Below are positions 1-64,000 of a stretch of DNA of 64,000 nucleotides, piece after piece. This DNA is from an uncultured Gemmiger sp. (GTDB taxonomy: Bacteria > Bacillota > Clostridia > Oscillospirales > Ruminococcaceae). A program made the position numbers and the translations under genes. Numbering within the stretch: the stretch's first letter is position 1; each line of letters opens with the position of its first letter. The notes under the pieces are model-generated. The model had not been told where the DNA came from. It saw only the letters and a list, made by a program, of their open reading frames with translations, and did no database searches. The DNA lies in the NCBI GenBank assembly GCA_944388145.1, contig CALXHQ010000001.1, positions 310,001-374,000 of the forward strand, in the 5' to 3' direction.

Positions 1-1062
1 AAATACCCCAACGTGGACGGCGTGGTGGCTGTCACCCACCCCTACGGCTGCGGCGTGGCCATCAACGCACCGCTGGCCAAGATTCCCATCCGCGCGGTGA
101 CCAACCTGATCCGCCACCCGAACTTTGGCGGGGAGATCATGGTGGTGGGTTTGGGATGCGAAAAGCTGACCTATGACCGGGTACTGCCCCCGGAGGACAT
201 CACCCCTGAAAATGTGCTGACACTGCAGGACTATGCCGGTCACGACGCCATGATGCAGGCCATCCTGGACATGGCGGACAAAAAGCTGCAACGGCTGAAC
301 CGGCGCCGCCGTGAGGAGCTGCCTCTGAGCGAGCTGCTGATCGGCATGCAATGCGGCGGCAGCGATGCATTCAGCGGCATCACCGCCAACCCCAGTGCGG
401 GCTATGCAGCCGATATGCTGGTGCGGGGCGGTGCCACCGTTCTGTTCAGCGAGGTGACCGAGGTGCGCGACGGCGTTCATATGCTGGCCGCCCGCTGCGT
501 GGACGAGCACACCCGCGATCGCTTGGCCGAGGAAATGCAGTGGTACGACGACTATCTGGCCCAGGGCGGCGTGGACCGGGATGCCAACCCCACCCCCGGC
601 AACAAGAAGGGCGGCCTGGCCAACATTGTGGAAAAGGCCATGGGTTCCATCGCCAAGAGCGGCACCAGCCCCATTGTGGAGGTGCTTTCCCCCGCCGAAA
701 AGCCCACCAAACACGGGCTGATCTATGCGGCCACCCCTGCCAGCGACATCGTCTGCGGCCCCAGCCAGGTGGCCAGCGGCATCGACCTGCAGGTGTTTAT
801 GACCGGCCGCGGCACCCCCTACGGCCTGGACATCTGCCCGGTCATCAAGGTTTGCAGCCGCACCGAGATGAAGCAGCACTGGTTTGACCTGATCGATATT
901 TCCGCCGGCGGCATTGCCACCGGGGACAAAACCATCCCTGATGTGGGGCGGGAGATTTTTGACATGATCCTGGACGTGGCCAGCGGTATCCGCCAGCCGT
1001 ACAGCGACCAGTACGGATTCCACAACGATATGTGCATCTTTAACCCTGCACCCATCACCTGA
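1..1062 (+). CDS. garD: Galactarate dehydratase, C-terminal part (5' truncated by window edge)
   Basis: The open frame enters from the left edge (first codons read K-Y-P-N-V-D-G) and ends at a stop at 1060-1062, so the gene starts outside the window. The visible ~353 residues correspond to the C-terminal part of the UxaA/GarD family. The segment [10 protein letters not shown] followed by [17 protein letters not shown] closely resembles enterobacterial GarD and is less like altronate dehydratase Uxa[18 protein letters not shown], with its Cys and His/Asp-rich surroundings, is also family-typical. The known role is iron-dependent dehydration of galactarate (mucate) to 5-keto-4-deoxyglucarate in the cytosol. 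That fits the convergent gudD, garR and glycerate kinase genes nearby. The next gene starts 46 bases downstream on the same strand. UxaA-like altronate dehydratase is the main alternative. Confidence 0.85.
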
Positions 1063-1108
1063 CCGGACGTCTCGCCGCCAGACCGCCAAAAAGGAGTGAA
1101 GTAGAACC

Positions 1109-2326
1109 GTGGCTGTTCATGTTGTCGATGAAGCCCGCCGCTGCCTGCACTGCCAAAAGCCGATGTGCCGCGAGGGCTGCCCTATCCACACCCCCATTCC
1201 CGATATGATCCAGATGTTTCTGCACCATCAGATCGACGAGGCCGGTTTGATGCTGTTTGAAAACAATCCCCTGAGCGACGTGTGCAGCCTGGTCTGCGAC
1301 CAGGAAAAGCAGTGTGAAGGACACTGTGTACTGGGCCGCAAGGGCCAGCCGGTGCACATTTCCAGCATTGAAAACTACATTTCGGACAGTTACCTGGACC
1401 GGTTGGAGCTTCCCTGCGAGGAAAAGAAACACAAGCGGGTGGCCATTATCGGTTCCGGCCCCGCAGGCATCACCATCGCAGTACTGCTGGCCCAGAAGGG
1501 CTACGATGTGACCCTGTTTGAGAGTCACGACAAAATCGGCGGTGTGCTGCGCTACGGCATCCCGGAGTTCCGCCTGCCAAAGTCAATGTTGGACCGCTAC
1601 AAGACCCAGCTGGTCAAGCTGGGCATCAAGATCCGTCCAAACACCGTCATCGGCACCACCCTGACACTGGACGATTTGCAGCGGGATGGCTACAAGGCCA
1701 TCTTTATCGGAACTGGCGTGTGGCGCCCCCGCAAACTGAATATTCCCGGCGAGAGCCTGGGCCATGTGCATTTTGCCATCAACTACCTGCAAAACCCCGA
1801 TGTCTACGACCTGGGCAACGACCTGGTGGTGATTGGTGCCGGCAACTCTGCCATGGATGTAGCCCGCACCGCGCTGCGCAAGGGCGTGCGCCATGTGACG
1901 GTATTCTGCCGCCGGCTGCAGGCTGCCGCCAGCCAGAACGAGATCGACTACGCCATTGCCGATGGCGTCGAGTTTTTGTACGGTGCCCGGCCGGTGGAGA
2001 TCACCGACGAGGGCGTGCGCTACCAGATGGCCAGCTTTGATGATCAGGGCAATGTAACCGCGCTGAGCGCCCCTCAATTGTTCCCCTGTTCCAGCGTGAT
2101 TGTGGCCGTCAGCCAGGGACCGCTGAACCGCATCGTCAGCACCACCAAGGGCCTGAACACCAACGACCGCGGTCTGCTGACCACCGATGGCGAAGGCCAT
2201 ACCAGCCGCCCCGGCGTATTTGCCAGCGGGGATGTGGTCTCCGGTGCCCGCACGGTGGTGGAAGCCGTCAAGTATTCAAAGGAAGTGGCACGGGCCATGG
2301 ATGAATATCTGCAGACGGTGGAATGA
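1109..2326 (+). CDS. GltD-like FAD/NAD(P)-dependent oxidoreductase with N-terminal Fe-S domain
   Basis: The protein has 405 residues from a GTG start at 1109; AAGGAG lies 13 bases upstream, a rather long spacing. An N-terminal Cys-rich domain (CLHCQKPMCREGCP, about residues 12-25, with further Cys at about 55-75) matches the helical Fe-S domain shared by the glutamate synthase small subunit and dihydropyrimidine dehydrogenase. It is followed by an FAD-binding GSGPAGITIA motif (~115), a second dinucleotide motif GAGNSAMDVA (~245) and a C-terminal GDVVSGARTVVEAV segment that contacts FAD. The family moves electrons between NAD(P)H, flavin and Fe-S clusters, usually together with a catalytic partner. 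No glutamate synthase large subunit is visible, so ammonia assimilation is not supported. It lies directly behind garD, and its partner and substrate are unknown. Confidence 0.75.
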   Translation: MAVHVVDEARRCLHCQKPMCREGCPIHTPIPDMIQMFLHHQIDEAGLMLFENNPLSDVCSLVCDQEKQCEGHCVLGRKGQPVHISSIENYISDSYLDRLELPCEEKKHKRVAIIGSGPAGITIAVLLAQKGYDVTLFESHDKIGGVLRYGIPEFRLPKSMLDRYKTQLVKLGIKIRPNTVIGTTLTLDDLQRDGYKAIFIGTGVWRPRKLNIPGESLGHVHFAINYLQNPDVYDLGNDLVVIGAGNSAMDVARTALRKGVRHVTVFCRRLQAAASQNEIDYAIADGVEFLYGARPVEITDEGVRYQMASFDDQGNVTALSAPQLFPCSSVIVAVSQGPLNRIVSTTKGLNTNDRGLLTTDGEGHTSRPGVFASGDVVSGARTVVEAVKYSKEVARAMDEYLQTVE

Positions 2327-2366
2327 TATTTTTGACATCCTCTCCCCTTCGTTATACCCCAAGATG

Positions 2367-2410
2367 GCCAAAGGCCCTGACGGAGTGTTCCAGCAGGGCC
2401 TTTGGCTTTA
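2367..2410 (+). terminator. Rho-independent terminator after garD-oxidoreductase operon
   Basis: An inverted repeat, GCCAAAGGCCCTG (2367-2379) with CAGGGCCTTTGGC (2394-2406), makes a 13-bp stem followed by a short T-rich tail (TTTATTG). It lies 40 bases after the plus-strand stop codon. The remaining bases up to the convergent gene at 2582 (about 170) show no further recognisable feature. Confidence 0.75.
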
Positions 2411-2581
2411 TTGTATCAGAGAGGTCTGTGGGGATGGCTTGATTCCGTGTTACCCGCCATATTCACTGCGGGATCTGTTTTCTGCTGCGCTGCGGCATTG
2501 CAGAAGCTTTGTATATCGTTGCGGCCTTTATGCCGCGTCCGGCACATTTTTCACGTTGCCGGGTACGCACTGGTTAGCAGC

Positions 2582-3934
2582 TCAGCGCACCAGACAGGGC
2601 TTTTTGTGGTCGTAGGTCCAGCCGGAGATCAGATACTGCATGGCCATAGCGTCGTCCCGGTCATGGCTGGGCAGGCTATTGTACAGGGCGTTCGCCTGCA
2701 TGACCCGGTCCATGTTCAGATGCACGCCCAGACCGGGGCCTTCAGGCACCTGCAGCTTACCGCCGATGATCTGCGGGGTATCCTCCAGCAGGTTTTGCCC
2801 ATCCTGCCAGATCCAGTGGGTATCCAGCGGTGCCGGGGTTCCGGCGGCGGCAGCCCCCACCTGGGCAAAGGCTGCCAGCGTGATGTCGAAGTGATTGTTG
2901 GAGTGTACACCCCAGGTCAGGCCCCAGGATTCCAGCAGCTGAGACATACGGACGGCGCCGTCAAAGCCCCAGAAGTGCGGGTCGGCCAGGATGATGTCGC
3001 AGGCATTCAGGCTGACGGTGTGGTAGAACTGCCGCCAGTCGGTGGCGATCATGTTGGTGGCCACCTGGAACTGGGTGGCATTTTTGAACTCTCGCATGAT
3101 CTCGCGGCCGGAGAAGCCCGCCTCGGGACCGCAGGGATCCTCCACATAGGTGATGACGCCGTGCATTGGCCTGCACAGGCGGATGGCCTCTTCCAAGCTC
3201 CAGGCGCCGTTGGGGTCGATGTTGATGCGGGCTGCAGGGAAGGCTTTTTTCAGCGCGCAGAGATCTTCCATCTCCTGTTCCCCGCGCAGGACGCCGCCCT
3301 TAAGCTTAAAGTTTTCAAAGCCGTACTTTTCCTTCAGGGCCTGGGCCTCCTCAACGATGCGTCCGGAGGTAAGAATTTCCTCGCGGCGAAGTCGGAACCA
3401 GGGATCCGGGCTGTTGCTCTCATCCAGATAGGCGATGCCAGGGGCTGTATACTTGCTCTTGTCCGAGACGTAGAACAGATAGCCCAGCACCTCCACCTCA
3501 TCGCGCTGTTTGCCTTCGCCCAGCAGCTGGCACATGGGCACGCCCGCAAACTGGCCCATCAGGTCCATCATGGCGCACTCGATGGCCCATTCGCTCTTGA
3601 CGACAAACTTCAGCTTGGAGATGTCCAGCGTCTGGATTCCCTCACCGTCGTCACCGGCGCCGGGCTTTGTCAACTTGTGAATCTTTTGCAGCACCTGGCG
3701 GTAGCAGGCCACAGGTTGCCCCACCACCAGCGGCTTGACCGCGTTGAGACAGTCACAGGTATAGTCGCCGCCGTGGATTTCGCCGATACCGGTGTGTCCG
3801 GCATTGTCCTTGAGGATGACCAGATTGCGGGTAAAGCAGGGCGCATGGGCACCGCTGAGGGTCATAAGCATGCTGTCATAACCGGCCACCGGGATAACCT
3901 GCATACTGGTGATCACGGGAGATGAAATGGGCAT
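2582..3934 (-). CDS. Glucarate dehydratase-like enolase-superfamily protein (second paralogue, GudX/GudD-like)
   Basis: This 450-residue enolase-superfamily member clearly resembles the other glucarate dehydratase in the window. Residues expected for GudD chemistry are present: K210-x-K212, D240 in IDPNG, E271, N294, D318 in ADP and H344 in VHSNNHFD. It therefore looks catalytically competent rather than a dead copy. The known family reaction is dehydration of D-glucarate or L-idarate to 5-keto-4-deoxyglucarate. Compared with the 9568-10896 copy it has different N-terminal and active-site-cap segments (insertion around residues 92-105), which hints at a different hexarate. It is the last minus-strand gene of the island, lies 99 bases downstream of the glycerate kinase and behind a strong terminator, and has no obvious promoter of its own. 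Expression may depend on read-through. Confidence 0.85.
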   Translation of the reverse strand: MPISSPVITSMQVIPVAGYDSMLMTLSGAHAPCFTRNLVILKDNAGHTGIGEIHGGDYTCDCLNAVKPLVVGQPVACYRQVLQKIHKLTKPGAGDDGEGIQTLDISKLKFVVKSEWAIECAMMDLMGQFAGVPMCQLLGEGKQRDEVEVLGYLFYVSDKSKYTAPGIAYLDESNSPDPWFRLRREEILTSGRIVEEAQALKEKYGFENFKLKGGVLRGEQEMEDLCALKKAFPAARINIDPNGAWSLEEAIRLCRPMHGVITYVEDPCGPEAGFSGREIMREFKNATQFQVATNMIATDWRQFYHTVSLNACDIILADPHFWGFDGAVRMSQLLESWGLTWGVHSNNHFDITLAAFAQVGAAAAGTPAPLDTHWIWQDGQNLLEDTPQIIGGKLQVPEGPGLGVHLNMDRVMQANALYNSLPSHDRDDAMAMQYLISGWTYDHKKPCLVR

Positions 3935-3963
3935 TGGTAGTCCTCACTGTATGTGCAATGGAT

Positions 3964-4000
3964 CAAAAAATGGGCGGCGTGGCTCTTCCACGCCGCCCAT
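3964..4000 (-). terminator. Intrinsic terminator between glycerate kinase and second gudD paralogue
   Basis: A perfect 13-bp stem (3970-3982 with 3988-4000, 5-base loop CTCTT) is followed on the minus strand by six T residues (3965-3970 read as A on plus). It should end most transcripts coming from the glycerate kinase and so attenuate the downstream dehydratase gene. Confidence 0.85.
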
Positions 4001-4033
4001 AAATGCGTTATGTGTCAAGCCAAGTAAAGTGGC

Positions 4034-5266
4034 TTACTGTACCAGCGCCACTGCCACGTCATTGACGTTGGTGCCGGTGGGGCCGGTAACGATCAGTCCG
4101 TCCACAGCCTGCAGGGCATGGTAGGCGTCATTGTCGGCCAAAACATCGTGGACGCTGAGCCCCTTGGCGGCCAGTGCGGCGGCAGTATCGCCGTCCACAT
4201 AACCGCCCGCCGCATCGGTGGGGCCGTCGGTACCGTCAGACCCCACGCTGAACACCGCGGCATTTGCCATACCGGCAATGCCGGGGGCTGCAGCCAGAGC
4301 CAGCTCCTGATTGCGTCCCCCCAACCCGTGACCCGTCAGATGAACCACCGTCTCGCCGCCCGCCAGAAAAGCCAGCGGCCTGTCAGTATTCTCATGGGTC
4401 TTGAGCACCGATGCCAGAAAGCTGCCTGCCTCTTTGGCCTGGCAGCACAGGCGGTCGGTGAGAAGCACCGGCTCATACCCCAGCCCGCGGCAGGCGTCCG
4501 CCGCCGCGGCGCACAGCTCCCGCACGCTGCCGGTGATCCGTGTTTCTACGTTGTCCAGCTGCTTGGGGGTTTCGCTGTGCAGGCAGGCCATGGCCTGGTC
4601 ACTCAGGCGCAGGCTGTATTTGCTCACCACAGCCAACGCGTCGGCGCAGGTGGTGGAGTCGGGACAGGCCGGGCCGGAGGCAATCATGTCCAGCGGGTCG
4701 CCGATGATGTCGGACAGCACCACGGCGTAAACCTTTGCAGGGGCGCAGGCCTCGGCAAAGCGGCCGCCCTTGACGCCGGACAGGCGCTTGCGGACCGTGT
4801 TCATCTCGACGATATCGGCACCGCAGGCCAGCAGCTGGCTGGTGATATCCTGCAGTTCCCCGCCGGGGATGAGCGGCTTTTCAAACAGGGCGCTGCCGCC
4901 GCCGGACAGCAGGAAGAGGACAGTGTCCCCCGCCGCTGCGTCCGCCACCAGTTCCAGCGCAGCCTGGGTGGCCCGGAACGAATTTTCGTCCGGCACCGGA
5001 TGCCCTGCCTCGTAGCAGGTGCAGCGGGGCAGCTCCCCCTTGACATGGCCGTATTTGGTTACCACCACGCCGGCCGAAAGCCGGTCGCCCAGGCAGAGCA
5101 CGGCTGCATGGGCCATCTGCCAGGCTGCCTTGCCGGCGGCCACCAGCAGTACCCGGCCAGGAAACTGCCGGTCTTCCAGCGCACGGCGGACCGCTTCGTC
5201 CGGAAGCACGGCATGAATCGCCTGCCGGAGGATCGTATCAGCATTGGCACGCAAGCGGCTGTTCAT
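4034..5266 (-). CDS. Glycerate 2-kinase, MOFRL (class II) family
   Basis: The 410 residues match the DUF4147/MOFRL glycerate kinase family. The N-terminal domain carries VVAAGKAAW-like VLLVAAGKAAWQMA (~41) and the hallmark LFLLSGGGSALFEKP (~116-130). NTVRKRLSGVKGGRFA follows, then the C-terminal MOFRL motif GGRNQELALAAA with SVGSDGTDGPTDAAGG. The family phosphorylates D-glycerate, typically to 2-phosphoglycerate. Here it would finish hexarate breakdown by feeding glycerate made by the upstream garR product into lower glycolysis. The ATG at 5266 has an AGAGG ribosome site and lies 33 bases after garR, so the two are co-transcribed. Older annotations call such proteins hydroxypyruvate reductase (TtuD); the neighbourhood favours the kinase role. 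Confidence 0.9.
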   Translation of the reverse strand: MNSRLRANADTILRQAIHAVLPDEAVRRALEDRQFPGRVLLVAAGKAAWQMAHAAVLCLGDRLSAGVVVTKYGHVKGELPRCTCYEAGHPVPDENSFRATQAALELVADAAAGDTVLFLLSGGGSALFEKPLIPGGELQDITSQLLACGADIVEMNTVRKRLSGVKGGRFAEACAPAKVYAVVLSDIIGDPLDMIASGPACPDSTTCADALAVVSKYSLRLSDQAMACLHSETPKQLDNVETRITGSVRELCAAAADACRGLGYEPVLLTDRLCCQAKEAGSFLASVLKTHENTDRPLAFLAGGETVVHLTGHGLGGRNQELALAAAPGIAGMANAAVFSVGSDGTDGPTDAAGGYVDGDTAAALAAKGLSVHDVLADNDAYHALQAVDGLIVTGPTGTNVNDVAVALVQ

Positions 5267-5299
5267 GGCAAATTCCTCTTTACTGTAAGTTTTGTACGG

Positions 5300-6181
5300 T
5301 CAGCGACCGATCTGGATGCCGGTCAGCTTCTCGTAGTAATGGGCGATGCAGCTGTGGTCATGCTGACCCTCGCCGTTATTGTGCAGCCACTGCAGCACCT
5401 CCTGCACCTCGGCGGTCATGGGGACCGGTGCGCCGATGGCATGGGCGCAGTCAAGGGCGTTGTTCAGGTCCTTGATATGCAGGTCAATCTTGAAGCCGGG
5501 CTTCTCGTCGCCGGCAATCATCATGGGAGCCTTGGCATTCATCACGGTGGAGCCCGCCAAGCCGCCCTTGATGGCCTCAAACACCAGCTGCGGATCGACA
5601 CCGGCCTTCTGGGCCAGGGTCAGGGCCTCGGCCAGGGCCTGGATGTTGCAGGCAACGATGATCTGGTTGGCCAGCTTGGTGGTGTTGCCGGCGCCCACGT
5701 CGCCGCAGCGCACAACCGAAGCGCCCATGCAGCCCAGCAGATCCTTGTACTTGTCAAACACTTCCTGCTTGCCGCCGACCATGAAGGACAGGGTGCCGTC
5801 AATGGCCTTGGGCTCACCGCCGGAAACCGGAGCATCCAGCATATCAATGCCCTTTGCTTCCAGAACAGCGGCAATCTCCTTGGAGGCAACCGGGTTGATG
5901 GAGCTCATATCAATGAAGGTGGTGCCGGGGCGCATATGCTCGGCAACACCGCCCGGGGTCAGCATAACTTCCTTCACCTGGGGGGAGTTGGGCAGCATGG
6001 TCATCACCACATCGCAGGTATCGCCGATTTCCGGCTGGGTGGCGGCGGTGGCTCCGGCGGCCACAACCTCGGCCACATTGGCCTCGTTGCGGTCATTGAC
6101 CAGCAGCTCGTAGCCGGCCTTCAGCAGATTTTTTGCCATGGGCTTGCCCATGATACCCAGACCAATCAGACCAAGTTTCAT
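5300..6181 (-). CDS. garR: Tartronate semialdehyde reductase (2-hydroxy-3-oxopropionate reductase)
   Basis: A 293-residue beta-hydroxyacid dehydrogenase. The N-terminal Rossmann motif GLIGLGIMGKPMAKNLLKAG (residues 4-23) binds NAD(P)H. The substrate motif DAPVSGGEPKAIDGTLSFM (~115-135) and the catalytic-lysine motif GNTTKLANQ (~165-173) are intact. The length is normal for GarR/GlxR (about 295). It reduces tartronate semialdehyde to D-glycerate in the cytosol. Its position between a pyruvate-lyase-family gene and a glycerate kinase fits the galactarate/glucarate pathway. The start ATG at 6181 is preceded by GAGAGG. It lies 104 bases after the DapA-family gene, probably in the same transcript. 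Confidence 0.92.
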   Translation of the reverse strand: MKLGLIGLGIMGKPMAKNLLKAGYELLVNDRNEANVAEVVAAGATAATQPEIGDTCDVVMTMLPNSPQVKEVMLTPGGVAEHMRPGTTFIDMSSINPVASKEIAAVLEAKGIDMLDAPVSGGEPKAIDGTLSFMVGGKQEVFDKYKDLLGCMGASVVRCGDVGAGNTTKLANQIIVACNIQALAEALTLAQKAGVDPQLVFEAIKGGLAGSTVMNAKAPMMIAGDEKPGFKIDLHIKDLNNALDCAHAIGAPVPMTAEVQEVLQWLHNNGEGQHDHSCIAHYYEKLTGIQIGR

Positions 6182-6285
6182 AATGTTTTACCTCTCTTCA
6201 ATCTCTCGTGTGAAAACGTATGTATGGAAAACGGCGGGCCTTGGATGAGTCACACCCGCAGCCGGGGCCGTCACCGTCAGAATCA

Positions 6286-7206
6286 TTACAGCAGATCCAT
6301 TTCCTTCAGCACAGTGCGCAGCTTTTCCTTCTGCTCAGCGGTCAGTTCCTGGATGGGATCCAGGCACTTGCCAACCGGCAGCCCCTGCATAACCAGCGCC
6401 TCCTTGATGGTCTGAGGGAAGGTACCCATGTTGGTGGCAATGCGCAGCGGTGCCAGTTTGTACTGGGCTGCCAGCGCGCCGGCATAGTCGCCGTCCTCCC
6501 ACTTGTCATAGATGTCGGCGGTAATGCGGGGGGCGACATTGGCGCAGCTGGCAATGGCGCCGGTGGCGCCGTACATCAGTGCGGCAAAGATCATGGTGTC
6601 GCGGCCCATCAGCACGTTGAAATGATCCCGCTGGTCGGCGGTGAGGCGCAGGTACTCCTCCGCGTTGGTCATGTCGCCGGTGGAGTCCTTGACGGCTACA
6701 ATGTTCTTGCAGTCGCGGGCCAGGCGGGCCACCGTGGCGGGGGCAATGGTGACGTTTGTTTTGGGTTTATTGTTGTATAGAATCACCGGCATCTCGGTGC
6801 TGTCGGCGATGGTCTTGTAGTAAGTATACAGCTCGTCCTGCGTCTGGCTGATAAACATGGGGGTCAACACGCTGACCGCGTCATAGCCGCCCACCTGCTC
6901 CACCAGCTTGATGAGATGGATCACACCGCGGGTGGTGATGTGATTGCAGCCGGCAAACAGCTGAATGGGGCGGCCCTTGCGGGTGGCTTTGCCCACCACA
7001 GCCTCCTTGACGGTGGTCAGGATCTTGACAAACTCGTCATCGTTGACCGCGTAGAACTCGCCGGTGGTGCCCAGCGGAAACAGACCGTGCACGCCGCCGT
7101 CCACCAGGCGCTTGCTCATCATGGCCAGCACGTCGTAGTTGACAGAGCCGTCATCGTGAAAAGGGGTAATGATGGGGGGTGTAATGCCATACGGTACAAA
7201 CGCCAT
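6286..7206 (-). CDS. DapA/NanA-family lyase, probable 5-keto-4-deoxyglucarate aldolase
   Basis: A class I Schiff-base lyase of 306 residues from the ATG at 7206, which has AGGAAG just upstream; an in-frame start seven codons earlier lacks this site. The PLGTTGEFY motif (44-52), Tyr144 in ILYNNKP and the Schiff-base Lys173 in VAVKDSTGD are all present. Family members either cleave or dehydrate 2-keto acids (DHDPS, N-acetylneuraminate lyase, KDG aldolase, 5-keto-4-deoxyglucarate dehydratase). The next two genes encode tartronate semialdehyde reductase and glycerate kinase, and no GarL-type (HpcH) aldolase is visible. The context therefore argues for retro-aldol cleavage of 5-keto-4-deoxyglucarate to pyruvate and tartronate semialdehyde. 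A dehydratase making 2-oxoglutarate semialdehyde is the main alternative. It is the first gene after the promoter at 7284-7311. Confidence 0.8.
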   Translation of the reverse strand: MAFVPYGITPPIITPFHDDGSVNYDVLAMMSKRLVDGGVHGLFPLGTTGEFYAVNDDEFVKILTTVKEAVVGKATRKGRPIQLFAGCNHITTRGVIHLIKLVEQVGGYDAVSVLTPMFISQTQDELYTYYKTIADSTEMPVILYNNKPKTNVTIAPATVARLARDCKNIVAVKDSTGDMTNAEEYLRLTADQRDHFNVLMGRDTMIFAALMYGATGAIASCANVAPRITADIYDKWEDGDYAGALAAQYKLAPLRIATNMGTFPQTIKEALVMQGLPVGKCLDPIQELTAEQKEKLRTVLKEMDLL

Positions 7207-7283
7207 AAGAATCTTCCTTTCTGTCACCGGCGCGATCCAAACGGTCGCCGCCTGCCGGCATCCTCTTTTTCGGGTTTGATTCT

Positions 7284-7311
7284 ATTATAAAAAACCCCCG
7301 CCGCAGTGCAA
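7284..7311 (-). promoter_or_regulatory. Sigma-70-type promoter for the DapA-family/garR/glycerate kinase operon
   Basis: On the minus strand TTGCAC (7306-7311) is followed after 16 bases by a perfect TATAAT (7284-7289). No sigma-54 -24/-12 element (GG-N10-GC) could be fitted here. The leader to the ATG at 7206 is about 70 bases. Confidence 0.7.
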
Positions 7312-7328
7312 TTGGCAGTTAGGCCAAA
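7309..7328 (-). promoter_or_regulatory. Shared operator-like box (TTTGG-N11-ATTG) upstream of the DapA-family operon promoter
   Basis: Minus strand TTTGG-N11-ATTG abuts and slightly overlaps the -35 element, and contains the perfect inverted repeat TTGGC-CTAACT-GCCAA. Related boxes sit at the same promoter position at 11002-11022 and 15431-15451. Confidence 0.5.
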
Positions 7329-7339
7329 GGGGGCAGGCG

Positions 7340-7411
7340 TGTTTCATTGCAATCTGACAGTTTTTCACTTTTTTGTTTCATTCCGTTTCCGAATCATTGC
7401 ATATTGAAACA
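7340..7411. promoter_or_regulatory. Cluster of TGTTTCA/TGAAACA elements between regulator and lyase genes
   Basis: TGTTTCA occurs at 7340-7346 and 7374-7380, and its inverse TGAAACA at 7405-7411. The last two form an inverted pair whose centres are 31 bp apart, about three helical turns. One more copy lies at 11043-11049 upstream of the gudD promoter. These are candidate upstream binding sites for the adjacent PrpR-like regulator; no direct proof exists in the sequence. Confidence 0.4.
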
Positions 7412-7458
7412 AAAAGCAGATTTTTGTGGCGGCGAAACCTGTGTGTCCGGGAACCCGC

Positions 7459-9354
7459 TCACTGTTCAATCCCCAGCTTTTTGATCTTGCGCCACAGGGT
7501 GGTGGTGCTGATGCCCAGTTCCTGTGCTGTCAGCGCGCGGTTGCCATCGTTGCGGGCCAGCGCCTGGGCGATGCGCTGGGCCTCGCGGCTTTGGTTAGAG
7601 GGAAGCCGGGTCTCCTCGACCGGATCCCGGGCGGGGAACATCTGCTGCCACAGATGGCGGATAGCGCTTTCGTCAATGCTGCGATGCGTGGCAGTGAGCA
7701 CCAGCCGTTCCATAAAGCTGTTGACCTGAATGATGTTGCCCGGCCAGTCATAGCTTTGCAGCAGCTGCATACCGCCGCTGGTGATGACATGGTAGCGGTG
7801 GAAAGTCTCACAGGTCTCCTCAAACGTCTTTTTCAGGATGTCTGCCAGGTCCTCCGGGCGCTTTTTCAGCGGCGGCAGGTCGATGCGCAGGCCGGCCAGC
7901 AGATAATACAGGTCCGAGCGGAACCGCCCTTCACAGGCAAGATCCCAAAGATCCACCTCGCTGGTGGCGATCAGGCGGGTATTCACATGGATGGGCCGTT
8001 CCAGATTGCGCTGGATCACCCGGCGATACCGCACCGCCTGGTAAATATTGGACTGCACCGTGTAGGACAGCTTGTCAATCTCCTGCAGCATCAGGGTGCC
8101 GTTTTCTGCTATGCCAAAAACGCCCAGGTCCACCTCCCCGTCCTTGTTCTTGTAGCCGGTGCCAAACAGCGTGGTCATCTGCTCATCCGGTTCCATGGTG
8201 GCACAGTTGAGCTGCACCAGCGGGCCGGTGGCGTTGGCACTGTTGTTGTGGATGCACTGGGCCAGCAGGCGGATCTCCGACCCCTGTGGCCCGGAAAGCA
8301 GAATGGGGCCTTCCGACTGGCTGAACAGACGGGCCTCATCCACCGCGCGGGACATGAGCGGCGAGCGGTGATGCACGTTGTCGAAGGTGCGCTGAGCCAG
8401 ATTGCCCGAAAGCATCTGCCCGTCCTCCACCGCCGGGTCCAACTGGATGGTGCGGTGCACCTTGTGGCAGGAAAGGATCGCCCCCTCCATCTTGCCGTTT
8501 TCCAGCCGGATGGGAGCCAGAATGGCCACCATAGCCTGATAGTGAATGTGCAGGAAGGTGGAATAACTGCTGCCGCCCTGCAGCACGGTCTCGATCACCT
8601 CCGGTTCCAGGCCGGGGATCACCTCCTGCAGGGGCCGCCCTTTGAGGGACTCCAGGGTGGCACCCAGGTCCTTGAGCATGATCTCGTTGCAATTGACCAC
8701 CTTGCCCGCGCGGTTGACCTGAATGTAACCGTTTGTGGTGTTGTTGAGCAGGGCATCGATCTGCGCGTTGGCGCGCTGGTTCATCTCATCCGCCTGCAGG
8801 ACCGTCTCTGCGTTCTGGATGGCATCCTGGAAGGAATCGTCGCTGAAATCCAAAAACAGGCAGGCGGCACCGGCCTGCCGGGCCATCTCGACCGTCTTGT
8901 CGCCGCCGATGATCACATCCGGGTTGCTGCTCAGTGCCTCCCGGTTGACCTTGGCATACTCCTCCTCGGTGCGGTAGACGAAAATTTGCAGGTCCACGTT
9001 GAACAGCAGATTGCAGCAGCTGGTGTCACAGAGCATATCGTTGACCACAACCATTGCGACACGGGGCCTGGGGTTCTGGGTGAGCTGGTGCGCTTTGCGC
9101 AGAAGCAGGCCAATCCCCTGGGCGGTGAGGCGCACGCTGACCACCGGCACATTGAAATGCTCCCGGATGCGCAATGCCTGCAGACCGCGGGCGATCAGCA
9201 CAGCGGCTCCCCGGCCGATGGAGGCCCGGGCTTCCTCCACCGCGTGTTCGGTGGCGATGCAGCGGATCTCGGTGACGGAGTCATGTCCGCGGGCCTGTTC
9301 CCGGGCCTGCCGGACCAGTTCCTCCCTGGGGAGCAGCATGGCAATATGGTTCAT
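7459..9354 (-). CDS. PrpR-type transcriptional regulator with degenerate sigma-54 AAA+ domain
   Basis: The protein has 631 residues from the ATG at 9354 (GGGGAAGG upstream). Domains: PrpR_N-like ligand sensor (~1-185), PAS (~195-305), sigma-54-interaction AAA+ domain (~325-555) and a Fis-type helix-turn-helix (~590-630, ending TTTLWRKIKKLGI). The AAA+ domain is recognisable (GRFRSDLYYLL, LPPLKKRPEDL, YDWPGNIIQV) but key positions are lost. Walker A reads LLSGPQGSEI (354-361) with no GK. Walker B reads GTLMLQEID, with Q instead of D at 424. The GAFTGA loop is absent around 398-414. It therefore probably cannot hydrolyse ATP or remodel sigma-54 holoenzyme. It likely controls the flanking hexarate genes at sigma-70 promoters in response to a sugar acid; the ligand is inference. 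Confidence 0.88.
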   Translation of the reverse strand: MNHIAMLLPREELVRQAREQARGHDSVTEIRCIATEHAVEEARASIGRGAAVLIARGLQALRIREHFNVPVVSVRLTAQGIGLLLRKAHQLTQNPRPRVAMVVVNDMLCDTSCCNLLFNVDLQIFVYRTEEEYAKVNREALSSNPDVIIGGDKTVEMARQAGAACLFLDFSDDSFQDAIQNAETVLQADEMNQRANAQIDALLNNTTNGYIQVNRAGKVVNCNEIMLKDLGATLESLKGRPLQEVIPGLEPEVIETVLQGGSSYSTFLHIHYQAMVAILAPIRLENGKMEGAILSCHKVHRTIQLDPAVEDGQMLSGNLAQRTFDNVHHRSPLMSRAVDEARLFSQSEGPILLSGPQGSEIRLLAQCIHNNSANATGPLVQLNCATMEPDEQMTTLFGTGYKNKDGEVDLGVFGIAENGTLMLQEIDKLSYTVQSNIYQAVRYRRVIQRNLERPIHVNTRLIATSEVDLWDLACEGRFRSDLYYLLAGLRIDLPPLKKRPEDLADILKKTFEETCETFHRYHVITSGGMQLLQSYDWPGNIIQVNSFMERLVLTATHRSIDESAIRHLWQQMFPARDPVEETRLPSNQSREAQRIAQALARNDGNRALTAQELGISTTTLWRKIKKLGIEQ

Positions 9355-9567
9355 GAACCTTCCCCTTTCTGATGCGGTGCGCGGGGCATCCGTTCCCCGC
9401 CACACTGTGAAGTTGCTTTGTGATGCTATCGTCGTGAAATTATTTTACCAAAAGCGTAATCAAAAATCCATGAGCGGACACAAATACGCCCCCCAAAGCG
9501 GAGGACTCCTGCTTTGAAGGGCGGTACTGTTCCCGGCAAACGGTACCTGCCTCGGCCGGGGCGGGGC

Positions 9568-10896
9568 TCAGCGCACCATGCAGGGGCGCTTGGGATCAAA
9601 CTTCCAGCCGGGGATCAGGTACTGCATACCCTTGGCGTCATCACGGGCGCCCAGGCAGTTGTCAACATACAGCTTGTGAGCCTTCATGACCTGGTCGCGG
9701 TCGACCTCAATACCAAGGCCGGGCTTGTCGGGCAGGTCGATGCAGCCGTCCACAATCTGCAGAGGTTCCTTGGTCAGGCGCTCGACGCCCTCCTGCCAGA
9801 TCCAGTGGGTATCAATACCGTTCATGCGGCCGGGCACAGCGGCGGCAGTCTGAACCATCATGGCCAGGCTGATGTCAAAGTGGTTGTTGGAATGGCAGCC
9901 CCACATCAGGCCGAAGTCGTTGCACATCTGCCCCACACGGACCGAGCCGTTCATGGTCCAGAAATGGGGGTCGGCCAGAGGGATGTCCACACTGTTCAGG
10001 GCAATGCAGTGGGCCATCTGGCGCCAGTCGGTATCGATCATGTTGGTGGCAGTGGGCATACCGGTGGCACGGCGGAACTCAGCCATGATTTCGCGGCCGG
10101 AGAAGCCGTCCTCCGCACCGCAGGGATCCTCGCAGTAGGCCAGGACCTTTTTTAGTTCAGGGGCGATGGCCAGTGCCTGTTTCAGGCTCCAGCAGCCATT
10201 GGGGTCCAGGTCAACACGGGCCTCGGGGAAAGTCTCCTTGATGGCCTGAACCGCTTTCAGCTCCTCCTCGGGAGTAAGAACGCCGCCCTTGAGTTTGAAG
10301 TCCTCAAAGCCGTACTTCTTTTGGGCAGCCCTGGCCAGGGCAACAATGGCGTCGGGGGTCATTGCCTCCGCATGGCGCAGGCGATACCACTCGCAGTCGG
10401 CATCCGGCTCACTGTCATAAGGCAGGTCGGTTTTGGTGCGGTCGCCCACATAAAACAGGTAGCACAGAAAACGCACCCGGCTGCGCTGGACGCCGTCGCC
10501 CAGCAGAGCTGCGGCAGGCACCCCCAGATATTTGCCCAGCAGGTCCAGCAGCGGAGCCTCGATGGCGGTGACCACATGGACGCCGGTGCGCAGATCAAAA
10601 GTTTGCTGGCCGCGGACGTCGTCCTTGATGTTGGCAGTCAGCCAGTCGTTGACGGCCTTCAGGGTGTTTTTGTAGGCGCCGATGCTGGTGCCTTCCACCA
10701 GGTGCCTCACATCCTCCAGGGCCTTGGTGATCTTCTGACCGCCGGGAACCTCGCCCACGCCGGTGGCCCCGGTGGAGTCGGTGAGAATCACGATGTTGCG
10801 GGTGAAATAGGGAGCATGCGCACCGGACAGGTTCAGTTCCATACAGTCCTTGCCGGCAACAGGATAAACCTCCATCTTGGTAACAACAGGTGTCAT
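9568..10896 (-). CDS. gudD: Glucarate dehydratase
   Basis: A 442-residue enolase-superfamily enzyme from the ATG at 10896 (AGGAAG upstream; a longer in-frame extension has no ribosome site). The catalytic set of E. coli GudD is conserved at a constant offset of four residues: K201-x-K203, D231, E262, N285, D309 and H335. It dehydrates D-glucarate (and L-idarate) to 5-keto-4-deoxyglucarate. The best-conserved stretches are [18 protein letters not shown] and CHSNNHFD. It has its own promoter (10976-11004) in the gap behind the mannonate-dehydratase-like gene. It is the better GudD candidate of the two paralogues in the window. The 213-base gap downstream, before the regulator start, contains an imperfect hairpin near 9496-9517 but no clear terminator. 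Confidence 0.93.
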
Positions 10897-10975
10897 TGGC
10901 CAATCTTCCTTTCTCTCATTTGCTGGACCGGGCGGCGCCGATGGCAGCCCGGTCGCTCCAATGTTCTTATCTGCA

Positions 10976-11004
10976 ATCATAGCAGCAAGGCCGCCCCCCG
11001 GCAA
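10976..11004 (-). promoter_or_regulatory. Sigma-70-type promoter of gudD
   Basis: On the minus strand TTGCCG (10999-11004) is followed by exactly 17 bases and TATGAT (10976-10981). The arrangement is nearly identical to the transporter promoter at 15405-15433. Confidence 0.65.
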
Positions 11005-11022
11005 TCGACAAAAATCACCAAA
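11002..11022 (-). promoter_or_regulatory. Shared operator-like box (TTTGG-N12-ATTG) at the gudD promoter
   Basis: Minus strand TTTGG-N12-ATTG, whose inner part reads TTTTTGTCG. The right half (TTTGTCGATTG) is identical to the box at 15431-15451. It lies directly upstream of and partly over the -35 hexamer, where an activator could touch RNA polymerase. Confidence 0.55.
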
Positions 11023-11079
11023 GGGAGCGGCCCACGTTGTAATGTTTCAACGAGATTGCAGTTTTATTGCATTCTCATT

Positions 11080-12075
11080 TCATTTTTGTTGCACTTGGTC
11101 GTGAGGTTGATGGAGTTCCTCCTCGGCTGACCAGAGCAACCCCTTCAGGAAACCGGTGGGGTAAGCGAAGGCCCCCAGCATGCCGCCCATGGAGGGATGC
11201 CCAGCAAAGGCATGGTCGATGGAGAAATACCCCTGAAACCCGCAGCGGACAAACTGTTTCATGATAGCATACATATTGGCATAGCCGTCCTCACAAAGAG
11301 TCTCCTCAAAGCGGGGCAGTTTGGAGGAAACATTGCGGAAATGCACCACCAGAATTTTGTCCGCCTGGCAGTACCGGCGAATATCCTCCATCAGATCGCC
11401 AAAGCGGTCGCCGCCCTCCAGCCAACAGCCCACACAGAGCTTCATGCCCAGTGCTGAGCTCTGGTTTGCCAGAGCAAAGGCACGGTCATAGTCGGCGCTG
11501 CGGTAGATCAGACTGGCAACTCCACCCAGGCTGGGCACCGGCGGATCGTTAGGATGCAAGGCCATACGGACGCCGCAGGACTCACAGACGGGAAGCATTC
11601 TTTCAAGAAAATAGAGGAAGGTGTCCCACATTTCTTCCGATGGATAGACCCTGTCATTGGCGATGGGGCGGCTCTCGATCTCCTCCAAATCGGCATAGGC
11701 GGAAACGCCTCCCCGCGTGTGAGGACAGGCTGCCCGCCCGGTACGAAAAATGCCGTTGGGCTGCCATGCCACCGAGACAATCTTGACCCCCAGCCGGGCG
11801 GAAAGGCGGACAAAGTCCTGAAACTGTTGGATCTGCTCATCCCGGTCCGCGCGGCCGAGAATGATGGAAGGATTCTTTTGCAGGGGCGGGCAAGCCAAAT
11901 CGGATATTTCCAGATCAAAGTGAGCCAGACGTTCCTGCTCCCGGGCGAGGGTTTCGTAAGTAGTGTCGGCAGGCATGACGTTCAGGTTCAGGTAACGTAC
12001 ACCCATCTCGCGGATGAACGCCAATTCCTCATCGGTATGGCCGATACGGGCCGGGACCTGTACTTTGGCAGGCAC
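11080..12075 (-). CDS. Mannonate dehydratase-like (UxuA family) TIM-barrel protein
   Basis: The protein has 331 residues from a GTG at 12075, chosen because AGGAGG sits 8 bases upstream; the earlier ATG has none. The UxuA family is shown by MALHPNDPPVPSLGGVA, LCVGCW, VVHFRNV and the EDGYANMYAIMK segment followed by SIDHAF. The putative metal ligands (His, Cys, His, Asp) are present. It is shorter than typical UxuA (about 360-394), and the usual HPDDPP reads HPNDPP, so activity on D-mannonate should not be assumed. UxuA makes 2-keto-3-deoxygluconate in hexuronate breakdown. In this island it may act on a related sugar acid. It lies 129 bases after the second MBL-fold gene. Confidence 0.75.
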   Translation of the reverse strand: MPAKVQVPARIGHTDEELAFIREMGVRYLNLNVMPADTTYETLAREQERLAHFDLEISDLACPPLQKNPSIILGRADRDEQIQQFQDFVRLSARLGVKIVSVAWQPNGIFRTGRAACPHTRGGVSAYADLEEIESRPIANDRVYPSEEMWDTFLYFLERMLPVCESCGVRMALHPNDPPVPSLGGVASLIYRSADYDRAFALANQSSALGMKLCVGCWLEGGDRFGDLMEDIRRYCQADKILVVHFRNVSSKLPRFEETLCEDGYANMYAIMKQFVRCGFQGYFSIDHAFAGHPSMGGMLGAFAYPTGFLKGLLWSAEEELHQPHDQVQQK

Positions 12076-12110
12076 AGTGTTTTCCTCCTTTCGGATGGGC
12101 ACAAACTGCA

Positions 12111-12162
12111 GAGGAGGGGCTGCGCAGTCCGGGCAGATAACACCAGACAGCGGCCCCTCCTC
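12111..12162. other. Intercistronic hairpin between MBL-fold and UxuA-like genes
   Basis: GAGGAGGGGC (12111-12120) pairs with GCCCCTCCTC (12153-12162) across a 32-base loop. There is no T-tract on the minus (operon) strand, so a transcript-processing or stability element is more likely than termination. Confidence 0.45.
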
Positions 12163-12204
12163 TTTTGGGCTTAAACCTTCTGCTCAGGACGCGTCAGAAT
12201 GTCC

Positions 12205-13056
12205 TTACTTTGCTTCGGGATAAATGTCGGGATACATCTTCTTGACAGCATCGGCGCGGTTACGCAACACATCGCCCCAAACATAGTCACCAATCCAAAC
12301 ACGGTAGTCCGAACGGTCGGCAGGGATGTTGGGCTTCACATTGCCCTGGTTCAAGTGGCTGGGCAGGCAGATGTCGATCTTCCAGTCAGCCAGTTCCAGG
12401 CAGTCGCGGATGAAAATGTGAGGCAGTTCGGTGGACAGATTGTTGTCGTGCAGGAATTCGGGCGACATCATGCCAATGCCGATGCCGCCGTGCATTGCAC
12501 AGTGGAAAACCTCGCCGGTCTCATCATCCTTGTCATCAAAATAGAAGGAGGTAGCGCCAGGGGTGTGGCCGGGGGTCAGGCGGGTGTGCACCGAAAAGCG
12601 GCCCAGGTCAATGGTCTTGCTGTCATCGTAGAAATGATCAACGCGGTAATCCACCATAGGCAGCGGATCTGTCAGGTCCTTGTGCAGCTGATGCTGCTCT
12701 TCATCGATGGAGGAGAGGTAGACCTCGGCACCGGTCATTTCTTGTAAATAGCGGGCACCGTTCACATGATCCCAGTGCCAGTGGCTGAGCAGAATTTTTT
12801 TGATATCACGGGGATTGTAGCCAATGCGGTAGATGCCGTCCAGCAGCAGGTAGAAGGAGGCGCGGTAGCCGGTATCAATCAGCATCAGACCTTCCTCACC
12901 GCAATCCAGCAGGTAGGCACAGACGTCATCCTGGCCGCCCACTTGCCACACATGTGGAGCAGCGCGATAGGGTGCCACCGCATACTTCCAGGGATGCTCC
13001 AGATCATCACCGCAGCGGGGATGTTCAACCGGGGCGTAATACAGTTTCTTTTCCAT
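12205..13056 (-). CDS. Metallo-beta-lactamase-fold hydrolase (tandem copy 2)
   Basis: The protein has 283 residues from the ATG at 13056 and closely resembles the next gene upstream (13061-13909). The zinc motif H-x-H-x-D-H is seen in LLSHWHWDHVNG, with later His ligands in TPGHTPGA and LPSHLN. Where many MBL hydrolases carry a bridging Asp (xGD), this protein reads AMHGGIG. Superfamily members include lactonases, thioesterases and glyoxalases. In a glucarate/galactarate operon, opening of sugar-acid lactones is an attractive but unproven role. It starts 4 bases after the paralogue's stop, so translation is probably coupled. Confidence 0.8.
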   Translation of the reverse strand: MEKKLYYAPVEHPRCGDDLEHPWKYAVAPYRAAPHVWQVGGQDDVCAYLLDCGEEGLMLIDTGYRASFYLLLDGIYRIGYNPRDIKKILLSHWHWDHVNGARYLQEMTGAEVYLSSIDEEQHQLHKDLTDPLPMVDYRVDHFYDDSKTIDLGRFSVHTRLTPGHTPGATSFYFDDKDDETGEVFHCAMHGGIGIGMMSPEFLHDNNLSTELPHIFIRDCLELADWKIDICLPSHLNQGNVKPNIPADRSDYRVWIGDYVWGDVLRNRADAVKKMYPDIYPEAK

Positions 13057-13060
13057 AGTG

Positions 13061-13909
13061 TTATTCCTTTCCGGCATAATGTTCAGGATAATATCCTTTG
13101 ACGACCTCGGCGCGGCCGAGCATCGTCTCTTTCCATGCATAGTCTGCCACCCAGACGCTGTAATCGTTGCGGTCAACAGGAATATTGGGCAGCACATTCC
13201 CCATGTTCAGGTGGCTGGGCAGCATGATGTCCACCTTCCAATCAGCAATTTCGATGGTTTCATCCACAAAGTGATAGGCGATCTGCTTTGTAAGGCTCCA
13301 CTCTTCCAGATTTTCGGGACGCATCATCGGCACGCCGATGCCGCCGTGCATAGCACAGGTGTAGGTTTTGCCGCTCTTGTCATCAGTATCATCAAAGCGG
13401 AACACCATGGCGCCGGGGGTGTGGCCGGGGGCCAGCTTGGTCTCAATGGTGAAGCGCCCCAGCTTAACCGGGATGTTGTCATCGTAGAAATTGGTAACGG
13501 TGTAATCGATCATCGGCATATGATCTGTGCGGTCCTTGTGCATCTGATGCATGACTTCGTCCTCTTTGGACAGCCAGATCTCACACCCGGACATCTCCGC
13601 CAGATAACGGGCACCGTTCACGTGATCCCAATGCCAGTGGCTGAGCAGAATCTTTTTGATATTGCGCGGGTCGTACCCCAGGCTCCAGATCTGATCCAGC
13701 ATCAGATAAAAGGAGGATGCATAACCGGTATCGATCAAAATTAAACCCTCGCCGCTATCCAGCAGGTAGGCACAGACATCGTCCTGGCCGCCCACTTGCC
13801 ATACATGCGGGGCAACACGGTAGGCAGCCACCGCATATTTCCAAGGGTGTTGGATGTCATCGCCAAAGCGGGGATGATTGACCGGCGCATAATAAATCTT
13901 TTTTTCCAT
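13061..13909 (-). CDS. Metallo-beta-lactamase-fold hydrolase (tandem copy 1)
   Basis: The protein has 282 residues, beginning MEKKIYYAPVNHPRFGDD, and aligns with copy 2 almost end to end. It shares the WQVGGQDDVCAYLLD, SHWHWDHVNGARYL, APGHTPGA, CAMHGGIG and LPSHLN blocks. It is cytosolic, with no signal peptide. The tandem arrangement and strong conservation point to a duplication, perhaps with divergence in substrate. It is the second gene of the transporter-led transcript, 129 bases after the transporter stop. Function beyond metal-dependent hydrolase is not determinable from sequence. Confidence 0.8.
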   Translation of the reverse strand: MEKKIYYAPVNHPRFGDDIQHPWKYAVAAYRVAPHVWQVGGQDDVCAYLLDSGEGLILIDTGYASSFYLMLDQIWSLGYDPRNIKKILLSHWHWDHVNGARYLAEMSGCEIWLSKEDEVMHQMHKDRTDHMPMIDYTVTNFYDDNIPVKLGRFTIETKLAPGHTPGAMVFRFDDTDDKSGKTYTCAMHGGIGVPMMRPENLEEWSLTKQIAYHFVDETIEIADWKVDIMLPSHLNMGNVLPNIPVDRNDYSVWVADYAWKETMLGRAEVVKGYYPEHYAGKE

Positions 13910-13941
13910 TGTGTAAAGGGACCTCCATCAGAATACCTCTA

Positions 13942-13991
13942 ACGCCCCCGGCGGAACACCGGGCAACTGCCCCGCATTCGGCCGGGGGCGT
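13942..13991. other. Intercistronic hairpin between transporter and MBL-fold genes
   Basis: ACGCCCCCGGC (13942-13952) pairs with GCCGGGGGCGT (13981-13991), an 11-bp perfect stem. No T-tract follows on the minus strand. Its placement resembles that of the hairpin at 12111-12162. Confidence 0.5.
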
Positions 13992-14038
13992 CGTGCAAGA
14001 GGTTTTACGCGCTGTGGATTTACAGCCGCCGTTTCATG

Positions 14039-15319
14039 TCAGTACATTGGGTAGAGCAGCGTTGCCGAGATTGCGCAGGTTACAATGGCGATAATGCAGT
14101 ATGGCAGCGTGAAGCGCAACACCTTTGCCGGGTTGTAGCCCGCAGAGGCGTAGGCAACGGCAGCCTCGCCGGAACCGGAGGGGAAGGCAATGGCAAAGTA
14201 GTTTGCTGTGCCGATGATCAGGATCAAGCCGCGGGGATCCCAGTGGCCGGCCATAGCCACGGAAGCGGCGATGGGAATCAGAACCGACTGGGTGCCCATG
14301 TTGGAGATGAAGGTGGTCATCACGACGGTAACAGCGGAGAAGATCAGCGCGATGATGAACGGCTGATCCACGTTGCCCAGCACGGACAGCAGGCCATTGC
14401 CGATCAGATCACCGGCACCGGAAGCGGACAGCGCATCGGCAACAGTCAGAACGCCAGCCAGCATCCAGGTCATGTCGGCAGTCATATGCTTGACCGTCTC
14501 AGGCACGCCCATGCAACCGGTGAAGATCAGTACCAGGACACCGGCAGCGGGAGCAATATACATCAGGTTGCCGGTCCAGGTGTTGAGCAGCATGATGGCC
14601 ATGACGGCAATGAACACAACGTAAACGATGATCTGTTTGTTCTTGGGCAGCAGGTCGGCGGCAGTACGCTTTTTCAGCTTGCTCTCGTCGACGGCAGTGT
14701 CGTCCTTGGGCATCAGCTTCCAGCAGAAGATGCAGTAGATAGTCAGGCAGACAGCAGGGATAATGGCAAAGATGAAGGGATCCAACATCTTAATTTGGTA
14801 GGCCGGATCGGTGATCATATCGCCGGCCATGGCGTTCAGCTGAGCAAAAGTGGTGGCACCCAGGCCGATGGGGGTACGGAACTTCCAGGCAACCATAACC
14901 CCCAGAAGAGGCAACATAATGCGTTTGGCAGTGACATTGCCGGTGTGGCTCAGAGTGTTCAGGAAAACGATCAGGATTGCGATACAGGCGGTGGTGGGGA
15001 TGAACTGCGCCATAACAATGCCAACAGCATAGAAGGCGAGGATCAGGCCCATACCACTTTTACCTTTCAGGCGATCCAAAAACTTGCTGATGTAATCCAC
15101 CAGGCTGGTCTTGGTGATGGCCTGGCTTAACGCCAGCATGGGAGCGATCAGGATGACGATTTTATTGGCAAAACCACTGAATGCAGTCTCGACATCCACA
15201 ACGCCGGTTGCCGCCAGCAGCACGCAGCAGGTCATCGTCGTTACGCCGAACGGGACCTTGTTAATGATGAACATTACCATCATAAAGGCGGTAATGGCCA
15301 ATACGATATACATATCCAT
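14039..15319 (-). CDS. SLC13/DASS-type anion (probable sugar-acid/dicarboxylate) transporter
   Basis: The protein has 426 residues from the ATG at 15319 (AGGAGG nearby; another ATG two codons on is possible). It is almost entirely hydrophobic, with about ten to twelve membrane helices in two repeats. Typical SLC13/ArsB-NhaD-like re-entrant segments are FIPTTACIAILI with the following PLLG, and the C-terminal FISNMGTQSVLIPIA. A tail segment reads ANYFAIAFPSGSGEAAVAYASAGY. It is the promoter-proximal gene of the minus-strand hexarate island, so uptake of galactarate/glucarate or a related dicarboxylate across the cytoplasmic membrane is the likely job. The exact substrate and coupling ion cannot be read from sequence. 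Confidence 0.8.
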   Translation of the reverse strand: MDMYIVLAITAFMMVMFIINKVPFGVTTMTCCVLLAATGVVDVETAFSGFANKIVILIAPMLALSQAITKTSLVDYISKFLDRLKGKSGMGLILAFYAVGIVMAQFIPTTACIAILIVFLNTLSHTGNVTAKRIMLPLLGVMVAWKFRTPIGLGATTFAQLNAMAGDMITDPAYQIKMLDPFIFAIIPAVCLTIYCIFCWKLMPKDDTAVDESKLKKRTAADLLPKNKQIIVYVVFIAVMAIMLLNTWTGNLMYIAPAAGVLVLIFTGCMGVPETVKHMTADMTWMLAGVLTVADALSASGAGDLIGNGLLSVLGNVDQPFIIALIFSAVTVVMTTFISNMGTQSVLIPIAASVAMAGHWDPRGLILIIGTANYFAIAFPSGSGEAAVAYASAGYNPAKVLRFTLPYCIIAIVTCAISATLLYPMY

Positions 15320-15404
15320 GTTTTGAAATTCCTCCTGTTTCGGATGCAGATTCTCAGGATTAAGCCCAACCAACCGTGGCCACAGTTGTTTGTTTGGTAG
15401 CTTC

Positions 15405-15433
15405 ATCATAACAGTATGGTTCAGTGTCAACAA
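15405..15433 (-). promoter_or_regulatory. Sigma-70-type promoter of the transporter-led hexarate operon
   Basis: On the minus strand TTGTTG (15428-15433), then 17 bases and TATGAT (15405-15410), preceded by an extended -10 TG (TGTTATGAT). The leader is roughly 80 bases. Spacing and flanking bases match the gudD promoter at 10976-11004. Confidence 0.65.
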
Positions 15434-15451
15434 TCGACAAATACAACCAAA
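15431..15451 (-). promoter_or_regulatory. Shared operator-like box (TTTGG-N12-ATTG) at the transporter promoter
   Basis: Minus strand TTTGG-N12-ATTG, with TTTGTCGATTG identical to the gudD box. Upstream of it (15452-15576) lies an A/T-rich stretch with GTTTCC and TTGCAA elements but no gene. Confidence 0.55.
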
Positions 15452-15576
15452 TGGCGGGCCTTCTCTTGTGGCATTTTAACGAATCTGCGTTTCCGTTCCA
15501 GATTCATTTCAAGCATATTGCAAAGTTTTTCATATCAGGAAGCATCTCAGGATCGCATTTCCCAGGACACAATCGT

Positions 15577-15620
15577 ATAAAAAACTGCGGGTGCAGTTTT
15601 GGGAAGTCTGCACCCGCAGT
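15577..15620 (-). terminator. Intrinsic terminator of the ArsB/NhaD-like permease gene
   Basis: A perfect 13-bp repeat, ACTGCGGGTGCAG (15584-15596) with CTGCACCCGCAGT (15608-15620), is followed on the minus strand by a six-T run. It separates the permease from the hexarate operon promoter. Confidence 0.88.
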
Positions 15621-15649
15621 GGTTGGTTCTGTCTTAAGTTACATGTTTT

Positions 15650-16765
15650 TCACAACAGCAGCCCGGCCGCCAGCAGCAGCAACAACAGGCCCACATTACA
15701 TAAGGTAAACCAAAGGAAGTATTTTCCCCGCAGCTGAGGGGCTTCGCGGACGATCTGCTTGTAGGAAATCAGGCTGGCCATGGAGGCAATCAGCGTGCCC
15801 AGGCCGCCCAGATTGCAGCCAACAATCAGGGCCGGCCAATCCTGCGTAAAGCCGGAAAGTAAAAGCGCCGCCGGCACATTGCTGATGACCTGGCTGGCCA
15901 GCACGGCGACCAGCTCCACCCGGCCGTCCAGCGCCGCCACCAAAAAGTCGCGGAAAGGGCCGATCCGCCCGGCGTTGCCGATAAAGACAAAGAAAGCCAC
16001 AAAGGTACCCAGCAGCGAGTAATCCACCTGGGCCAGCAGATGCCTGTCCGTGATCAGCAGATAGACAGCCACCACGGCCGCGATGGCCAGCGGCGGCACC
16101 AGGTCAAAGATCCCCAGCAGGCAAAGGGCAAACCCTGCCAGATAGACCGCCAGCCGGCCAGGGCGCGCCACTGCGGTGTCCACCTGGACATGCTGGATGG
16201 TTTCTGACTTTTGAACCAGCACAAGGATGACCAGGCATACCCCGGATATGGCCACATAGGGCAGCATCAGCCCGCACAGCGCGCCAAAGCTCATGCCCGC
16301 CCTGCCATAGAGATAGAGATTTTGGGGGTTGCCCATGGGGGTGAACATACTGCCCAGGTTAGCCGCCACCGTCTGCAGCACCACCAACGGAATCATCAGC
16401 CGCCGCTGCCCCGCCATGGTCAGCACGGTGAAGGCGAAGGGCACAAAGGTGATGAGTGACACATCATTGGTAACGATCATGCTGAAAAAGAAGGGCAGAA
16501 ACACCAGCACCAGCAGCATCCCCCGGGAGGTCCTGACCCGGCGCAGCAGGCGCCCGCCCAAGCAGCCGAACAGTCCCGCCTGTTGGAAGCCCTTCATCAC
16601 TGCCATCAGGCTGAACAGCAGCGCCAGCGTTTCCCAATCGATATAGCCGGTGTATTCCGCGTCCGGCGGCACCACAAAGGCGGAGAGAACTGCCAGCACC
16701 ACCGCCACCGAGAGAACCGTCTCGGCACGCACAAAGCGGAGCAGGCGTTTGACAGACTGGGGCAT
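15650..16765 (-). CDS. ArsB/NhaD-type SLC13-like permease
   Basis: The protein has 371 residues from the ATG at 16765 (AAAGGAG 8 bases upstream). It has about ten membrane helices. Characteristic motifs are MIVTNDVSLITFVPF (~105-120), FTPMGNPQNLYLY (~155-165) and a second repeat with SQVISNVPAALLLSGF and GCNLGGLGTLIASMASLISY. The family exports or exchanges anions (arsenite, dicarboxylates) or Na+/H+; the NPQN motif is common in anion permeases of Clostridia. It is monocistronic, with its own promoter and terminator. Substrate unknown; it is separate from the hexarate operon despite sharing the superfamily. Confidence 0.75.
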   Translation of the reverse strand: MPQSVKRLLRFVRAETVLSVAVVLAVLSAFVVPPDAEYTGYIDWETLALLFSLMAVMKGFQQAGLFGCLGGRLLRRVRTSRGMLLVLVFLPFFFSMIVTNDVSLITFVPFAFTVLTMAGQRRLMIPLVVLQTVAANLGSMFTPMGNPQNLYLYGRAGMSFGALCGLMLPYVAISGVCLVILVLVQKSETIQHVQVDTAVARPGRLAVYLAGFALCLLGIFDLVPPLAIAAVVAVYLLITDRHLLAQVDYSLLGTFVAFFVFIGNAGRIGPFRDFLVAALDGRVELVAVLASQVISNVPAALLLSGFTQDWPALIVGCNLGGLGTLIASMASLISYKQIVREAPQLRGKYFLWFTLCNVGLLLLLLAAGLLL

Positions 16766-16908
16766 GAAAAAGACTCCTTTGCAATGATCTTGCACCGGCG
16801 CAAAAAGTGACCGATGGGGCATCGGTCACAGGCTGTCGAAAAAACAGAATTCATCTTTCTGGACGGGCACGCGCCAGCAGCAGCGCCGTGCAAAGACCGT
16901 CAGACGCT

Positions 16909-16937
16909 ATTATAACATTGCGGGGGCAGAAATACAA
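16909..16937 (-). promoter_or_regulatory. Promoter of the ArsB/NhaD-like permease
   Basis: On the minus strand TTGTAT (16932-16937), 17 bases, then TATAAT (16909-16914) with an extended -10 TG. It leaves a leader of about 135 bases. The rest of the gene-free stretch 16766-17068 holds only this promoter, the leader and the hairpin at 16991-17036. Confidence 0.7.
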
Positions 16938-16990
16938 TCATTGCCGGCAGGCAGGCTCTCCCCTGCCCCGGCACGGTTTGGCACAAACAG

Positions 16991-17036
16991 AACCGCCGCC
17001 CCGGGGCAGCGATTTTCCTCCCGGAGCGGCTGGTTT
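16991..17036. terminator. Possible terminator downstream of yczE-like gene
   Basis: An imperfect G+C-rich stem (AACCGCCGCCCCGG at 16991 pairing with CCGGAGCGGCTGGTT from 17021). The T-run is stronger on the plus strand than on the minus strand where the upstream operon ends, so its function is uncertain. Confidence 0.4.
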
Positions 17037-17068
17037 TTGCAGATTGGATGCAGTGCTGATGTATCGGC

Positions 17069-17725
17069 TCAGACCAACAGTTTTGCGCCCACATGCTTCA
17101 TTGGCTTATTCACCTGGCGAGAGGTTATCCCCACAAAGATGGCCGCAGCAACGGTGCCCTCCCGCACACCGGACAGCCGGTGCAAAAATGCAAAGCCCAA
17201 AACCACGGCGATCAGGACCATGGAGCAGTCCACACATACCTTGGCGCTGGCAAATTTCAGCTTGAACACCTTGCACAGTGCCAGGGCGACCCCCTCGCCC
17301 GCCATGGTGACCACATCGGCGGTGACCTCAAAGCTGACGCCTGTCCCCACCAACAGGATACCCGCAATGCAGAAGATCCACTGCTGCCAGTAGGTTGTGG
17401 GGTTAATGCTTTGAAGCAGCCAGACGGAGAAATCGCACAGATAGCCAAACGCCATGGCCACCGGCACCTGAACCAGCTGCACCAGCTGAAACCGTCGGCG
17501 CAGCAGCACGATCTGCAGCAGAACCAGGCAGCAGTTGAACAGGATGGTGGTTTGGCCCACCGTCAAAGGCGTGATATCATCGCTGAGGACATAAGGAACG
17601 CTGGACACAGGAGATGTGCCCAGCCCGGCTTTGATGGAAAATCCCACTCCCAGGGACATGATAAACAGCCCAACCAACAGCATAAGATAACGGCGGACAA
17701 GATTTGCAGGGGTACGCTCTTTCAC
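17069..17725 (-). CDS. YczE/YitT-like integral membrane protein
   Basis: The protein has 218 residues with about five to six membrane helices. The N-terminal helix pair, with GLFIMSLGVGFSIKAGLGTSPVSSVPY (split: GVGFSIKAGLGTSP is the conserved core), is typical of the YczE/YyaS/YitT group, as is the later GVSFEVTADVVTMAGEG segment. Its ATG at 17725 follows the stop of the MarR gene with no gap, so it is translated as a pair with the regulator. Genes under MarR repressors often encode efflux or membrane functions. The molecular role of YczE-like proteins is not settled and I do not assign one. Confidence 0.75.
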   Translation of the reverse strand: MKERTPANLVRRYLMLLVGLFIMSLGVGFSIKAGLGTSPVSSVPYVLSDDITPLTVGQTTILFNCCLVLLQIVLLRRRFQLVQLVQVPVAMAFGYLCDFSVWLLQSINPTTYWQQWIFCIAGILLVGTGVSFEVTADVVTMAGEGVALALCKVFKLKFASAKVCVDCSMVLIAVVLGFAFLHRLSGVREGTVAAAIFVGITSRQVNKPMKHVGAKLLV

Positions 17726-18160
17726 TCAACCATCTTCCTTTCTCTTTGTCAGGGCATCCCAGACATGGTCCAGCGCACAGCACAGCTGCTGCAGCTGATC
17801 CTGCGTCAGGTCGGCTGCAGCCTTCTGATCCGCTGTGGCAAAGGCACGGTCCATTGCTTGGGCGGCGGCCTGCCCTTTTGCGGTCAGCGTCACATACAGC
17901 GAACGGCGATTGCCCTCGTGCTGGGCGCGGGCAATCAGCCCGTCCCGCTCCATTCGGGTCAGGATACTGCCCACCGTGGCCGGCTCGATCTCGCAGTGCA
18001 AGGCGATAGCCTTTTGGTTGCTCTCCCCTGCGCCCAGCAGATACTCCAAAACCTTGGGCTGCCCCGGGGAGAGTCCCAGGGCAGCAGCCTGGGCCATGAT
18101 TTCCCGATTCATGGCTGCCTGCGCCCGCAGAAGCAGCTGATGTAGCGGCAGCTGTGCCAT
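17726..18160 (-). CDS. MarR-family transcriptional regulator
   Basis: The protein has 144 residues from the ATG at 18160 (AGAGGG 8 bases upstream; an in-frame TTG seven codons earlier is less likely). The winged-helix region reads LSPGQPKVLEYL...NQKAIALHCEIEPATVGSILTRMERDGLI, with the wing ARAQHEGNRRSLYVTLTAKG, a classic MarR fold. It should act as a homodimer that represses its own operon and releases DNA on binding a small phenolic or other effector. The palindromes at 18244-18257 and 18213-18228 are its obvious targets. It is co-transcribed with the downstream membrane protein. Confidence 0.9.
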   Translation of the reverse strand: MAQLPLHQLLLRAQAAMNREIMAQAAALGLSPGQPKVLEYLLGAGESNQKAIALHCEIEPATVGSILTRMERDGLIARAQHEGNRRSLYVTLTAKGQAAAQAMDRAFATADQKAAADLTQDQLQQLCCALDHVWDALTKRKEDG

Positions 18161-18212
18161 GTTGTGAACCCTCTTTCCCAAATTGCTCTATCTGAACAGA
18201 AGCAAGTCATTT

Positions 18213-18228
18213 AATAAGTTTGCTTACT
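18213..18228. promoter_or_regulatory. Second MarR operator half-match
   Basis: AATAAGTTTGCTTACT is an imperfect palindrome resembling the perfect site at 18244-18257. The centre-to-centre distance is 30 bp, so two dimers could sit on the same face of DNA. Confidence 0.55.
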
Positions 18229-18237
18229 GTATCAATT

Positions 18238-18266
18238 ATTATAATAAGTATACTTATATTTGTCAA
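18238..18266 (-). promoter_or_regulatory. Consensus promoter of marR-yczE with MarR palindrome in the spacer
   Basis: On the minus strand a perfect TTGACA (18261-18266), 17-base spacer and perfect TATAAT (18238-18243). The spacer holds the perfect 14-bp palindrome ATAAGTATACTTAT (18244-18257). A MarR dimer bound there would directly block RNA polymerase. Confidence 0.88.
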
Positions 18267-18287
18267 CTCCCGCGTCCACCCCCCCCC

Positions 18288-18317
18288 TTGACGGACAGCG
18301 CGGTCCCGTGCCATACT
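18288..18317 (+). promoter_or_regulatory. Candidate promoter of coaBC
   Basis: TTGACG (18288-18293), an 18-base spacer and CATACT (18312-18317), about 60 bases ahead of the coaBC start. It is divergent from the marR promoter. Confidence 0.45.
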
Positions 18318-18385
18318 ATAACCCGAAGGGCGGCGGCCGGTGCCGCGCCGCTGCCCAAACAAAGCAAAAAGGACAGGTGTTTTCC

Positions 18386-19597
18386 ATGCCGGATATTTCC
18401 CTGAAAGGCAAAACCATTGTTCTGGGCGTGACAGGCGGCATTGCTGCCTACAAGATGCCCAACGTGGCCCACCAGCTGGTCAAGCTGGGGGCCGACGTTC
18501 ATGTTCTGATGACCAAAAATGCCACCGAGTTCATTGCGCCGCTGGTGTTTGAGACATTGACCAACCGCCGCTGCATCGTGGATACCTTCGACCGCAATTT
18601 CCAGTACGACGTGGCCCATGTCTCGCTGGCCAATGCGGCGGACCTGATGCTGATTGCGCCGGCCACCGCCAATGTGATTGCCAAGTTGGCCCATGGCCTG
18701 GCCGATGATATGCTGACCACCGTAACACTGGCCGCCCATTGCCCCAAGCTGGTGGCCCCCGCCATGAATACCCATATGTTGGAAAACCCCATTACCCAAG
18801 ACAACCTGAAAACACTGGAGCACTATGGCTTTACCGTGATTCCGTCGGGTTCGGGGCTGCTGGCCTGCGGTGATGTGGGGTCTGGCCGCCTGCCGGAGGA
18901 GAGCGTTCTGGTGGACTACTGCCTGCGGGAGCTGGCCTGCAAGAAAGATATGCAGGGCATGAAGGTGGTGGTTTCAGCAGGGGCCACCTGTGAGCCGATG
19001 GACCCGGTGCGGTATATCACCAACCATTCCACCGGCAAGATGGGCTGCGCGGTAGCCCGAGCCTGCATACTGCGCGGCGCCGACGTGACGTTGTTGGGGG
19101 CGGCCGCGGCACAGCTGCACCTGCCGTTTGTGCGGACTGTCCCCTTCACCACTGCCAGGGACCTGTTTGAGGCGGTGAAAGCCAACGCCATGGACGCCGA
19201 TGCACTGGTGATGGCAGCCGCCGTGGCGGACTATCGACCGGCTGCCGTGGCGCAGGACAAAATCAAAAAGAGTGACGGCGATCTGACGCTGGCGCTGGAG
19301 CGCACCGACGATATCCTTGCCTGGGTGGGCGAACACAAACCGGCGGGATTGTACCTGTGCGGGTTCTCGATGGAGACCCGGGACCTGATTGAGAACTCCA
19401 CCGCCAAGCTGAACAAAAAGCACCTGGACCTGATTGTAGCCAACAACCTGAAAGTCCCCGGCGCCGGGTTTGGGGTGGACACCAACGTTGTAACGCTGAT
19501 TTCTGCGCGTGGTGCCGAGTCTCTTCCGCTGCAGAGCAAGGATGCTGTGGCCATGCGTATCGCCGACGAGATCGTGCGGGCCAAGCAGCAGGGCTAA
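18386..19597 (+). CDS. coaBC: Bifunctional phosphopantothenoylcysteine decarboxylase / phosphopantothenate-cysteine ligase
   Basis: The protein has 403 residues from the ATG at 18386. The N-terminal flavoprotein CoaC domain has GVTGGIAAYK, HVSLANAADLMLIAPATANVIAK (core PATAN) and APAMNTHM. The linker and CoaB domain follow with VVSAGATCEPMDPVRYITNHSTGKMG (core DPVRYITNHSTGKMG), AAAVADYRP and the nucleotide-site KIKK. Together the domains convert 4'-phosphopantothenate and Cys, using CTP, to 4'-phosphopantetheine in coenzyme A synthesis. Length and motif order are normal. It is monocistronic, between its own promoter and a strong terminator. Confidence 0.95.
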   Translation: MPDISLKGKTIVLGVTGGIAAYKMPNVAHQLVKLGADVHVLMTKNATEFIAPLVFETLTNRRCIVDTFDRNFQYDVAHVSLANAADLMLIAPATANVIAKLAHGLADDMLTTVTLAAHCPKLVAPAMNTHMLENPITQDNLKTLEHYGFTVIPSGSGLLACGDVGSGRLPEESVLVDYCLRELACKKDMQGMKVVVSAGATCEPMDPVRYITNHSTGKMGCAVARACILRGADVTLLGAAAAQLHLPFVRTVPFTTARDLFEAVKANAMDADALVMAAAVADYRPAAVAQDKIKKSDGDLTLALERTDDILAWVGEHKPAGLYLCGFSMETRDLIENSTAKLNKKHLDLIVANNLKVPGAGFGVDTNVVTLISARGAESLPLQSKDAVAMRIADEIVRAKQQG

Positions 19598-19624
19598 CCC
19601 ATTCTGCAGCCGCCTGTGCGTGCG

Positions 19625-19672
19625 GCGGCCCCCGTTCCTGTCATTTTGCACAGAACCGGGGGCCGCTTTTTT
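19625..19672 (+). terminator. Intrinsic terminator after coaBC
   Basis: GCGGCCCCCG (19625-19634) pairs with CGGGGGCCGC (19657-19666), with a further TTC/GAA pairing inside, followed by TTTTTT (19667-19672). Confidence 0.9.
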
Positions 19673-19742
19673 GCCTGTTGCTGAATCTTTTCGCCGGGCC
19701 AATTTGCCATCGATAGTTTACAAACCATTCACAAAGTTGGCA

Positions 19743-19944
19743 CAGCAGACGCGTATACTTTAGATAGATAAACCGGTTTGCAAGCCCGGTTTAAGCAGGA
19801 TCAGCCCGTGGCAGCAACGGTTGCCGCCCGGCGGTCCAGGGGCGCCCCGGCCGGGGAATCCTCCGGTCAGGCCGGTGCGGCGAACGAGGTGCCGCACCGG
19901 CTCCGCCCCGGCAAAATTATTCGACAAAGGAGAGACATCCGCCC
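19743..19944 (+). other. Structured 5' leader of the CBS-domain gene
   Basis: A possible promoter (TTGGCA at about 19737, 17 bases, TTAGAT) is followed by about 180 bases with successive hairpins. AAACCGG pairs with CCGGTTT (about 19771-19793). Then comes a GGCA/TGCC stem near 19810. Finally a perfect 11-bp stem, GCCGGTGCGGC (19871-19881) with GCCGCACCGGC (19891-19901), sits just upstream of the ribosome site. No T-run follows the last hairpin, so it is not a terminator. I do not recognise a known riboswitch class. Confidence 0.45.
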
Positions 19945-20412
19945 ATGAACCTGCTGTTTTTCCTGACCCCAAAACAGGATGTGCTGTATATCTACGAGGA
20001 TTTTACCCTGCGCCAGGCCCTTGAAAAATGGTCCAATCAGCGCTACGCCACCATTCCGGTGCTCCGCCGCAACGGAGAATATCTGGGTATCATCAGCGAG
20101 GGCGACCTGCTGTGGGGCATCAAGAACATCCATGGCCTGGACCTGGACGCCAGCGAGGACGTGCCGGTCTCCAGCTTTCCCCGCCGGCGCAACTACAAAG
20201 CGGTACCGGTAACCACAGATATGCGTACCCTGGTGGAGGCCGCTGTGGACCAAAACTTTGTTCCGGTCGTGGATGATCGGAACGTGTTCATTGGCATTGT
20301 TCCCCGTACCGCGATCATCAAATACATGCTGCGCCGGATGGATTCCAGCAGCGAGACGACCCAGTTTTCCACCCGGGCTGTTAAAAAGCAGCTGATGCAG
20401 GCCCAATCCTGA
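19945..20412 (+). CDS. CBS-domain pair protein
   Basis: The protein has 155 residues and consists almost only of two CBS domains. The first is around residues 14-65 (LRQALEKWSNQRYATIPVLRRNGEYLGIISEGDLLW, core IPVLRRNGEYLGIISEGDL). The second is around 85-135, with VPVVDDRNVFIGIVPRTAII. CBS pairs bind adenine nucleotides such as AMP, ATP, SAM or c-di-AMP and usually regulate a partner. Here there is no fused enzyme or channel domain. It is cytosolic and monocistronic, with the ATG at 19945 preceded by AAAGGAG. Its partner and ligand are unknown; a nucleotide-responsive accessory protein is the conservative reading. Confidence 0.8.
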   Translation: MNLLFFLTPKQDVLYIYEDFTLRQALEKWSNQRYATIPVLRRNGEYLGIISEGDLLWGIKNIHGLDLDASEDVPVSSFPRRRNYKAVPVTTDMRTLVEAAVDQNFVPVVDDRNVFIGIVPRTAIIKYMLRRMDSSSETTQFSTRAVKKQLMQAQS

Positions 20413-20436
20413 TTCTGTTACTCCTCCAACACCTTC

Positions 20437-20473
20437 TCCCGCCCGGACAGCAAGCGCACCGGGCGGGATTTTT
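20437..20473 (+). terminator. Intrinsic terminator after CBS gene
   Basis: TCCCGCCCGG (20437-20446) pairs with CCGGGCGGGA (20459-20468), followed by TTTTTA. Confidence 0.9.
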
Positions 20474-20486
20474 ATTGGCATACAAA

Positions 20487-20520
20487 AGGCCCGCTGCGGG
20501 GCAAACCTCGCAGCGGGCCT
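20487..20520 (-). terminator. Intrinsic terminator of the ribosomal protein operon
   Basis: A 12-bp stem, AGGCCCGCTGCG (20487-20498) with CGCAGCGGGCCT (20509-20520). On the minus strand it is followed by TTTTG, 27 bases past the rplL stop. Confidence 0.85.
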
Positions 20521-20547
20521 TTGTGGTTTTGTGCAGTAAGAAAAAAC

Positions 20548-20925
20548 TTACTTCAGCTCGACCTTGGCGCCGACCTCTTCCAGCTTCTTCTGCATCTCCT
20601 CGGCGTCGGCCTTGGAAGCATTCTCCTTCAGCTTGGCGTTGGGGGTCTCGACGAGCTTCTTGGCATCCATCAGGGAAGCACCGGTCAGCTCCTTGACGGT
20701 CTTGATGACCTGCATCTTGGAAGCGCCGACATCAACCAGGACGACGTCGAACTCGGTCTTCTCTTCCTCAGCGGGAGCGGCAGCAGCGCCGGCAGCGGCG
20801 GGAGCAGCAGCGGCAACAGCGGAAACACCGAACTCCTCGCAGATGGTGTCAACGAGCTCTTTCAGCTCAAGAACAGTCATAGTCTTGACAGACTCGACAA
20901 TGGCAGTGATCTTCTCAGAAGCCAT
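20548..20925 (-). CDS. rplL: Ribosomal protein L7/L12 (bL12)
   Basis: The protein has 125 residues from the ATG at 20925 with GGAGGT close upstream. The N-terminal dimerisation helices ([24 protein letters not shown]) lead to the Ala/Pro-rich hinge (~38-55). The globular C-terminal domain carries [18 protein letters not shown] and the factor-binding region [12 protein letters not shown]. Four to six copies bind L10 on the ribosome stalk and recruit translation GTPases. It is the distal gene of the rplJ-rplL operon and is co-regulated through the L10 leader. Confidence 0.98.
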
Positions 20926-21015
20926 GATAGTTACCTCCATGTAAATTTTTGATCTCGCAGGATCGAATTGCTTGGTTTGCGGCCGCATTACGCGGCCATC
21001 GTCATGCGGCAGTGA

Positions 21016-21531
21016 TCAGGCAGCGGGCTCTTCGCTCTGCTTGTCGACAACAGCCTGCAGGCTGACAGCCAGACCGCCGATGATGCCGGACAGAGAGCCG
21101 GCCAGCATGGACAGCAGGCCTTCGCGGTTGGGCATGGTGGACAGGCTGCGGACACCTGCAGCATCCATGACCTGACCATCGCAGAAGCCGCCTTTGACGG
21201 CAAAACGCTTGGTCTTGTCGGCATCAGCAAACTTGCACAGAATGCGAGCTGCGGCAGCGGGGTCCTCGGGGGAGATTGCGATGGCAGTGTCACCCTTGAA
21301 GCACTCGGCCAGAGCCTCGTACTTGGTGCCCTTAACAGCCAGGCGCAGCATGGTGTTCTTGACGACGGTGTACTCAACGCCGGCCTCACGCAGCTCCTTG
21401 CGGAGCTTGGTGTCATCGGCAACGCTGATGCCGTTGTAGGAAACGACAACGCCGGCCATCGCGGAGTTCAGCTTCTCGTTGAGCTCCTTAACGTATGCCT
21501 GCTTGGCAGCCAGAATCTTGTTGCTGGGCAT
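21016..21531 (-). CDS. rplJ: Ribosomal protein L10 (uL10)
   Basis: A 171-residue protein of normal length. The N-terminal rRNA-binding part has [24 protein letters not shown] and [23 protein letters not shown] (conserved core VKNTMLRLA). The C-terminal helix binds L12 dimers. The ATG at 21531 has GAGGTG upstream. It forms the stalk base and, with L12, autoregulates by binding the leader RNA immediately upstream. Confidence 0.98.
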
Positions 21532-21560
21532 TTGGATTCACCTCATTTCGTTTCCAGTAT

Positions 21561-21693
21561 GAAAAAAGCCTCTTGCTCGGCTTTGGGCCGGGAAAGAGGC
21601 TTGAAAATGCTTTTGCAATCAAACACCACGTTTCTCGGCAGGCTGAGCAAACTCAATTATGCTGAAATCAGCACCTGCTGTCTTCAAAACAGC
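21561..21693 (-). ncRNA. Ribosomal protein L10 leader (autoregulatory mRNA leader with attenuator)
   Basis: Between the rplJ promoter and start codon the minus-strand transcript contains GACAGCAGGTGC and, after a side stem, CCTGCCGAG. This is the paired core known from Firmicute rplJ leaders. It is followed by a hairpin of AAGCCTCTT with AAGAGGCTT (arms 21566-21574 and 21594-21602) and a TTTTTT run, giving a terminator-like attenuator. L10-L12 binding to the core should favour termination. Confidence 0.8.
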
Positions 21694-21699
21694 TTAATT

Positions 21700-21728
21700 A
21701 GTATACCGCAGAGACGCGGGTTTGTCAA
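21700..21728 (-). promoter_or_regulatory. Promoter of rplJ-rplL
   Basis: On the minus strand TTGACA (21723-21728), 17 bases, then TATACT (21700-21705). It lies just downstream of the rplA stop and makes the L10 leader the 5' end of a separate transcript. Confidence 0.88.
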
Positions 21729-21755
21729 GCATCATTTTTGCCGGGACAGCAAAAA

Positions 21756-22448
21756 TCAGACACCGTACTTCAGGGTGTTGACGCGGACGCCGGGGCCCAT
21801 GGTGGTGGCAACGGTGGCGCTCTTGAAGTACTGGCCCTTGGCAGCAGCGGGCTTTGCCTTGGCGATGGCCTCCAGAACGGTGTCCAGGTTGGTCATCAGC
21901 TTGTCGGCGCCGAAGGAAGCCTTACCGATGGGCACATGGATGATGTTCTGCTTGTCCAGGCGGTACTCGATCTTACCGGCCTTGGCCTCGGTGACGGCAC
22001 GGCCCACATCGGGGGTAACGGTGCCGGCCTTGGGGTTGGGCATCAGGCCACGGGGGCCCAGGATTTTACCCAAACGGCCAACACGGCCCATCATGTCCGG
22101 GGTGGTGACCAGGACATCAAAGTCCAGGTAGCCGCCCTGGATCTTGGCGATCAGGTCGTCATCACCGACTTCTTGGGCGCCGGCAGCCTCGGCGGCCTTG
22201 GCGGCGTCGCCCTTGCAGATGGCGATGACGCGAACGTTTTTGCCGGTGCCGTTGGGCAGAACAACAGCGCCGCGGACCTGCTGGTCAGCATGGCGGCTGT
22301 CAACACCCAGGCGGACATGCAGCTCAACCGTCTCGTCGAACTTGGCCTTGGCGGTCTGGCAGCAGAGAGACAGAGCCTCCTGCGGATCATAGATTTTGGT
22401 ACGGTCGATCAGCTTGGCGCTTTCGGCATATTTCTTACCGTGATTCAT
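21756..22448 (-). CDS. rplA: Ribosomal protein L1 (uL1)
   Basis: The protein has 230 residues. Typical blocks are [34 protein letters not shown] (core [14 protein letters not shown]), [29 protein letters not shown] (core [11 protein letters not shown]) and GPGVRVN near the C terminus. It binds 23S rRNA at the L1 stalk near the E site. The ATG at 22448 has AGGAGG upstream. It lies 60 bases after rplK and is co-transcribed. Confidence 0.98.
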
Positions 22449-22508
22449 TACTCATTCCTCCTGTGTGGTGGTTATCGGATCAATTCCTCCCACATATTGG
22501 TCGGGCGG

Positions 22509-22934
22509 TTACTCCTCGACGGTAACGCCCATGCTGCGGCAGGTGCCCTTGATCATGCTGACGGCAGCTTCCAGGGAAGCAGCGTTCAGGTCGGGCATCT
22601 TCTGCTTGGCGATCTCCTCGGCCTGGGCCAGGGTGATGGAGCCGACCTTGTTCTTGTTCGGCACGCCGGAAGCAGTCTCGATGCCGGCGGCCTTCTTGAT
22701 CAGGACCGGGGCCGGCGGAGTCTTGGTGATGAAGCTGAAGGAGCGGTCAGCGTAAACCGTGATGACAACCGGGATGATGTAGCCGATCTGGTTCTTGGTA
22801 CGCTCGTTAAACTCCTTGGTGAACGCCATAATGTTGACGCCCTTCTGGCCGAGAGCGGGGCCGACGGGCGGGGCCGGAGTTGCCTTGCCGGCGGGAATCT
22901 GCAGCTTAATGTAGCCAGTGATTTTCTGTGCCAT
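22509..22934 (-). CDS. rplK: Ribosomal protein L11 (uL11)
   Basis: The protein has 141 residues from the ATG at 22934; an upstream in-frame extension is not supported by the family N terminus [37 protein letters not shown] and [14 protein letters not shown] are diagnostic. It forms the GTPase-associated centre with 23S rRNA and L10/L12, and is the classic thiostrepton-region protein. The AGGTGCAAATTACA region provides the ribosome site. It is separated from nusG by a 161-base gap containing hairpins. Confidence 0.98.
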
Positions 22935-22992
22935 TGTAATTTGCACCTCCAAAATTTGTGGTGAGTTGCGGCCCGCGGTGCAGGCCTCCCAC

Positions 22993-23013
22993 GAGTGCAC
23001 GGGCTGTGCACTC
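22993..23013 (-). other. Hairpin in the nusG-rplK intergenic region
   Basis: GAGTGCAC (22993-23000) pairs with GTGCACTC (23006-23013) around a 5-base loop, in the untranslated stretch ahead of rplK. A small ACCGC/GCGGT hairpin with a TTTTT tail lies directly upstream on the transcript (about 23018-23036). Together they may form an attenuator or processing site. Confidence 0.4.
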
Positions 23014-23095
23014 TATAAAAACCGCGTGCGGTCTTTAACCGGAAAACTGTGTGCCGCAATCCAGCGGCGGGGCGGCAGCCAGCGCTGCCTGGGGA

Positions 23096-23635
23096 TCACA
23101 GCAGCTTGACCTGGGACAGGTCCAGCTCTGCGGGGGTTTCGCGGCCAAACATCGAGATCTTGACGCGGACCTTGCGGGCCTGGGTGTCAATCTCCTCGAC
23201 AGTGCCAACGGAACCGGCCATCGGGCCACCGGTCAGCTCGACCGTATCGCCCACTGCGTAATCGACGCGGGGACCAGAGACCATCTCGACGCCCAGCTTG
23301 GCAACCTCCTCCTCAGAGAGAGGCTCCGGCTTGGAGGCCGGGCCGACAAAACCGGTGCACCCGCGGGTATTGCGGACGATGTACCAGGTATTGTCGTTCA
23401 TCACCATTTTGATGAAAACATAGCCGGGATAGATCTTGTGCTGGACTTCCTTCTCGCCAATCTTGTTGCCGTTTTTGTCCAGCTTGTCCTCAATCACAGT
23501 CTCAGTGGGGACTTTGACATCGCAGATCAAGTCCTGAAGGCGGCGGTTTTCGACCATTGTCATCAGGTCCTGGGCCACTTTGTTCTCATAACCGGAATAG
23601 GTATGGGCCACATACCAGAAAGCCTGTTCAGCCAT
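23096..23635 (-). CDS. nusG: Transcription termination/antitermination factor NusG
   Basis: A 179-residue protein of normal length. The NGN domain opens with WYVAHTYSGYENKVAQDL and has GYVFIKMVMND and NTRGCTGFVG. The C-terminal KOW domain has VSGPRVDYAVGDTVELTGGPMAGSVGTVEEID (core GGPMAGSVGTV). It binds the RNA polymerase clamp helices and modulates pausing, Rho action and translation coupling. It lies 20 bases after secE in the conserved rpmG-secE-nusG order. Confidence 0.98.
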   Translation of the reverse strand: MAEQAFWYVAHTYSGYENKVAQDLMTMVENRRLQDLICDVKVPTETVIEDKLDKNGNKIGEKEVQHKIYPGYVFIKMVMNDNTWYIVRNTRGCTGFVGPASKPEPLSEEEVAKLGVEMVSGPRVDYAVGDTVELTGGPMAGSVGTVEEIDTQARKVRVKISMFGRETPAELDLSQVKLL

Positions 23636-23656
23636 GGTTCACGCCTCCTGTTTGCA

Positions 23657-23953
23657 TCATGCGCCGATCATCAGGTGGATGGCCTGGCCAAAGATGAGAT
23701 CCAGAACAACCAGCACCACCGCAGCGACCAGCACGACGACCAGCACGGTGATGGTGTTGACGCGAACCTGCTTTTTGCTGGGCCATACGACCTTTTTCAG
23801 CTCGCTCTTGGTATCTTTGAAATACTTGCCGACGCGACCGCAGAAATTCTTAAAGCGGGTGAACAGACCCGGCTTTTTCTGTGCAGGCTTTTTGTCGGCC
23901 TTCTTGTCGGTCTGGTCGCCCTTGGCGGCGGTGGCAGCTTTCTTATCAGCCAT
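23657..23953 (-). CDS. secE: Preprotein translocase subunit SecE
   Basis: The protein has 98 residues. A charged Lys/Ala-rich N-terminal tail (~1-35) leads to the conserved KYFKDTKSELKKVVWPSKKQV amphipathic segment (core SELKKVVWPSK, ~47-60) and one membrane helix (~66-90). It clamps SecY in the translocon. It sits 19 bases after rpmG. The long basic tail is a little longer than in minimal SecE proteins but common in Clostridia. Confidence 0.95.
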   Translation of the reverse strand: MADKKAATAAKGDQTDKKADKKPAQKKPGLFTRFKNFCGRVGKYFKDTKSELKKVVWPSKKQVRVNTITVLVVVLVAAVVLVVLDLIFGQAIHLMIGA

Positions 23954-23971
23954 GTTACAGCTCCGCCTTTC

Positions 23972-24121
23972 TTACTTCGTCTCGCGGTGAACCGTATGCT
24001 TCTTGCAGAAGCGGCAGTACTTCTTCACTTCCAGACGGTCAGGGTTGTTCTTTTTGTTCTTGGTCTTGTTATAGTTGCGCTGTTTGCATTCCGTGCAGGC
24101 AAGAGTGATTTTGACAGTCAT
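23972..24121 (-). CDS. rpmG: Ribosomal protein L33 (bL33, zinc-binding type)
   Basis: The protein has 49 residues from the ATG at 24121 (AGGTGC upstream). The two Cys pairs CTECK and CRFCK identify the zinc-containing form. [17 protein letters not shown]-like [15 protein letters not shown] is diagnostic. It is the first gene of the secE-nusG-L11 transcript, with a promoter at 24221-24249. Confidence 0.96.
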
Positions 24122-24220
24122 GTTTCGGCACCTCCAATAATCGGTTGATAAAGCCTCCCTCGTGCTTGCGGCCGCCCAAAAAAGGGCACAAAAAAACAAA
24201 CCCGCAAAAGAGGTGATACA

Positions 24221-24249
24221 ATAGTAGCATACCCGGTCCCCAAAGTCAA
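24221..24249 (-). promoter_or_regulatory. Promoter of rpmG-secE-nusG transcript
   Basis: On the minus strand TTGACT (24244-24249), 17 bases, TACTAT (24221-24226), about 100 bases ahead of rpmG. Confidence 0.75.
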
Positions 24250-24273
24250 GCGCTCTGTGGTGGGTTTTTGAAA

Positions 24274-24312
24274 AAAGTGTCCGGCCGGCACAGACGGCCG
24301 GCCGGACACTTT
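24274..24312 (-). terminator. Intrinsic terminator of the giant ABC transporter gene
   Basis: A 15-bp perfect stem, AAAGTGTCCGGCCGG (24274-24288) with CCGGCCGGACACTTT (24298-24312), extended by a T-run on the minus strand. Confidence 0.9.
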
Positions 24313-24372
24313 GAAAACGGGGAAGGCGGTGATGGCGCCGGTGCGCGGCAAGCCGCGCGGCGGTCCGGGATG

Positions 24373-27300
24373 TTACTCGGTGCGCAGGGCCGTGGCCGGG
24401 TCCTGTTTTGCCGCCTTGCGGGAGGGGATCAGTCCGCCCAGCAGGGTCAGAATAACGCTGAGTAGCACCAGGATAATGGACGCCCCCACCGGCAGCACCG
24501 CGTTGACCTCGTTGGAATTGGCAAGATGATGGATCAGCATATTGCCGGGGATGAGCAGCAGCAGCGTGCAGCCGATGCCGATCAGTCCGGCAGCCAGACC
24601 GATCATAAAGGTTTCGGCGTTGAATACCTGGGAAATGTTGCCCTTGGACGCGCCGATGGCGCGCAGAATTCCAATTTCCTTCTTGCGTTCCAATACGCTG
24701 ATATAGGTGATAACGCCGATCATGATGGAGGATACCACCAGCGAGATGGCCACAAAAGCCACCAGCACATAGCTGATGATGTTGATGATGTCGGTGACCG
24801 AGGACATCAGGGTCCCCACCAGGTCGGTGTAAGTAATGACCTTTTCCTCCTGGCCGCTGCCCTCCATCCGGGCGTTGTAGCCATCCAGGATGTCAAGCAC
24901 TTTTTCTTTGGCCTCAAAATTGATGGGGTAAATGCTGATACTGCCGGGTTCGTCCGGGCTGGCGTACCCCAACGCCTGCAGGTTGCCGTCATAGGTGGTG
25001 GACTGGCTGGTCATCAGGCTCATCAGCAGTTCGCTGAGCTCTTCCTCGCTCATGTTGACTGTGATGGCATTGCCGAAGGCCTCTGCGTCCACGTTGAAGG
25101 CGTCCTTGAAGGAATCCTCCAGCTGTGCCATGGCATCCTCCATGCCGGAGGTGATGCGGGTTTCCAGCGTCTGGCCCAGCGCGGGCATCATCTGGGACAT
25201 GAACTGGTTCATCACCTGGGGCATGACCTGTTGCATAATCTGCGTGACAATCTGCTGCACCAACTGGGTCATTGCCTGCTGCATCTGGCTTTGGATCTGC
25301 TGCTGGGCGCCGGCCATCTGGCTGCCCAGCCACTGGTTCAGCTCGCTGGTGTCAACCATGCCGGCCACGCCCTCGGCGATCACGCTGCGGGCCGCATCGG
25401 TCTGCAGGTAGGCCAGCAGGTAGTCCCCTACCCTGGCCGGATCGGTCATATTGTGGGTCTGGGCATAGTCCTGGTAACCCTGCAGAACCTGCTGGGCCAC
25501 AAACTCCAGCTGCTCAGGGGTGATCTGTTTGTCCTTGGAGGAGGCAATGATTTCAGCCGCGCCATCGGCCAGCATCTTCTGGGCCTCCTCAGTTCCGAGA
25601 TACTCGGCCAGATACTGGCGGTAGGCCTCCGGGTCAGAGTCATCATATCCCTGGCTGATGATCCACTGCCGATAGCCGGACATCACATTAGTGACCAGCT
25701 CCTCCAGCTGCTGGGCCGAGAGGGTCAGGCCGCTCTCTTCCAATACCTGGTCGAGGGCATCCGCCATAACCTGGCAGGCTTCACGGCTTTGCAGGTAGGT
25801 GCAGAAATATTCATCCAGGCGGGTGAAGTCCATCTCCGGATGATCGGCGGCGTAGACCTTGTACCCGTCCAGCAGCTGCTGTGCCAGGGTGGAAAGCTGC
25901 TCCTGCGTCACATTGAACTTCACGTGGCTGAGCATGGCGGACAGATCCATCTGGCCCAGATTCATCCCGGACAGATCCAGCCCTGAGAGATCCATGCCGG
26001 ACAGGTCCATCCCGGACAAATCCATGCCTGAAAAGTCCATGCCGGAAAGATCCATCCCCTCAAACTGGGAGGGGTCCATCGTCATGTCTGAAAAATCGAA
26101 GGCTCCGCCCATATCCAGCTGCAGCGCGTCGGCATCGAAGGTGAACGCATCCCGCATGGCGCCTTCGTCCACGGTGAAGAGGTCGGCCAGATCCAGGCGT
26201 TCCTCATCGCTCTCCTCGCCGAAGGGGTCCCCGGTAAACACGTTGATGCCGGGGTTGGCCAGCTGCTGCCGGACAATCTCGCTGTTGGCCGCCGCCTCCA
26301 TAATATGTTTGGTGAGGCTGGCCGGATAGTTGATGCCGGGGCTGAGCATGGTGGCCGCCGCGTCCTCATCCGGCTGGACAATGCCCACAATGGTCAGGTC
26401 CTCGCCATTTTTCACCAGATTGAGCATGTAGGCCTTGTTGTCCGACTTGTCGGTCCAGACGTTGTACTCGTCGTCATACTCGTAGTAGTCGGCGGCGTTG
26501 ACCAGTTTGAAGGTGATGCCCAGGATGTCATCATAGGAATAGCCGGTGATGTCATCCGGAACAGTTACCGTCTCCTCCTCGGCAAACTGTTCCACCATGT
26601 GGTCCAGCTCCGAGCCGGGGCGCAAGCCCAGCGTGTAGATCAAAAAGTCGCTGATGCTGCCGCCGCCGGTGAGCACCAGCACACACTCGTTGGAATTTTC
26701 CGGCCAGCGGCCCGCCTTGACGGTATACTGGTCCTCATAAAGGGCGGTGTCCTCCGGCATCTGGTAAAAGACGTCGGTGCTGACCATGGAGGACATCATG
26801 CTGTTGGAGCTGTTGGTGGAGCCCAGCCCCAGTGGCGCAAAGGAGGTGTCCGGGTTGACCTGGCGGTAGCTGTCCTCCTGCAGCAGATAGATCTGTGGCT
26901 GAACATTGTACGAATACTCCACCGCCTTGGTAAAGCCCTCGATGCCGCTTTCGCCGCTTTCCAGATAAGTTTTGAGGGAGGCCAGATCGTTGGAGCCGAT
27001 CTTGGAGAAGGTCTGGGTGATCATGTCGATCACGTTGACCTCATACTGGGGTTTGCTCCCGTCCCCCTGGTCCATCATGCTGGCCATCATGCCGGCCATA
27101 TCCAGGCTGGCGCTCTGGATGGAGAGCGGATATTCAGACAGGGTGTCCTCCTCCACGCTCTCTATGTACTGGTTGACGCCGGTGGACAATGAGAGGATCA
27201 ATGCAATCCCGATGATGCCGATGGACCCCGCAAAAGCGGTGAGCAGCGTGCGGGCCTTTTTGCTGCGCAGGTTCTGGAAGCTCAGGGCCAACGCCGTCAG

Positions 27301-28041
27301 GAAAGACATGGAGGACCGGCGGGCCCACTTTTTGTGTACCGGCTCCTTCTCAGCTTCAGGCGGCGTGTAGGGGTCCGTGTCGGCGCGGATGACACCATCG
27401 GTCAGACGAACGATACGGGTTGCATACTTGTCCGCCAGTTCGGGGTTGTGGGTGACCATGATAACCAGCCTGTCCCGGGCCACCTCCTTCAGCAGTTCCA
27501 TGACCTGGATGCTGGTTTCGCTGTCCAATGCGCCGGTGGGCTCGTCGGCCAGCAGAACATCCGGGTCGTTGACCAGCGCGCGGGCAATGGCCACGCGCTG
27601 CATCTGGCCGCCGGAGAGCTGGTTGGGATGCTTGTTGCGGTGCTTGCCCAGGCCCACCTTCTCCAGCGCCTCGATGGCGCGGCGGCGGCGTTCGGCGCGC
27701 GAAATGCCGGACACCGTCAGCGTCAGTTCCACATTGGCCAGAATGGTCTGATGGGGGATCAGGTTATAGCTTTGGAAGATGAAGCCGACCGTGTGGTTGC
27801 GGTAGGTATCCCAGTCACGATCGGTATACTTTTTGGTGGAGACACCGTTGATGATCAGGTCACCACTGTCATACCGGTCCAATCCCCCGATGATGTTCAG
27901 CAGTGTTGTCTTGCCCGAGCCCGAGGGGCCCAGGATAGCGACAAACTCGTTGTCGCGGAAGCTCAGGTTGACATGATCCAGCGCCTGCTGGGTCAGATCG
28001 CCCGTCCTGTACTGTTTGCAGATCTGTTTGATTTGAAGCAT
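24373..28041 (-). CDS. Fused ABC transporter: MacB-like ATPase plus FtsX-type permease with giant extracytoplasmic insert
   Basis: The protein has about 1222 residues from the ATG at 28041. An N-terminal ATPase has Walker [10 protein letters not shown] (38-46), signature LSGGQMQR and Walker [14 protein letters not shown]. Next come a first membrane helix (~265-290) and an external region of roughly 670-700 residues. The C-terminal FtsX domain has three membrane helices and the [17 protein letters not shown] coupling motif (core [10 protein letters not shown]). The ectodomain contains about eight tandem five-residue units of the type (D/N)-(L/F)-S-G-M, near residues 661-697, then Gln/Met-rich coiled-coil-like stretches. 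Such MacB-fold proteins do mechanotransmission or export (peptides, lipoproteins) rather than import. It is monocistronic with its own promoter. Substrate unknown. Confidence 0.85.
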
Positions 28042-28298
28042 GGGTGTTGCGTGCAGCCCTCCCTGTCGGCCCGACGGCCGAATGCAAATGCCGGATAAAA
28101 CTGGGGTGTATCCGAAAAATCCTCGGCACGGTTTCTGTCCGCTAGGGCGTCCCCGTATCATTCACGGCTTGCGCCTCAAGCGGCGTATGCCGTGTTACGC
28201 GACCAGGGAATCTGCCACGTATTTCTGCCATCCGCCTCTTTTTCGCGAATTTCTCACGCGCTTCTGATTGGTCAGACACACCCTACCATATCCTGTGT

Positions 28299-28328
28299 AT
28301 TATAATGAACCGCACCGCAATCTGTCAA
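28299..28328 (-). promoter_or_regulatory. Promoter of the giant ABC transporter gene
   Basis: On the minus strand a perfect TTGACA (28323-28328), an 18-base spacer and TATAAT (28299-28304). It leaves a leader of about 250 bases. The gene-free stretch 28042-28455 holds this leader, the promoter and the mazF terminator; I see no small gene in the leader. Confidence 0.8.
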
Positions 28329-28385
28329 GCAAGCGGCCGTCCGCATGTCCTGCGACAAATTCCTGTTTTATTGACAATGCACCGC

Positions 28386-28431
28386 AAAAAAGCACTCATC
28401 CGGCAGGAAATATTCCTGTAGGCGGGGTGCT
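28386..28431 (-). terminator. Terminator after mazF
   Basis: A stem with AGCAC/GTGCT ends and a CAGGAA/TTCCTG inner helix is followed on the minus strand by six T residues (28386-28391). Confidence 0.75.
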
Positions 28432-28455
28432 GTTGCCTGTTGCCAAAAGCCCGGG

Positions 28456-28833
28456 TCAGCGGGCGCTGTGGTGGTGGGCGATGTTCTCGGCGCTGAGTCC
28501 CATTGAAACCCCCAGCGCCTCGTCCACGCGGCGCATATCATCGGGCGGGATGCAGCCTGCCTTTTCCCGAAGGCGGCGTTTGTCCAGCGTGCGGATCTGC
28601 TCGGTCAGGACGATGCTGTCCCGCGAAAGGCCGCAGCGCTCCGCCCGAACTCCGATATGGGTGGGCAGACGGTTTTTATCCTGGCGGGACGTGATGGCCG
28701 CAGCGATCACTGTGGGGCTGTGCCGGTTGCCCACATCGTTCTGGATGATAAGTACCGGACGCACGCCCCCCTGTTCCGAGCCCACAACCGGGCTGAGATC
28801 CGCATAAAAGACTTCCCCTCTGTGTACCTCCAT
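28456..28833 (-). CDS. mazF: MazF/PemK-family endoribonuclease toxin (solitary)
   Basis: The protein has 125 residues from an ATG at 28833 with GGAGG 7 bases upstream. GEVFYADLSPVVGSEQGGVRPVLIIQND (split: GEVFYADLSPVVGSEQGG then VRPVLIIQND) matches Firmicute EndoA/MazF, including the active-site Arg and, in VIAAAITS, the Thr. The family cleaves single-stranded mRNA at short motifs and is normally neutralised by a MazE/EndoAI antitoxin encoded just upstream. Here the upstream neighbour is an acyltransferase gene, and no antitoxin-like ORF fits the 67-base gap. It has its own promoter (TATACT at 28874-28879) and terminator. Confidence 0.9.
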   Translation of the reverse strand: MEVHRGEVFYADLSPVVGSEQGGVRPVLIIQNDVGNRHSPTVIAAAITSRQDKNRLPTHIGVRAERCGLSRDSIVLTEQIRTLDKRRLREKAGCIPPDDMRRVDEALGVSMGLSAENIAHHHSAR

Positions 28834-28873
28834 AGCAATGCCTCCCTGCCTGGTTCAAGTTGTCGTTGCTATT

Positions 28874-28900
28874 AGTATAAGCAGGGCGGGGCGGGTTCAA
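28874..28900 (-). promoter_or_regulatory. Candidate promoter of mazF
   Basis: TATACT (28874-28879, minus strand) with a TTGAAC-like -35 about 15-16 bases upstream, lying between the acyltransferase stop and mazF. Confidence 0.5.
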
Positions 28901-30028
28901 TCACTCTTCGGGCAAGATTTTATCCAGTGCGCCCAGGGCGGCGTCCCCGCGGCGGCAGAGGGTGTCAAACCACCGGCTGGCCCTCAATGGCCGCATAACC
29001 AGCCGGTCCCGCAACAGGTCGATGGCAGTACACCCCAGGTAGACCGCCAGGATGACAAACAGCGCGTACAGGGCCGACCCTGCATGGTCCTGCGTGCGGA
29101 ACAGCCCCGTCCACAGCAGCCCCATGACTGCCGGCGTCTGGTGGATACAATAGACCCCCAGCGTGGCCGAGGACAGCCGGTTGATCACCGCCACGCCGCC
29201 CAGCCGCAGCCGCTGGAAGGCAAAAAAGAAGACCAGTGCGCACAGCAGATTGGGCAGCGCCCCCAGCGCAGTGCGGTAATATTCCAGGTACTGCATTACA
29301 CGGCCGCCAATGCCAAGATACTGAGCCGCCCCCCGGCCCGCCGTGAGCATAACAAGAAACGCCAGCGCCATACAGGGCGCCGCGGGCAGCCGCAGCACCC
29401 AGGTCAGCCGGTTGTCCGGATAAAAGCGCAGATAGCCGGTAAGCAGATAGAGGAAAAGGAAGCTCCACAGCCAGTCGCCAAAAACACCGTCCTCGGCAAA
29501 CAGGGTGGGATACCCCACCTGGAACAGCCCCACCGCCAGCAGCAGTCCCCGCAGGGCACCCCGGGGTGCCGCACGCAGCAGCAGGTTGAGCGCCGGTGAA
29601 AGCAAAAGCAGCAACAGATACTGCGAGACAAACCACAGCTGCTGGGTGCTGACAGGAAAAACCGCCCAGCGCAGCGTGCCAAGCCCCACATTGCTGCCGG
29701 GGATCAGCCAGCAGAGCAGAGTGAGGGGCACCGTATACAGCCACAGTCCCATCCACAGCCCCAGCGCCCGCCGGGTTTGGAAGGGCTGTTTGCACAAAAA
29801 CCAGGCCCCCAGCACCACAAACAGGTCGCACCCCAGCCGGGAGCCTGCCCCCAGTGCCGAGAAAAACAACGCATGGGGCAGCGTGTCATACAGGGCCGCA
29901 CCGCTTTGCCCGGCATAATGGTCCGCCACAATGAACAACATACACAGGATGCGCAGCAGCTCCAGGCCGCTCTCCCGGCCGGTGCGCGCTGCGGTGCGGG
30001 GCACGGCGGTGGCAACGGCGGCGGGCAT
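28901..30028 (-). CDS. Acyltransferase family 3 membrane protein (OafA/WecH-like)
   Basis: The protein has 375 residues with about ten membrane helices. The opening GLELLRILCMLFIVADHY corresponds to the family's first helix, with the catalytic-type His in DHY. LGAGSRLGCDLFVVLGAWFL and STQQLWFVSQYLLLLLLSP are the expected next blocks. Family members transfer acyl (usually acetyl) groups from acyl-CoA to sugars, peptidoglycan or lipids at the membrane. The start codon overlaps the acpS stop (TGATG), so the two are translationally coupled. Substrate unknown. Confidence 0.8.
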   Translation of the reverse strand: MPAAVATAVPRTAARTGRESGLELLRILCMLFIVADHYAGQSGAALYDTLPHALFFSALGAGSRLGCDLFVVLGAWFLCKQPFQTRRALGLWMGLWLYTVPLTLLCWLIPGSNVGLGTLRWAVFPVSTQQLWFVSQYLLLLLLSPALNLLLRAAPRGALRGLLLAVGLFQVGYPTLFAEDGVFGDWLWSFLFLYLLTGYLRFYPDNRLTWVLRLPAAPCMALAFLVMLTAGRGAAQYLGIGGRVMQYLEYYRTALGALPNLLCALVFFFAFQRLRLGGVAVINRLSSATLGVYCIHQTPAVMGLLWTGLFRTQDHAGSALYALFVILAVYLGCTAIDLLRDRLVMRPLRASRWFDTLCRRGDAALGALDKILPEE

Positions 30029-30423
30029 CAGCAGTCACCTCCCTGCGCATCGGGAGCCTCCAACACCACAAAGGCGCAGGCCAGGCCGGCCTCATGGGTG
30101 AGGGACAGATGGGCAGTAACATGGTTCCGGCGCGCCCATTCCTCCGCCCTGCCCCCCAGCTGATAGCAGGGTGCGCCGGTGGGCCGGCGCAGCACCGCCA
30201 CCTCGGCCAGCGCAAAACCGGCCAGCCCGGTACCGCAGGCCTTGAGGAATGCCTCCTTGGCCGCAAAGTTGGCGGCAGCCGTCTCCGCCCGGGCCTTGCC
30301 CTGGCGGCTGTTAAGCAGGTGCTGCTCCTCCTCGGAAAAAACATGGGCGACAAAGTTCTGCCGCGCCAGGCTGCGCGCAATGCGGTCCACCTGGCACAGG
30401 TCGGTGCCGATCCCCAGAATCAT
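30028..30423 (-). CDS. acpS: Holo-[acyl-carrier-protein] synthase
   Basis: The protein has 131 residues. MILGIGTDLCQVDRIAR carries the Mg2+-binding Asp, and FAAKEAFLKACGTGL is the second conserved block (Glu and Lys of the active site). HVTAHLSLTHEAGLACAFVVLE matches the C-terminal strand region. It transfers 4'-phosphopantetheine from CoA to apo-ACP, linking to the CoA route represented by coaBC elsewhere in the window. Length is normal. It is first in a two-gene operon with the acyltransferase; a TACAAT -10 with extended TG lies near 30490. Confidence 0.95.
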   Translation of the reverse strand: MILGIGTDLCQVDRIARSLARQNFVAHVFSEEEQHLLNSRQGKARAETAAANFAAKEAFLKACGTGLAGFALAEVAVLRRPTGAPCYQLGGRAEEWARRNHVTAHLSLTHEAGLACAFVVLEAPDAQGGDC

Positions 30424-30578
30424 GGTTGAATCTCCCCTTCTGCAAAACCGGCCGCAGCTGCCTGCCAGCCGGAAAAATCTGATTTATTGTACCATGCTGC
30501 GGCAGGAAAAGATAGCTGCCCGCCAAAATTTGCTGTCGAATCGGGTTGATCCGGTGCGAACATCTTCAAAAAGCCGTC

Positions 30579-30626
30579 CCAAATTCATCTCACTTTTTTC
30601 ACAATTGATTCTTATACTGAATTTGG
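30579..30626. repeat. Inverted repeat in the ABC operon promoter region
   Basis: CCAAATTC (30579-30586) and its exact inverse GAATTTGG (30619-30626) flank a TATACT -10-like element, with centres 40 bp apart. It is a possible operator for the downstream ABC operon. The -35 element is weak. Confidence 0.35.
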
Positions 30627-30685
30627 AGACCGCGGGTGAGGCGTAAACTGCCGCCCCGGTCAAGCAGTAAAGGAGCGTGTGTGTT

Positions 30686-31798
30686 TTGATTGAAGTCAGC
30701 CACCTGACCAAGCGCTACGGTAGCCACTGCGCTGTGGACGATATCAGTTTTACGGTGGAAGACGGCGGCATCTACGGCCTGCTGGGCCCCAACGGCGCCG
30801 GAAAATCCACCACTATGAACGTGATGACAGGGTACCTGTCCCCCACCAGCGGCACTGTGCGCATTGACGGCCATGACATTGTGGAGGAGCCCCGGGAGGC
30901 CAAGGCCTGCATCGGCTACCTGCCTGAGCAACCCCCGCTGTATACCGACATGACCGTGCGGGAGTACCTGCAATTTGTTGCCGAGCTGAAAGGGGTTAAG
31001 CACAAGGCCGACCGCCAGGAACAGATCGAACGGGCAATGGGCCGCACCGGCCTGGATGAAGTGATGGGCCGGCTGATCCGCAACCTGTCCAAAGGCTACC
31101 GCCAGCGGGTTGGCATTGCCGCCACCCTGCTGGGCAACCCCAAGGTTATTATTCTGGACGAGCCCACCGTCGGCCTGGACCCGGCACAGATGATTGAGAT
31201 CCGTGCCCTGATCCACGACCTGGGCCAGACCCACACGGTCATCCTGTCCAGCCATATCCTCAGTGAGGTGCAGGCTGTCTGTGACAAGGTGCTGATCATC
31301 GCCCACGGTCATCTGGTAGCCCAGGGCACGCCGGAGGAACTGGCCGGGCAGCTGGCCGCCCATGGCGTTATCTCGGCCACGGCGCTGGGCGCTCCCGCCG
31401 CCGTGGAGGCTGCCGCCGCGGCGGTGCCCGGCCTGACCGGCCTGAAGGTGACCGCCGTGCGGGGGGATGAGGTGAGCTTTACCGCCGCCAGCGAGAGCGG
31501 CGCCGATCTGCGCGCGGTGCTGTCCAAGGCAATGGCCGATGCGGGCTGCCCCATCATCAGCCTGTCCAGCCAAACCATGAGCCTGGAGGACGTGTTCCTG
31601 CAGCTGACAGAGGCCCCCGCCGCAGACTCCGGCAAGAGTGAGCCAGAGCCCGATGCCGGGGCAGAACCTGCGGGCAGCGGCGCGGGCAGTCCTGCCGGCG
31701 GCGAACCCGAGCCCGAGCCTTCCGCCGAGGCACACGCCGAGCCGCAAACGTTCGTTCCGTCAGGCGACGCTGCCGCAGAGCAAAAGGAGGAAAACTGA
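30686..31798 (+). CDS. ABC transporter ATP-binding protein (GldA-like)
   Basis: The protein has 370 residues from a TTG start at 30686 (AGGAG 10 bases upstream; the in-frame GTG at 30677 is too close to that site). Walker A GPNGAGKSTT (~35), signature NLSKGYRQR, Walker B VIILDEPTVGLD and switch His in SSHILSE are complete. A DUF4162-like C-terminal region ends near residue 310. An unusual tail of about 60 residues rich in Glu, Pro, Ala and Gly follows (~311-370). It is the first of four tightly spaced genes; its stop is one base before the permease ATG. It powers the ABC-2 type permease that follows. Confidence 0.9.
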   Translation: MIEVSHLTKRYGSHCAVDDISFTVEDGGIYGLLGPNGAGKSTTMNVMTGYLSPTSGTVRIDGHDIVEEPREAKACIGYLPEQPPLYTDMTVREYLQFVAELKGVKHKADRQEQIERAMGRTGLDEVMGRLIRNLSKGYRQRVGIAATLLGNPKVIILDEPTVGLDPAQMIEIRALIHDLGQTHTVILSSHILSEVQAVCDKVLIIAHGHLVAQGTPEELAGQLAAHGVISATALGAPAAVEAAAAAVPGLTGLKVTAVRGDEVSFTAASESGADLRAVLSKAMADAGCPIISLSSQTMSLEDVFLQLTEAPAADSGKSEPEPDAGAEPAGSGAGSPAGGEPEPEPSAEAHAEPQTFVPSGDAAAEQKEEN

Positions 31799-31799
31799 T

Positions 31800-32663
31800 A
31801 TGCTGGCTGTCTTCAAGCGGGAAACCCGCAGCTATTTTACCAGCGTGGTGGGGTATGTGATCATTGCGGCGATTTTTGCCTTCATTGCCCTGTACTACGC
31901 TGCCAACAACCTGATTTTTGCTTCTTCGGATTTTGCCTCCATCCTGAACGCCTCGCTGCTGGTACTGCTGTTCGTTCTGCCGGCGCTGTCCATGCGCAGC
32001 TTTGCCGACGAGCGCCGCAACAAAACCGACCAGCTGCTGCTGACCAGCCCGGTGAGCATCCCGGCCATTGTGATGGGCAAGTTCCTGGCGCAGCTGGTGG
32101 TGTTTTTGGTGCCGGTGGCTTTTTCCTGCCTGCTGCCGCTGACTATGTGCCTGTTCGGTGATGTTTCACTGACCAGCGCCTTCTCGGCTGAGTTCGCCTT
32201 CTTTTTGGTGGGGGCGGCGTGCATTGCCATTGGCACGTTTCTGTCCGCCATGACCGAAAACCAGATCATCTCCTACCTGGCCACCTTCGCCGTGCTGCTG
32301 GTGGGTTACATGATGAACAGCATCCAGTCGCTGTTTACCAGCGGCAACACCATGGCCTTTATCGTGTTCGGCGTGGTGGTTGCCATTGCGGCAGTGCTGG
32401 TGGGCCTGCTGTGCAAAAGCCTGACCGCCGGCAGCGCTGTCTTTTGCTGCGGCGCCGTGGTGCTGATTTTGCTGTTCCGGCTGCGCCCCGTCTGGCTGCT
32501 GAATGCTTTCAACCAGCTGCTGGACGCCTTGGCCCTGTTCCAGCCTTTTACCGATTTTGTGGGCGGAATGTTCTCGCTGCCCGGCATTGTGTACTACCTC
32601 TCGGTGGTGGTGCTGTTTCTGTTTTTGACGGGTCAGGCGCTGGAACGCCGCCGCTGGAACTGA
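31800..32663 (+). CDS. ABC-2 type permease (GldF-like)
   Basis: The protein has 287 residues from the ATG at 31800 (AAAGGAGG upstream). It has six membrane helices. The ABC-2 core is seen in FVLPALSMRSFADERRNKTDQLLLTSPVS (core MRSFADERRNKTDQLLLTSP), which is characteristic of the GldF/NosY-like group. It works with the preceding ATPase as a membrane exporter. Substrate unknown; together with the next two genes it matches a widely seen Clostridia ABC cluster. Confidence 0.88.
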   Translation: MLAVFKRETRSYFTSVVGYVIIAAIFAFIALYYAANNLIFASSDFASILNASLLVLLFVLPALSMRSFADERRNKTDQLLLTSPVSIPAIVMGKFLAQLVVFLVPVAFSCLLPLTMCLFGDVSLTSAFSAEFAFFLVGAACIAIGTFLSAMTENQIISYLATFAVLLVGYMMNSIQSLFTSGNTMAFIVFGVVVAIAAVLVGLLCKSLTAGSAVFCCGAVVLILLFRLRPVWLLNAFNQLLDALALFQPFTDFVGGMFSLPGIVYYLSVVVLFLFLTGQALERRRWN

Positions 32664-32682
32664 GCCGAAGGAGGGAACATTC

Positions 32683-34143
32683 ATGAAACTGTTCAACAAA
32701 AAGCCGGCTGCGGATCAGCCCACCGAGGCCCAGAAGGCCGGGCAGGCCCGCGTGCTGAAAAACGGCGCCTATGCCGCCATCCTCACCGCTGTTGTGCTGG
32801 CGGCGGTGATCCTGGTCAACCTGGTGATGCGGGCACTGCCCACAAAATACACAGAGTTTGACATTTCCACCACCGGTATGTTCACGCTGAGCGATACCAC
32901 CCTGAACCTGCTGCACTCGCTGGACAAGGATGTGACCGCATACTATCTGGGTGAAAACGGCAACGAGGACGAGAACATCACCCGTCTTTTGGACCGCTAT
33001 GCCGGCGAGAGCAGCCATTTCCACTGGGAACAGCGCGACCCGGTGCTTTACCCCACCTTTGCCCAGCAGTATAACGCCGAAAACGCCTCGGCCTCCAGCA
33101 TTATCCTGGTCTGCGGTGAGAAATCGGCGGTACTGCAATACAACTCTGACCTGTACCAGATCGACTACTCCAGCTACTACACCACCGGGTACGCCTCCTA
33201 TGATTTTGCCGCCGAGTCTGCCCTGACCAGCGGCATTGCCCGGCTGACCAACGACAGCTCCTTCGTGCTGTATCAGCTGACCGGCCACGGCGAGACTGAG
33301 CTGTCCTCCGACTTTGTCGACACCCTGGAAAACTCCAGCGTCACGGTGGAAAGCCTCAACCTGCTGTCCGCCGGCAGCATCCCGGAGGATGCCTCGGCCC
33401 TGCTGATCAACACCCCCCAGGTGGACTACACCGCCGACAATATCGAGACGCTGCGCAGCTATCTGCAAAACGGCGGCCGGCTGCTGGTGACCACCGCCCT
33501 GACCTATGACACCCCCAACCTGGACGGCCTGATGGGCGAGTACGGCATGAGCCGCCAGACAGGTCTGCTGGTGGAGAGTAACCCGAACTACTATGCGGGG
33601 TACTATGGTCCCGCCTATCTGCTGCCGGTCATCTCTTCCAACGACATCACCGCCGACATGACCGACGGCTTGCTGGTGCTGGCCCCCATTGCCCAGGGCA
33701 TCGTTTCACAGGACAGTACCGATACGCTGACCCACACCACTCTGCTGGCCACCAGCTCCTCGGCGGCGGCCCTGCAGGACTATGCCAACGCCACCAGCTT
33801 CACCCCTGCCGACACCGATCCCACCGGCACCTTTGACATTGCCGTGGCCACCGAGGACAGCGAAACCGGTGCCCGCATCATCTGGGCCGGCTGCCCCGAC
33901 CTCTTCCTTTCCGCCGCGGACCAGCTGGTTTCGGGCGGCAACTCGCAGCTGCTGGGCTGTATGGTCAACTGGCTCACCGGCTCGGAGAGCGGCGTCGTTG
34001 TGGACGCCAAGAGCCTGAGCGCTCAGTCTCTGACCGTGCCCGCCACCGCTGTAATCGGCTTTGGTCTGCTGTTTGTCATTGTGCTGCCGGTGCTGTGCAT
34101 CATCACCGGCGTGGTCATCTTTATTCTGCGCCGGCGCCGCTGA
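32683..34143 (+). CDS. GldG-family ABC-associated membrane protein
   Basis: The protein has 486 residues: one N-terminal membrane helix (~28-48), a large extracytoplasmic domain and a C-terminal membrane helix (~455-480) ending in Arg residues. The region with FDISTTGMFTLSDTTLNLLHSLDKDVTAYYL (core TGMFTLSDTTLNLL) and the later LYQLTGHGETEL match the GldG/DUF4350-like auxiliary domain. Such proteins accompany GldA/GldF-type ABC systems and are thought to form the external part of the complex. It starts 19 bases after the permease gene. Confidence 0.85.
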   Translation: MKLFNKKPAADQPTEAQKAGQARVLKNGAYAAILTAVVLAAVILVNLVMRALPTKYTEFDISTTGMFTLSDTTLNLLHSLDKDVTAYYLGENGNEDENITRLLDRYAGESSHFHWEQRDPVLYPTFAQQYNAENASASSIILVCGEKSAVLQYNSDLYQIDYSSYYTTGYASYDFAAESALTSGIARLTNDSSFVLYQLTGHGETELSSDFVDTLENSSVTVESLNLLSAGSIPEDASALLINTPQVDYTADNIETLRSYLQNGGRLLVTTALTYDTPNLDGLMGEYGMSRQTGLLVESNPNYYAGYYGPAYLLPVISSNDITADMTDGLLVLAPIAQGIVSQDSTDTLTHTTLLATSSSAAALQDYANATSFTPADTDPTGTFDIAVATEDSETGARIIWAGCPDLFLSAADQLVSGGNSQLLGCMVNWLTGSESGVVVDAKSLSAQSLTVPATAVIGFGLLFVIVLPVLCIITGVVIFILRRRR

Positions 34144-34188
34144 TCCCCTGCCTGGGAACCGCAATGCCGTGTTGAAAGGAGAGTTTGC

Positions 34189-35178
34189 ATGAACAAGAAA
34201 AAGCTGCTTCCCCTGGGGGTACTGGCCGCGGTGGTCCTGCTGCTGGCCGCGGCACTGGCCGTGCTGAGCAGCCTGGATGCCGACGAGACGGAGGAGGGCG
34301 TCGCCCTGTTTTCAACCCCGGCGGACAGTGTGACAGCCATCGCCTACCAGGACGACGAGAGCAATGTCTCCCTCACCAAAAACGACGATGGCAGCTGGAC
34401 GCTGGACAGCGACCCCAAACTGCCCATCGACGCGGACGCGGTGACGGAGGTGCTGAACGGCGTAACCGGCATGAAAGCGGCGCGCTCGCTGGAGGGCAGC
34501 ACGCTGGAGACTGCTGAAACCGGCCTGGATGCCCCCACAATGCAGTTTTCCTTCACCGCGGAAGGGGCGAACCACACCCTGATCGTTGGTGCCGAAAATG
34601 ACATTGCCGGCGCCTACTATGTACAGGTGGACGGCGGCACGCTGTACACGGTGGACAGTTCCGCCTTTGTGGGGCTGTGCAAGACGCCCCGGCAGCTGTA
34701 TGAGGCCCAGGACATCACTGATATTGAGACCAGTGATGTGGCGACCATGACGCTGGACACCGGCGATGAGGTGCTGAGCTTTACCCGGGACAGCGACGGC
34801 AACTGGACGCTGGACGGCGACCCGGACTATGCCCTGGATCAGGACACCGTCAGCCGCATGTCCAGCACCATCTGCTCGCTGACCACCGATTGGAGCATCA
34901 CCAGCCCGACAGCGGATGACCAATACGGTTTGGACCACCCCAACGCCATTGTAAGGCTGACCGCCACCGACGGTCGCACCGTGACCTGCACCTTCGGCTC
35001 CACCGATCCGGATGACGAGGATGTGGCTTACCTGCGGGCTTCAACGGACGAAAGCGTCGTCTATGAGATCGCCGCCAACCATCTTTCCTGCTTTGCCTAC
35101 AACAAAGAATCCCTGAAGGCTGCCACGCCGGAAACTGCCACCGCCGAAACGGCGGGAACCGCTGACAGCAGCCAATAA
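34189..35178 (+). CDS. DUF4340-domain secreted/membrane-anchored protein
   Basis: The protein has 329 residues with an N-terminal signal anchor (residues 5-28, LLPLGVLAAVVLLLAAALAV). The exported domain contains two similar halves with D-G-S/N-W-T-L-D repeats (near 65 and 205), the usual DUF4340 beta-rich repeat. The C-terminal end is a Thr/Ala/Glu-rich tail. DUF4340 proteins commonly follow GldG-like genes and probably complete the ABC complex at the outer face of the membrane. No enzymatic motif is visible. Confidence 0.85.
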   Translation: MNKKKLLPLGVLAAVVLLLAAALAVLSSLDADETEEGVALFSTPADSVTAIAYQDDESNVSLTKNDDGSWTLDSDPKLPIDADAVTEVLNGVTGMKAARSLEGSTLETAETGLDAPTMQFSFTAEGANHTLIVGAENDIAGAYYVQVDGGTLYTVDSSAFVGLCKTPRQLYEAQDITDIETSDVATMTLDTGDEVLSFTRDSDGNWTLDGDPDYALDQDTVSRMSSTICSLTTDWSITSPTADDQYGLDHPNAIVRLTATDGRTVTCTFGSTDPDDEDVAYLRASTDESVVYEIAANHLSCFAYNKESLKAATPETATAETAGTADSSQ

Positions 35179-35209
35179 CAACACATCATTCTGCACTGTT
35201 AGAACAGCC

Positions 35210-35255
35210 ATGCCGGCCGGTAGAGGAACATTCCCCTGCCGGCCGGTATGTTTTT
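35210..35255 (+). terminator. Terminator of the Gld-like ABC operon
   Basis: An 11-bp outer stem (35210-35220 with 35239-35249, containing GCCGGCCGG), with further inner pairing, is followed by TTTTT (35251-35255). Confidence 0.85.
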
Positions 35256-35290
35256 GCATGGTCTTTTGCGGGTTCCCGGCGCGGGAATGC

Positions 35291-35326
35291 AAAACCGCCC
35301 CGCAGTCATGGCAGACTGCGGGGCGG
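35291..35326 (-). terminator. Terminator of the [FeFe] hydrogenase gene
   Basis: CCGCCCCGCAGTC (35295-35307) pairs with GACTGCGGGGCGG (35314-35326), with a TTTT tract on the minus strand. Confidence 0.85.
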
Positions 35327-35360
35327 AGAGGCTCTGTATGGTCGGTTCAGGCCGCGGGGA

Positions 35361-36884
35361 TCAGTACTTCAGATACTGCAGCGAGTCCTTGTACTCATTG
35401 TCCAGCGCGCTCTTGACCGGGGCCTGGGCCTTGTACTTGTTCAGCATGGCGGCGCTCTTGGCGGGATCGGCCAAAGTACCGGCGCCGGCAATGCAGCCGC
35501 CGGGGCAGGCCATGCCCTCCAGCAGGTAGCCGTTGTACTTGCCGGCTTTGGCCATCATCATCATCTTGCGGCATTCGGCAAGACCCTGGGCTGACGCCAC
35601 CTTAACCTCACGGTCGGGGTCCAGCTTGTGGATGGCATTGACCACCGCCTGGGCCACGCCGCCGGACACGGCAAAGCCGCGGCCATCGGCGCTGGCATCG
35701 TTGAACGCCTCGTCGGGATCGTCTGGCAGGTTGGCCAAGTCAACCTCCTTGGCCTCGAACATTCCCATGATCTCCTCGAAGGTGACAACGAAGTCCACCT
35801 CGCTGCGGACGCTGCGGCGGCTGGCCTCCAGCTTTTTGGCTGCGCAGGGACCGACAAAGCAGATGCGCACATCCGGCTCATTGCGCTTAATCAGGCGGGC
35901 GGTCAGGACCATGGGGGTCATGGTCATGCTGATGCAGTCGGCGTACTGGGGGAACAGCTTCTTGGCCATCACGCTCCAGGCCGGGCAGCAGGAGGTCCCC
36001 ATGAAGGGATGCTTGGAGGGCACTTCCTCCATGAAATCTTTGGCCTCGTCAATGGTGCACAGGTCCGCGCCCACGGCAACCTCGGCCACGCCGGTAAAGC
36101 CCAGCTGTTTCATCGCAGTGCGCAGCTTGGAGGGGGTCAGCCCGGGGAACTGGTTGACAAAGGCTGGCGCCACAATGGCAATGACCTTGTCGCCGCGCTT
36201 GATGGACTTGATCAGCTGGAACAGCTGGCCCTTGTCCACAATGGCGCCGAAGGGGCAGTTGACCAGGCACATACCGCAGGAAACGCACTTGTCATAATCA
36301 ATCTCGGCACGGCCGTACTTGTCAGAGTGGATGGCGTCCATGCCGCAGGCCTTGGCGCAGGGACGCTCCACCTTGATGATGGCGTTATAGGGGCATGCAC
36401 TGACGCAGCGGCCGCACTTGACGCACAGGCTCTGGTCGATGTGGCTCCGGCCATTGCGGAAGCTTATTGCCTTTTTGGGGCAGACCTCCTGGCAGGGGTG
36501 GGCCAGGCAGCCCTGGCACATCTCGGTCACGCGGACAACCTTTTCGGGGCATTCATTACAGGCAAATTTGATGACGTTGATCAACGGCGGCTCATAGTAC
36601 TTGTCCGCGATCATGCTGTCCTGCACACCCTCGCTGGCCGGCACGCTCTCATCCAGCGGGCGCAGCGACAGCCCCATGGCCAGGCGGATACGCTCAGAGA
36701 CAATGGCTCTCTCCAGGAAGATGCTGCTGCGCAGGGACCGTTCCTCACCGGGAATGATCTCATAGGGCAGCTCCTTCATCAGGTAGTCCATATCGTTCAT
36801 ATCTTCGATCTCGTAGGCCATCCGGGCAACCTCGGTAAACACCTTGCGGCGGATGTCCGTAACGGTGGTGTAAATGCCTCTCAT
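35361..36884 (-). CDS. Monomeric [FeFe] hydrogenase, group B-like
   Basis: The protein has 507 residues from the ATG at 36884 (AAGGAG upstream). Ferredoxin-type Cys clusters occur at 123-135, 154-164, ~176-180 and 200-210. The H-cluster domain has L1 TSCCPAW (C299/C300), L2 VGPCAAKK (C347) and L3 EGMACPGGCIAGAG (C460, C464), so all four cluster-ligating Cys are present. The sequence pattern, with FVGPCAAKK instead of the group A MPCxxK, fits group B enzymes of anaerobic Firmicutes. Expected role: cytosolic H2 production or uptake coupled to ferredoxin during fermentation. It is monocistronic. A Rex-like palindrome overlaps its promoter. Confidence 0.9.
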   Translation of the reverse strand: MRGIYTTVTDIRRKVFTEVARMAYEIEDMNDMDYLMKELPYEIIPGEERSLRSSIFLERAIVSERIRLAMGLSLRPLDESVPASEGVQDSMIADKYYEPPLINVIKFACNECPEKVVRVTEMCQGCLAHPCQEVCPKKAISFRNGRSHIDQSLCVKCGRCVSACPYNAIIKVERPCAKACGMDAIHSDKYGRAEIDYDKCVSCGMCLVNCPFGAIVDKGQLFQLIKSIKRGDKVIAIVAPAFVNQFPGLTPSKLRTAMKQLGFTGVAEVAVGADLCTIDEAKDFMEEVPSKHPFMGTSCCPAWSVMAKKLFPQYADCISMTMTPMVLTARLIKRNEPDVRICFVGPCAAKKLEASRRSVRSEVDFVVTFEEIMGMFEAKEVDLANLPDDPDEAFNDASADGRGFAVSGGVAQAVVNAIHKLDPDREVKVASAQGLAECRKMMMMAKAGKYNGYLLEGMACPGGCIAGAGTLADPAKSAAMLNKYKAQAPVKSALDNEYKDSLQYLKY

Positions 36885-36982
36885 GATTGACAGCTCCTTA
36901 CAGCATTTTTGCAGAAAAGTTCCCTCTGCCCCGCCCCGGCCTGTGTACGGTGAGCAGTCCTCACCCAGGTGCAGTGCAGTTC

Positions 36983-37000
36983 CTGTTAAAATATTACCAA
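36983..37000. promoter_or_regulatory. Candidate Rex (redox repressor) operator at the hydrogenase promoter
   Basis: On the minus strand TTGGTAA-TATT-TTAACAG matches the clostridial Rex palindrome TTGTTAA-N4-TTAACAA at 12 of 14 defined positions. It covers the hydrogenase -10 element (36991-36996). Rex would repress at high NAD+/NADH. Confidence 0.6.
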
Positions 37001-37019
37001 AAGGGGGTAGCTTTTACAA
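36991..37019 (-). promoter_or_regulatory. Promoter of the hydrogenase gene
   Basis: On the minus strand TTGTAA (37014-37019), 17 bases, TAATAT (36991-36996), about 105 bases before the ATG. Confidence 0.6.
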
Positions 37020-37115
37020 GGGGCGTGGCACATTTTTGCAAAATTTCTCTATCACCCGCCGGATTTTCCGGCCCTTTTTAGCCATTTGGCCGACAGGGAC
37101 GGATTTTCAGGCACA

Positions 37116-37153
37116 AAAAAGCCGCGCCCCCTTAACGGGATACGCGGCTTTTT
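37116..37153 (-). terminator. Terminator of tRNA-Trp
   Basis: AAAAAGCCGCG (37116-37126) pairs with CGCGGCTTTTT (37143-37153). On the minus strand the stem directly follows the tRNA 3' end and closes with a T-run. Confidence 0.85.
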
Positions 37154-37228
37154 GGCAGGGGTAGAAGGATTCGAACCCTCGGCACGCGGTTTTGGAGACC
37201 GCTGCTCTACCAACTGAGCTATGCCCCT
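37153..37228 (-). tRNA. trnW: tRNA-Trp (anticodon CCA)
   Basis: A 76-nt cloverleaf on the minus strand: acceptor AGGGGCA, D-arm AGCTCAGTTGGTAGAGC, anticodon stem GCGGT/ACCGC around loop CTCCAAA (CCA anticodon, Trp), T-arm with GGTTCGAATCC, discriminator G and an encoded 3' CCA. One C-A mismatch lies in the acceptor stem (position 6-67). Its own promoter and terminator flank it. Confidence 0.95.
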
Positions 37229-37260
37229 ATCTCTTCCTCACAAGCGAAGAATGCCTTAAT

Positions 37261-37289
37261 AGAATACTCGCTTTGTCATGGTTTGTCAA
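37261..37289 (-). promoter_or_regulatory. Promoter of tRNA-Trp
   Basis: On the minus strand TTGACA (37284-37289), 17 bases, TATTCT (37261-37266), about 33 bases upstream of the tRNA 5' end. Confidence 0.8.
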
Positions 37290-37364
37290 GGGGTTGCAGG
37301 CAAAAAAGTATATTTTGCGCAAAATTTTGCGGCTGCTGCCGGGAAAAGCCCACAGTCCCGCCGG

Positions 37365-37393
37365 TTGAAAACCGCGCACGGATGTGCTATACT
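37365..37393 (+). promoter_or_regulatory. Promoter of the YebC-family gene
   Basis: TTGAAA (37365-37370), 17 bases, TATACT (37388-37393). The leader to the ATG at 37535 is about 135 bases. Nothing else is recognisable in the 37229-37534 stretch apart from the tRNA promoter. Confidence 0.7.
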
Positions 37394-37534
37394 CTCTTAT
37401 TGTAATATGTGGTTTTGTGCGCTTATCCATGGCGTGCAGAGCTTTTGCCCGCCGCAGTCCGCTGCCCTGGGCGATACATACCGCCGGTCCGCATTTCAAG
37501 GCCGGGATACCACCAGATTATAGGGGGAACTTTC

Positions 37535-38272
37535 ATGTCCGGACACAGCAAATGGAACAACATCAAGCGCAAAAAAGAAAAAACCGACGGCGCCCGCGCC
37601 AAGATCTTTACCAAGATCGGCCGCGAGATCAGCGTGGCGGTGCGTGAGGGCGGCAGCGATCCGGCCTCCAACAGCAAGCTGGCCGCCCTGATCAGCAAAG
37701 CCAAGGCCAACAATGTCCCCAATGACAACATCCAGCGCACCATCAAACGTGCCGAGGGCGGCGACCGCACCGAGTACGAATCCATGACCTACGAGGGGTA
37801 CGGCCCCGGCGGCATTGCTGTTATGGTCGAAACCTTGACCGACAACCGCAACCGCACCGCCGCCAATATGCGCCACTACTTTGACAAGTTTGGTGGAAAC
37901 CTGGGCAACATGGGCTGTGTCAGTTTCCTGTTCAACCAGAAGGGCGTGATCGTTCTGGACCTGGAGGACAAGGACGCTGACGAGGCCATGATGGACGCCC
38001 TGGACGCCGGCGCCGAGGATTTTGACGCCAGTGAAGATGCCGCCGAGGTGACCACCTCCCCCGACAACTTCAGCGCCGTGTGCGACGCCCTGCAGCAGAA
38101 GGGCTACCACTTCATCTCGGCGGATGTGGCCATGGTTCCCACCACAACCACAACCCTGACCGACCCTGACCAGATGGCCAACATGGCCAAGCTGCTGGAT
38201 GCGCTGGACGATGATGACGATGTGCAGAACGCCTGGCACAACCTGGAGAACGAGGACGAGTTGAACCGGTAA
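37535..38272 (+). CDS. yebC: YebC/PmpR family protein (TACO1-like)
   Basis: The protein has 245 residues from the ATG at 37535 (AGGGGG upstream). The N terminus MSGHSKWNNIKRKKEKTD is diagnostic. Further blocks are KIGREISVAVREGG, AKANNVPNDNIQRTIKRAEGG (core NNVPNDNIQRTIKRA), YEGYGPGGIAVMVE and TDNRNRTAANMRH. Members act as transcriptional regulators or, as recently shown for some, help ribosomes at polyproline stalls; the sequence does not decide between these. It is monocistronic with its own promoter and terminator. Confidence 0.95.
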   Translation: MSGHSKWNNIKRKKEKTDGARAKIFTKIGREISVAVREGGSDPASNSKLAALISKAKANNVPNDNIQRTIKRAEGGDRTEYESMTYEGYGPGGIAVMVETLTDNRNRTAANMRHYFDKFGGNLGNMGCVSFLFNQKGVIVLDLEDKDADEAMMDALDAGAEDFDASEDAAEVTTSPDNFSAVCDALQQKGYHFISADVAMVPTTTTTLTDPDQMANMAKLLDALDDDDDVQNAWHNLENEDELNR

Positions 38273-38300
38273 ATCGGGCTTGCCCCGCCCAAACACATAT

Positions 38301-38345
38301 GCGGCCCGCACAGCGCCCCCTGGGCTGCCTGCGGGCCGCTTTTTT
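38301..38345 (+). terminator. Terminator after yebC
   Basis: GCGGCCCGCA (38301-38310) pairs with TGCGGGCCGC (38330-38339), followed by TTTTTT. Confidence 0.9.
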
Positions 38346-38422
38346 CCGCCTTGCGGGGCAAAAGCCGCAAATCCAAGCCTATCCGGGCCATACTTTAGCA
38401 CAGAGAAAAGGAGAATGACCGG

Positions 38423-40036
38423 ATGAAACAGCAAGTTCCCTGCCCCCACTGTCTGGAGCTGATCGATGCGGAGTTCCACGGCAGCTGCCCCTACTGCGGC
38501 AAAAACCTGGAGAACGCCAATCCGGAGGGTGCGCTGCCCTTTGGCACCCAGTTGGCGGGTAAATATACCATCGGCAAATATCTGAGCGCGGACGGCGACG
38601 GCCTGTGCTACCGCGGTGTGGACAATGACGAGAGGCGCTTTGTGCGCATCAAGGAATATTTTCCCGTCACGCTGTGCAACGGCCGCAGCGTGGACGGTGC
38701 GCTGATGCCCAAAGCCGGCCGCGAGGTGCTGTTTAAGACCAGTCGGATGGACTTCAAAGACCTGTATGACGATCTGCACCGGCTGACCCCCGCCACCGGG
38801 CTTTCCCGCATTGTGGACGTGATTGAGGAAAACAACACCGTCTATGGCGTGGAGGAAAGCGAAAAAGGCATGACGCTGACCCATTATCTCTCGCTGAAAT
38901 CCCGCCCGCTTACCCCCGCTGAGGCCCGCACCCTGCTGCAGCCGGTGATGGAGGGGGTGGCACTGCTGCACAAATCGGGGCTGATCCACCGGGGCATCTG
39001 CCCGGATAACATCCTGCTGCCCATCGACGGCACCGCCATACTGACCGGCTATGGCACCCTGGCCCTTCGCACCGGCGGCAGCGAGCTGAAAAGCCAGCTG
39101 TACGCCGGGTATGCAGCGCCGGAGCAGTACTCCGCAGCGGAGTTTTCCGGCAGGTACACCGACGTGTATGCGCTGGCTGCCGTAACCTACCGGCTGGTGA
39201 CCGGGCAGACACCAGTGTCCGCCCCGCAGCGCCAGGTACGGGATAGCCTGGAATCCGCCCACAGTCTGGAATCCGGGGTGCCCACCTACTTTTCGCAGGT
39301 GCTGTCCTGTGCCATGCGGCTTGACCCGGCCAAGCGGATGCAGACCGTGCCCGAGCTGATGAGTGCGCTGGCCAACCCCAGCGTCGCCAGCGCCATGTTT
39401 GAGAAAGGCGAGGCACAGGTTTCCACCCGCAAGATACTGGGCGCCGCCATGGTGGTGATCTTTATTTTGGCGGTATTGCTGCTGTTTGCCATCCTGCGCA
39501 TCCCCCTGGCGGACGATGCGCCCGCCGCGCCGCAGTCACAGGTCAGCACCGCCGCACCGCTGCCCACCCCCTCTCCCACCCCGGAGGCAAAGCTGATCCC
39601 CAACTTTGTGGGCCAAAACTTTGACGAGATCCGCACCAGCGAACTGTACAGCCAATATCGTTTTGTACCGTCGGAGGAATATTCCACCGAGTACGACAAG
39701 GGTATCATCATGTATCAGTCTCCGGCCGCCAACTCCCCCCAGACGGAGGACACCCCGGTGATTGAGATCACGGTTAGCCTGGGCGAGCACCTGGTGGTGA
39801 TGCCGCTGATCCTCAATTACGACGAGGCCAACGCCGAGGCCACGCTGGATGAGTACGACATCCTGTACAGCATGGTAAAGCTGGAATACGACGGCAGCTA
39901 CGGTGCCGACCAGGTGGGCAAGGTGGTTCGGTGCAGCCGGGAACCCGGCGAGGAATTCGATGCCAGTGAACCCATCGTGGTGTGGATCGGAGGGCCCCTC
40001 CCCCAGGGCGCTGCAGACAGCGATTCGACAGGCTGA
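38423..40036 (+). CDS. Zinc-ribbon, Ser/Thr pseudokinase, transmembrane, PASTA-like protein
   Basis: The protein has 537 residues. An N-terminal zinc ribbon (CPHC 7-10, CPYC 22-25) is followed by a protein-kinase fold (~48-315), one membrane helix (~338-360), a Pro/Thr linker and two PASTA-like units (~392-458, ~460-530). The kinase retains the ATP lysine (K77 in RIKEYFP), N196 and APEQY. The HRD catalytic loop reads HRG (189-191) and DFG is replaced by TGYG (208-211), so phosphotransfer is unlikely. PrkC/Stk-type kinases sense muropeptides through PASTA domains; this one may be a signalling scaffold or sensor. It is monocistronic, with AAAAGGAG upstream. No cognate phosphatase is adjacent. 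Confidence 0.82.
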   Translation: MKQQVPCPHCLELIDAEFHGSCPYCGKNLENANPEGALPFGTQLAGKYTIGKYLSADGDGLCYRGVDNDERRFVRIKEYFPVTLCNGRSVDGALMPKAGREVLFKTSRMDFKDLYDDLHRLTPATGLSRIVDVIEENNTVYGVEESEKGMTLTHYLSLKSRPLTPAEARTLLQPVMEGVALLHKSGLIHRGICPDNILLPIDGTAILTGYGTLALRTGGSELKSQLYAGYAAPEQYSAAEFSGRYTDVYALAAVTYRLVTGQTPVSAPQRQVRDSLESAHSLESGVPTYFSQVLSCAMRLDPAKRMQTVPELMSALANPSVASAMFEKGEAQVSTRKILGAAMVVIFILAVLLLFAILRIPLADDAPAAPQSQVSTAAPLPTPSPTPEAKLIPNFVGQNFDEIRTSELYSQYRFVPSEEYSTEYDKGIIMYQSPAANSPQTEDTPVIEITVSLGEHLVVMPLILNYDEANAEATLDEYDILYSMVKLEYDGSYGADQVGKVVRCSREPGEEFDASEPIVVWIGGPLPQGAADSDSTG

Positions 40037-40073
40037 GCACTGCCTGCCGCCGCTCCGCTCTCCAAATACCAAA

Positions 40074-40112
40074 CATCCCCGTCCGCTCAGAGAGCGGACG
40101 GGGATGTTTTTT
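40074..40112. terminator. Bidirectional terminator between pseudokinase and asnB genes
   Basis: A 15-bp stem (arms CATCCCCGTCCGCTC, 40074-40088, and its inverse, 40092-40106) with a 3-base loop. TTTTTT follows on the plus strand and a short T-run on the minus strand serves the convergent asnB gene. Confidence 0.88.
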
Positions 40113-40125
40113 GCTTTTCGCCGTA

Positions 40126-42006
40126 TTACCGGGCATAGACCTCAGCGGGTGGTGTCTCGTTGACAAAATAGAGCTCATACCAGAGAATGAAGGAGTAAAA
40201 GCTCCAGATCTTGGTCATATTTTTGGCACGGCCGGCCACATGGTCCTCCAACAATTTGCAGAGCTCTTCCGTGTCGAAGAACTGCTCCGCCACCGGGCCG
40301 GTGAATTTTTCCCGCACCATGGCGGCGTATTTTTCCTGGCGCAGCCAATCGTTCAGCGGCACCGGGAAACCCAGCTTTTTGCGCTTGGCCACGCTGTCCG
40401 GCATCTGCCGGAGGGCAGCGCCGCGCAGGGCGATCTTGGTCTGTTCCTTGCCGCTGCGGTAGCGCTGAGGGATGGACAAAGCCAGCTCCAGCATTTCCCG
40501 GTCCAGAAAAGGCACCCGCAGCTCCAGGCTGTTGGCCATGCTCATTCGGTCAGCCTTGAGCAGGATATCGTAGAGCATCCAGGTGTGCATATCCACCCAT
40601 TGCAGCTGGGTGGGCTCGTCCAGATCCGCCACCCTGTCAAAGTAGGGCTTGAAGTATTCCTCCGGACGCCTGGCGTGGTAATCCTTTTTCAGGTAGCGGT
40701 CCCGGTCCTTCGGCGAGGCAAAGACATAGTTGGCACGCATATACCGCTGCCATGGCTCCATGGCGCCCCGCACCAAAAAGTGCTTGCCCTTGAACTCGGG
40801 CAGGCGTGCGGCGACGGCGCCGGCCGCCCGGCGGATGGGTGCCGGGACCTTCTTTTCGTAGTCCATAAAATGGACCGCCTGGCAGTACATGGGGTAGCCG
40901 CCGAACAGCTCGTCCGCGCCCTCGCCCGAAAGTACCACCTTGACATATTTGCGGGCATTCTGCGCCAGGAAGTAGAGAGGCACCTCGGCGGGGTTGGGCA
41001 TCGGTTCGTCCAGATACCACTGAATCACCCGGTTGGCCGCAAAGAACTGGTCCGCGTCCACCAGGTTGGAAATGTTGGGCACGCCGATCTCCCGGGAGAA
41101 TGCCTGGGCATAGGGCAGTTCAGAGTATTTTTCCTCGGTATAGCCCACCGAAAAGCTCTTGACATGGGGCGTGCCCTTGGCCACCTCGTTGACCACAAAG
41201 CTGGAATCCACACCGGAGGACAAAAAGCATCCCACTTCCACATCGGCGATCTGGTGGGCGGCCACACTCTCAGCAAAGGTATCGGTGATGCGCTGCTCCC
41301 ACTCCTCCAGGGTGGGAGCCTCGTCAATGTGGTAGCGGATGTCGTAGTACCGCTTGACCTCCATCTGCCCCGCCTTCCAGGTAAACATGTGGGCGCCGGG
41401 CAGCTTATAGACGTTTTTGAACATCGTCTCCTCATTGGGGATATACTCGATGCTCAGATACTCGGGCAGGCGCTGCTCGTTCAGCTCCTTTCTGAAGCCG
41501 GGATGGGCCAGAAAGCTCTTGATCTCAGACCCAAACAGGAACAGCCCGTCCACATTATAATAGTAGAACGGCTTGATCCCAAAAATGTCCCGGGCGCCAA
41601 ACAGGGTGTGGTTTTTTTGATCCCACAGCACAAAGGTAAACATACCCCGCAGCCGGGCAGGCAAATCCTCGCCCCACTGTTCATAGCCGTGCAGCAGCAC
41701 CTCGGTATCGCTGCGGGTGGCAAAGGTGTGGCCTGCTGCAATCAGTTCTTCCCGCAGTGTCTGGAAATTGTAGATTTCGCCGTTGAAGATGACAACCAGG
41801 CTGCCATCCTCGTTGAACATGGGCTGTTTGCCGCCCTCCAGGTCAATGATGGACAGCCGCCGGTGGCCCAGCGCCACCTGATCGTCCACATAGTACCCCT
41901 CGCCGTCCGGACCGCGGTAGGTGATCAGATCAGCCATCGCCTTGACGATGCGCCGGGCCTCCTCCGCGTTGTGACGCGCCTGGGCAAAACCGGTAATGCC
42001 GCACAT
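40126..42006 (-). CDS. asnB: Asparagine synthetase-like glutamine amidotransferase (copy 1)
   Basis: The protein has 626 residues from the ATG at 42006, giving the required N-terminal Cys (MCGITGF). The class II glutaminase domain (~1-210) has RGPDGEGYY, GHRRLSIIDLEGGKQPMFN and FNGEIYNF. The synthetase domain has the PP-loop FLSSGVDSS (~258) and SGEGADELFGGYP. The classic family makes Asn from Asp. Close relatives (LtsA, AsnH) amidate cell-wall residues such as meso-DAP or D-Asp. Its partner gene in the operon resembles D-aspartate ligase, so cell-wall amidation is worth considering. It lies 47 bases after that gene. Confidence 0.88.
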   Translation of the reverse strand: MCGITGFAQARHNAEEARRIVKAMADLITYRGPDGEGYYVDDQVALGHRRLSIIDLEGGKQPMFNEDGSLVVIFNGEIYNFQTLREELIAAGHTFATRSDTEVLLHGYEQWGEDLPARLRGMFTFVLWDQKNHTLFGARDIFGIKPFYYYNVDGLFLFGSEIKSFLAHPGFRKELNEQRLPEYLSIEYIPNEETMFKNVYKLPGAHMFTWKAGQMEVKRYYDIRYHIDEAPTLEEWEQRITDTFAESVAAHQIADVEVGCFLSSGVDSSFVVNEVAKGTPHVKSFSVGYTEEKYSELPYAQAFSREIGVPNISNLVDADQFFAANRVIQWYLDEPMPNPAEVPLYFLAQNARKYVKVVLSGEGADELFGGYPMYCQAVHFMDYEKKVPAPIRRAAGAVAARLPEFKGKHFLVRGAMEPWQRYMRANYVFASPKDRDRYLKKDYHARRPEEYFKPYFDRVADLDEPTQLQWVDMHTWMLYDILLKADRMSMANSLELRVPFLDREMLELALSIPQRYRSGKEQTKIALRGAALRQMPDSVAKRKKLGFPVPLNDWLRQEKYAAMVREKFTGPVAEQFFDTEELCKLLEDHVAGRAKNMTKIWSFYSFILWYELYFVNETPPAEVYAR

Positions 42007-42053
42007 GGCGGTTCCCCTCCCCTCTTGTCTGTACAATATTGCTGTATGGTGTT

Positions 42054-43271
42054 TCAGTCCCGCAGGCTCTTGTTGCCGTAGTATCGGGCTGTTTTGCGGT
42101 AGTAGTTCAGCTGGCTGCGGATGTACCACAAAAATCGCTTGAGGGTGAAATCCTCCCGGCAGAACAGCTGGTGGGCGCATTTGCCCGCCTTTTTCAGCCG
42201 GGCAGCCTCGGCCAGCAGCCGGGGATCCTTCAGGTACTTGCGGATGACGCCGTAGGGCGCAATCATCCACAGGCTGTGGGTGTTTGCCTCGGTGTAGCCG
42301 GTATCTTTGTGTTCCAGCACGTCCTCCACCAGCCATTTGGCCAGGTTGTAGCCGCTGGCCGTGACAAAGTAGCTGGACCGTCCCTGGCGGGGGTTCATCT
42401 CGAACAGTTTATACTCGCCGGTGCGGGTGTCGAACTTCATGTCAAAATTGGCAAAGCCGACCCACCCCACATCCTCCAGAAAGGCGCGCATCCGGGCCAG
42501 CAGCTCCCCGTCATAGACCGACAGGATGGCCGCATAATTGCCAATTCCCTCGGGGGTCTGTTCCTCCAGCAGCGGCCGGCCCAAGGCCATCAGGTGAACC
42601 TTGCGGTCCAGGCCGCAGTAGGCGTTTAACACCCGCATACAGTTGTCGTCGCCGGGGATGTACTCCTGCAAAATCAGCTCGTCCTGATAGCTGCTGCCAT
42701 AGATGGCATCGGTGATCTCATCAAATTCCCGGCGGTTCTGGGCCAGGAAGACCTTCTTTTTGTGGGGGAAGCTGCAGTTCCAGTAGGCTGCCGAGTTGCT
42801 GGGCTTGATGATGCAGGGAAAGTCAAAGGGCAGTGTGACGGTCTTGTGGTTTTCCGCCGTGCAGGTGGCGGTTTTGGGGTAAGAAAGCCCATGCGCCGCA
42901 CAGGCACGGTAAAAATTGTCCTTGATGTCCAGGTCCAGCACTGTCTGCAGGTCAGGGCAGGCAAAGTGATAGTAGGGTGCCAGCTCCTCCCGGTGGCGGG
43001 CCAGCAGGATGGTGTAGCCGTCAGCGCAGGAGACCAGCACCAGCGGCTTTGTCTGCCGTTTGGCAAAGTCCACCAGTGTCTTGACGAAAACGTCGTCCTC
43101 TTCCAGCCGGGGTTCCAATATGGCGATGTGCACCAGCTTGCTGTTGGCCGTTGCCACCAGCGCACCCTTGCAGACCGCCGCGCTGGTAACACCATACTGG
43201 CTGTAAAAACTGCGCGCCATGCCGTAAACATTGGCATCGCTGCCCAGAAGCACCGGGAGAAAATCCGTCAT
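42054..43271 (-). CDS. ATP-grasp ligase resembling D-aspartate ligase (Aslfm-type)
   Basis: A 405-residue ATP-grasp enzyme. The opening PVLLGSDANVYGMARSFYSQYG and later EYIPGDDNCMRVLNAY, GFANFDMKFD and LFEMNPRQGRSSYFVTASGYN closely parallel, from memory, enterococcal D-aspartate ligase, which adds beta-linked D-Asp to the side chain of the stem-peptide lysine. ATP-grasp metal ligands lie in FDMK and FEMNPRQG. It is first in a minus-strand operon with asnB copy 1 and divergent from asnB copy 2-murE. A peptidoglycan cross-bridge role is the best inference. Other carboxylate-amine ligations remain possible. Confidence 0.75.
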   Translation of the reverse strand: MTDFLPVLLGSDANVYGMARSFYSQYGVTSAAVCKGALVATANSKLVHIAILEPRLEEDDVFVKTLVDFAKRQTKPLVLVSCADGYTILLARHREELAPYYHFACPDLQTVLDLDIKDNFYRACAAHGLSYPKTATCTAENHKTVTLPFDFPCIIKPSNSAAYWNCSFPHKKKVFLAQNRREFDEITDAIYGSSYQDELILQEYIPGDDNCMRVLNAYCGLDRKVHLMALGRPLLEEQTPEGIGNYAAILSVYDGELLARMRAFLEDVGWVGFANFDMKFDTRTGEYKLFEMNPRQGRSSYFVTASGYNLAKWLVEDVLEHKDTGYTEANTHSLWMIAPYGVIRKYLKDPRLLAEAARLKKAGKCAHQLFCREDFTLKRFLWYIRSQLNYYRKTARYYGNKSLRD

Positions 43272-43316
43272 GAGTATGCCCCTCTTTGGTATCGTATAGT
43301 AGAAATATAATATAGT

Positions 43317-43345
43317 ATTCTACTGCCAAACAGGGGCGGTGTCAA
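43317..43345 (-). promoter_or_regulatory. Promoter of the ATP-grasp/asnB operon
   Basis: On the minus strand TTGACA (43340-43345), 17 bases, TAGAAT (43317-43322), about 45 bases from the ATG. Confidence 0.75.
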
Positions 43346-43452
43346 TTCTTGGCAGGTCCCGCCCTGTGCAGGGTAACCAAAAATATTCTGTGCATTTTTG
43401 TCAAAAAGCCGGACCGAGAGCCCCCAAAAGGCAGATTTTACAAGCCGGGCGC

Positions 43453-43481
43453 TTTTCAATCCGGCATTTCCCGTGTATAAT
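43453..43481 (+). promoter_or_regulatory. Promoter of the asnB-murE operon
   Basis: TTTTCA (43453-43458), 17 bases, TATAAT (43476-43481), divergent from the ATP-grasp promoter. Confidence 0.6.
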
Positions 43482-43562
43482 AACCATATCCAACTACCAT
43501 AGGGCGGCTGCCCCGGCAGGGGATGGCCTTGCCAGATATCGATCAATATAGAGGAATTCAAC

Positions 43563-45395
43563 ATGTGTGGAATTGTTGGCTTTGTCGGCGCCCGCGCCGA
43601 TATGCAGGAAATTTTGCAGCAGATGACCGACTTAATCGCCCATCGCGGTCCTGACGGAGAGGGCCATTTTATCGACGGGCCTGCGGCGCTGGGCCACCGG
43701 CGGCTGTCCATCATTGACCTGGAAGGCGGCAAACAGCCCATGTTCAACGAGGACGGCAGCCTGGCCGTGGTGTTCAACGGCGAAATCTACAACTTTCAGC
43801 CCCTGCGGGAGGAACTGCTGGCGGCAGGCCATACCTTTACCACCCGCTGCGACACCGAGGTGCTGCTGCACGGTTATGAGCAGTGGGGCCGGGAGTTGCT
43901 GACCCGGCTGCGGGGCATGTTCACCTTTGCGCTGTGGGACAAAAAGACCCAGACGCTTTTCTGCGCCCGGGACCACTTTGGTATCAAGCCGCTGTACTAC
44001 TACGTTGCCCCCGAGACCGGCACGCTGATGTTCGGGTCTGAGATCAAGAGCTTTCTGGCACACCCGGAGTTTAAAAAGGAGCTGAACGCGGACCAGCTGG
44101 AGCTGTACCTGTCCTACCAGTATTCACCGGGGGAGAACACCTTCTTCAAGGGTGTGAAAAAGCTGCTGCCCGCCCACTGGCTGGAGTGGAAGGACGGCAA
44201 GGTGGAAACCGGCCGCTACTGGCAGCCCGCCTTCACCCCCGACCATGAGCCGACGCTGGCCGAGTGGGAGGACGCCATCAGCGATGCCATGCAGGAGAGC
44301 GTGGCCGCCCACAAGATCGCCGATGTGGAGGTGGGCAGCTTTCTATCCTCGGGCGTGGACTCCAGCTATATGGCTGCGCTGGCCCATGTGGATAAAACCT
44401 TTACCGTGGGCTTTGCCGACAAGCAATACGACGAGACCGACTATGCCAGGGACTTTTCCGAGAAGATCGGCGTGAAAAACTTTGCCTACCGCATCACGCC
44501 GGAGGAATACTGGCAGAACCTGGGCAACATCCAGTACCACATGGATGAACCGCTGGCCGACGCCGCCTCGGCCGCGCTGTACTTTGTCAACCGGGAGGCT
44601 GCCAAACAGGTGAAGGTCTGCCTGTCCGGCGAGGGTGCCGATGAGTTCTTCGGCGGCTACAACATCTACAAAGAGCCGTTCACCGTCAGCTGGTACGATA
44701 AACTGCCGCTGTGGTTCCGCCGGGCGGTGGGCGCGGTGGCCGACTGCCTGCCCCCGGTGCATGGCATCAACTTTCTGGTGCGGCGCAGCCGCCCGCTGGA
44801 GGAGCGCTATATCGGCAACACCAATCTGATGGACGAGCGGCGCAAAAAGCGCCTTTTGAAGCATTACACCGGCAAAGTGCTGCCCACCGACCTGTCCCGG
44901 CCGCTGTTTGACCTGACAAAAGGCCAGGATCCGGTAACCCGGATGGAATACTGCGACCTGAACCTGTGGATGGTGGGCGATATCCTGCTGAAGGCCGATA
45001 AAATGAGCATGGCCAACAGCCTGGAGCTTCGGGTTCCCTTTTTGGACCGGAAGGTGTTTGAGCTGGCCTGCCGCATTCCCACCGAGTGCAAGGTCAACGC
45101 CAACCAGACAAAGATTGCCATGCGGGGCGCCGCCGAAAAGACCATTCCCGCCCGCACCGCCGACAAGAAGAAGCTGGGCTTTCCGGTGCCGGTGCGCGCC
45201 TGGCTGCGGGACGAGACCTATGCCGCCCGCGTGCGGGAGGCCTTCCGTGCACCGGCCGCGGCCGAGTTTTTCAACGTGAAAGAGTTGAACCGCATGCTGG
45301 ACCAGCACATTTCCGGCAAGCGGGACAACTGGCGCCAGATCTGGTGTGTGTTCATCTTTCTGGTATGGTACGATGAGTATTTCGTCAAGCGGTAA
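43563..45395 (+). CDS. asnB: Asparagine synthetase-like glutamine amidotransferase (copy 2)
   Basis: The protein has 610 residues, starting MCGIVGF with catalytic Cys2. It has the same class II glutaminase (RGPDGEGHF, FNGEIYNF) and synthetase domains (FLSSGVDSSYMAAL, LSGEGADEFFGGYN) as copy 1, to which it is strongly similar. The ATG at 43563 follows GAGGAATT. It is co-transcribed with murE 21 bases downstream. Having two copies beside a MurE and a D-Asp-ligase-like enzyme suggests that at least one amidates a cell-wall intermediate. One could still be ordinary asparagine synthetase. Confidence 0.88.
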   Translation: MCGIVGFVGARADMQEILQQMTDLIAHRGPDGEGHFIDGPAALGHRRLSIIDLEGGKQPMFNEDGSLAVVFNGEIYNFQPLREELLAAGHTFTTRCDTEVLLHGYEQWGRELLTRLRGMFTFALWDKKTQTLFCARDHFGIKPLYYYVAPETGTLMFGSEIKSFLAHPEFKKELNADQLELYLSYQYSPGENTFFKGVKKLLPAHWLEWKDGKVETGRYWQPAFTPDHEPTLAEWEDAISDAMQESVAAHKIADVEVGSFLSSGVDSSYMAALAHVDKTFTVGFADKQYDETDYARDFSEKIGVKNFAYRITPEEYWQNLGNIQYHMDEPLADAASAALYFVNREAAKQVKVCLSGEGADEFFGGYNIYKEPFTVSWYDKLPLWFRRAVGAVADCLPPVHGINFLVRRSRPLEERYIGNTNLMDERRKKRLLKHYTGKVLPTDLSRPLFDLTKGQDPVTRMEYCDLNLWMVGDILLKADKMSMANSLELRVPFLDRKVFELACRIPTECKVNANQTKIAMRGAAEKTIPARTADKKKLGFPVPVRAWLRDETYAARVREAFRAPAAAEFFNVKELNRMLDQHISGKRDNWRQIWCVFIFLVWYDEYFVKR

Positions 45396-45416
45396 CAAGC
45401 AGTCGAGGTGAGAACC

Positions 45417-46910
45417 ATGCTTTTGAAACAACTGGTCAAAGAGATTCCCTATACTCTGGTGCAGGGGACCCTGAATACCGAAGTGACTGACATCTACTAT
45501 GATTCCCGCAAGGTGCAGCCGGGCGGGTTGTTTGTCTGCATTGTGGGCACCCAGCGGGACAGCCACGATTATGCCGCCGATGTGGCGGCAAAGGGTGCAA
45601 AAACGCTGGTGATCCAGCATGATTTGCCCGCCGAAGTACTGGCCACCCTGCCGGATGTGACAGTGGTAAAAACGTCCAGCACCCGCTACGCCATGGCGCT
45701 GCTGGCCACTGCCTTCTTCGGCCATCCGGCGCTGGAAATGACGATGATCGGCGTGACCGGCACCAAAGGCAAAACCACCACCACTCACATGATCAAGGCG
45801 GTGCTGGAGGCAGGCGGCCACAAGGTGGGCATGATCGGCACAAACGGCGTCTATTACCCCAAGCATCACTACGACCTGAATAACACCACCCCTGAAAGCT
45901 ATGACCTGCAGCGCATCCTGCGTCAGCTGGCCGATGCGGGCTGTGATACCTGCGTGATGGAGGTGTCCAGCCAGGGGCTGATGATGGACCGTGTGGCAGG
46001 GATCCGGTACAAGATCGGCGTGTTTACCAACCTGTACCCCGACCACATCGGTCCCGGCGAGCACAAAAGCTTTGAGGAGTACCGCAGCTGGAAAGGCCAG
46101 CTGTTCCAGCGCTGTGAGATCGGCGTGGTGAACGCCGATGACGAAAATACCGCCGCCCTGCTGGAGGGCCATACCTGCCGGCTGGTGACCTACGGTATCC
46201 ACACCCCCGATGCCGACTACCGCGCCGGAGCGGACTATCAGCTGCTGCGCAGTAAGACGATGCTGGGGGTGGCCTTCCATGTGTCCGGCAAGGAAACCAT
46301 GGATGTGAAGGTGAATATGCCCGGCCAGTTCAGCGTCTATAATGCACTGGCCACCATCGCTGCCGCCAAGGAGCTGGGCGTGCCGGACAAAGCCATCCAC
46401 GACGGGCTGGGCAGCACCATCGTCAAGGGTCGGGTGGAGCTGGTGCCCGTCAGCCACAAGTTCACCATCCTGTTGGACTATGCCCACAATGAGGCCGCCA
46501 CCGAGAGCCTGATGGAGACGCTGCGCGCCTACCATCCTGCCCGGCTGGTGGTGGTGTTCGGCTGCGGCGGCAACCGCAGCAAGCTGCGCCGCTATGGCAT
46601 GGGTGAAGTCTGCGCCAGACTGGCGGATTTCTGTATCCTGACCGAAGACAACAACCGCTTTGAAAAGGTGGAGGACATCATCGCCGACATCAAGGTGGGC
46701 ATGCAGAAGGGCAACCCCAACGCCAAATACGTGGAGATTCCTGACCGGCTGGACGCGCTGCACTACGCCATCGACCACGCCCAGGAGGGCGACATGATCG
46801 CCGTGATCGGCAAGGGGCACGAGGCCTACCGCGACCGGGAGGGCGTCAAGACGCCGTTTTTGGAGCGGGAGCTGATCGAGGAATACGCAGCGGAAAAGGG
46901 CATTGAGTGA
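45417..46910 (+). CDS. murE: UDP-N-acetylmuramoyl-tripeptide synthetase (MurE ligase)
   Basis: The protein has 497 residues from the ATG at 45417 (GAGGTGAG upstream; the GTG at 45408 overlaps that site). Mur ligase domains: the N-terminal UDP-MurNAc part with YYDSRKVQPGGLFVCI, the central ATPase with GVTGTKGKTTTTHMI (~115), NTTPESYDLQ and EVSSQGL, and the C-terminal domain with VFGCGGNRSKLRR. The residue-3 specificity motif, DNPR in DAP-type MurE, reads DNNR (411-414). The R is kept but the P is lost, so whether it adds meso-DAP, Lys or another diamine is undecided. It acts in the cytosol in peptidoglycan precursor synthesis. Confidence 0.92.
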   Translation: MLLKQLVKEIPYTLVQGTLNTEVTDIYYDSRKVQPGGLFVCIVGTQRDSHDYAADVAAKGAKTLVIQHDLPAEVLATLPDVTVVKTSSTRYAMALLATAFFGHPALEMTMIGVTGTKGKTTTTHMIKAVLEAGGHKVGMIGTNGVYYPKHHYDLNNTTPESYDLQRILRQLADAGCDTCVMEVSSQGLMMDRVAGIRYKIGVFTNLYPDHIGPGEHKSFEEYRSWKGQLFQRCEIGVVNADDENTAALLEGHTCRLVTYGIHTPDADYRAGADYQLLRSKTMLGVAFHVSGKETMDVKVNMPGQFSVYNALATIAAAKELGVPDKAIHDGLGSTIVKGRVELVPVSHKFTILLDYAHNEAATESLMETLRAYHPARLVVVFGCGGNRSKLRRYGMGEVCARLADFCILTEDNNRFEKVEDIIADIKVGMQKGNPNAKYVEIPDRLDALHYAIDHAQEGDMIAVIGKGHEAYRDREGVKTPFLERELIEEYAAEKGIE

Positions 46911-46920
46911 GATATAAGCC

Positions 46921-46952
46921 AAAAGGCCGGTGCGCAGGCATCGGCCTTTTTG
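46921..46952 (+). terminator. Terminator after murE
   Basis: AAAAGGCCG (46921-46929) pairs with CGGCCTTTT (46942-46950), with a T-tract inside the second arm. It lies 10 bases past the murE stop and 28 bases before the next start. Confidence 0.7.
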
Positions 46953-46979
46953 TGGAACCAATTCAAAAGGAGGCGTATC

Positions 46980-47501
46980 ATGCTGCCGCCCATGAAACGC
47001 GTGCTGGTCATCGGCTGCCCCGGCGCGGGCAAAAGCACCTTTGCCCGCAATTTGCGGGATGTCACCGGGCTGCCGCTTTACTACCTGGACCGCATCTGGC
47101 ACAGGCCGGACAAGACCAACATTTCCCGTGAGGAATTTGACGCCCGCGTAACGGCACTGACGGCAGGCGGCCGCTGGATCATCGACGGCAACTATCTGCG
47201 CACGCTGGAGCCGCGGCTGGCCCGGTGCGACACCGTCTTTTTCCTGGACCTGCCGGTGGATGCCTGCCTGGCCGGTGTGGCTGCCCGCCGCGGCCGGCCA
47301 AGGGAGGATATGCCCTGGGTGGAGGAGGAGCCGGACGAAGAATTTTTGCAGTATATCCGGGACTTTCCTGCCCAACAGCTGCCGGAGATCATCCGCCTGC
47401 TGGAACGCTACCGGGCCGGGCGCAGAATCGTAACCTTTGGCAGCCGGGCAGAAGTGGAGGCATTCTGGGCTGTGCAGTCCCTCGCCGGATCGGCCCGCTG
47501 A
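46980..47501 (+). CDS. Small P-loop kinase-like NTPase (adenylate kinase/FlaR-like)
   Basis: The protein has 173 residues from the ATG at 46980 (AAGGAGG 6 bases upstream). The P-loop VLVIGCPGAGKSTFARNL (~8-25), a YYLDRIWHRPDK segment (~35-46) and WIIDGNYLRTLEPRLARCDTVFFLDLP (core WIIDGNYLRT) match the group often annotated as topology modulation protein or adenylate kinase-like. It is probably a small-molecule kinase; the substrate is unknown. It lies downstream of murE behind a modest terminator, so some read-through may express it. Confidence 0.75.
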   Translation: MLPPMKRVLVIGCPGAGKSTFARNLRDVTGLPLYYLDRIWHRPDKTNISREEFDARVTALTAGGRWIIDGNYLRTLEPRLARCDTVFFLDLPVDACLAGVAARRGRPREDMPWVEEEPDEEFLQYIRDFPAQQLPEIIRLLERYRAGRRIVTFGSRAEVEAFWAVQSLAGSAR

Positions 47502-47560
47502 TCGCCAGCCAGGGGCAGGCATTTTCCAGGATGTTTGGCGGCCCCGCCGCCCTGGCCCCA

Positions 47561-47612
47561 AAACAGCAGCAGGGGCGCTGCCAGGCAGGCAGCGCCCCTG
47601 CTGCTGTTTTGT
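47561..47612. terminator. Strong bidirectional terminator
   Basis: A 22-bp perfect stem (47561-47582 with 47588-47609), loop AGGCA, and TTTT on both strands. It ends the P-loop kinase gene and the convergent acyltransferase gene. Confidence 0.9.
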
Positions 47613-47630
47613 TTGGGTAGACAAAGAACG

Positions 47631-48713
47631 TCAGCCCGCCGGGCCGGAACGGCGGCGCAAAAACGAAGGCAGCACCTTGTACCATAGGTTTGCCACCAGA
47701 TCAAACAGCGCGGTGAAGGGTTTTGACCCGAACAGGCAGACACAGCCGCCCGCCGCAAGGAACACCCAGCCGGCCACCGACACTGTGCCCTTGCCGCCGG
47801 CGGCCTCATAACAGCCAAGCTGCACCAGGAAGGCGTACACCGGCATATGCACCAGATAGATGGGCAGTGTTCTCCTGCCCAGGCCGGCCAGAAGCTGTCC
47901 CCGGCCCAGCACCGCAAGCAATGCCAGCGCGGTGGCCAGGCCAATCAGGTAAAACATCCCCCGGTCCAGCATGGTATACCCCTCGTGATAGGGCACATCG
48001 TGGAAGATGCGGGCTCCCTCATAAACCGGTTCCGGGGCGCGCAGTATACTGACAAACCAGAACCCGTACACCGCCAGAAATGCCGCCCCGGTCAGCACAC
48101 GCAGCGAGAGCAGCCTTTGTGCAGCGCGGAACCAGCGGTCAATCTCGTCCCGGAACAGCACCCCCGCCGCGTAGAAGGGGAAGAAGGCGAATACTCGGGT
48201 GAACGAAAAAGGCCAGTCCACCAGCCCGCCCGCCAGGCCGACAGCCACCGCGGCCGCCAGGCCCAGCACCCTGCCGGGCAGGCGGAACCTGTCCCGCAGC
48301 AGGCCCAGCAGCGGCACCGTCAGCTCCCAGAAGATCAGCGCATAGAGATACCACATATGCCGCCAGGGAAGGAGCAGCGACAGCAGCGTACCGCCGGTGT
48401 CTGCCAGGTTCTCAGCCAGGACAGCCGTCCGAAAGGGCAGCAGCAGCGCCTGGCAGAGAAGATACAACCACACCTGCTGCAAAACGAGTTTTTTCCAATT
48501 GAACTTGGCCACCAGGCCGCTGCACAGGCAGAACAGTGCCATGTGGAACAGATACATACACTCAAAGCTGCCGTTAAATATCGGGGAAGCGCCCCGGTAG
48601 TACTCCTCAAAATGGCCCCACACCACCAGGATAATGCCCAACCCCTTCATGGCATCCACATAGATGCGGCGGCCGGGGGCAAGAGTGGCCGGTTTTGTCT
48701 GCGCTTGCGGCAT
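47631..48713 (-). CDS. Acyltransferase family 3 membrane protein (fucose O-acetylase-like)
   Basis: The protein has 360 residues and about ten membrane helices. RIYVDAMKGLGIILVVWGHF (~16-35) carries the conserved Asp/Lys and catalytic-type His of the NolL/OafA group. MWYLYALIFWELTVPLL and LPIYLVHMPVYAFL are the expected later blocks. It probably O-acetylates a cell-surface sugar or polymer. It is translated 20 bases after the small hexapeptide acetyltransferase gene, and the pair look like a surface-modification operon. Exact acceptor unknown. Confidence 0.8.
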   Translation of the reverse strand: MPQAQTKPATLAPGRRIYVDAMKGLGIILVVWGHFEEYYRGASPIFNGSFECMYLFHMALFCLCSGLVAKFNWKKLVLQQVWLYLLCQALLLPFRTAVLAENLADTGGTLLSLLLPWRHMWYLYALIFWELTVPLLGLLRDRFRLPGRVLGLAAAVAVGLAGGLVDWPFSFTRVFAFFPFYAAGVLFRDEIDRWFRAAQRLLSLRVLTGAAFLAVYGFWFVSILRAPEPVYEGARIFHDVPYHEGYTMLDRGMFYLIGLATALALLAVLGRGQLLAGLGRRTLPIYLVHMPVYAFLVQLGCYEAAGGKGTVSVAGWVFLAAGGCVCLFGSKPFTALFDLVANLWYKVLPSFLRRRSGPAG

Positions 48714-48733
48714 GGTTGTCTCCTTTCAGCGTA

Positions 48734-49258
48734 TCACGGTTTGTCCCAGGGAGAGCGCAGAATCTGACCGCTCTCCACCTTGGTGCAGGCATCCAGATGG
48801 ACGCCCGCCTTGACGATGGCTCCGGGCGCCGCATGGACGGCATCCCCCAGCACTGCGTCATGGTCAATGACTGCTCCGGCGTTCAGGATACAGCCCCGCC
48901 CCGTACGGACCCGGGCCCCCACAAAACAGAAAGGCAGCACCACTGTGCCCGCCCCCAGCTGCGCAGAGGGCGTTACAAAGGCTGCCGGGTGCACAAACAC
49001 CGGCAACGCATACCCGGCCTCGGCCAGCCGCCGCAGCAGCTGCAGCCGGAGCGGGTTGTTGCCCAGTGCAGCAAAGGCGTCCGGGCAGGCTGCCAACAGA
49101 TCCGGGCGGGCCAGATCCGCAAGCTTTCCCGCCGCATTGGGGGCGTTGTCATCCAAAAAGAGCGCCTCGGTATACCGGCCGCTGTGGACCAGCAGCTCGG
49201 CCAGCTGGGTGCCGAACCCGCCCCTGCCTAAAATCAATACGCGCCTTGTCTGTGCCAT
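48734..49258 (-). CDS. NeuD/PglD-like hexapeptide acyltransferase
   Basis: The protein has 174 residues from the ATG at 49258. An N-terminal Rossmann-like part (RRVLILGRGGFGTQLAELL, core LILGRGGFG) is followed by a left-handed beta-helix from about residue 85. Hexad repeats are visible in QLGAGTVVLPFCFVGARVRTGRGC and AVIDHDAVLGDAVHAAPGAIV (His in IDHDAVLG is the usual catalytic base). The family N- or O-acetylates nucleotide sugars. At 174 residues it is shorter than PglD (about 200). It pairs with the membrane acyltransferase downstream. Confidence 0.78.
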   Translation of the reverse strand: MAQTRRVLILGRGGFGTQLAELLVHSGRYTEALFLDDNAPNAAGKLADLARPDLLAACPDAFAALGNNPLRLQLLRRLAEAGYALPVFVHPAAFVTPSAQLGAGTVVLPFCFVGARVRTGRGCILNAGAVIDHDAVLGDAVHAAPGAIVKAGVHLDACTKVESGQILRSPWDKP

Positions 49259-49435
49259 CTGTTGCCTGCCTTTCCATGGGAGCCAACCGCCCCGGCCGTG
49301 GGAATGCCTCCGTTCTGCCACGCGTACCGGCAAATGGCAGAACGGCATAGCAACCGCTGTGCCGTCCTGGTGATGCCGGAAGGGAAAAACGCCACGCATA
49401 AAGCGGATAGAACGCCGCGTCTGCAGCTATTATAC

Positions 49436-49441
49436 CACAGA
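49436..49441 (-). promoter_or_regulatory. Extended -10 promoter for the acyltransferase pair
   Basis: At about 49430-49436 the minus strand reads TGGTATAAT (extended -10). The -35 is weak. In the rest of the gene-free stretch 49259-49801 I see an ATTTTGT/ACAAAAT inverted repeat near 49608-49636 and the purine-operon promoter. Confidence 0.45.
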
Positions 49442-49690
49442 ACCCCGCGCTTGGGGAAAGGTCGGCCGAATTCTTTTCCGGGCAGACCCGGCTCCCGCAA
49501 ACGCGCCGGGGCGGCAAGACGCGGGCCAAGATTGCCGTGCCGGGCAGCCCTGCCGCATCCGGCGAAGAAAACGCCGGAGCAGAGGCAACAATAAGTCATA
49601 CTTTTCCGATTTTGTTCCTGTGAAATTCGACAAAATGTACCGGTTTGCCGTGGCCGCACTGGCAAGATAGCTGAAATCCGCGCCCCGTGC

Positions 49691-49719
49691 TTGCATTTTA
49701 TCCGCCGGGGATTTACACT
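49691..49719 (+). promoter_or_regulatory. Candidate promoter of the purine operon leader
   Basis: TTGCAT (49691-49696), 17 bases, TACACT (49714-49719), upstream of the small leader ORF and purE. Confidence 0.5.
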
Positions 49720-49801
49720 GAATTTACATGGCGAATGGTCACAGGATTTCCCTGCCCGCAGCATGGCGGGCCGCAGGTTTTGTGTGGAAGGAGGACTGGC
49801 T

Positions 49802-49888
49802 GTGTCTCAGTTTCCGGCACAGTTCCATCTGGCCGGGGCAATGGTGCCCCTGTCCCCCGCTCGCCGTGTATCCATTTCTAACCGATAA
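49802..49888 (+). CDS. Candidate 28-residue leader peptide ahead of purE
   Basis: A GTG at 49802 is preceded, with 7 bases between, by a near-perfect AAGGAGG. It opens a 28-codon frame (VSQFPAQFHLAGAMVP... ending SISNR) that stops at 49886-49888. The stop is immediately followed by the first arm of a terminator hairpin. The encoded peptide resembles nothing I know. Tight coupling of ribosome site, short frame and terminator suggests a translated leader controlling read-through into purE. A free-standing small protein is the alternative. There is no homology to support either. Confidence 0.5.
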   Translation: MSQFPAQFHLAGAMVPLSPARRVSISNR

Positions 49889-49927
49889 GCGCAGTGCACC
49901 TGAAGGGCACTGCGCCTTTGTTTTTGT
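49889..49927 (+). terminator. Terminator/attenuator directly upstream of purE
   Basis: GCGCAGTGC (49889-49897) pairs with GCACTGCGC (49907-49915), followed by CTTTGTTTTTG. It sits 24 bases before purE and abuts the stop codon of the small leader frame. Confidence 0.75.
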
Positions 49928-49950
49928 TTTCATCAAGGAGGGTTTCATCC

Positions 49951-50454
49951 ATGCTGAACAAGAAAGTTGCCATCGTTATGGGCTCTGACAGTGACTGGCC
50001 GGTGGTCAAGGGTGCCTGCAGCGTCCTGAAGGATTTTGGCATTGCGTACGAGGCCCGGGTCCTCTCAGCCCACCGCACCCCCGCCGCAGCGGCGGACTTT
50101 GCCAAAAACGCCCGCTCCAACGGGTTTGGCGTGATCCTGTGTGCCGCGGGCATGGCCGCCCATCTGGCCGGTGCCTTTGCCGCCAACACTACCCTGCCGG
50201 TGATCGGCATTCCCATGAAGGGCGGCGCCATGGACGGCATGGACGCCCTGCTGGCCACCGTGCAGATGCCCTCCGGCTTCCCGGTGGCCACCGTGGCGCT
50301 CAACGGTGCCAAGAACGCCGCCTATCTGGCTGTGGCCATCTTGGCTGTGGCCGACGAGGAACTGGCCCAGAAACTGGAGCAGTTCCGCGCCGACACCGTG
50401 GCCGCCACCGCCAAAAAGGACGCCGCCATTCGCGCCGAGGCCGCCGCCCTGTAA
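49951..50454 (+). CDS. purE: N5-carboxyaminoimidazole ribonucleotide mutase (class I PurE)
   Basis: The protein has 167 residues from the ATG at 49951 (AAGGAGG upstream). VAIVMGSDSDWPVVKGA and RVLSAHRTPAAAADFAKNA (core LSAHRTP) are class I PurE signatures. GAAHLAG-like AGMAAHLAGAFAANTTLPVIGIP follows (core AAHLAGAFAANT). It converts N5-CAIR to CAIR. Class I enzymes normally need PurK to make N5-CAIR, and no purK lies in this operon. It is the first enzyme gene after the leader attenuator. Confidence 0.96.
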   Translation: MLNKKVAIVMGSDSDWPVVKGACSVLKDFGIAYEARVLSAHRTPAAAADFAKNARSNGFGVILCAAGMAAHLAGAFAANTTLPVIGIPMKGGAMDGMDALLATVQMPSGFPVATVALNGAKNAAYLAVAILAVADEELAQKLEQFRADTVAATAKKDAAIRAEAAAL

Positions 50455-50490
50455 TTGGGGGATAAAACCGCCTGAACAGCGCAAATTTTG

Positions 50491-50549
50491 TCCCGAACAA
50501 GGTGTGCAATTTGTCCGCGCTGTGGTATGATATATAGTATCAGGAAATT
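50491..50549 (+). promoter_or_regulatory. Internal promoter region and PurBox-like sequence before purC
   Basis: CCGAACAA (50493-50500) matches the core of the Bacillus PurR box (CCGAACWW). TTGTCC at about 50513, a 16-base spacer and TATAGT follow, with TGGTATGAT as an alternative extended -10. It could give purC and downstream genes an extra start. Weak evidence. Confidence 0.4.
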
Positions 50550-50595
50550 TGCAGTTCCCATATTGGTTCAGAAACAGGAAAAGGAGAGTATCATC

Positions 50596-51309
50596 ATGAA
50601 CGTCACCATCAAAGGTCAGCTGTACGAGGGTAAGGCAAAGCAGGTTTTTGAGACCAGCGACCCGGGCATCGTCATGGTCCATTACAAGGACGACGCCACT
50701 GCGGGCGACGGCGAGAAGAAGGGCACCATCCGCGACAAGGGCATCGTCAACAACAAGCTGTCCAACGCCCTGATGCAGAAACTGGAGAAGGAAGGCATCC
50801 CCACCCATTATGTGGAGGAGCTGAACGACCGTGACACCCTGGTCAAGAGGGTGGAGATCGTCCCGCTGGAAGTCATCATCCGCAATGTGGCCGCCGGGCA
50901 TTTCAGCCTGCGCATGGGCGTGCCGGAGGGCACCCCCTTCAAGACCCCCATTCTGGAGTTCAGCTACAAGAACGACGACCTGCATGACCCCTTCATCAAC
51001 CACTACTATGCCCTGGCCCTGGACCTGGCCACCCAGGAAGAGATCGATACCATCACCAAGTACGCCTTTAAGGTCAACGAGGTGCTGAAAAAGATCCTGC
51101 TGGACGCCAACATCCGCCTGATCGATTTCAAGCTGGAGTTCGGTCGTCTGCCCGACGGCACCATCATCCTGGCCGATGAAATCAGCCCCGATACCTGCCG
51201 TTTCTGGGATGCCACCACCGGCGCCCATCTGGACAAAGACCTGTTCCGCCGCGACATGGGCGGCGAAGCGGACGCTTACCAGGAAGTGATGAAGCGCCTG
51301 CTGGGCTGA
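50596..51309 (+). CDS. purC: SAICAR synthetase
   Basis: The protein has 237 residues from the ATG at 50596 (AAGGAG upstream). LYEGKAKQVFETSDP, the Lys-rich DATAGDGEKKGTI segment, EVIIRNVAAGHFSLRMGV (core IIRNVAAGHFS) and the DEISPDTCRFW motif are diagnostic. It joins CAIR and aspartate with ATP to give SAICAR, the substrate of PurB encoded at the end of the operon. Length is normal for the bacterial monofunctional enzyme. Confidence 0.97.
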   Translation: MNVTIKGQLYEGKAKQVFETSDPGIVMVHYKDDATAGDGEKKGTIRDKGIVNNKLSNALMQKLEKEGIPTHYVEELNDRDTLVKRVEIVPLEVIIRNVAAGHFSLRMGVPEGTPFKTPILEFSYKNDDLHDPFINHYYALALDLATQEEIDTITKYAFKVNEVLKKILLDANIRLIDFKLEFGRLPDGTIILADEISPDTCRFWDATTGAHLDKDLFRRDMGGEADAYQEVMKRLLG

Positions 51310-51433
51310 TTGTTGCACAAATCTTTGTTGGCGTCGTCGGCGTTTGTCCGCCGGCGCCAACCGGTTTTCAGGCGTGCGCTCCCGCGCGGAGTGCCATGGA
51401 TCAAATCTGCTTTTTCAGGATGAGGTTTCCTTC

Positions 51434-52903
51434 ATGTGTGAATTTTCTCCTGCCGATTCCCTGCACGAGGAGTGCGGCGTTTTCGGCATTTACGACAAAA
51501 CCGGCGAGACCGACATGGTCAGCGCCGTGTACAGCGCATTGTATGCATTGCAGCACCGCGGCCAGGAAAGCTGCGGCATTGCCCTGAATGTGGACGGCGT
51601 GCTGTCCAACCACCGGGATCTGGGCTTGGTGAATGAGGTGTTCACCAAGCGGGTGCTGGAGGACCTGCCCAAGGGTGCCAAGATGGCCACCGGCCATGTG
51701 CGGTATGCCACCTCCGGCCGGCGTACACGCTCCAACGCACAGCCCATGCTGGTGCACCACTGCAAGGGCGCCATGGCGGTGTGCCACAACGGCAACCTGG
51801 TCAACGCCCAGGAACTGCGCCAGGAGCTGGAGATGAAGGGGTGCATCTTCTACGGCACCTCCGACACCGAGGTCATCGCCTATCTGCTGACCCAGAAACG
51901 GCTGACCGCCCCCAACATCGAAACCGCCGTCAGCCAGACGATGGACCTGATCAAGGGTGCCTACAGCCTGGTCATCATGTCCCACACCAAGCTGATTGCC
52001 GCCCGCGACCCCAACGGATTCCGACCGCTGTGCATCGGCGAGCTGCCGGGCGGCGCCGGCTGGGCCTTTGCCTCTGAATCCTGCGCGCTGGATGCGGTGG
52101 GCGCCCGCTTTGTGCGGGATGTGCGCCCCGGCGAGATCCTGGTGGCGGACCGCAGCGGCCTGCGCAGCATCGATACCCACTGCGGCAAGGCCCCCCACAC
52201 CATCTGTGTCTTCGAGTATATCTACTTTGCCCGGCCGGACTCCTGCATCGAGGGCACCTATGTCCATGAAGCCCGGCTGCAGGCGGGGCGGTTCCTGGCG
52301 CAGGAACACCCGGTGGAGGCCGACGTGGTCATCGGGGCGCCGGATTCCGGCCTGGATGCCGCGCTGGGCTACGCCCAGGAGAGCGGAATTCCCTATGGCA
52401 TCGGCTTTATCAAGAACAAGTATGTGGGCCGCACCTTTATCCAGGGCAGCCAGGCGCAGCGGGAAAGCAGCGTGCGCATCAAGCTGAACGCCATCCCCTC
52501 CACGGTGGCCGGCAAACGGGTGGTGCTGGTGGATGACTCCATCGTCCGCGGCACCACCAGTGCACGGACCATCAGACTGCTGCGGGAGGCAGGCGCCAAG
52601 GAAGTGCACTACCGCATCTCGGCACCGCCCTTCATTCACCCCTGCTATTTCGGCACCGATATCCCCGATGAAAAGCAGCTGATTGCCACCGGCCATACGG
52701 TGGAGGAGATCAACAAGCTGGTTGGCTCCGACACACTGGGCTACCTGAGCGTGGAGCACGTGACCCAGCTGGCCATCCACAGCCACTGCGGCTTCTGCAC
52801 CGGCTGCTTTACCGGCAAATACCCGGTGGCGCCCCCGCCCAGGCCGAAGGAGAACGTCTACGAGCGGCCGCTGAGCCAGTCGAAAACCAACAAAACATTG
52901 TGA
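51434..52903 (+). CDS. purF: Amidophosphoribosyltransferase
   Basis: The protein has 489 residues from the ATG at 51434. A 13-residue propeptide precedes Cys14 in EECGVFGIY, which becomes the N-terminal nucleophile after processing, as in Bacillus-type PurF. The glutaminase domain has HRGQESCGIA, GHVRYAT and CHNGNLVNA. The PRTase domain has VLVDDSIVRGTTSARTIRLLREAGAKEVH (core VLVDDSIVRGTT). Cys residues in CGFCTGC near the C terminus fit the Fe-S cluster of this class. It catalyses the committed step from PRPP to phosphoribosylamine. Its ribosome site is weaker than those of its neighbours. Confidence 0.97.
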   Translation: MCEFSPADSLHEECGVFGIYDKTGETDMVSAVYSALYALQHRGQESCGIALNVDGVLSNHRDLGLVNEVFTKRVLEDLPKGAKMATGHVRYATSGRRTRSNAQPMLVHHCKGAMAVCHNGNLVNAQELRQELEMKGCIFYGTSDTEVIAYLLTQKRLTAPNIETAVSQTMDLIKGAYSLVIMSHTKLIAARDPNGFRPLCIGELPGGAGWAFASESCALDAVGARFVRDVRPGEILVADRSGLRSIDTHCGKAPHTICVFEYIYFARPDSCIEGTYVHEARLQAGRFLAQEHPVEADVVIGAPDSGLDAALGYAQESGIPYGIGFIKNKYVGRTFIQGSQAQRESSVRIKLNAIPSTVAGKRVVLVDDSIVRGTTSARTIRLLREAGAKEVHYRISAPPFIHPCYFGTDIPDEKQLIATGHTVEEINKLVGSDTLGYLSVEHVTQLAIHSHCGFCTGCFTGKYPVAPPPRPKENVYERPLSQSKTNKTL

Positions 52904-52943
52904 ACGGGCCATGCCCGACGGGCTGGAGAACAAGGAGGACATT

Positions 52944-53984
52944 ATGGAAAAAAGCCATTCCGAAAGCTACGCCGCAGCAGGCGTGGACATCACCGCCGGC
53001 TACAAGGCCGTGGAGCTGATGAAGCAGTACGTCAACCGCACCATGAACAGCCACTGCATCGGCGGTCTGGGCGGATTTGGCGGCCTGTTTGAGCTGGACT
53101 GCACCGATATGCCCCACCCGGTGCTGATCTCCGGCACTGACGGCGTGGGCACCAAACTGCGCATTGCCCAGCTGATGGACAAGCATGACACCATCGGCAT
53201 CGACTGCGTGGCCATGTGCGTCAACGACATCATCTGCGCCGGCGCAAAGCCGCTGGTGTTCCTGGACTACATCGCCTGCGGCAAGAATGTGCCTGAGCGC
53301 ATTGCCGAGATTGTCAAGGGCGTGGCTGAGGGCTGCGTGCAGGCCGACTGCGCCCTGGTGGGCGGCGAGACAGCCGAGCACCCCGGTGTGATGCCAGCGG
53401 ATGACTATGACCTGGCCGGCTTTACCGTGGGTGCCGTGGACAAAAGCAAGATCCTGGACAATTCCACCATGCAGCCGGGCGATATATTGATTGCCCTGCC
53501 CTCCACCGGTGTGCACTCCAACGGCTTCTCGCTGGTGCGCAAGATTTTTGACATCGAAAACCATCCCGAAGTGCTGGAAAAACGCTATGACAGCCTGGGC
53601 TCTATCCTGGGCGAGGCTCTGCTGGCCCCGACAAAGATCTACGTCAAGCCGGTGCTGGCCCTGATGAAGGAGGTTACCGTCAAGGGCGTGTCCCACATCA
53701 CCGGCGGCGGGTTCTACGAGAACATCCCCCGCAGCCTGAAAGCCGGCTGCTGCGCCCGCATCCGCAAGGAGGATGTGCGCATTCCCGCCCTGTTCGATCT
53801 GCTGGCCAGGGAGGGCAACGTGCCCGAGCGCGATATGTTCAACACCTTCAACATGGGCGTGGGCATGGTGCTGACCGTGGCCGCCGAGGACGCCGGCAAG
53901 GCCATTGAAGTCCTGCAGGCCAACGGCCAGGACGCCTACCGTCTGGGCGTGATTGCCGAGGGCGAAGGGGTGGAATTGGTATGA
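52944..53984 (+). CDS. purM: AIR synthetase (phosphoribosylformylglycinamidine cyclo-ligase)
   Basis: The protein has 346 residues from the ATG at 52944 (AAGGAGG 5 bases upstream, better than the upstream in-frame ATG). YAAAGVDITAGYKAVELMK, the Mg-nucleotide motif ISGTDGVGTKLRIA, CVNDIICAGAKPLVFLDY and GGETAEHPGV are classic. It closes the imidazole ring of AIR with ATP. Its stop overlaps the purN start (ATGATGA), implying translational coupling. Confidence 0.97.
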   Translation: MEKSHSESYAAAGVDITAGYKAVELMKQYVNRTMNSHCIGGLGGFGGLFELDCTDMPHPVLISGTDGVGTKLRIAQLMDKHDTIGIDCVAMCVNDIICAGAKPLVFLDYIACGKNVPERIAEIVKGVAEGCVQADCALVGGETAEHPGVMPADDYDLAGFTVGAVDKSKILDNSTMQPGDILIALPSTGVHSNGFSLVRKIFDIENHPEVLEKRYDSLGSILGEALLAPTKIYVKPVLALMKEVTVKGVSHITGGGFYENIPRSLKAGCCARIRKEDVRIPALFDLLAREGNVPERDMFNTFNMGVGMVLTVAAEDAGKAIEVLQANGQDAYRLGVIAEGEGVELV

Positions 53985-54574
53985 TGAACATTGCTGTCCT
54001 GGTTTCCGGCGGCGGCACCAACCTGCAGGCCATTTTGGAGAGCGAGCGCCGCGGTGAAAACCCCAACGGCAAAGTCACCCTGGTGGTGGCCAGCAAGCCG
54101 GGCGTCTACGCGCTGGAACGCGCCAAAAACTTTGGCGTGCCGGGCGTTGTGGTGCGCCGCAAAGACTACGCCACCGCAGAGGAGTTCGACGCGGCGCTGC
54201 TGAACGTGCTGCGGGAGCACCGCATCGACCTGGTGGTGCTGGCCGGCTTTTTGAGCGTGCTGGGGCCCAGCGTCATCGCCGCCTACCCCAACCGCATCCT
54301 GAACGTCCACCCCAGCCTGATCCCCAGCTTCTGCGGTCCCGGCTTTTACGGGCTGCGGGTGCATGAGGCGGCGCTGGCCCGCGGCGTGAAGGTAACCGGT
54401 GCCACAGTCCATTTTGTCAACGAGGTGTGCGACGGCGGGCCTATCCTGCTGCAAAAGGCGGTGGAGGTCCAGCCCGGCGACACGCCGGAGATTTTGCAGA
54501 AGCGCGTGATGGAACAGGCGGAGTGGAAACTGCTGCCCAAAGCCATCGCCATGGTCTGCAACGGTGAGGTGTAA
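53981..54574 (+). CDS. purN: Phosphoribosylglycinamide formyltransferase
   Basis: The protein has 197 residues. Motifs are NIAVLVSGGGTNLQAILE (phosphate loop), VVLAGFLSVLGPSVIAAYPNRILNVHPSLIPSF (core NRILNVHPSLIPSF, with the catalytic Asn and His) and GVKVTGATVHFVNEVCDGGPILLQ (Asp in the last part). In many PurN proteins SLIPSFKG is followed by a His and Ala; here it reads SFCGPGFYG. It uses 10-formyl-THF to formylate GAR. The start overlaps purM; a second ATG at 53984 is equally possible. Confidence 0.95.
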   Translation: MMNIAVLVSGGGTNLQAILESERRGENPNGKVTLVVASKPGVYALERAKNFGVPGVVVRRKDYATAEEFDAALLNVLREHRIDLVVLAGFLSVLGPSVIAAYPNRILNVHPSLIPSFCGPGFYGLRVHEAALARGVKVTGATVHFVNEVCDGGPILLQKAVEVQPGDTPEILQKRVMEQAEWKLLPKAIAMVCNGEV

Positions 54575-54578
54575 CGGT

Positions 54579-55310
54579 ATGAAAAAGAATTTGTACAAGT
54601 TTCTTGCCGGCAACGAGTATCCCGGCCGCGGCATCGTGATCGGCATGTTCCCCGACGGGGAGAAGGCCATGATCGCCTACTGGATCATGGGCCGCAGCCC
54701 CAACAGCCGCAACCGTGTGTTTGAGGCCATCCCCGGCGGCATCCGCACGGTGGCCGCCGATCCGGCCAAGATGGAAGACCCGCACCTGATCATCTACAAT
54801 CCGGTGCTGACCATCCACGAGACCACCATTGTCACCAACGGCGACCAGACCGACACGGTCTACCGCTTTATCCGCGACGGCCTGTACCCCGGTTACAGCT
54901 TCGAGGCCGCGCTGGCCACCCGCCTGTTTGAGGACGACGCCCCCAACTATACCCCCCGCATCTCCGGCGTGGTGGACATGCGCCTGGGCGGCTACAAGCT
55001 GAATATCCTGAAAACCTGCGAGGGCAACCCCGCCAGCGTGCAGCGCCAAACCTTCGACTACCCCCAGCCGGTGGCGGGCGAGGGGCATTTCATCAGCACC
55101 TACCAGAAAAACGGTGCTCCCATCCCCAGCTTTGCAGGCGAACCGATGCGGGTGGCCATCGACCAGAACGACCCGAACGAGCTGGCCGGCAAAATTTGGG
55201 AAAGCCTGAACGAGGACAACAAGGTCAGCCTGTTCGTGCGCGCCATCACCCTGGCGACCGGCGATTACGAGGACGTGATCCTGAACAAATACACTGTGGT
55301 GGAGGGTTAA
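54579..55310 (+). CDS. purO: IMP cyclohydrolase, PurO-type
   Basis: The protein has 243 residues from the ATG at 54579 (GAGGTG upstream). It is recognisable as the PurO-like IMP cyclohydrolase family through LYKFLAGNEYPGRGIVIGMFPDG (core NEYPGRGIVIG), IAYWIMGRSPNSRNRVF and DPHLIIYNPV. It closes the second ring of FAICAR to give IMP. This fold is unrelated to the cyclohydrolase half of normal PurH, and its presence together with a transformylase-only gene right behind shows that the two PurH activities are split here. It is tightly packed between purN and the transformylase. Confidence 0.9.
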   Translation: MKKNLYKFLAGNEYPGRGIVIGMFPDGEKAMIAYWIMGRSPNSRNRVFEAIPGGIRTVAADPAKMEDPHLIIYNPVLTIHETTIVTNGDQTDTVYRFIRDGLYPGYSFEAALATRLFEDDAPNYTPRISGVVDMRLGGYKLNILKTCEGNPASVQRQTFDYPQPVAGEGHFISTYQKNGAPIPSFAGEPMRVAIDQNDPNELAGKIWESLNEDNKVSLFVRAITLATGDYEDVILNKYTVVEG

Positions 55311-55312
55311 CG

Positions 55313-56494
55313 ATGAAAGAATTTGAGCTGAAATATGGCATGAACCCCAACCAGAAACCCGCCCGCATCTATATGGCGGACGGCAGCGACCTGCCCATCC
55401 AGATTTTGAACGGCCGCCCCGGCTATATCAACTTTCTGGACGCCTTCAACAGCTACCAGCTGGTGCATGACCTGAAAGCCGCGCTGGGGCTGCCCGCTGC
55501 GGCCAGCTTCAAGCATGTCTCCCCCGCGGGTGCCTCCGTCGGCCTGCCCCTGGACGAGACGCTGCGCCGGATGTACCACATCGACCTGGATATGGAGCTG
55601 TCTCCCCTGGCCTGCGCCTATGCCCGCGCCCGCGGCGCCGACCGGATGTCCAGCTTTGGCGACTGGATTGCCCTGTCTGACGTGTGCGACCTGCCCACCG
55701 CGCTGCTGATCAAGAAGGAAGTGTCCGACGGCATCATCGCCCCCGGCTACACCGATGAGGCATTGGCCGTGCTGAAAGCCAAGAAGAAGGGCAATTACCC
55801 TGTCGTTGCCATCGACCCCAGCTATGTGCCCGACAAGCTGGACCGCCGCACCGTGTTCGGCGTGACCTTCGAGCAGGGCCGCCAGGACCTGTTGATCAAC
55901 GCCGACACAATGCTGGGCAACATCGTAACCAAAAACAAGACGCTGACCGAGGACCAGAAGCGCGACCTGGTGATGAGCCTGATCGTGCTGAAGTACACCC
56001 AGTCCAACTCGGTCTGCTATGTGCAGGGCGGCCAGACCATCGGCGTGGGCGCCGGCCAGCAGAGCCGCATCCACTGCACCCGCCTGGCCGGCCAGAAGGC
56101 CGACAACTGGCAGCTGCGCCACATGCCCAAAGTGCTGGATCTGCCCTTCCGCGACGACGTGACCCGCCCCAACAAGGACAACGCCATCGACGTCTACATC
56201 GGCGACACGCCGGAGGATGTGATCGGCGACGACGTGTGGGCGCTGACCTTCACCCGCCAGCCCGAACCGCTGACCGCCGAGGAAAAGCGCGCCTGGCTGG
56301 ACCAGGTCACCGGCGTGGCCTTGGGCAGCGACGCCTTCTTCCCCTTCGGCGACAACATCGAGCGCGCCCGCCGCAGCGGCGTGACCGCCATTGTGGAGCC
56401 GGGCGGCAGCATCCGCGACGACCAGGTCATTGAGACCTGCGACAAGTACGGCATCGTGATGGCATTCAACGGCATCCGGCTGTTCCACCACTGA
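55313..56494 (+). CDS. AICAR formyltransferase, single-domain (PurH without the cyclohydrolase domain)
   Basis: The protein has 393 residues from the ATG at 55313, two bases after purO. MKELELKYG-like MKEFELKYGMNPNQKPARI, ASFKHVSPAGASVG (conserved Lys/His in KHVSPAG), RMSSFGDWIALSD, YTQSNSVCYVQGGQTIGVGAGQQSRIHC (core GQTIGVGAGQQSR) and DAFFPFGDNIERA are AICAR transformylase motifs. The usual N-terminal MGS-like IMP cyclohydrolase domain (~200 residues) is missing, and PurO supplies that reaction. It uses 10-formyl-THF to convert AICAR to FAICAR. Confidence 0.93.
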   Translation: MKEFELKYGMNPNQKPARIYMADGSDLPIQILNGRPGYINFLDAFNSYQLVHDLKAALGLPAAASFKHVSPAGASVGLPLDETLRRMYHIDLDMELSPLACAYARARGADRMSSFGDWIALSDVCDLPTALLIKKEVSDGIIAPGYTDEALAVLKAKKKGNYPVVAIDPSYVPDKLDRRTVFGVTFEQGRQDLLINADTMLGNIVTKNKTLTEDQKRDLVMSLIVLKYTQSNSVCYVQGGQTIGVGAGQQSRIHCTRLAGQKADNWQLRHMPKVLDLPFRDDVTRPNKDNAIDVYIGDTPEDVIGDDVWALTFTRQPEPLTAEEKRAWLDQVTGVALGSDAFFPFGDNIERARRSGVTAIVEPGGSIRDDQVIETCDKYGIVMAFNGIRLFHH

Positions 56495-56556
56495 GCGGCG
56501 GCGGAGTGCCGGGAGATTCCGTAGCCCGGCGGCCCCGGTTATGCTTGTTATGGATT

Positions 56557-56598
56557 GAAAAGGAAGCCTGTCTCTCTGGGTTTGCGGGCTTCCTTTTC
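56557..56598 (+). terminator. Hairpin between the AICAR transformylase gene and purD
   Basis: GAAAAGGAAGCC (56557-56568) pairs with GGCTTCCTTTTC (56587-56598). The T-tract is within the arm and a TTTT follows at 56604. It may be a partial terminator splitting the operon before purD. Confidence 0.55.
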
Positions 56599-56677
56599 GA
56601 GGTTTTATCTGCCGGGCATCGGCCCGTTCCCTATTGTCCGAATACACGTTATTTTTTGCAGAAAAGGAGTTTTCGGC

Positions 56678-57970
56678 ATGAAGATCCTCGTTGTTGGCGG
56701 CGGTGGGCGTGAACACGCCATCATCCGCGCGCTGAAAAAAAGCCCTGACTGCACCGAGATCTGGTGTGCCCCCGGCAACGGCGGCATCAGCTACGACGCC
56801 ACCTGCAAGGCCATCCCCGCCACCGATGTGGACGCCATGGTCGCCTTTGCGAAGGAGGAAGCCTTCGACTATGTGGTAGTCGCCCAGGACGACCCGCTGG
56901 CACTGGGCATGGTGGACGCCCTGGCGGCGGTGGGCATCCCGGCATTCGGCCCCGACAAGGCGGCTGCCCGCATTGAGGCCAGCAAGGTGTTCAGCAAAAA
57001 TCTGATGAAACAGTACGGCATCCCCACCGCCGACTATGAGGTGTTTGAGGACCCGTCCAAGGTGATGGATTATGTCCGCGCCCGGGGCAAATACCCGGTG
57101 GTTATCAAGGCGGACGGCCTGGCACTGGGCAAGGGCGTGCTGATCTGCCAGGACGAGGCGGAGGCCGAGGCCGCCGTCAAGGAAATCATGCTGGACAAAA
57201 AGTTCGGCGCTTCCGGCAACCGGGTGGTGGTGGAAGAGTTTTTGACCGGGCCGGAGGTCAGCGTGCTGAGCTTCTGCGACGGCAAGACGCTGAAGCCGAT
57301 GGTTTCCAGCATGGACCACAAGCGCGCCCTGGACGGCGACCTGGGCCTGAACACCGGTGGCATGGGCACCGTTGCCCCCAACCCTTACTACACCCCCGAG
57401 GTGGCCGACCGCTGCATGAAGGAAATCTTCCTGCCCACGGTGGAGGCCATGCAGAAGGAGGGCTGCCCCTTCAAGGGGTGCCTGTACTTTGGCCTGATGC
57501 TGACCCCCGATGGCCCCAAAGTCATCGAGTACAACTGCCGCTTCGGCGACCCGGAAACCCAGGTGGTACTGCCGCTTTTGGAGAGCGACCTGCTGAAAAT
57601 TATGCTGGCCACCACCAACGGCACGCTGGCCGAGACCGAGGTCAAGTTCTCGGACGGCGCCGCCGCCTGCGTGATTCTGGCTTCCGGCGGCTATCCCCTC
57701 TCCTATGAGAAGGGCAAGGAGATCACCGGACTTGTAAACGGCCAGCTGCCCGGCAGCGGCGCCACCGTCTACCATGCCGGCACCGCCATCCGGGACGGCA
57801 GCCTGGTCACCAGCGGCGGCCGCGTGCTGGGTGTGACCGCCACCGCCGCCACCCTGCCCGAGGCGCTGAAAAAGGCTTACGCCGCGGCGGACAACATTCA
57901 CTTTGACAAACTGCACCGGCGCAGCGACATCGGCGCCCGCGCCCTGGCAGCTCTGAAAGCGAGGGATTGA
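56678..57970 (+). CDS. purD: Phosphoribosylamine-glycine ligase (GAR synthetase)
   Basis: The protein has 430 residues from the ATG at 56678 (AAAAGGAG upstream). MKILVVGGGGREHAIIRAL opens the pre-ATP-grasp domain. VIKADGLALGKGVLIC is the ATP-grasp loop, SSMDHKRALDGDLGLNTGGMG a diagnostic block (core LGLNTGGMG), and EYNCRFGDPETQVVLPLL carries the metal ligands. It ligates glycine to phosphoribosylamine. It follows a 183-base gap with a hairpin, the largest gap inside the purine cluster. One base separates its stop from the purL start. Confidence 0.97.
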   Translation: MKILVVGGGGREHAIIRALKKSPDCTEIWCAPGNGGISYDATCKAIPATDVDAMVAFAKEEAFDYVVVAQDDPLALGMVDALAAVGIPAFGPDKAAARIEASKVFSKNLMKQYGIPTADYEVFEDPSKVMDYVRARGKYPVVIKADGLALGKGVLICQDEAEAEAAVKEIMLDKKFGASGNRVVVEEFLTGPEVSVLSFCDGKTLKPMVSSMDHKRALDGDLGLNTGGMGTVAPNPYYTPEVADRCMKEIFLPTVEAMQKEGCPFKGCLYFGLMLTPDGPKVIEYNCRFGDPETQVVLPLLESDLLKIMLATTNGTLAETEVKFSDGAAACVILASGGYPLSYEKGKEITGLVNGQLPGSGATVYHAGTAIRDGSLVTSGGRVLGVTATAATLPEALKKAYAAADNIHFDKLHRRSDIGARALAALKARD

Positions 57971-57971
57971 T

Positions 57972-60900
57972 ATGGTATATCGCATTTATGTGGAAAAGAA
58001 GCCCGGCTTTGACGGCGAGGCCCAGAGCCTGCTGCATGAGCTGACCGAGCTGCTGGGCGTGAAAAGCCTGACCGGCCTGCGCCTGCTGAACCGGTACGAT
58101 GTGGAGGGCATCGACAGGGAGCTGTTCGACCGCGCCATCCCCACCGTGTTCAGCGAGCCGCCGGTGGACGTGACCTACGACACCCTGCCGGAGGCAAAGA
58201 CCGTGTTCGCCGTGGAATACCTGCCCGGCCAGTTTGACCAGCGGGCGGACTCGGCCAGCCAGTGCATCCAGCTGCTGAGCCAGGGCGAGCGCCCCGATGT
58301 GCGCAGCGCCAAGGTCTATCTGCTGGAGGGCGACCTGACCGATGAGGACCTGGCCGCCATCAAAAAGTACGTCATCAACCCGGTGGAGGCCCGTGAGGCC
58401 AGCCTGGACCCCCGCGACACCCTGAAGATGGAGTTTGCCATCCCCACCGCGGTCGAGACGCTGACCGGCTTTATCGGGATGGACGACGCCGCCCTGGAGG
58501 CTTTCCGCAACGAGAAGGGCCTGGCTATGGATCACGCCGACATCGTGTTCTGTCAGGATTACTTCAAGAGCGAGCACCGCGACCCCACCATCACCGAGAT
58601 CCGCGTGATCGACACCTACTGGTCCGACCACTGCCGCCACACCACCTTCGGCACCATTTTGGACAATGTGACCATTGATGACGAGGTGGTGCAGCAGGCA
58701 TTTGGCCGCTATATGGCGCTGCGCCAGGAGACTGGCCGCGATGCCAAGCCCCGCACCCTGATGGATGCCGCCACCATCGGCGCCAAGGCGCTGAAACAGC
58801 GCGGCATCCTGAAGAACCTGGACGAGAGCGAGGAAATCAACGCCTGCACCGTCAAGATCAAGTGCGATGTGGACGGCGAACAGCAGGACTGGCTGTTCCT
58901 GTTCAAGAACGAAACCCACAACCACCCCACCGAGATTGAGCCTTTCGGCGGCGCGGCCACCTGCATCGGCGGCGCCATCCGTGACCCGCTGTCCGGCCGC
59001 AGCTACGTCTACCAGGCTATGCGCGTGACCGGCGCCGGCGACCCGCTGCAGCCGGTGTCCGAGACGATGGAGGGCAAGCTGCCCCAGCGCAAGATCGTCA
59101 CCACCGCCGCGGCCGGCTACTCCAGTTACGGCAACCAGATCGGCCTGGCCACCGGCCAGGTCAGCGAGCTGTACCATCCCGGCTATGTGGCCAAGCGCAT
59201 GGAGATCGGCGCCGTGGTGGGCGCCACCCCGGCCAGCCATGTCCGCCGGGAGACCCCTGCCCCCGGCGATGTGATCATCCTGCTGGGCGGCCGCACCGGC
59301 CGCGACGGCATCGGCGGCGCCACCGGTTCCTCGAAGGCGCACAAGCTGTCCAGCCTGGAAACCTGCGGCGCTGAAGTGCAGAAAGGCAACGCCCCCATCG
59401 AGCGCAAACTGCAGCGCCTGTTCCGGCGCGAGGACGCCTGCCGCATGATCAAACGCTGCAACGACTTTGGCGCAGGCGGCGTGTCGGTTGCCATCGGCGA
59501 ATTGGCAGACGGGCTTTCCATCGACCTGAACAAGGTCACCAAAAAGTACGAGGGCCTGGACGGCACCGAGCTGGCCATCAGCGAGAGCCAGGAACGCATG
59601 GCTGTGGCGGTTTCCGCCAAGGACGCCGATGCCTTTATCGCTCTGGCCAACGAGGAAAACCTGGAGGCCACCGTCGTCGCCACCGTTACCGAGGAAAAAC
59701 GGATGAAGGAGTTCTGGAACGGCCAGGCCATCGTGGACCTGTCCCGCGAGTTCCTGTCCTCCAACGGCGCCGAGCGCCATGCCAGCGCCCACATCCTGCC
59801 CGGTCGCGTCTGGCAGCCCCAGTGGGCGGGCAATACCTTTGAGGAAAAGCTGGAGTCGCTGGTCACCGACCTGAACGTCTGCAGCCAGAAGGGCCTGGGC
59901 GAGCGGTTTGACTCCACCATCGGCGCCGCCACTGTGCTGATGCCCTACGGCGGCAAGTACCAGCTGACCCCCACCATGGCCATGGCTGCCAAGCTGCCGG
60001 TGGACGGCGAAACCACCACCTGCAGCGGCATGGCCTGGGGCTTCAACCCCTACCTGACCGAAGCGGACCCCTACCGCGGCGCCTATATGGCCGTGGTGGA
60101 GAGCGTGTCCAAGATGGTCTGCGCCGGTTTCCGCCACGAGGACCTGTATCTGACCTTCCAGGAATACTTTGAGCACATGGGCACCCAGCCGGAGCGCTGG
60201 GGCAAGCCGCTGGCCGCGCTGCTGGGCGCGCTGGACGCCCAGATGGGCCTGGGCATCGCCTCCATCGGCGGCAAGGACAGCATGTCCGGCAGCTTTGAGG
60301 GGCTGGATGTTCCGCCCACGCTGGTCAGCTTTGCCACCGGCATCGGCGACACCCGCAGCGTCATCAGCGCCGAGTTCAAAAAGGCCAACAGTGCCGTTGT
60401 GATCCTGAAGCCCCAGTACAAGGACGGGCTGCCCACCGTGTCCAGCCTGCTGGCCAACTATTATATTGTGGAACAGATGATCGCCGAGGGCAAGGTGCTG
60501 GCCGCTGCCACGCCCGGCTACGGCGGCGTTGCCGAAGCGCTGTTCAAGATGTGCGTGGGCAACCATGTGGGCCTGGAACTGAGCGACAAGGTGACCATGC
60601 AGGAGCTGTTCAGCCCCTGCTACGGCGCCATCATTCTGGAGCTGCTGGACGCCTCTGCCGGCGAGTTCCTGGGCTTTACCACGGTGGATTACACCATGAG
60701 CCTGGGCAAGCAGGTGGCCGATATGGAGCGCCTGCAGGACCTGTGGGAGTCCAAGCTGGAGCCGGTCTTCCCCTACCGCGGCAAGGGCGATGCCGTTGAA
60801 GCCCTGAACTACGAGTGCAAAAACCGCGTGGCGCCCGCCGTGCGGCTGGCCACGCCCAAGGTTATCATCCCGGTCTTCCCCGGCACCAACTGTGAGTATG

Positions 60901-61652
60901 ATACCGCCCGCGCCTTCCGCCGCGCCGGCGCCGACCCGCAGGTGCTGGTTCTGAAGAACCTGACCCCCGCCGATGTGGCGGAAAGCTGCGAGGCGCTGGT
61001 CAAGGCTATCGATGAGGCGCAGATTCTGATGCTGCCGGGCGGTTTCTCCGGCGGCGATGAGCCGGATGGCAGCGCCAAGTTTATCACGGCCTTCTTCCGC
61101 GCGCCCGCGGTGGCGGACGCGGTCAACCGCCTGCTGAACCAGCGTGACGGCCTGGCGCTGGGCATCTGCAACGGTTTCCAGGCGCTGATCAAGCTGGGCC
61201 TGGTGCCTTACGGCGAGATCCGCCCCATTACCAAGGATGACCCGACCCTGACCTTCAACACCATCGGCCGCCACCAGAGTATGCTGGTGCGCACCCGCGT
61301 GGCTTCCAACAAGAGCCCGTGGCTTTCTGAGTGCGATGTGAACGACGAGCACCTGATTGCCATCAGCCACGGCGAAGGCCGCTTTGTCTGCAACGATGCC
61401 CTGCTGAAACAGTTGGTCGATAATGGCCAGGTCGCCACCCAGTATGTGGACCTGACCTGCACCCCCACCATGGATCTGCGCTACAACCCCAACGGCAGCG
61501 TGCTGGCCATCGAGGGCATCACCAGCCCGGACGGCCGCGTGCTGGGCAAAATGGGCCACAGTGAGCGCAGCGGCGAAGAGCTGTATAAGAACGTGGGCGG
61601 CGACAAGTACCAGCCGCTGTTTGAGGGCGGCGTGAACTACTTCAAGCTGTAA
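57972..61652 (+). CDS. purL: FGAM synthase, large single-chain form
   Basis: The protein has 1226 residues in one chain. An N-terminal PurS-like and linker region (~1-200, including VIDTYWSDHCRHTTF) precedes the twin AIR-synthase-like synthetase domains, with KNETHNHPTEIEPFGGAATC (core ETHNHPT) and SIGGKDSMSGSF. A C-terminal class I glutaminase has PVFPGTNCEYD and the nucleophile Cys1066 in LGICNGFQAL, then the His of GRFVCN/HGEGR. It converts FGAR to FGAM using glutamine and ATP. No separate purS or purQ is needed. The long-chain form is also typical of several Clostridia. Confidence 0.97.
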   Translation: MVYRIYVEKKPGFDGEAQSLLHELTELLGVKSLTGLRLLNRYDVEGIDRELFDRAIPTVFSEPPVDVTYDTLPEAKTVFAVEYLPGQFDQRADSASQCIQLLSQGERPDVRSAKVYLLEGDLTDEDLAAIKKYVINPVEAREASLDPRDTLKMEFAIPTAVETLTGFIGMDDAALEAFRNEKGLAMDHADIVFCQDYFKSEHRDPTITEIRVIDTYWSDHCRHTTFGTILDNVTIDDEVVQQAFGRYMALRQETGRDAKPRTLMDAATIGAKALKQRGILKNLDESEEINACTVKIKCDVDGEQQDWLFLFKNETHNHPTEIEPFGGAATCIGGAIRDPLSGRSYVYQAMRVTGAGDPLQPVSETMEGKLPQRKIVTTAAAGYSSYGNQIGLATGQVSELYHPGYVAKRMEIGAVVGATPASHVRRETPAPGDVIILLGGRTGRDGIGGATGSSKAHKLSSLETCGAEVQKGNAPIERKLQRLFRREDACRMIKRCNDFGAGGVSVAIGELADGLSIDLNKVTKKYEGLDGTELAISESQERMAVAVSAKDADAFIALANEENLEATVVATVTEEKRMKEFWNGQAIVDLSREFLSSNGAERHASAHILPGRVWQPQWAGNTFEEKLESLVTDLNVCSQKGLGERFDSTIGAATVLMPYGGKYQLTPTMAMAAKLPVDGETTTCSGMAWGFNPYLTEADPYRGAYMAVVESVSKMVCAGFRHEDLYLTFQEYFEHMGTQPERWGKPLAALLGALDAQMGLGIASIGGKDSMSGSFEGLDVPPTLVSFATGIGDTRSVISAEFKKANSAVVILKPQYKDGLPTVSSLLANYYIVEQMIAEGKVLAAATPGYGGVAEALFKMCVGNHVGLELSDKVTMQELFSPCYGAIILELLDASAGEFLGFTTVDYTMSLGKQVADMERLQDLWESKLEPVFPYRGKGDAVEALNYECKNRVAPAVRLATPKVIIPVFPGTNCEYDTARAFRRAGADPQVLVLKNLTPADVAESCEALVKAIDEAQILMLPGGFSGGDEPDGSAKFITAFFRAPAVADAVNRLLNQRDGLALGICNGFQALIKLGLVPYGEIRPITKDDPTLTFNTIGRHQSMLVRTRVASNKSPWLSECDVNDEHLIAISHGEGRFVCNDALLKQLVDNGQVATQYVDLTCTPTMDLRYNPNGSVLAIEGITSPDGRVLGKMGHSERSGEELYKNVGGDKYQPLFEGGVNYFKL

Positions 61653-61700
61653 GCCAGGCGCTGCAAAACGGACAGACTACAAAACAGAGAGGTACCATTT

Positions 61701-63134
61701 ATGCCGCATAACCGTTATATTTCCCCCTTTTCCACCCGGTACGCGTCGGACGAGATGCAGTTTTTGTTCTCGGACGACAAAAAGTTCCGCACCTGGCGGC
61801 GGCTGTGGATTGCCCTGGCCAAGGCGGAACAGCGCCAGGGCCTGGACATTACCGACGAGCAGATCGCCGAGCTGGAAGCCCACAAGGACGACATCAACTA
61901 CGAGGAGGCCGCCGCCCGTGAAAAGCTGGTCCGCCACGATGTGATGAGCCATGTGTACGCCTACGGCCTGCAGTGCCCCCACGCAAAGGGCATCATCCAC
62001 CTGGGCGCAACCAGCTGCTATGTGGGTGACAACACCGACATCATCATCATGCGGGACGCCCTGCAGCTGGTACGCAAAAAGCTGATCGGCGTGCTGGCCA
62101 ACCTGGCCGGCTTTGCCCGCCAGTACAAGGACATGCCCTGCCTGGCTTACACCCATTGCCAGCCCGCCCAGCTGACCACCGTGGGCAAGCGCGCCACCCT
62201 GTGGATGAACGAGCTGTACATGGACCTGTGCGAGATTGACCACCAGATCGGTGAGCTGGCGCTGCGCGGCGTCAAGGGCACCACCGGCACCCAGGCCAGC
62301 TTTATGGAGCTGTTCGGCGGCGATTCCGCCAAGGTCAAGGCTGTGGAGGCCGATGTCTGCGCCCAGATGGGCTTTACCAAGGTTGTCCCTGTCTGCGGCC
62401 AGACTTACAGCCGCAAGGTGGACTACAATGTGCTGTCGGTGCTGGGCGGCCTGGCCCAGAGCGCCATGAAGATGGCCACCGACATCCGCCTGCTGGCCAA
62501 TTTCAAGGAGATGGAGGAGCCGTTTGAGAAGAACCAGATTGGTTCCTCCGCCATGCCCTACAAGCGCAACCCCATGCGCTGCGAACGCATCTGTGCGCTG
62601 GCCCGCTACCTGATGATCGACGTGCTGAACCCGGCCATGACCGCCGGCACCCAGTGGTTTGAGCGCACGCTGGATGACAGCGCCAACAAGCGCATTGCCA
62701 TGGCCGAGGGCTTCCTGGCCGCAGATGCCATTTTGAACATCCTGCTGAACGTCTCGGACGGGCTGGTGGTCTACCCCAAGGTGATCCGCAGCCGCGTGAT
62801 GGCCGAGCTGCCCTTTATGGCCAGCGAGAACATCATGATGAAGGCCGTCAAGAAAGGCGGCGACCGTCAGGAGCTGCACGAGCGCCTGCGGGAGCACGCC
62901 GTGGCCGCCGCCGCCGTGGTCAAGCAGGAGGGCAAGCCCAACGACATGATCGCCCGTGTGGAGGCCGACCCCGCCTTTGGCCTGACCCGCGAGGAGATTG
63001 AGGCCGAGCTGACCCCCGAAGCCTTTACCGGCCGCGCGCCGGAACAGGTGGAGGAGTTTTTGGCGAACGTCATCCAGCCCGTGCTGGATGCCAACCCCGA
63101 GGACCTGGGCCAGAAGGCGGAGCTGAGCGTCTGA
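61701..63134 (+). CDS. purB: Adenylosuccinate lyase
   Basis: The protein has 477 residues from the ATG at 61701. The fumarase/aspartase signature GSSAMPYKRNPMRCE (~277-291) and HLGATSCYVGDN, YTHCQPAQLTTVGKR (catalytic His region) and KGTTGTQASF are intact. It acts twice, cleaving SAICAR to AICAR and adenylosuccinate to AMP. It is the last gene of the purine cluster, 48 bases after purL and just ahead of a strong terminator. Confidence 0.97.
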   Translation: MPHNRYISPFSTRYASDEMQFLFSDDKKFRTWRRLWIALAKAEQRQGLDITDEQIAELEAHKDDINYEEAAAREKLVRHDVMSHVYAYGLQCPHAKGIIHLGATSCYVGDNTDIIIMRDALQLVRKKLIGVLANLAGFARQYKDMPCLAYTHCQPAQLTTVGKRATLWMNELYMDLCEIDHQIGELALRGVKGTTGTQASFMELFGGDSAKVKAVEADVCAQMGFTKVVPVCGQTYSRKVDYNVLSVLGGLAQSAMKMATDIRLLANFKEMEEPFEKNQIGSSAMPYKRNPMRCERICALARYLMIDVLNPAMTAGTQWFERTLDDSANKRIAMAEGFLAADAILNILLNVSDGLVVYPKVIRSRVMAELPFMASENIMMKAVKKGGDRQELHERLREHAVAAAAVVKQEGKPNDMIARVEADPAFGLTREEIEAELTPEAFTGRAPEQVEEFLANVIQPVLDANPEDLGQKAELSV

Positions 63135-63185
63135 TTTTCGCGCCGGCTTTTCCCGTTTCCTGTAAACATTCACCATAAAACGCGG

Positions 63186-63218
63186 CAGGGCCGCCCCGTT
63201 CGGGGCGGCCCTGTTATT
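63186..63218 (+). terminator. Terminator of the purine operon
   Basis: CAGGGCCGCCCCG (63186-63198) pairs with CGGGGCGGCCCTG (63201-63213) around a 2-base loop, followed by TTATTTG. It probably also serves the convergent gene at 63241. Confidence 0.85.
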
Positions 63219-63240
63219 TGTGCAGATCGCTAGGGGGCGG

Positions 63241-64000
63241 TCAGCCGGAGGATTCGGGGGTGGCAGCTGCGGGGATATCCTCGGCAGCGACATCGCCGGA
63301 CTCTGCCAGGTTTTCCAGGCGGGTCTGGTAGTCAGGGGCGGTGGCGTCGGTCAGGGTGACATCGTACCAGGCAAAGCGGTAGCCGTTTGCCTCCATCACC
63401 TGCTTGACCTGGGCCAGCACCGTATCCACATCGGCCTGGGTGGGGGTGGTGGGCCAGGTGCACTGGAGCATCAGGCGGGTGGGCACATCCTGCAGGAGAT
63501 CCTTCGAGAAACTGGCATCCAGCGGCAGATACTCGGCATAGTTGCCGGGCACGGCCCCCGTCTCCGGGGTGTAGCCGATTGAGATAAAGCTGCTGCGCTG
63601 CGGCTCCTCACCGCCATAGTTGGCGGCGAACTCGTATTGCGGCAGTTCTTCGGCCAGGATGTCGTCCACCTGGGCGGCGGCTTCTGTGCCCATGCGGTAA
63701 GCAGTGTTCCAACGTTGTTCCACCAGCCATTCGTGGCTGCCGGGGTCATCCTCGCCGCTGTCGTCTGTGGTAAACAGCCAGAACGAGTTTCTCACCTCAA
63801 AACGGGTGTCAGGGCTTTGCTCAGACTGTACAAGGGTACCATATTCAAACCTTGAGCCATCGTAGCTTTCGGTAACAATGAAAGTCTGGCCGGGGTAAAG
63901 GCTCTCGGCATACTGTACGGCACGGCTTTCGGCCCAGGCGCGGCTGAGCGGGTCGCCGTATACGGCATCGGCCGCCAGCAGCAGGCCCAACACCAGCACA
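63241..64000 (-). CDS. Membrane-anchored protein of unknown function (YfjL-like, 5' truncated by window edge)
   Basis: The frame is open to the right edge, so the N terminus is missing. What remains (~253 residues) begins with the end of a hydrophobic segment (VLVLGLLLAADAVYG), then DPLSRAWAESRAVQYAESLYPGQTF. This layout recalls the YfjL-like proteins of Firmicutes: membrane anchor, then a Pro-Ser/xxAxxYxxxxYPG segment. The rest is a soluble, probably extracytoplasmic domain with no catalytic motif I recognise and an Ala/Glu/Asp-rich C-terminal tail. It is convergent with the purine operon. I cannot assign a function. Confidence 0.5.
   Translation of the reverse strand, partial: VLVLGLLLAADAVYGDPLSRAWAESRAVQYAESLYPGQTFIVTESYDGSRFEYGTLVQSEQSPDTRFEVRNSFWLFTTDDSGEDDPGSHEWLVEQRWNTAYRMGTEAAAQVDDILAEELPQYEFAANYGGEEPQRSSFISIGYTPETGAVPGNYAEYLPLDASFSKDLLQDVPTRLMLQCTWPTTPTQADVDTVLAQVKQVMEANGYRFAWYDVTLTDATAPDYQTRLENLAESGDVAAEDIPAAATPESSG

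Follow-up and report, generated by a model that had tools for sequence, protein, structure and literature searches.

A PrpR-type regulator that has lost its GAFTGA loop and catalytic residues and probably activates hexarate genes at a sigma-A promoter

bEBPs that lack the GAFTGA loop and act with sigma-70 are a known kind of regulator (TyrR, DhaR and VpsR among them), and the regulator described here is a more decayed one. Two reports (PMC3162934, PMC10274813) describe TyrR, HupR, R. capsulatus NtrC, Caulobacter NtrC and VpsR as proteins that have lost the sigma-54 contact loop, as has the clade presented below, and use sigma-70 promoters, as that clade probably does. In Francke et al. 2011 (PMC3162934), TyrR, DhaR and HupR are listed as homologues whose GAFTGA is broken and which depend on sigma-70, and about 110 homologues with such GAFTGA deviations are counted. 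According to PMC10274813, R. capsulatus NtrC requires ATP binding and not hydrolysis, VpsR requires no ATP and Caulobacter NtrC requires both Walker motifs. Activators in sigma-54-bearing Clostridiales were searched for by Nie et al. 2019 (PMC6615313). Three E. coli proteins serve for direct comparison. PrpR is of the same PrpR_N-AAA+-Fis type as our regulator and, unlike it, has an intact Walker A, an intact Walker B and a GAFTGS loop. TyrR differs in retaining both Walker motifs as well as the second arginine finger. DhaR shares with our regulator the absence of GAFTGA, a changed Walker B (LFLEKIE in DhaR), a departure from LYYRL (LYYAL in DhaR) and a Fis HTH, but keeps Walker A (GEEGVGK). 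We know of no PrpR_N domain or hexarate role in TyrR, HupR, the R. capsulatus and Caulobacter NtrC proteins or VpsR. To our knowledge, the change from an ATP-burning sigma-54 activator to an ordinary-sigma activator is mostly known from single end points. The literature was searched for sugar-acid regulons, for activators without Walker motifs and for PrpR together with glucarate; no paper on the GAFTGA-less clade came up. Within the reach of these searches, the clade is new, and so are the graded way in which it lost the nucleotide site and the geometry of its promoters.

The regulator is encoded in the window, by which we mean the whole 64,000-nucleotide stretch of DNA that was analysed.

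Positions 7459..9354, minus strand: PrpR_N-PAS-AAA+-Fis HTH regulator gene, 631 aa, ATG at 9354, stop at 7461-7459.

An alternative upstream GTG start in the ORF reading gives 648 residues. Pfam placed PrpR_N at residues 32-189 (85 bits), PAS at 198-267, Sigma54_activat at 329-491 (93 bits), AAA_lid_14 at 498-570 and HTH_8 at 591-627, all over their gathering scores. The protein has the architecture of a PrpR-type sigma-54 enhancer-binding protein (PrpR_N, AAA+ and Fis HTH), and the scores bear out the domain order (PrpR_N, PAS, AAA+, Fis HTH) that an earlier note on this DNA had proposed. The best NCBIfam match was the DhaR equivalog NF008485, at 208.5 bits with 551 required, and the PrpR equivalog TIGR02329 scored 203 bits with 499.2 required, both below cut-off. 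The AlphaFold2 model had a mean pLDDT of 83.3 and a pTM of 0.44, which leaves the placement of the domains unsure. Compared with chains of the NtrC1 ATPase 1ny6, the AAA+ part of the model gave TM scores of 0.88-0.91 by target length (0.91 for 1ny6_C), and in the model the AAA+ fold persists.

The catalytic motifs were assessed by alignment with relatives. Walker A reads GPQGSEI at 355-361, with Ile361 in place of the Lys and Glu360 in place of the preceding Gly. Walker B reads LMLQEID, with Gln424 replacing the Asp and Glu425 kept, and loop 1 (LFG-TGYKNKDGEVDLG) is shortened and without GAFTGA. The second arginine finger of FRxDLYYRL is Leu485, with Arg479 kept, and the sensor-II Arg of GNxRE is Ile542. 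The set of features that marks a sigma-54 enhancer-binding protein (GAFTGA loop, Walker A Lys, Walker B Asp and two arginine fingers) was not found. Both Walker losses and the shortened loop recur in orthologues at 78, 76 and 75% identity, and in a 57% orthologue the Walker A Lys is replaced by Arg and the Walker B Asp by Met, so the losses are not a sequencing accident. The earlier note had read the Walker A Lys as lost (GPQGSEI), the Walker B Asp as changed to Gln (MLQEID) and GAFTGA as absent, and the alignment agrees on all three. The counter-case that it named, an intact Walker A or GAFTGA elsewhere in the protein, was looked for by motif search across all 631 residues and neither a P-loop in strict or loose form nor a GAFTGA-like string was found. 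Its proposal of a static scaffold, taken here to mean a protein that binds no ATP, may well be right, judging from these residues. Its label "TyrR-like" fits the probable mode of action but not the residues, which are nearer E. coli DhaR (no GAFTGA, altered Walker B, second finger lost).

With several catalytic motifs gone and no RpoN in its genome, the regulator might be a decaying relic, its AAA+ domain or whole gene drifting to a pseudogene after RpoN loss. But the frame is intact and the AAA+ core, compared with three orthologues of 75-78% identity, gave a dN of 0.14-0.15 and a dS of 0.58-0.77, both within the same range as the sensor domains and equivalent to a dN/dS of about 0.2. Identity to the same three orthologues was 77-80% in the AAA+ domain and 74-81% in PrpR_N, so that the AAA+ domain is conserved like the sensor domains. 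The regulator is a maintained gene under purifying selection, and pseudogene or domain decay was rejected on dN/dS and domain conservation. The upstream region of the next operon is also co-conserved and two RpoN-bearing genomes show the same kind of losses. We regard a relic as highly improbable. In its own genome the regulator is the sole strong PF00158 match, at 97 bits. Four other proteins matched over cut-off at 20-37 bits, and our guess is that these are Clp- or Lon-like ATPases.

The regulator belongs to a clade of 15 full-length proteins, comprising that of the window, two from Faecalibacterium MAG loci and 12 others; in the alignment none of the 15 has a GAFTGA loop, a Walker B Asp or a second arginine finger. 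Branch support was 100/99 on full length (33 rows), 100/100 without the AAA+ domain (28 rows) and 100/99 on AAA+ columns minus the motif columns (28 rows). No tree includes L026, nor L053 and L054, which are two pieces of a single G024 gene split between contigs; L096 and L097 were in the first tree only. Other GAFTGA-less activators exist outside the clade and a 62-row tree requires at least five changes of GAFTGA state. The branch joining DhaR to the clade is weak (57/87), and the case from the tree for DhaR as its direct ancestor is correspondingly weak. Members that retain the Walker A Lys are L046, L049-L052, L088, the partial L053 and L045; in L045 (GTEK) the Gly before it is Glu. The Lys is lost in three groups, namely the window with L001, L002, L043 and L044, the pair L047/L048, and L089, and Glu occupies the P-loop Gly position in all three. 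The tree suggests that the nucleotide pocket was lost independently at least two times within the clade, the count being held to this minimum because the placement of L089 is uncertain.

These differences bear on whether the AAA+ domain could still gate the regulator by binding ATP, or a signal such as c-di-GMP, without hydrolysis. L045, L046, L049-L053 and L088 keep the Walker A Lys, with the Walker B Asp lost wherever that region is present, and ATP binding without hydrolysis is reported for R. capsulatus NtrC (PMC10274813). In the window's subgroup (the window, L001, L002 and L043, which share the orthologous region between the regulator and the next operon), as in L047, L048 and L089, the P-loop has lost its Lys and carries Glu in place of the Gly before it. 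We therefore think nucleotide gating fairly unlikely.

The window's genome, which is 98.8% complete, gave no match to Sigma54_DBD or to the RpoN model. Across the clade RpoN was over cut-off in 2 of 16 genomes (G137 and G064), each of which carries both RpoN and a regulator with the same kind of motif losses. Matches in G221 and G599 reached 19-20 bits, far below cut-off, and the RpoN-less G110, G189, G217 and G024 are only 81-86% complete. Both RpoN models matched in 4 of 14 control genomes, including E. coli and B. subtilis. Among the surveyed genomes a strong RpoN match was found in all 13 whose examined homologue has a GAFTGA or GSFTGA loop, and RpoN was over cut-off in two of eight genomes (G051, G171) with a loop-less homologue outside the clade. 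G588, an order member with an intact regulator, gave no RpoN match and is 91% complete. RpoN is uncommon in the family (any match in 36 of 197 genomes, 25 over cut-off, 21 of those strong), so its absence alone is weak evidence. Loss of RpoN as a simple driver of GAFTGA loss was considered and is unsupported, as G137 and G064 retain RpoN and RpoN is uncommon in the family.

The presence of RpoN in G137 and G064 would also fit a regulator that is still a sigma-54 activator working through an unusual loop, and GAFTGA variants are known in active activators (PMC6615313). But the loop is shortened and is no GAFTGA variant, and RpoN is not over cut-off in 14 of the 16 clade genomes. Promoter scans argue in the same direction. 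With at most one mismatch, -24/-12 sites numbered 0 in 292 kb of clade loci versus ten in 130 kb of intact-PrpR control loci. Allowing two mismatches gave nine strings in the clade loci versus 16 in the controls (3.1 versus 12.3 per 100 kb), and at least six of the nine lie inside predicted genes, including both in the window's first 20 kb. The best -24/-12 match in seven upstream regions of the window had 4-6 mismatches (shuffle P 0.245-1.0); the region upstream of E. coli prpB has a -24/-12-like site with two mismatches (shuffle P 0.005). Continued sigma-54 activation is scarcely credible for the clade, and in the window's genome it is already excluded, barring a sigma-54 that both models miss.

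The genes around the regulator point to hexarate breakdown.

Positions 13..1062, plus strand: end part of a galactarate/altronate dehydratase gene; its counterparts near the regulator in clade loci are 95-70% identical.
Positions 2582..3934, minus strand: glucarate dehydratase paralogue 2, TIGR03247 at 604 bits (cut-off 828.7).
Positions 4034..5266, minus strand: glycerate 2-kinase (DUF4147/MOFRL) by Pfam; NCBIfam glycerate 2-kinase models match below cut-off.
Positions 5300..6181, minus strand: tartronate semialdehyde reductase (GarR), NCBIfam NF008592 and TIGR01505 over cut-off.
Positions 6286..7227, minus strand: DapA/KdgD-like aldolase or dehydratase, putative target, no NCBIfam model over cut-off.
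Positions 9568..10896, minus strand: glucarate dehydratase paralogue 1, upstream of the regulator gene, TIGR03247 at 740 bits (cut-off 828.7).

The DapA/KdgD-like enzyme perhaps performs the 5-dehydro-4-deoxyglucarate step, and its relatives lie near the regulator in most clade loci. Orthologues of glucarate dehydratase paralogue 1 (84.8-93.2%) stand upstream of the regulator in L001, L002 and L043, and relatives of the galactarate/altronate dehydratase in L044, L046 and L051 match GD_AH_C. In L044 this gene is about 5 kb from the regulator, with a TctA transporter gene nearby. The clade loci (7-20 kb each apart from the window) were queried for the DapA-like enzyme, glycerate kinase, tartronate semialdehyde reductase and the dehydratases of glucarate and galactarate. 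At least one relative of 58% identity or higher was found near 15 of 16 clade copies, that is the window and 14 of the 15 other loci. The exception, L089, had no relative of the queried genes. Seven intact-PrpR control loci had a glycerate kinase in two and a 35% reductase relative in one.

The dyad TTTCA-N5-TGAAA was first noticed as a repeat upstream of transporter genes in L044. With a spacer of 5 the exact dyad had 11 matches in the 16 clade loci, versus 0-3 for each of 13 other spacers, and none in the seven control loci. A -10-like hexamer lay 87-89 bp downstream in 8 of the 11, an offset at which such a hexamer is expected by chance at 2% of positions and 6% in AT-rich stretches. We then scanned for dyads with at most one mismatch, a TANNNT -10 at an offset of 60-120 and a TTG -35 at 16-18 bp. 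The clade loci gave 16 matches, 11 at 87-89 bp (nine of them exactly 88) and the remaining five at 100 (three), 108 and 119 bp. The controls gave two, at 112 and 115 bp, and ten Markov simulations produced no match at 86-90 bp. The geometry was noticed on the exact dyads and then counted on the same loci, so only 4 of the 11 sites (those with one mismatch) are fresh and 7 are exact; L047 and L048 are almost duplicates of each other, and promoters that are orthologous between related genomes do not count as fully independent cases. None of the 11 comes from L044. The gene downstream encodes a tartronate semialdehyde reductase at nine of them and a DASS transporter at the other two. The same 7 of the 11 exact dyads satisfied every promoter criterion at 87-89 bp; as to the others, the L044 copy at 8641 has only TATTTT at that distance, without a TTG -35, two further L044 copies have no -10 there, and the L051 copy at 16489 has its nearest -10 at 92 bp with a poor -35. 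A looser scan with up to two dyad mismatches, covering 11 of the 16 clade loci and the seven controls, added two sites in L046 and others in L049, L050 and L088; the controls gained none. L089 has neither the hexarate linkage nor this promoter architecture.

Taking the -10 as -12 to -7, the centre of the dyad falls at about -92.5. This is one of the helical positions from which class I activators such as CRP work. The sign of regulation could nevertheless be the reverse, with a sigma-A-class regulator that acts mainly as a repressor, occupying the operator in its ligand-free state until hexarates release it or loop it out. The sign is itself deduced, and the E. coli record labels PrpR, DhaR and TyrR dual regulators. 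Against this, the centre of the dyad does not overlie the promoter but keeps a constant distance of about 80 bp upstream of the -10, and the -35 elements mostly differ from TTGACA at 2-3 positions (one in L045), as expected for activator-dependent promoters. We consider a repressor quite unlikely and prefer an activator.

The window itself holds a related arrangement between the regulator gene and the next operon.

Positions 7397..7409, minus strand: TTTCA-N3-TGCAA, a further pair of half-sites lying upstream, 120 bp from the -10, of putative role.
Positions 7342..7367, minus strand: candidate operator TGAAAAACTGTCAGATTGCAATGAAA, with its TGAAA half 78 bp and its TTGCAATGAAA box 63 bp upstream of the -10.
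Positions 7306..7311, minus strand: candidate -35 TTGCAC, 16 bp from the -10; TTG at 16-17 bp in 4/4 orthologous regions.
Positions 7284..7289, minus strand: candidate sigma-A -10 TATAAT; TATAAT in 4/4 orthologous regions.

The candidate -10 precedes the dapA-like, garR, glycerate kinase and glucarate dehydratase 2 genes. The four regions of the window's subgroup share TGAAA-N-ACTG at 78 bp (79 in L001) and TTGC[A/C]ATGAAA at 63 bp (64), and the TTTCA-N3-TGCAA pair is found at 119-120 bp in 4/4 orthologous intergenic regions, with one mismatch in L001. This TGAAA at 78 and the right half of the clade dyad at 88 share one register; the left half is unconserved. An intact TTTCA-N5-TGAAA dyad with a sigma-A promoter was found in none of the four loci of the subgroup. 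The window has no intact dyad, and elsewhere in it two one-mismatch matches were seen versus 1.09 expected. A dyad common to all upstream regions of the window was not found. The 26-bp operator pattern, which was built from these four loci, had no second place in the four genomes with up to two mismatches, so the regulator looks dedicated to the candidate operator promoter. Of the two regions that the earlier note offered as binding sites, 7284-7411 holds the conserved candidate operator and promoter; near 10976-11049 there is no promoter architecture of the clade type, as scans found none in the window's first 20 kb. Its sigma-70-type mode of action gains support from the RpoN-less genome and the conserved sigma-A promoter geometry, and its suggestion that the regulator controls the hexarate island is favoured by the conserved linkage.

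Together these data make it likely that the protein is a dedicated activator of the hexarate operon which acts at a sigma-A promoter without ATP hydrolysis and has changed promoter class. Loss of GAFTGA, purifying selection and a sigma-A-type promoter beside candidate sites would place it among the sigma-70-acting bEBPs without GAFTGA, an assignment that inside the window itself draws on register and conservation only. The regulator would be a ligand-responsive activator of glucarate and galactarate breakdown genes, with PrpR_N and PAS probably sensing a hexarate or downstream intermediate. The Fis-type HTH would bind the TTTCA/TGAAA half-sites, arranged as a dyad with its centre near -92.5 in most of the clade and as a rebuilt operator, with the TGAAA half in the same register, in the window's subgroup. 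Once bound, it may recruit or stabilise sigma-A RNA polymerase at TTG-N16/17-TATAAT. It has no GAFTGA loop to contact sigma-54, in a genome without detectable sigma-54, and it presumably works independently of ATP, lacking two residues that hydrolysis is expected to need, the Walker B Asp and the second arginine finger. Since the nucleotide pocket is also broken in the window's subgroup, AAA+ may act there as a folded linker or oligomerisation module.

More tentatively, and with somewhat less than even confidence, we read the one clade as a transition series from sigma-54 to sigma-A. The loop and catalytic Asp would have been lost once ancestrally, leaving ATP binding able to persist, followed by at least two later losses of the pocket, each with Glu for Gly in the P-loop. 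The operator half-sites would meanwhile have been retained and re-anchored a fixed distance away from sigma-A promoters. The window protein would be the nucleotide-free end state, with AAA+ kept as a purely allosteric or structural module. One bacterial order holds intact relatives with -24/-12 sites, relatives with a P-loop and no Walker B Asp, and relatives with neither, and because these intact, intermediate and end-state forms come with candidate operators the steps can be tested one by one. For the use of sugar acids by gut bacteria of the Faecalibacterium type, the loci also supply candidate operators together with a candidate inducer pathway.

The short motifs are less specific than the full operator. 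Genome-wide, TTTCA-N5-TGAAA is unspecific, with for example 28 places in G592, 13 in G064, 3 in G000 and none in G217 among the matches listed. The short TTGCAATGAAAC box has 13 places with at most one mismatch in the window's own genome, and of the eight inspected only the window copy has TATAAT at 63 bp. The E. coli dhaR-dhaK region contains TTTCA-N3-TGAAA. Between prpR and prpB, E. coli carries GTTTCATAATTGTTGCAATGAAAC, in which the window's TTGCAATGAAA box recurs, and the occurrence of TTGCAATGAAAC there suggests that DNA recognition is older than the change of sigma factor.

Alignment of the 15 full-length regulators lacking GAFTGA, the clade that includes the window protein, demonstrated that Glu replaces the Gly preceding the P-loop Lys position in every sequence without that Lys. 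The regulator at L045 kept the Lys yet also carried Glu at the preceding Gly. The aligned P-loop strings were:
GTEK, L045 regulator
GLER, L044 regulator
GSEI, window protein, at the end of the Walker A stretch 355-361
GCEE, L047 and L048 regulators
GTEL, L089 regulator
Judging from these sequences, the recurrent Gly to Glu change within the clade may plug the nucleotide site. P-loop changes of other kinds were found beyond the clade.

A further pair of regulators had N-termini that resembled PrpR_N by eye:
L096, 6776-8557
L097, 1264-3069
Their AAA+ domains were far more decayed, the pair fell apart from the GAFTGA-less clade in the tree, and Sigma54_DBD had no match in their genomes (G100 and G084).

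Intact PrpR relatives at the control loci L091 and L093 were adjoined by 2-hydroxyacid dehydrogenase genes and, in L093, also by a glycerate kinase gene. The promoter scan detected -24/-12 sites with one mismatch just upstream:
L091, 10331
L093, 10847
By sequence, these loci are plausible sigma-54 hydroxyacid regulons.

The E. coli dhaR-dhaK intergenic region (L100) contained the dyad GTTTCATAGTGAAAC upstream of dhaK, built from the TTTCA and TGAAA half-sites of the clade dyad with a spacer of 3, the spacer also present in the window's upstream pair (TTTCA-N3-TGCAA).

Beside the window's hexarate genes were two adjacent metallo-beta-lactamase-fold genes:
12205-13909, both genes
The second is probably a metabolic hydrolase, as it scored far under the NCBIfam B3 cut-offs. 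The same island held two glucarate-dehydratase-like paralogues, at 2582-3934 (604 bits) and 9568-10896 (740 bits), both under the TIGR03247 cut-off of 828.7 bits, which may divide substrates between them.
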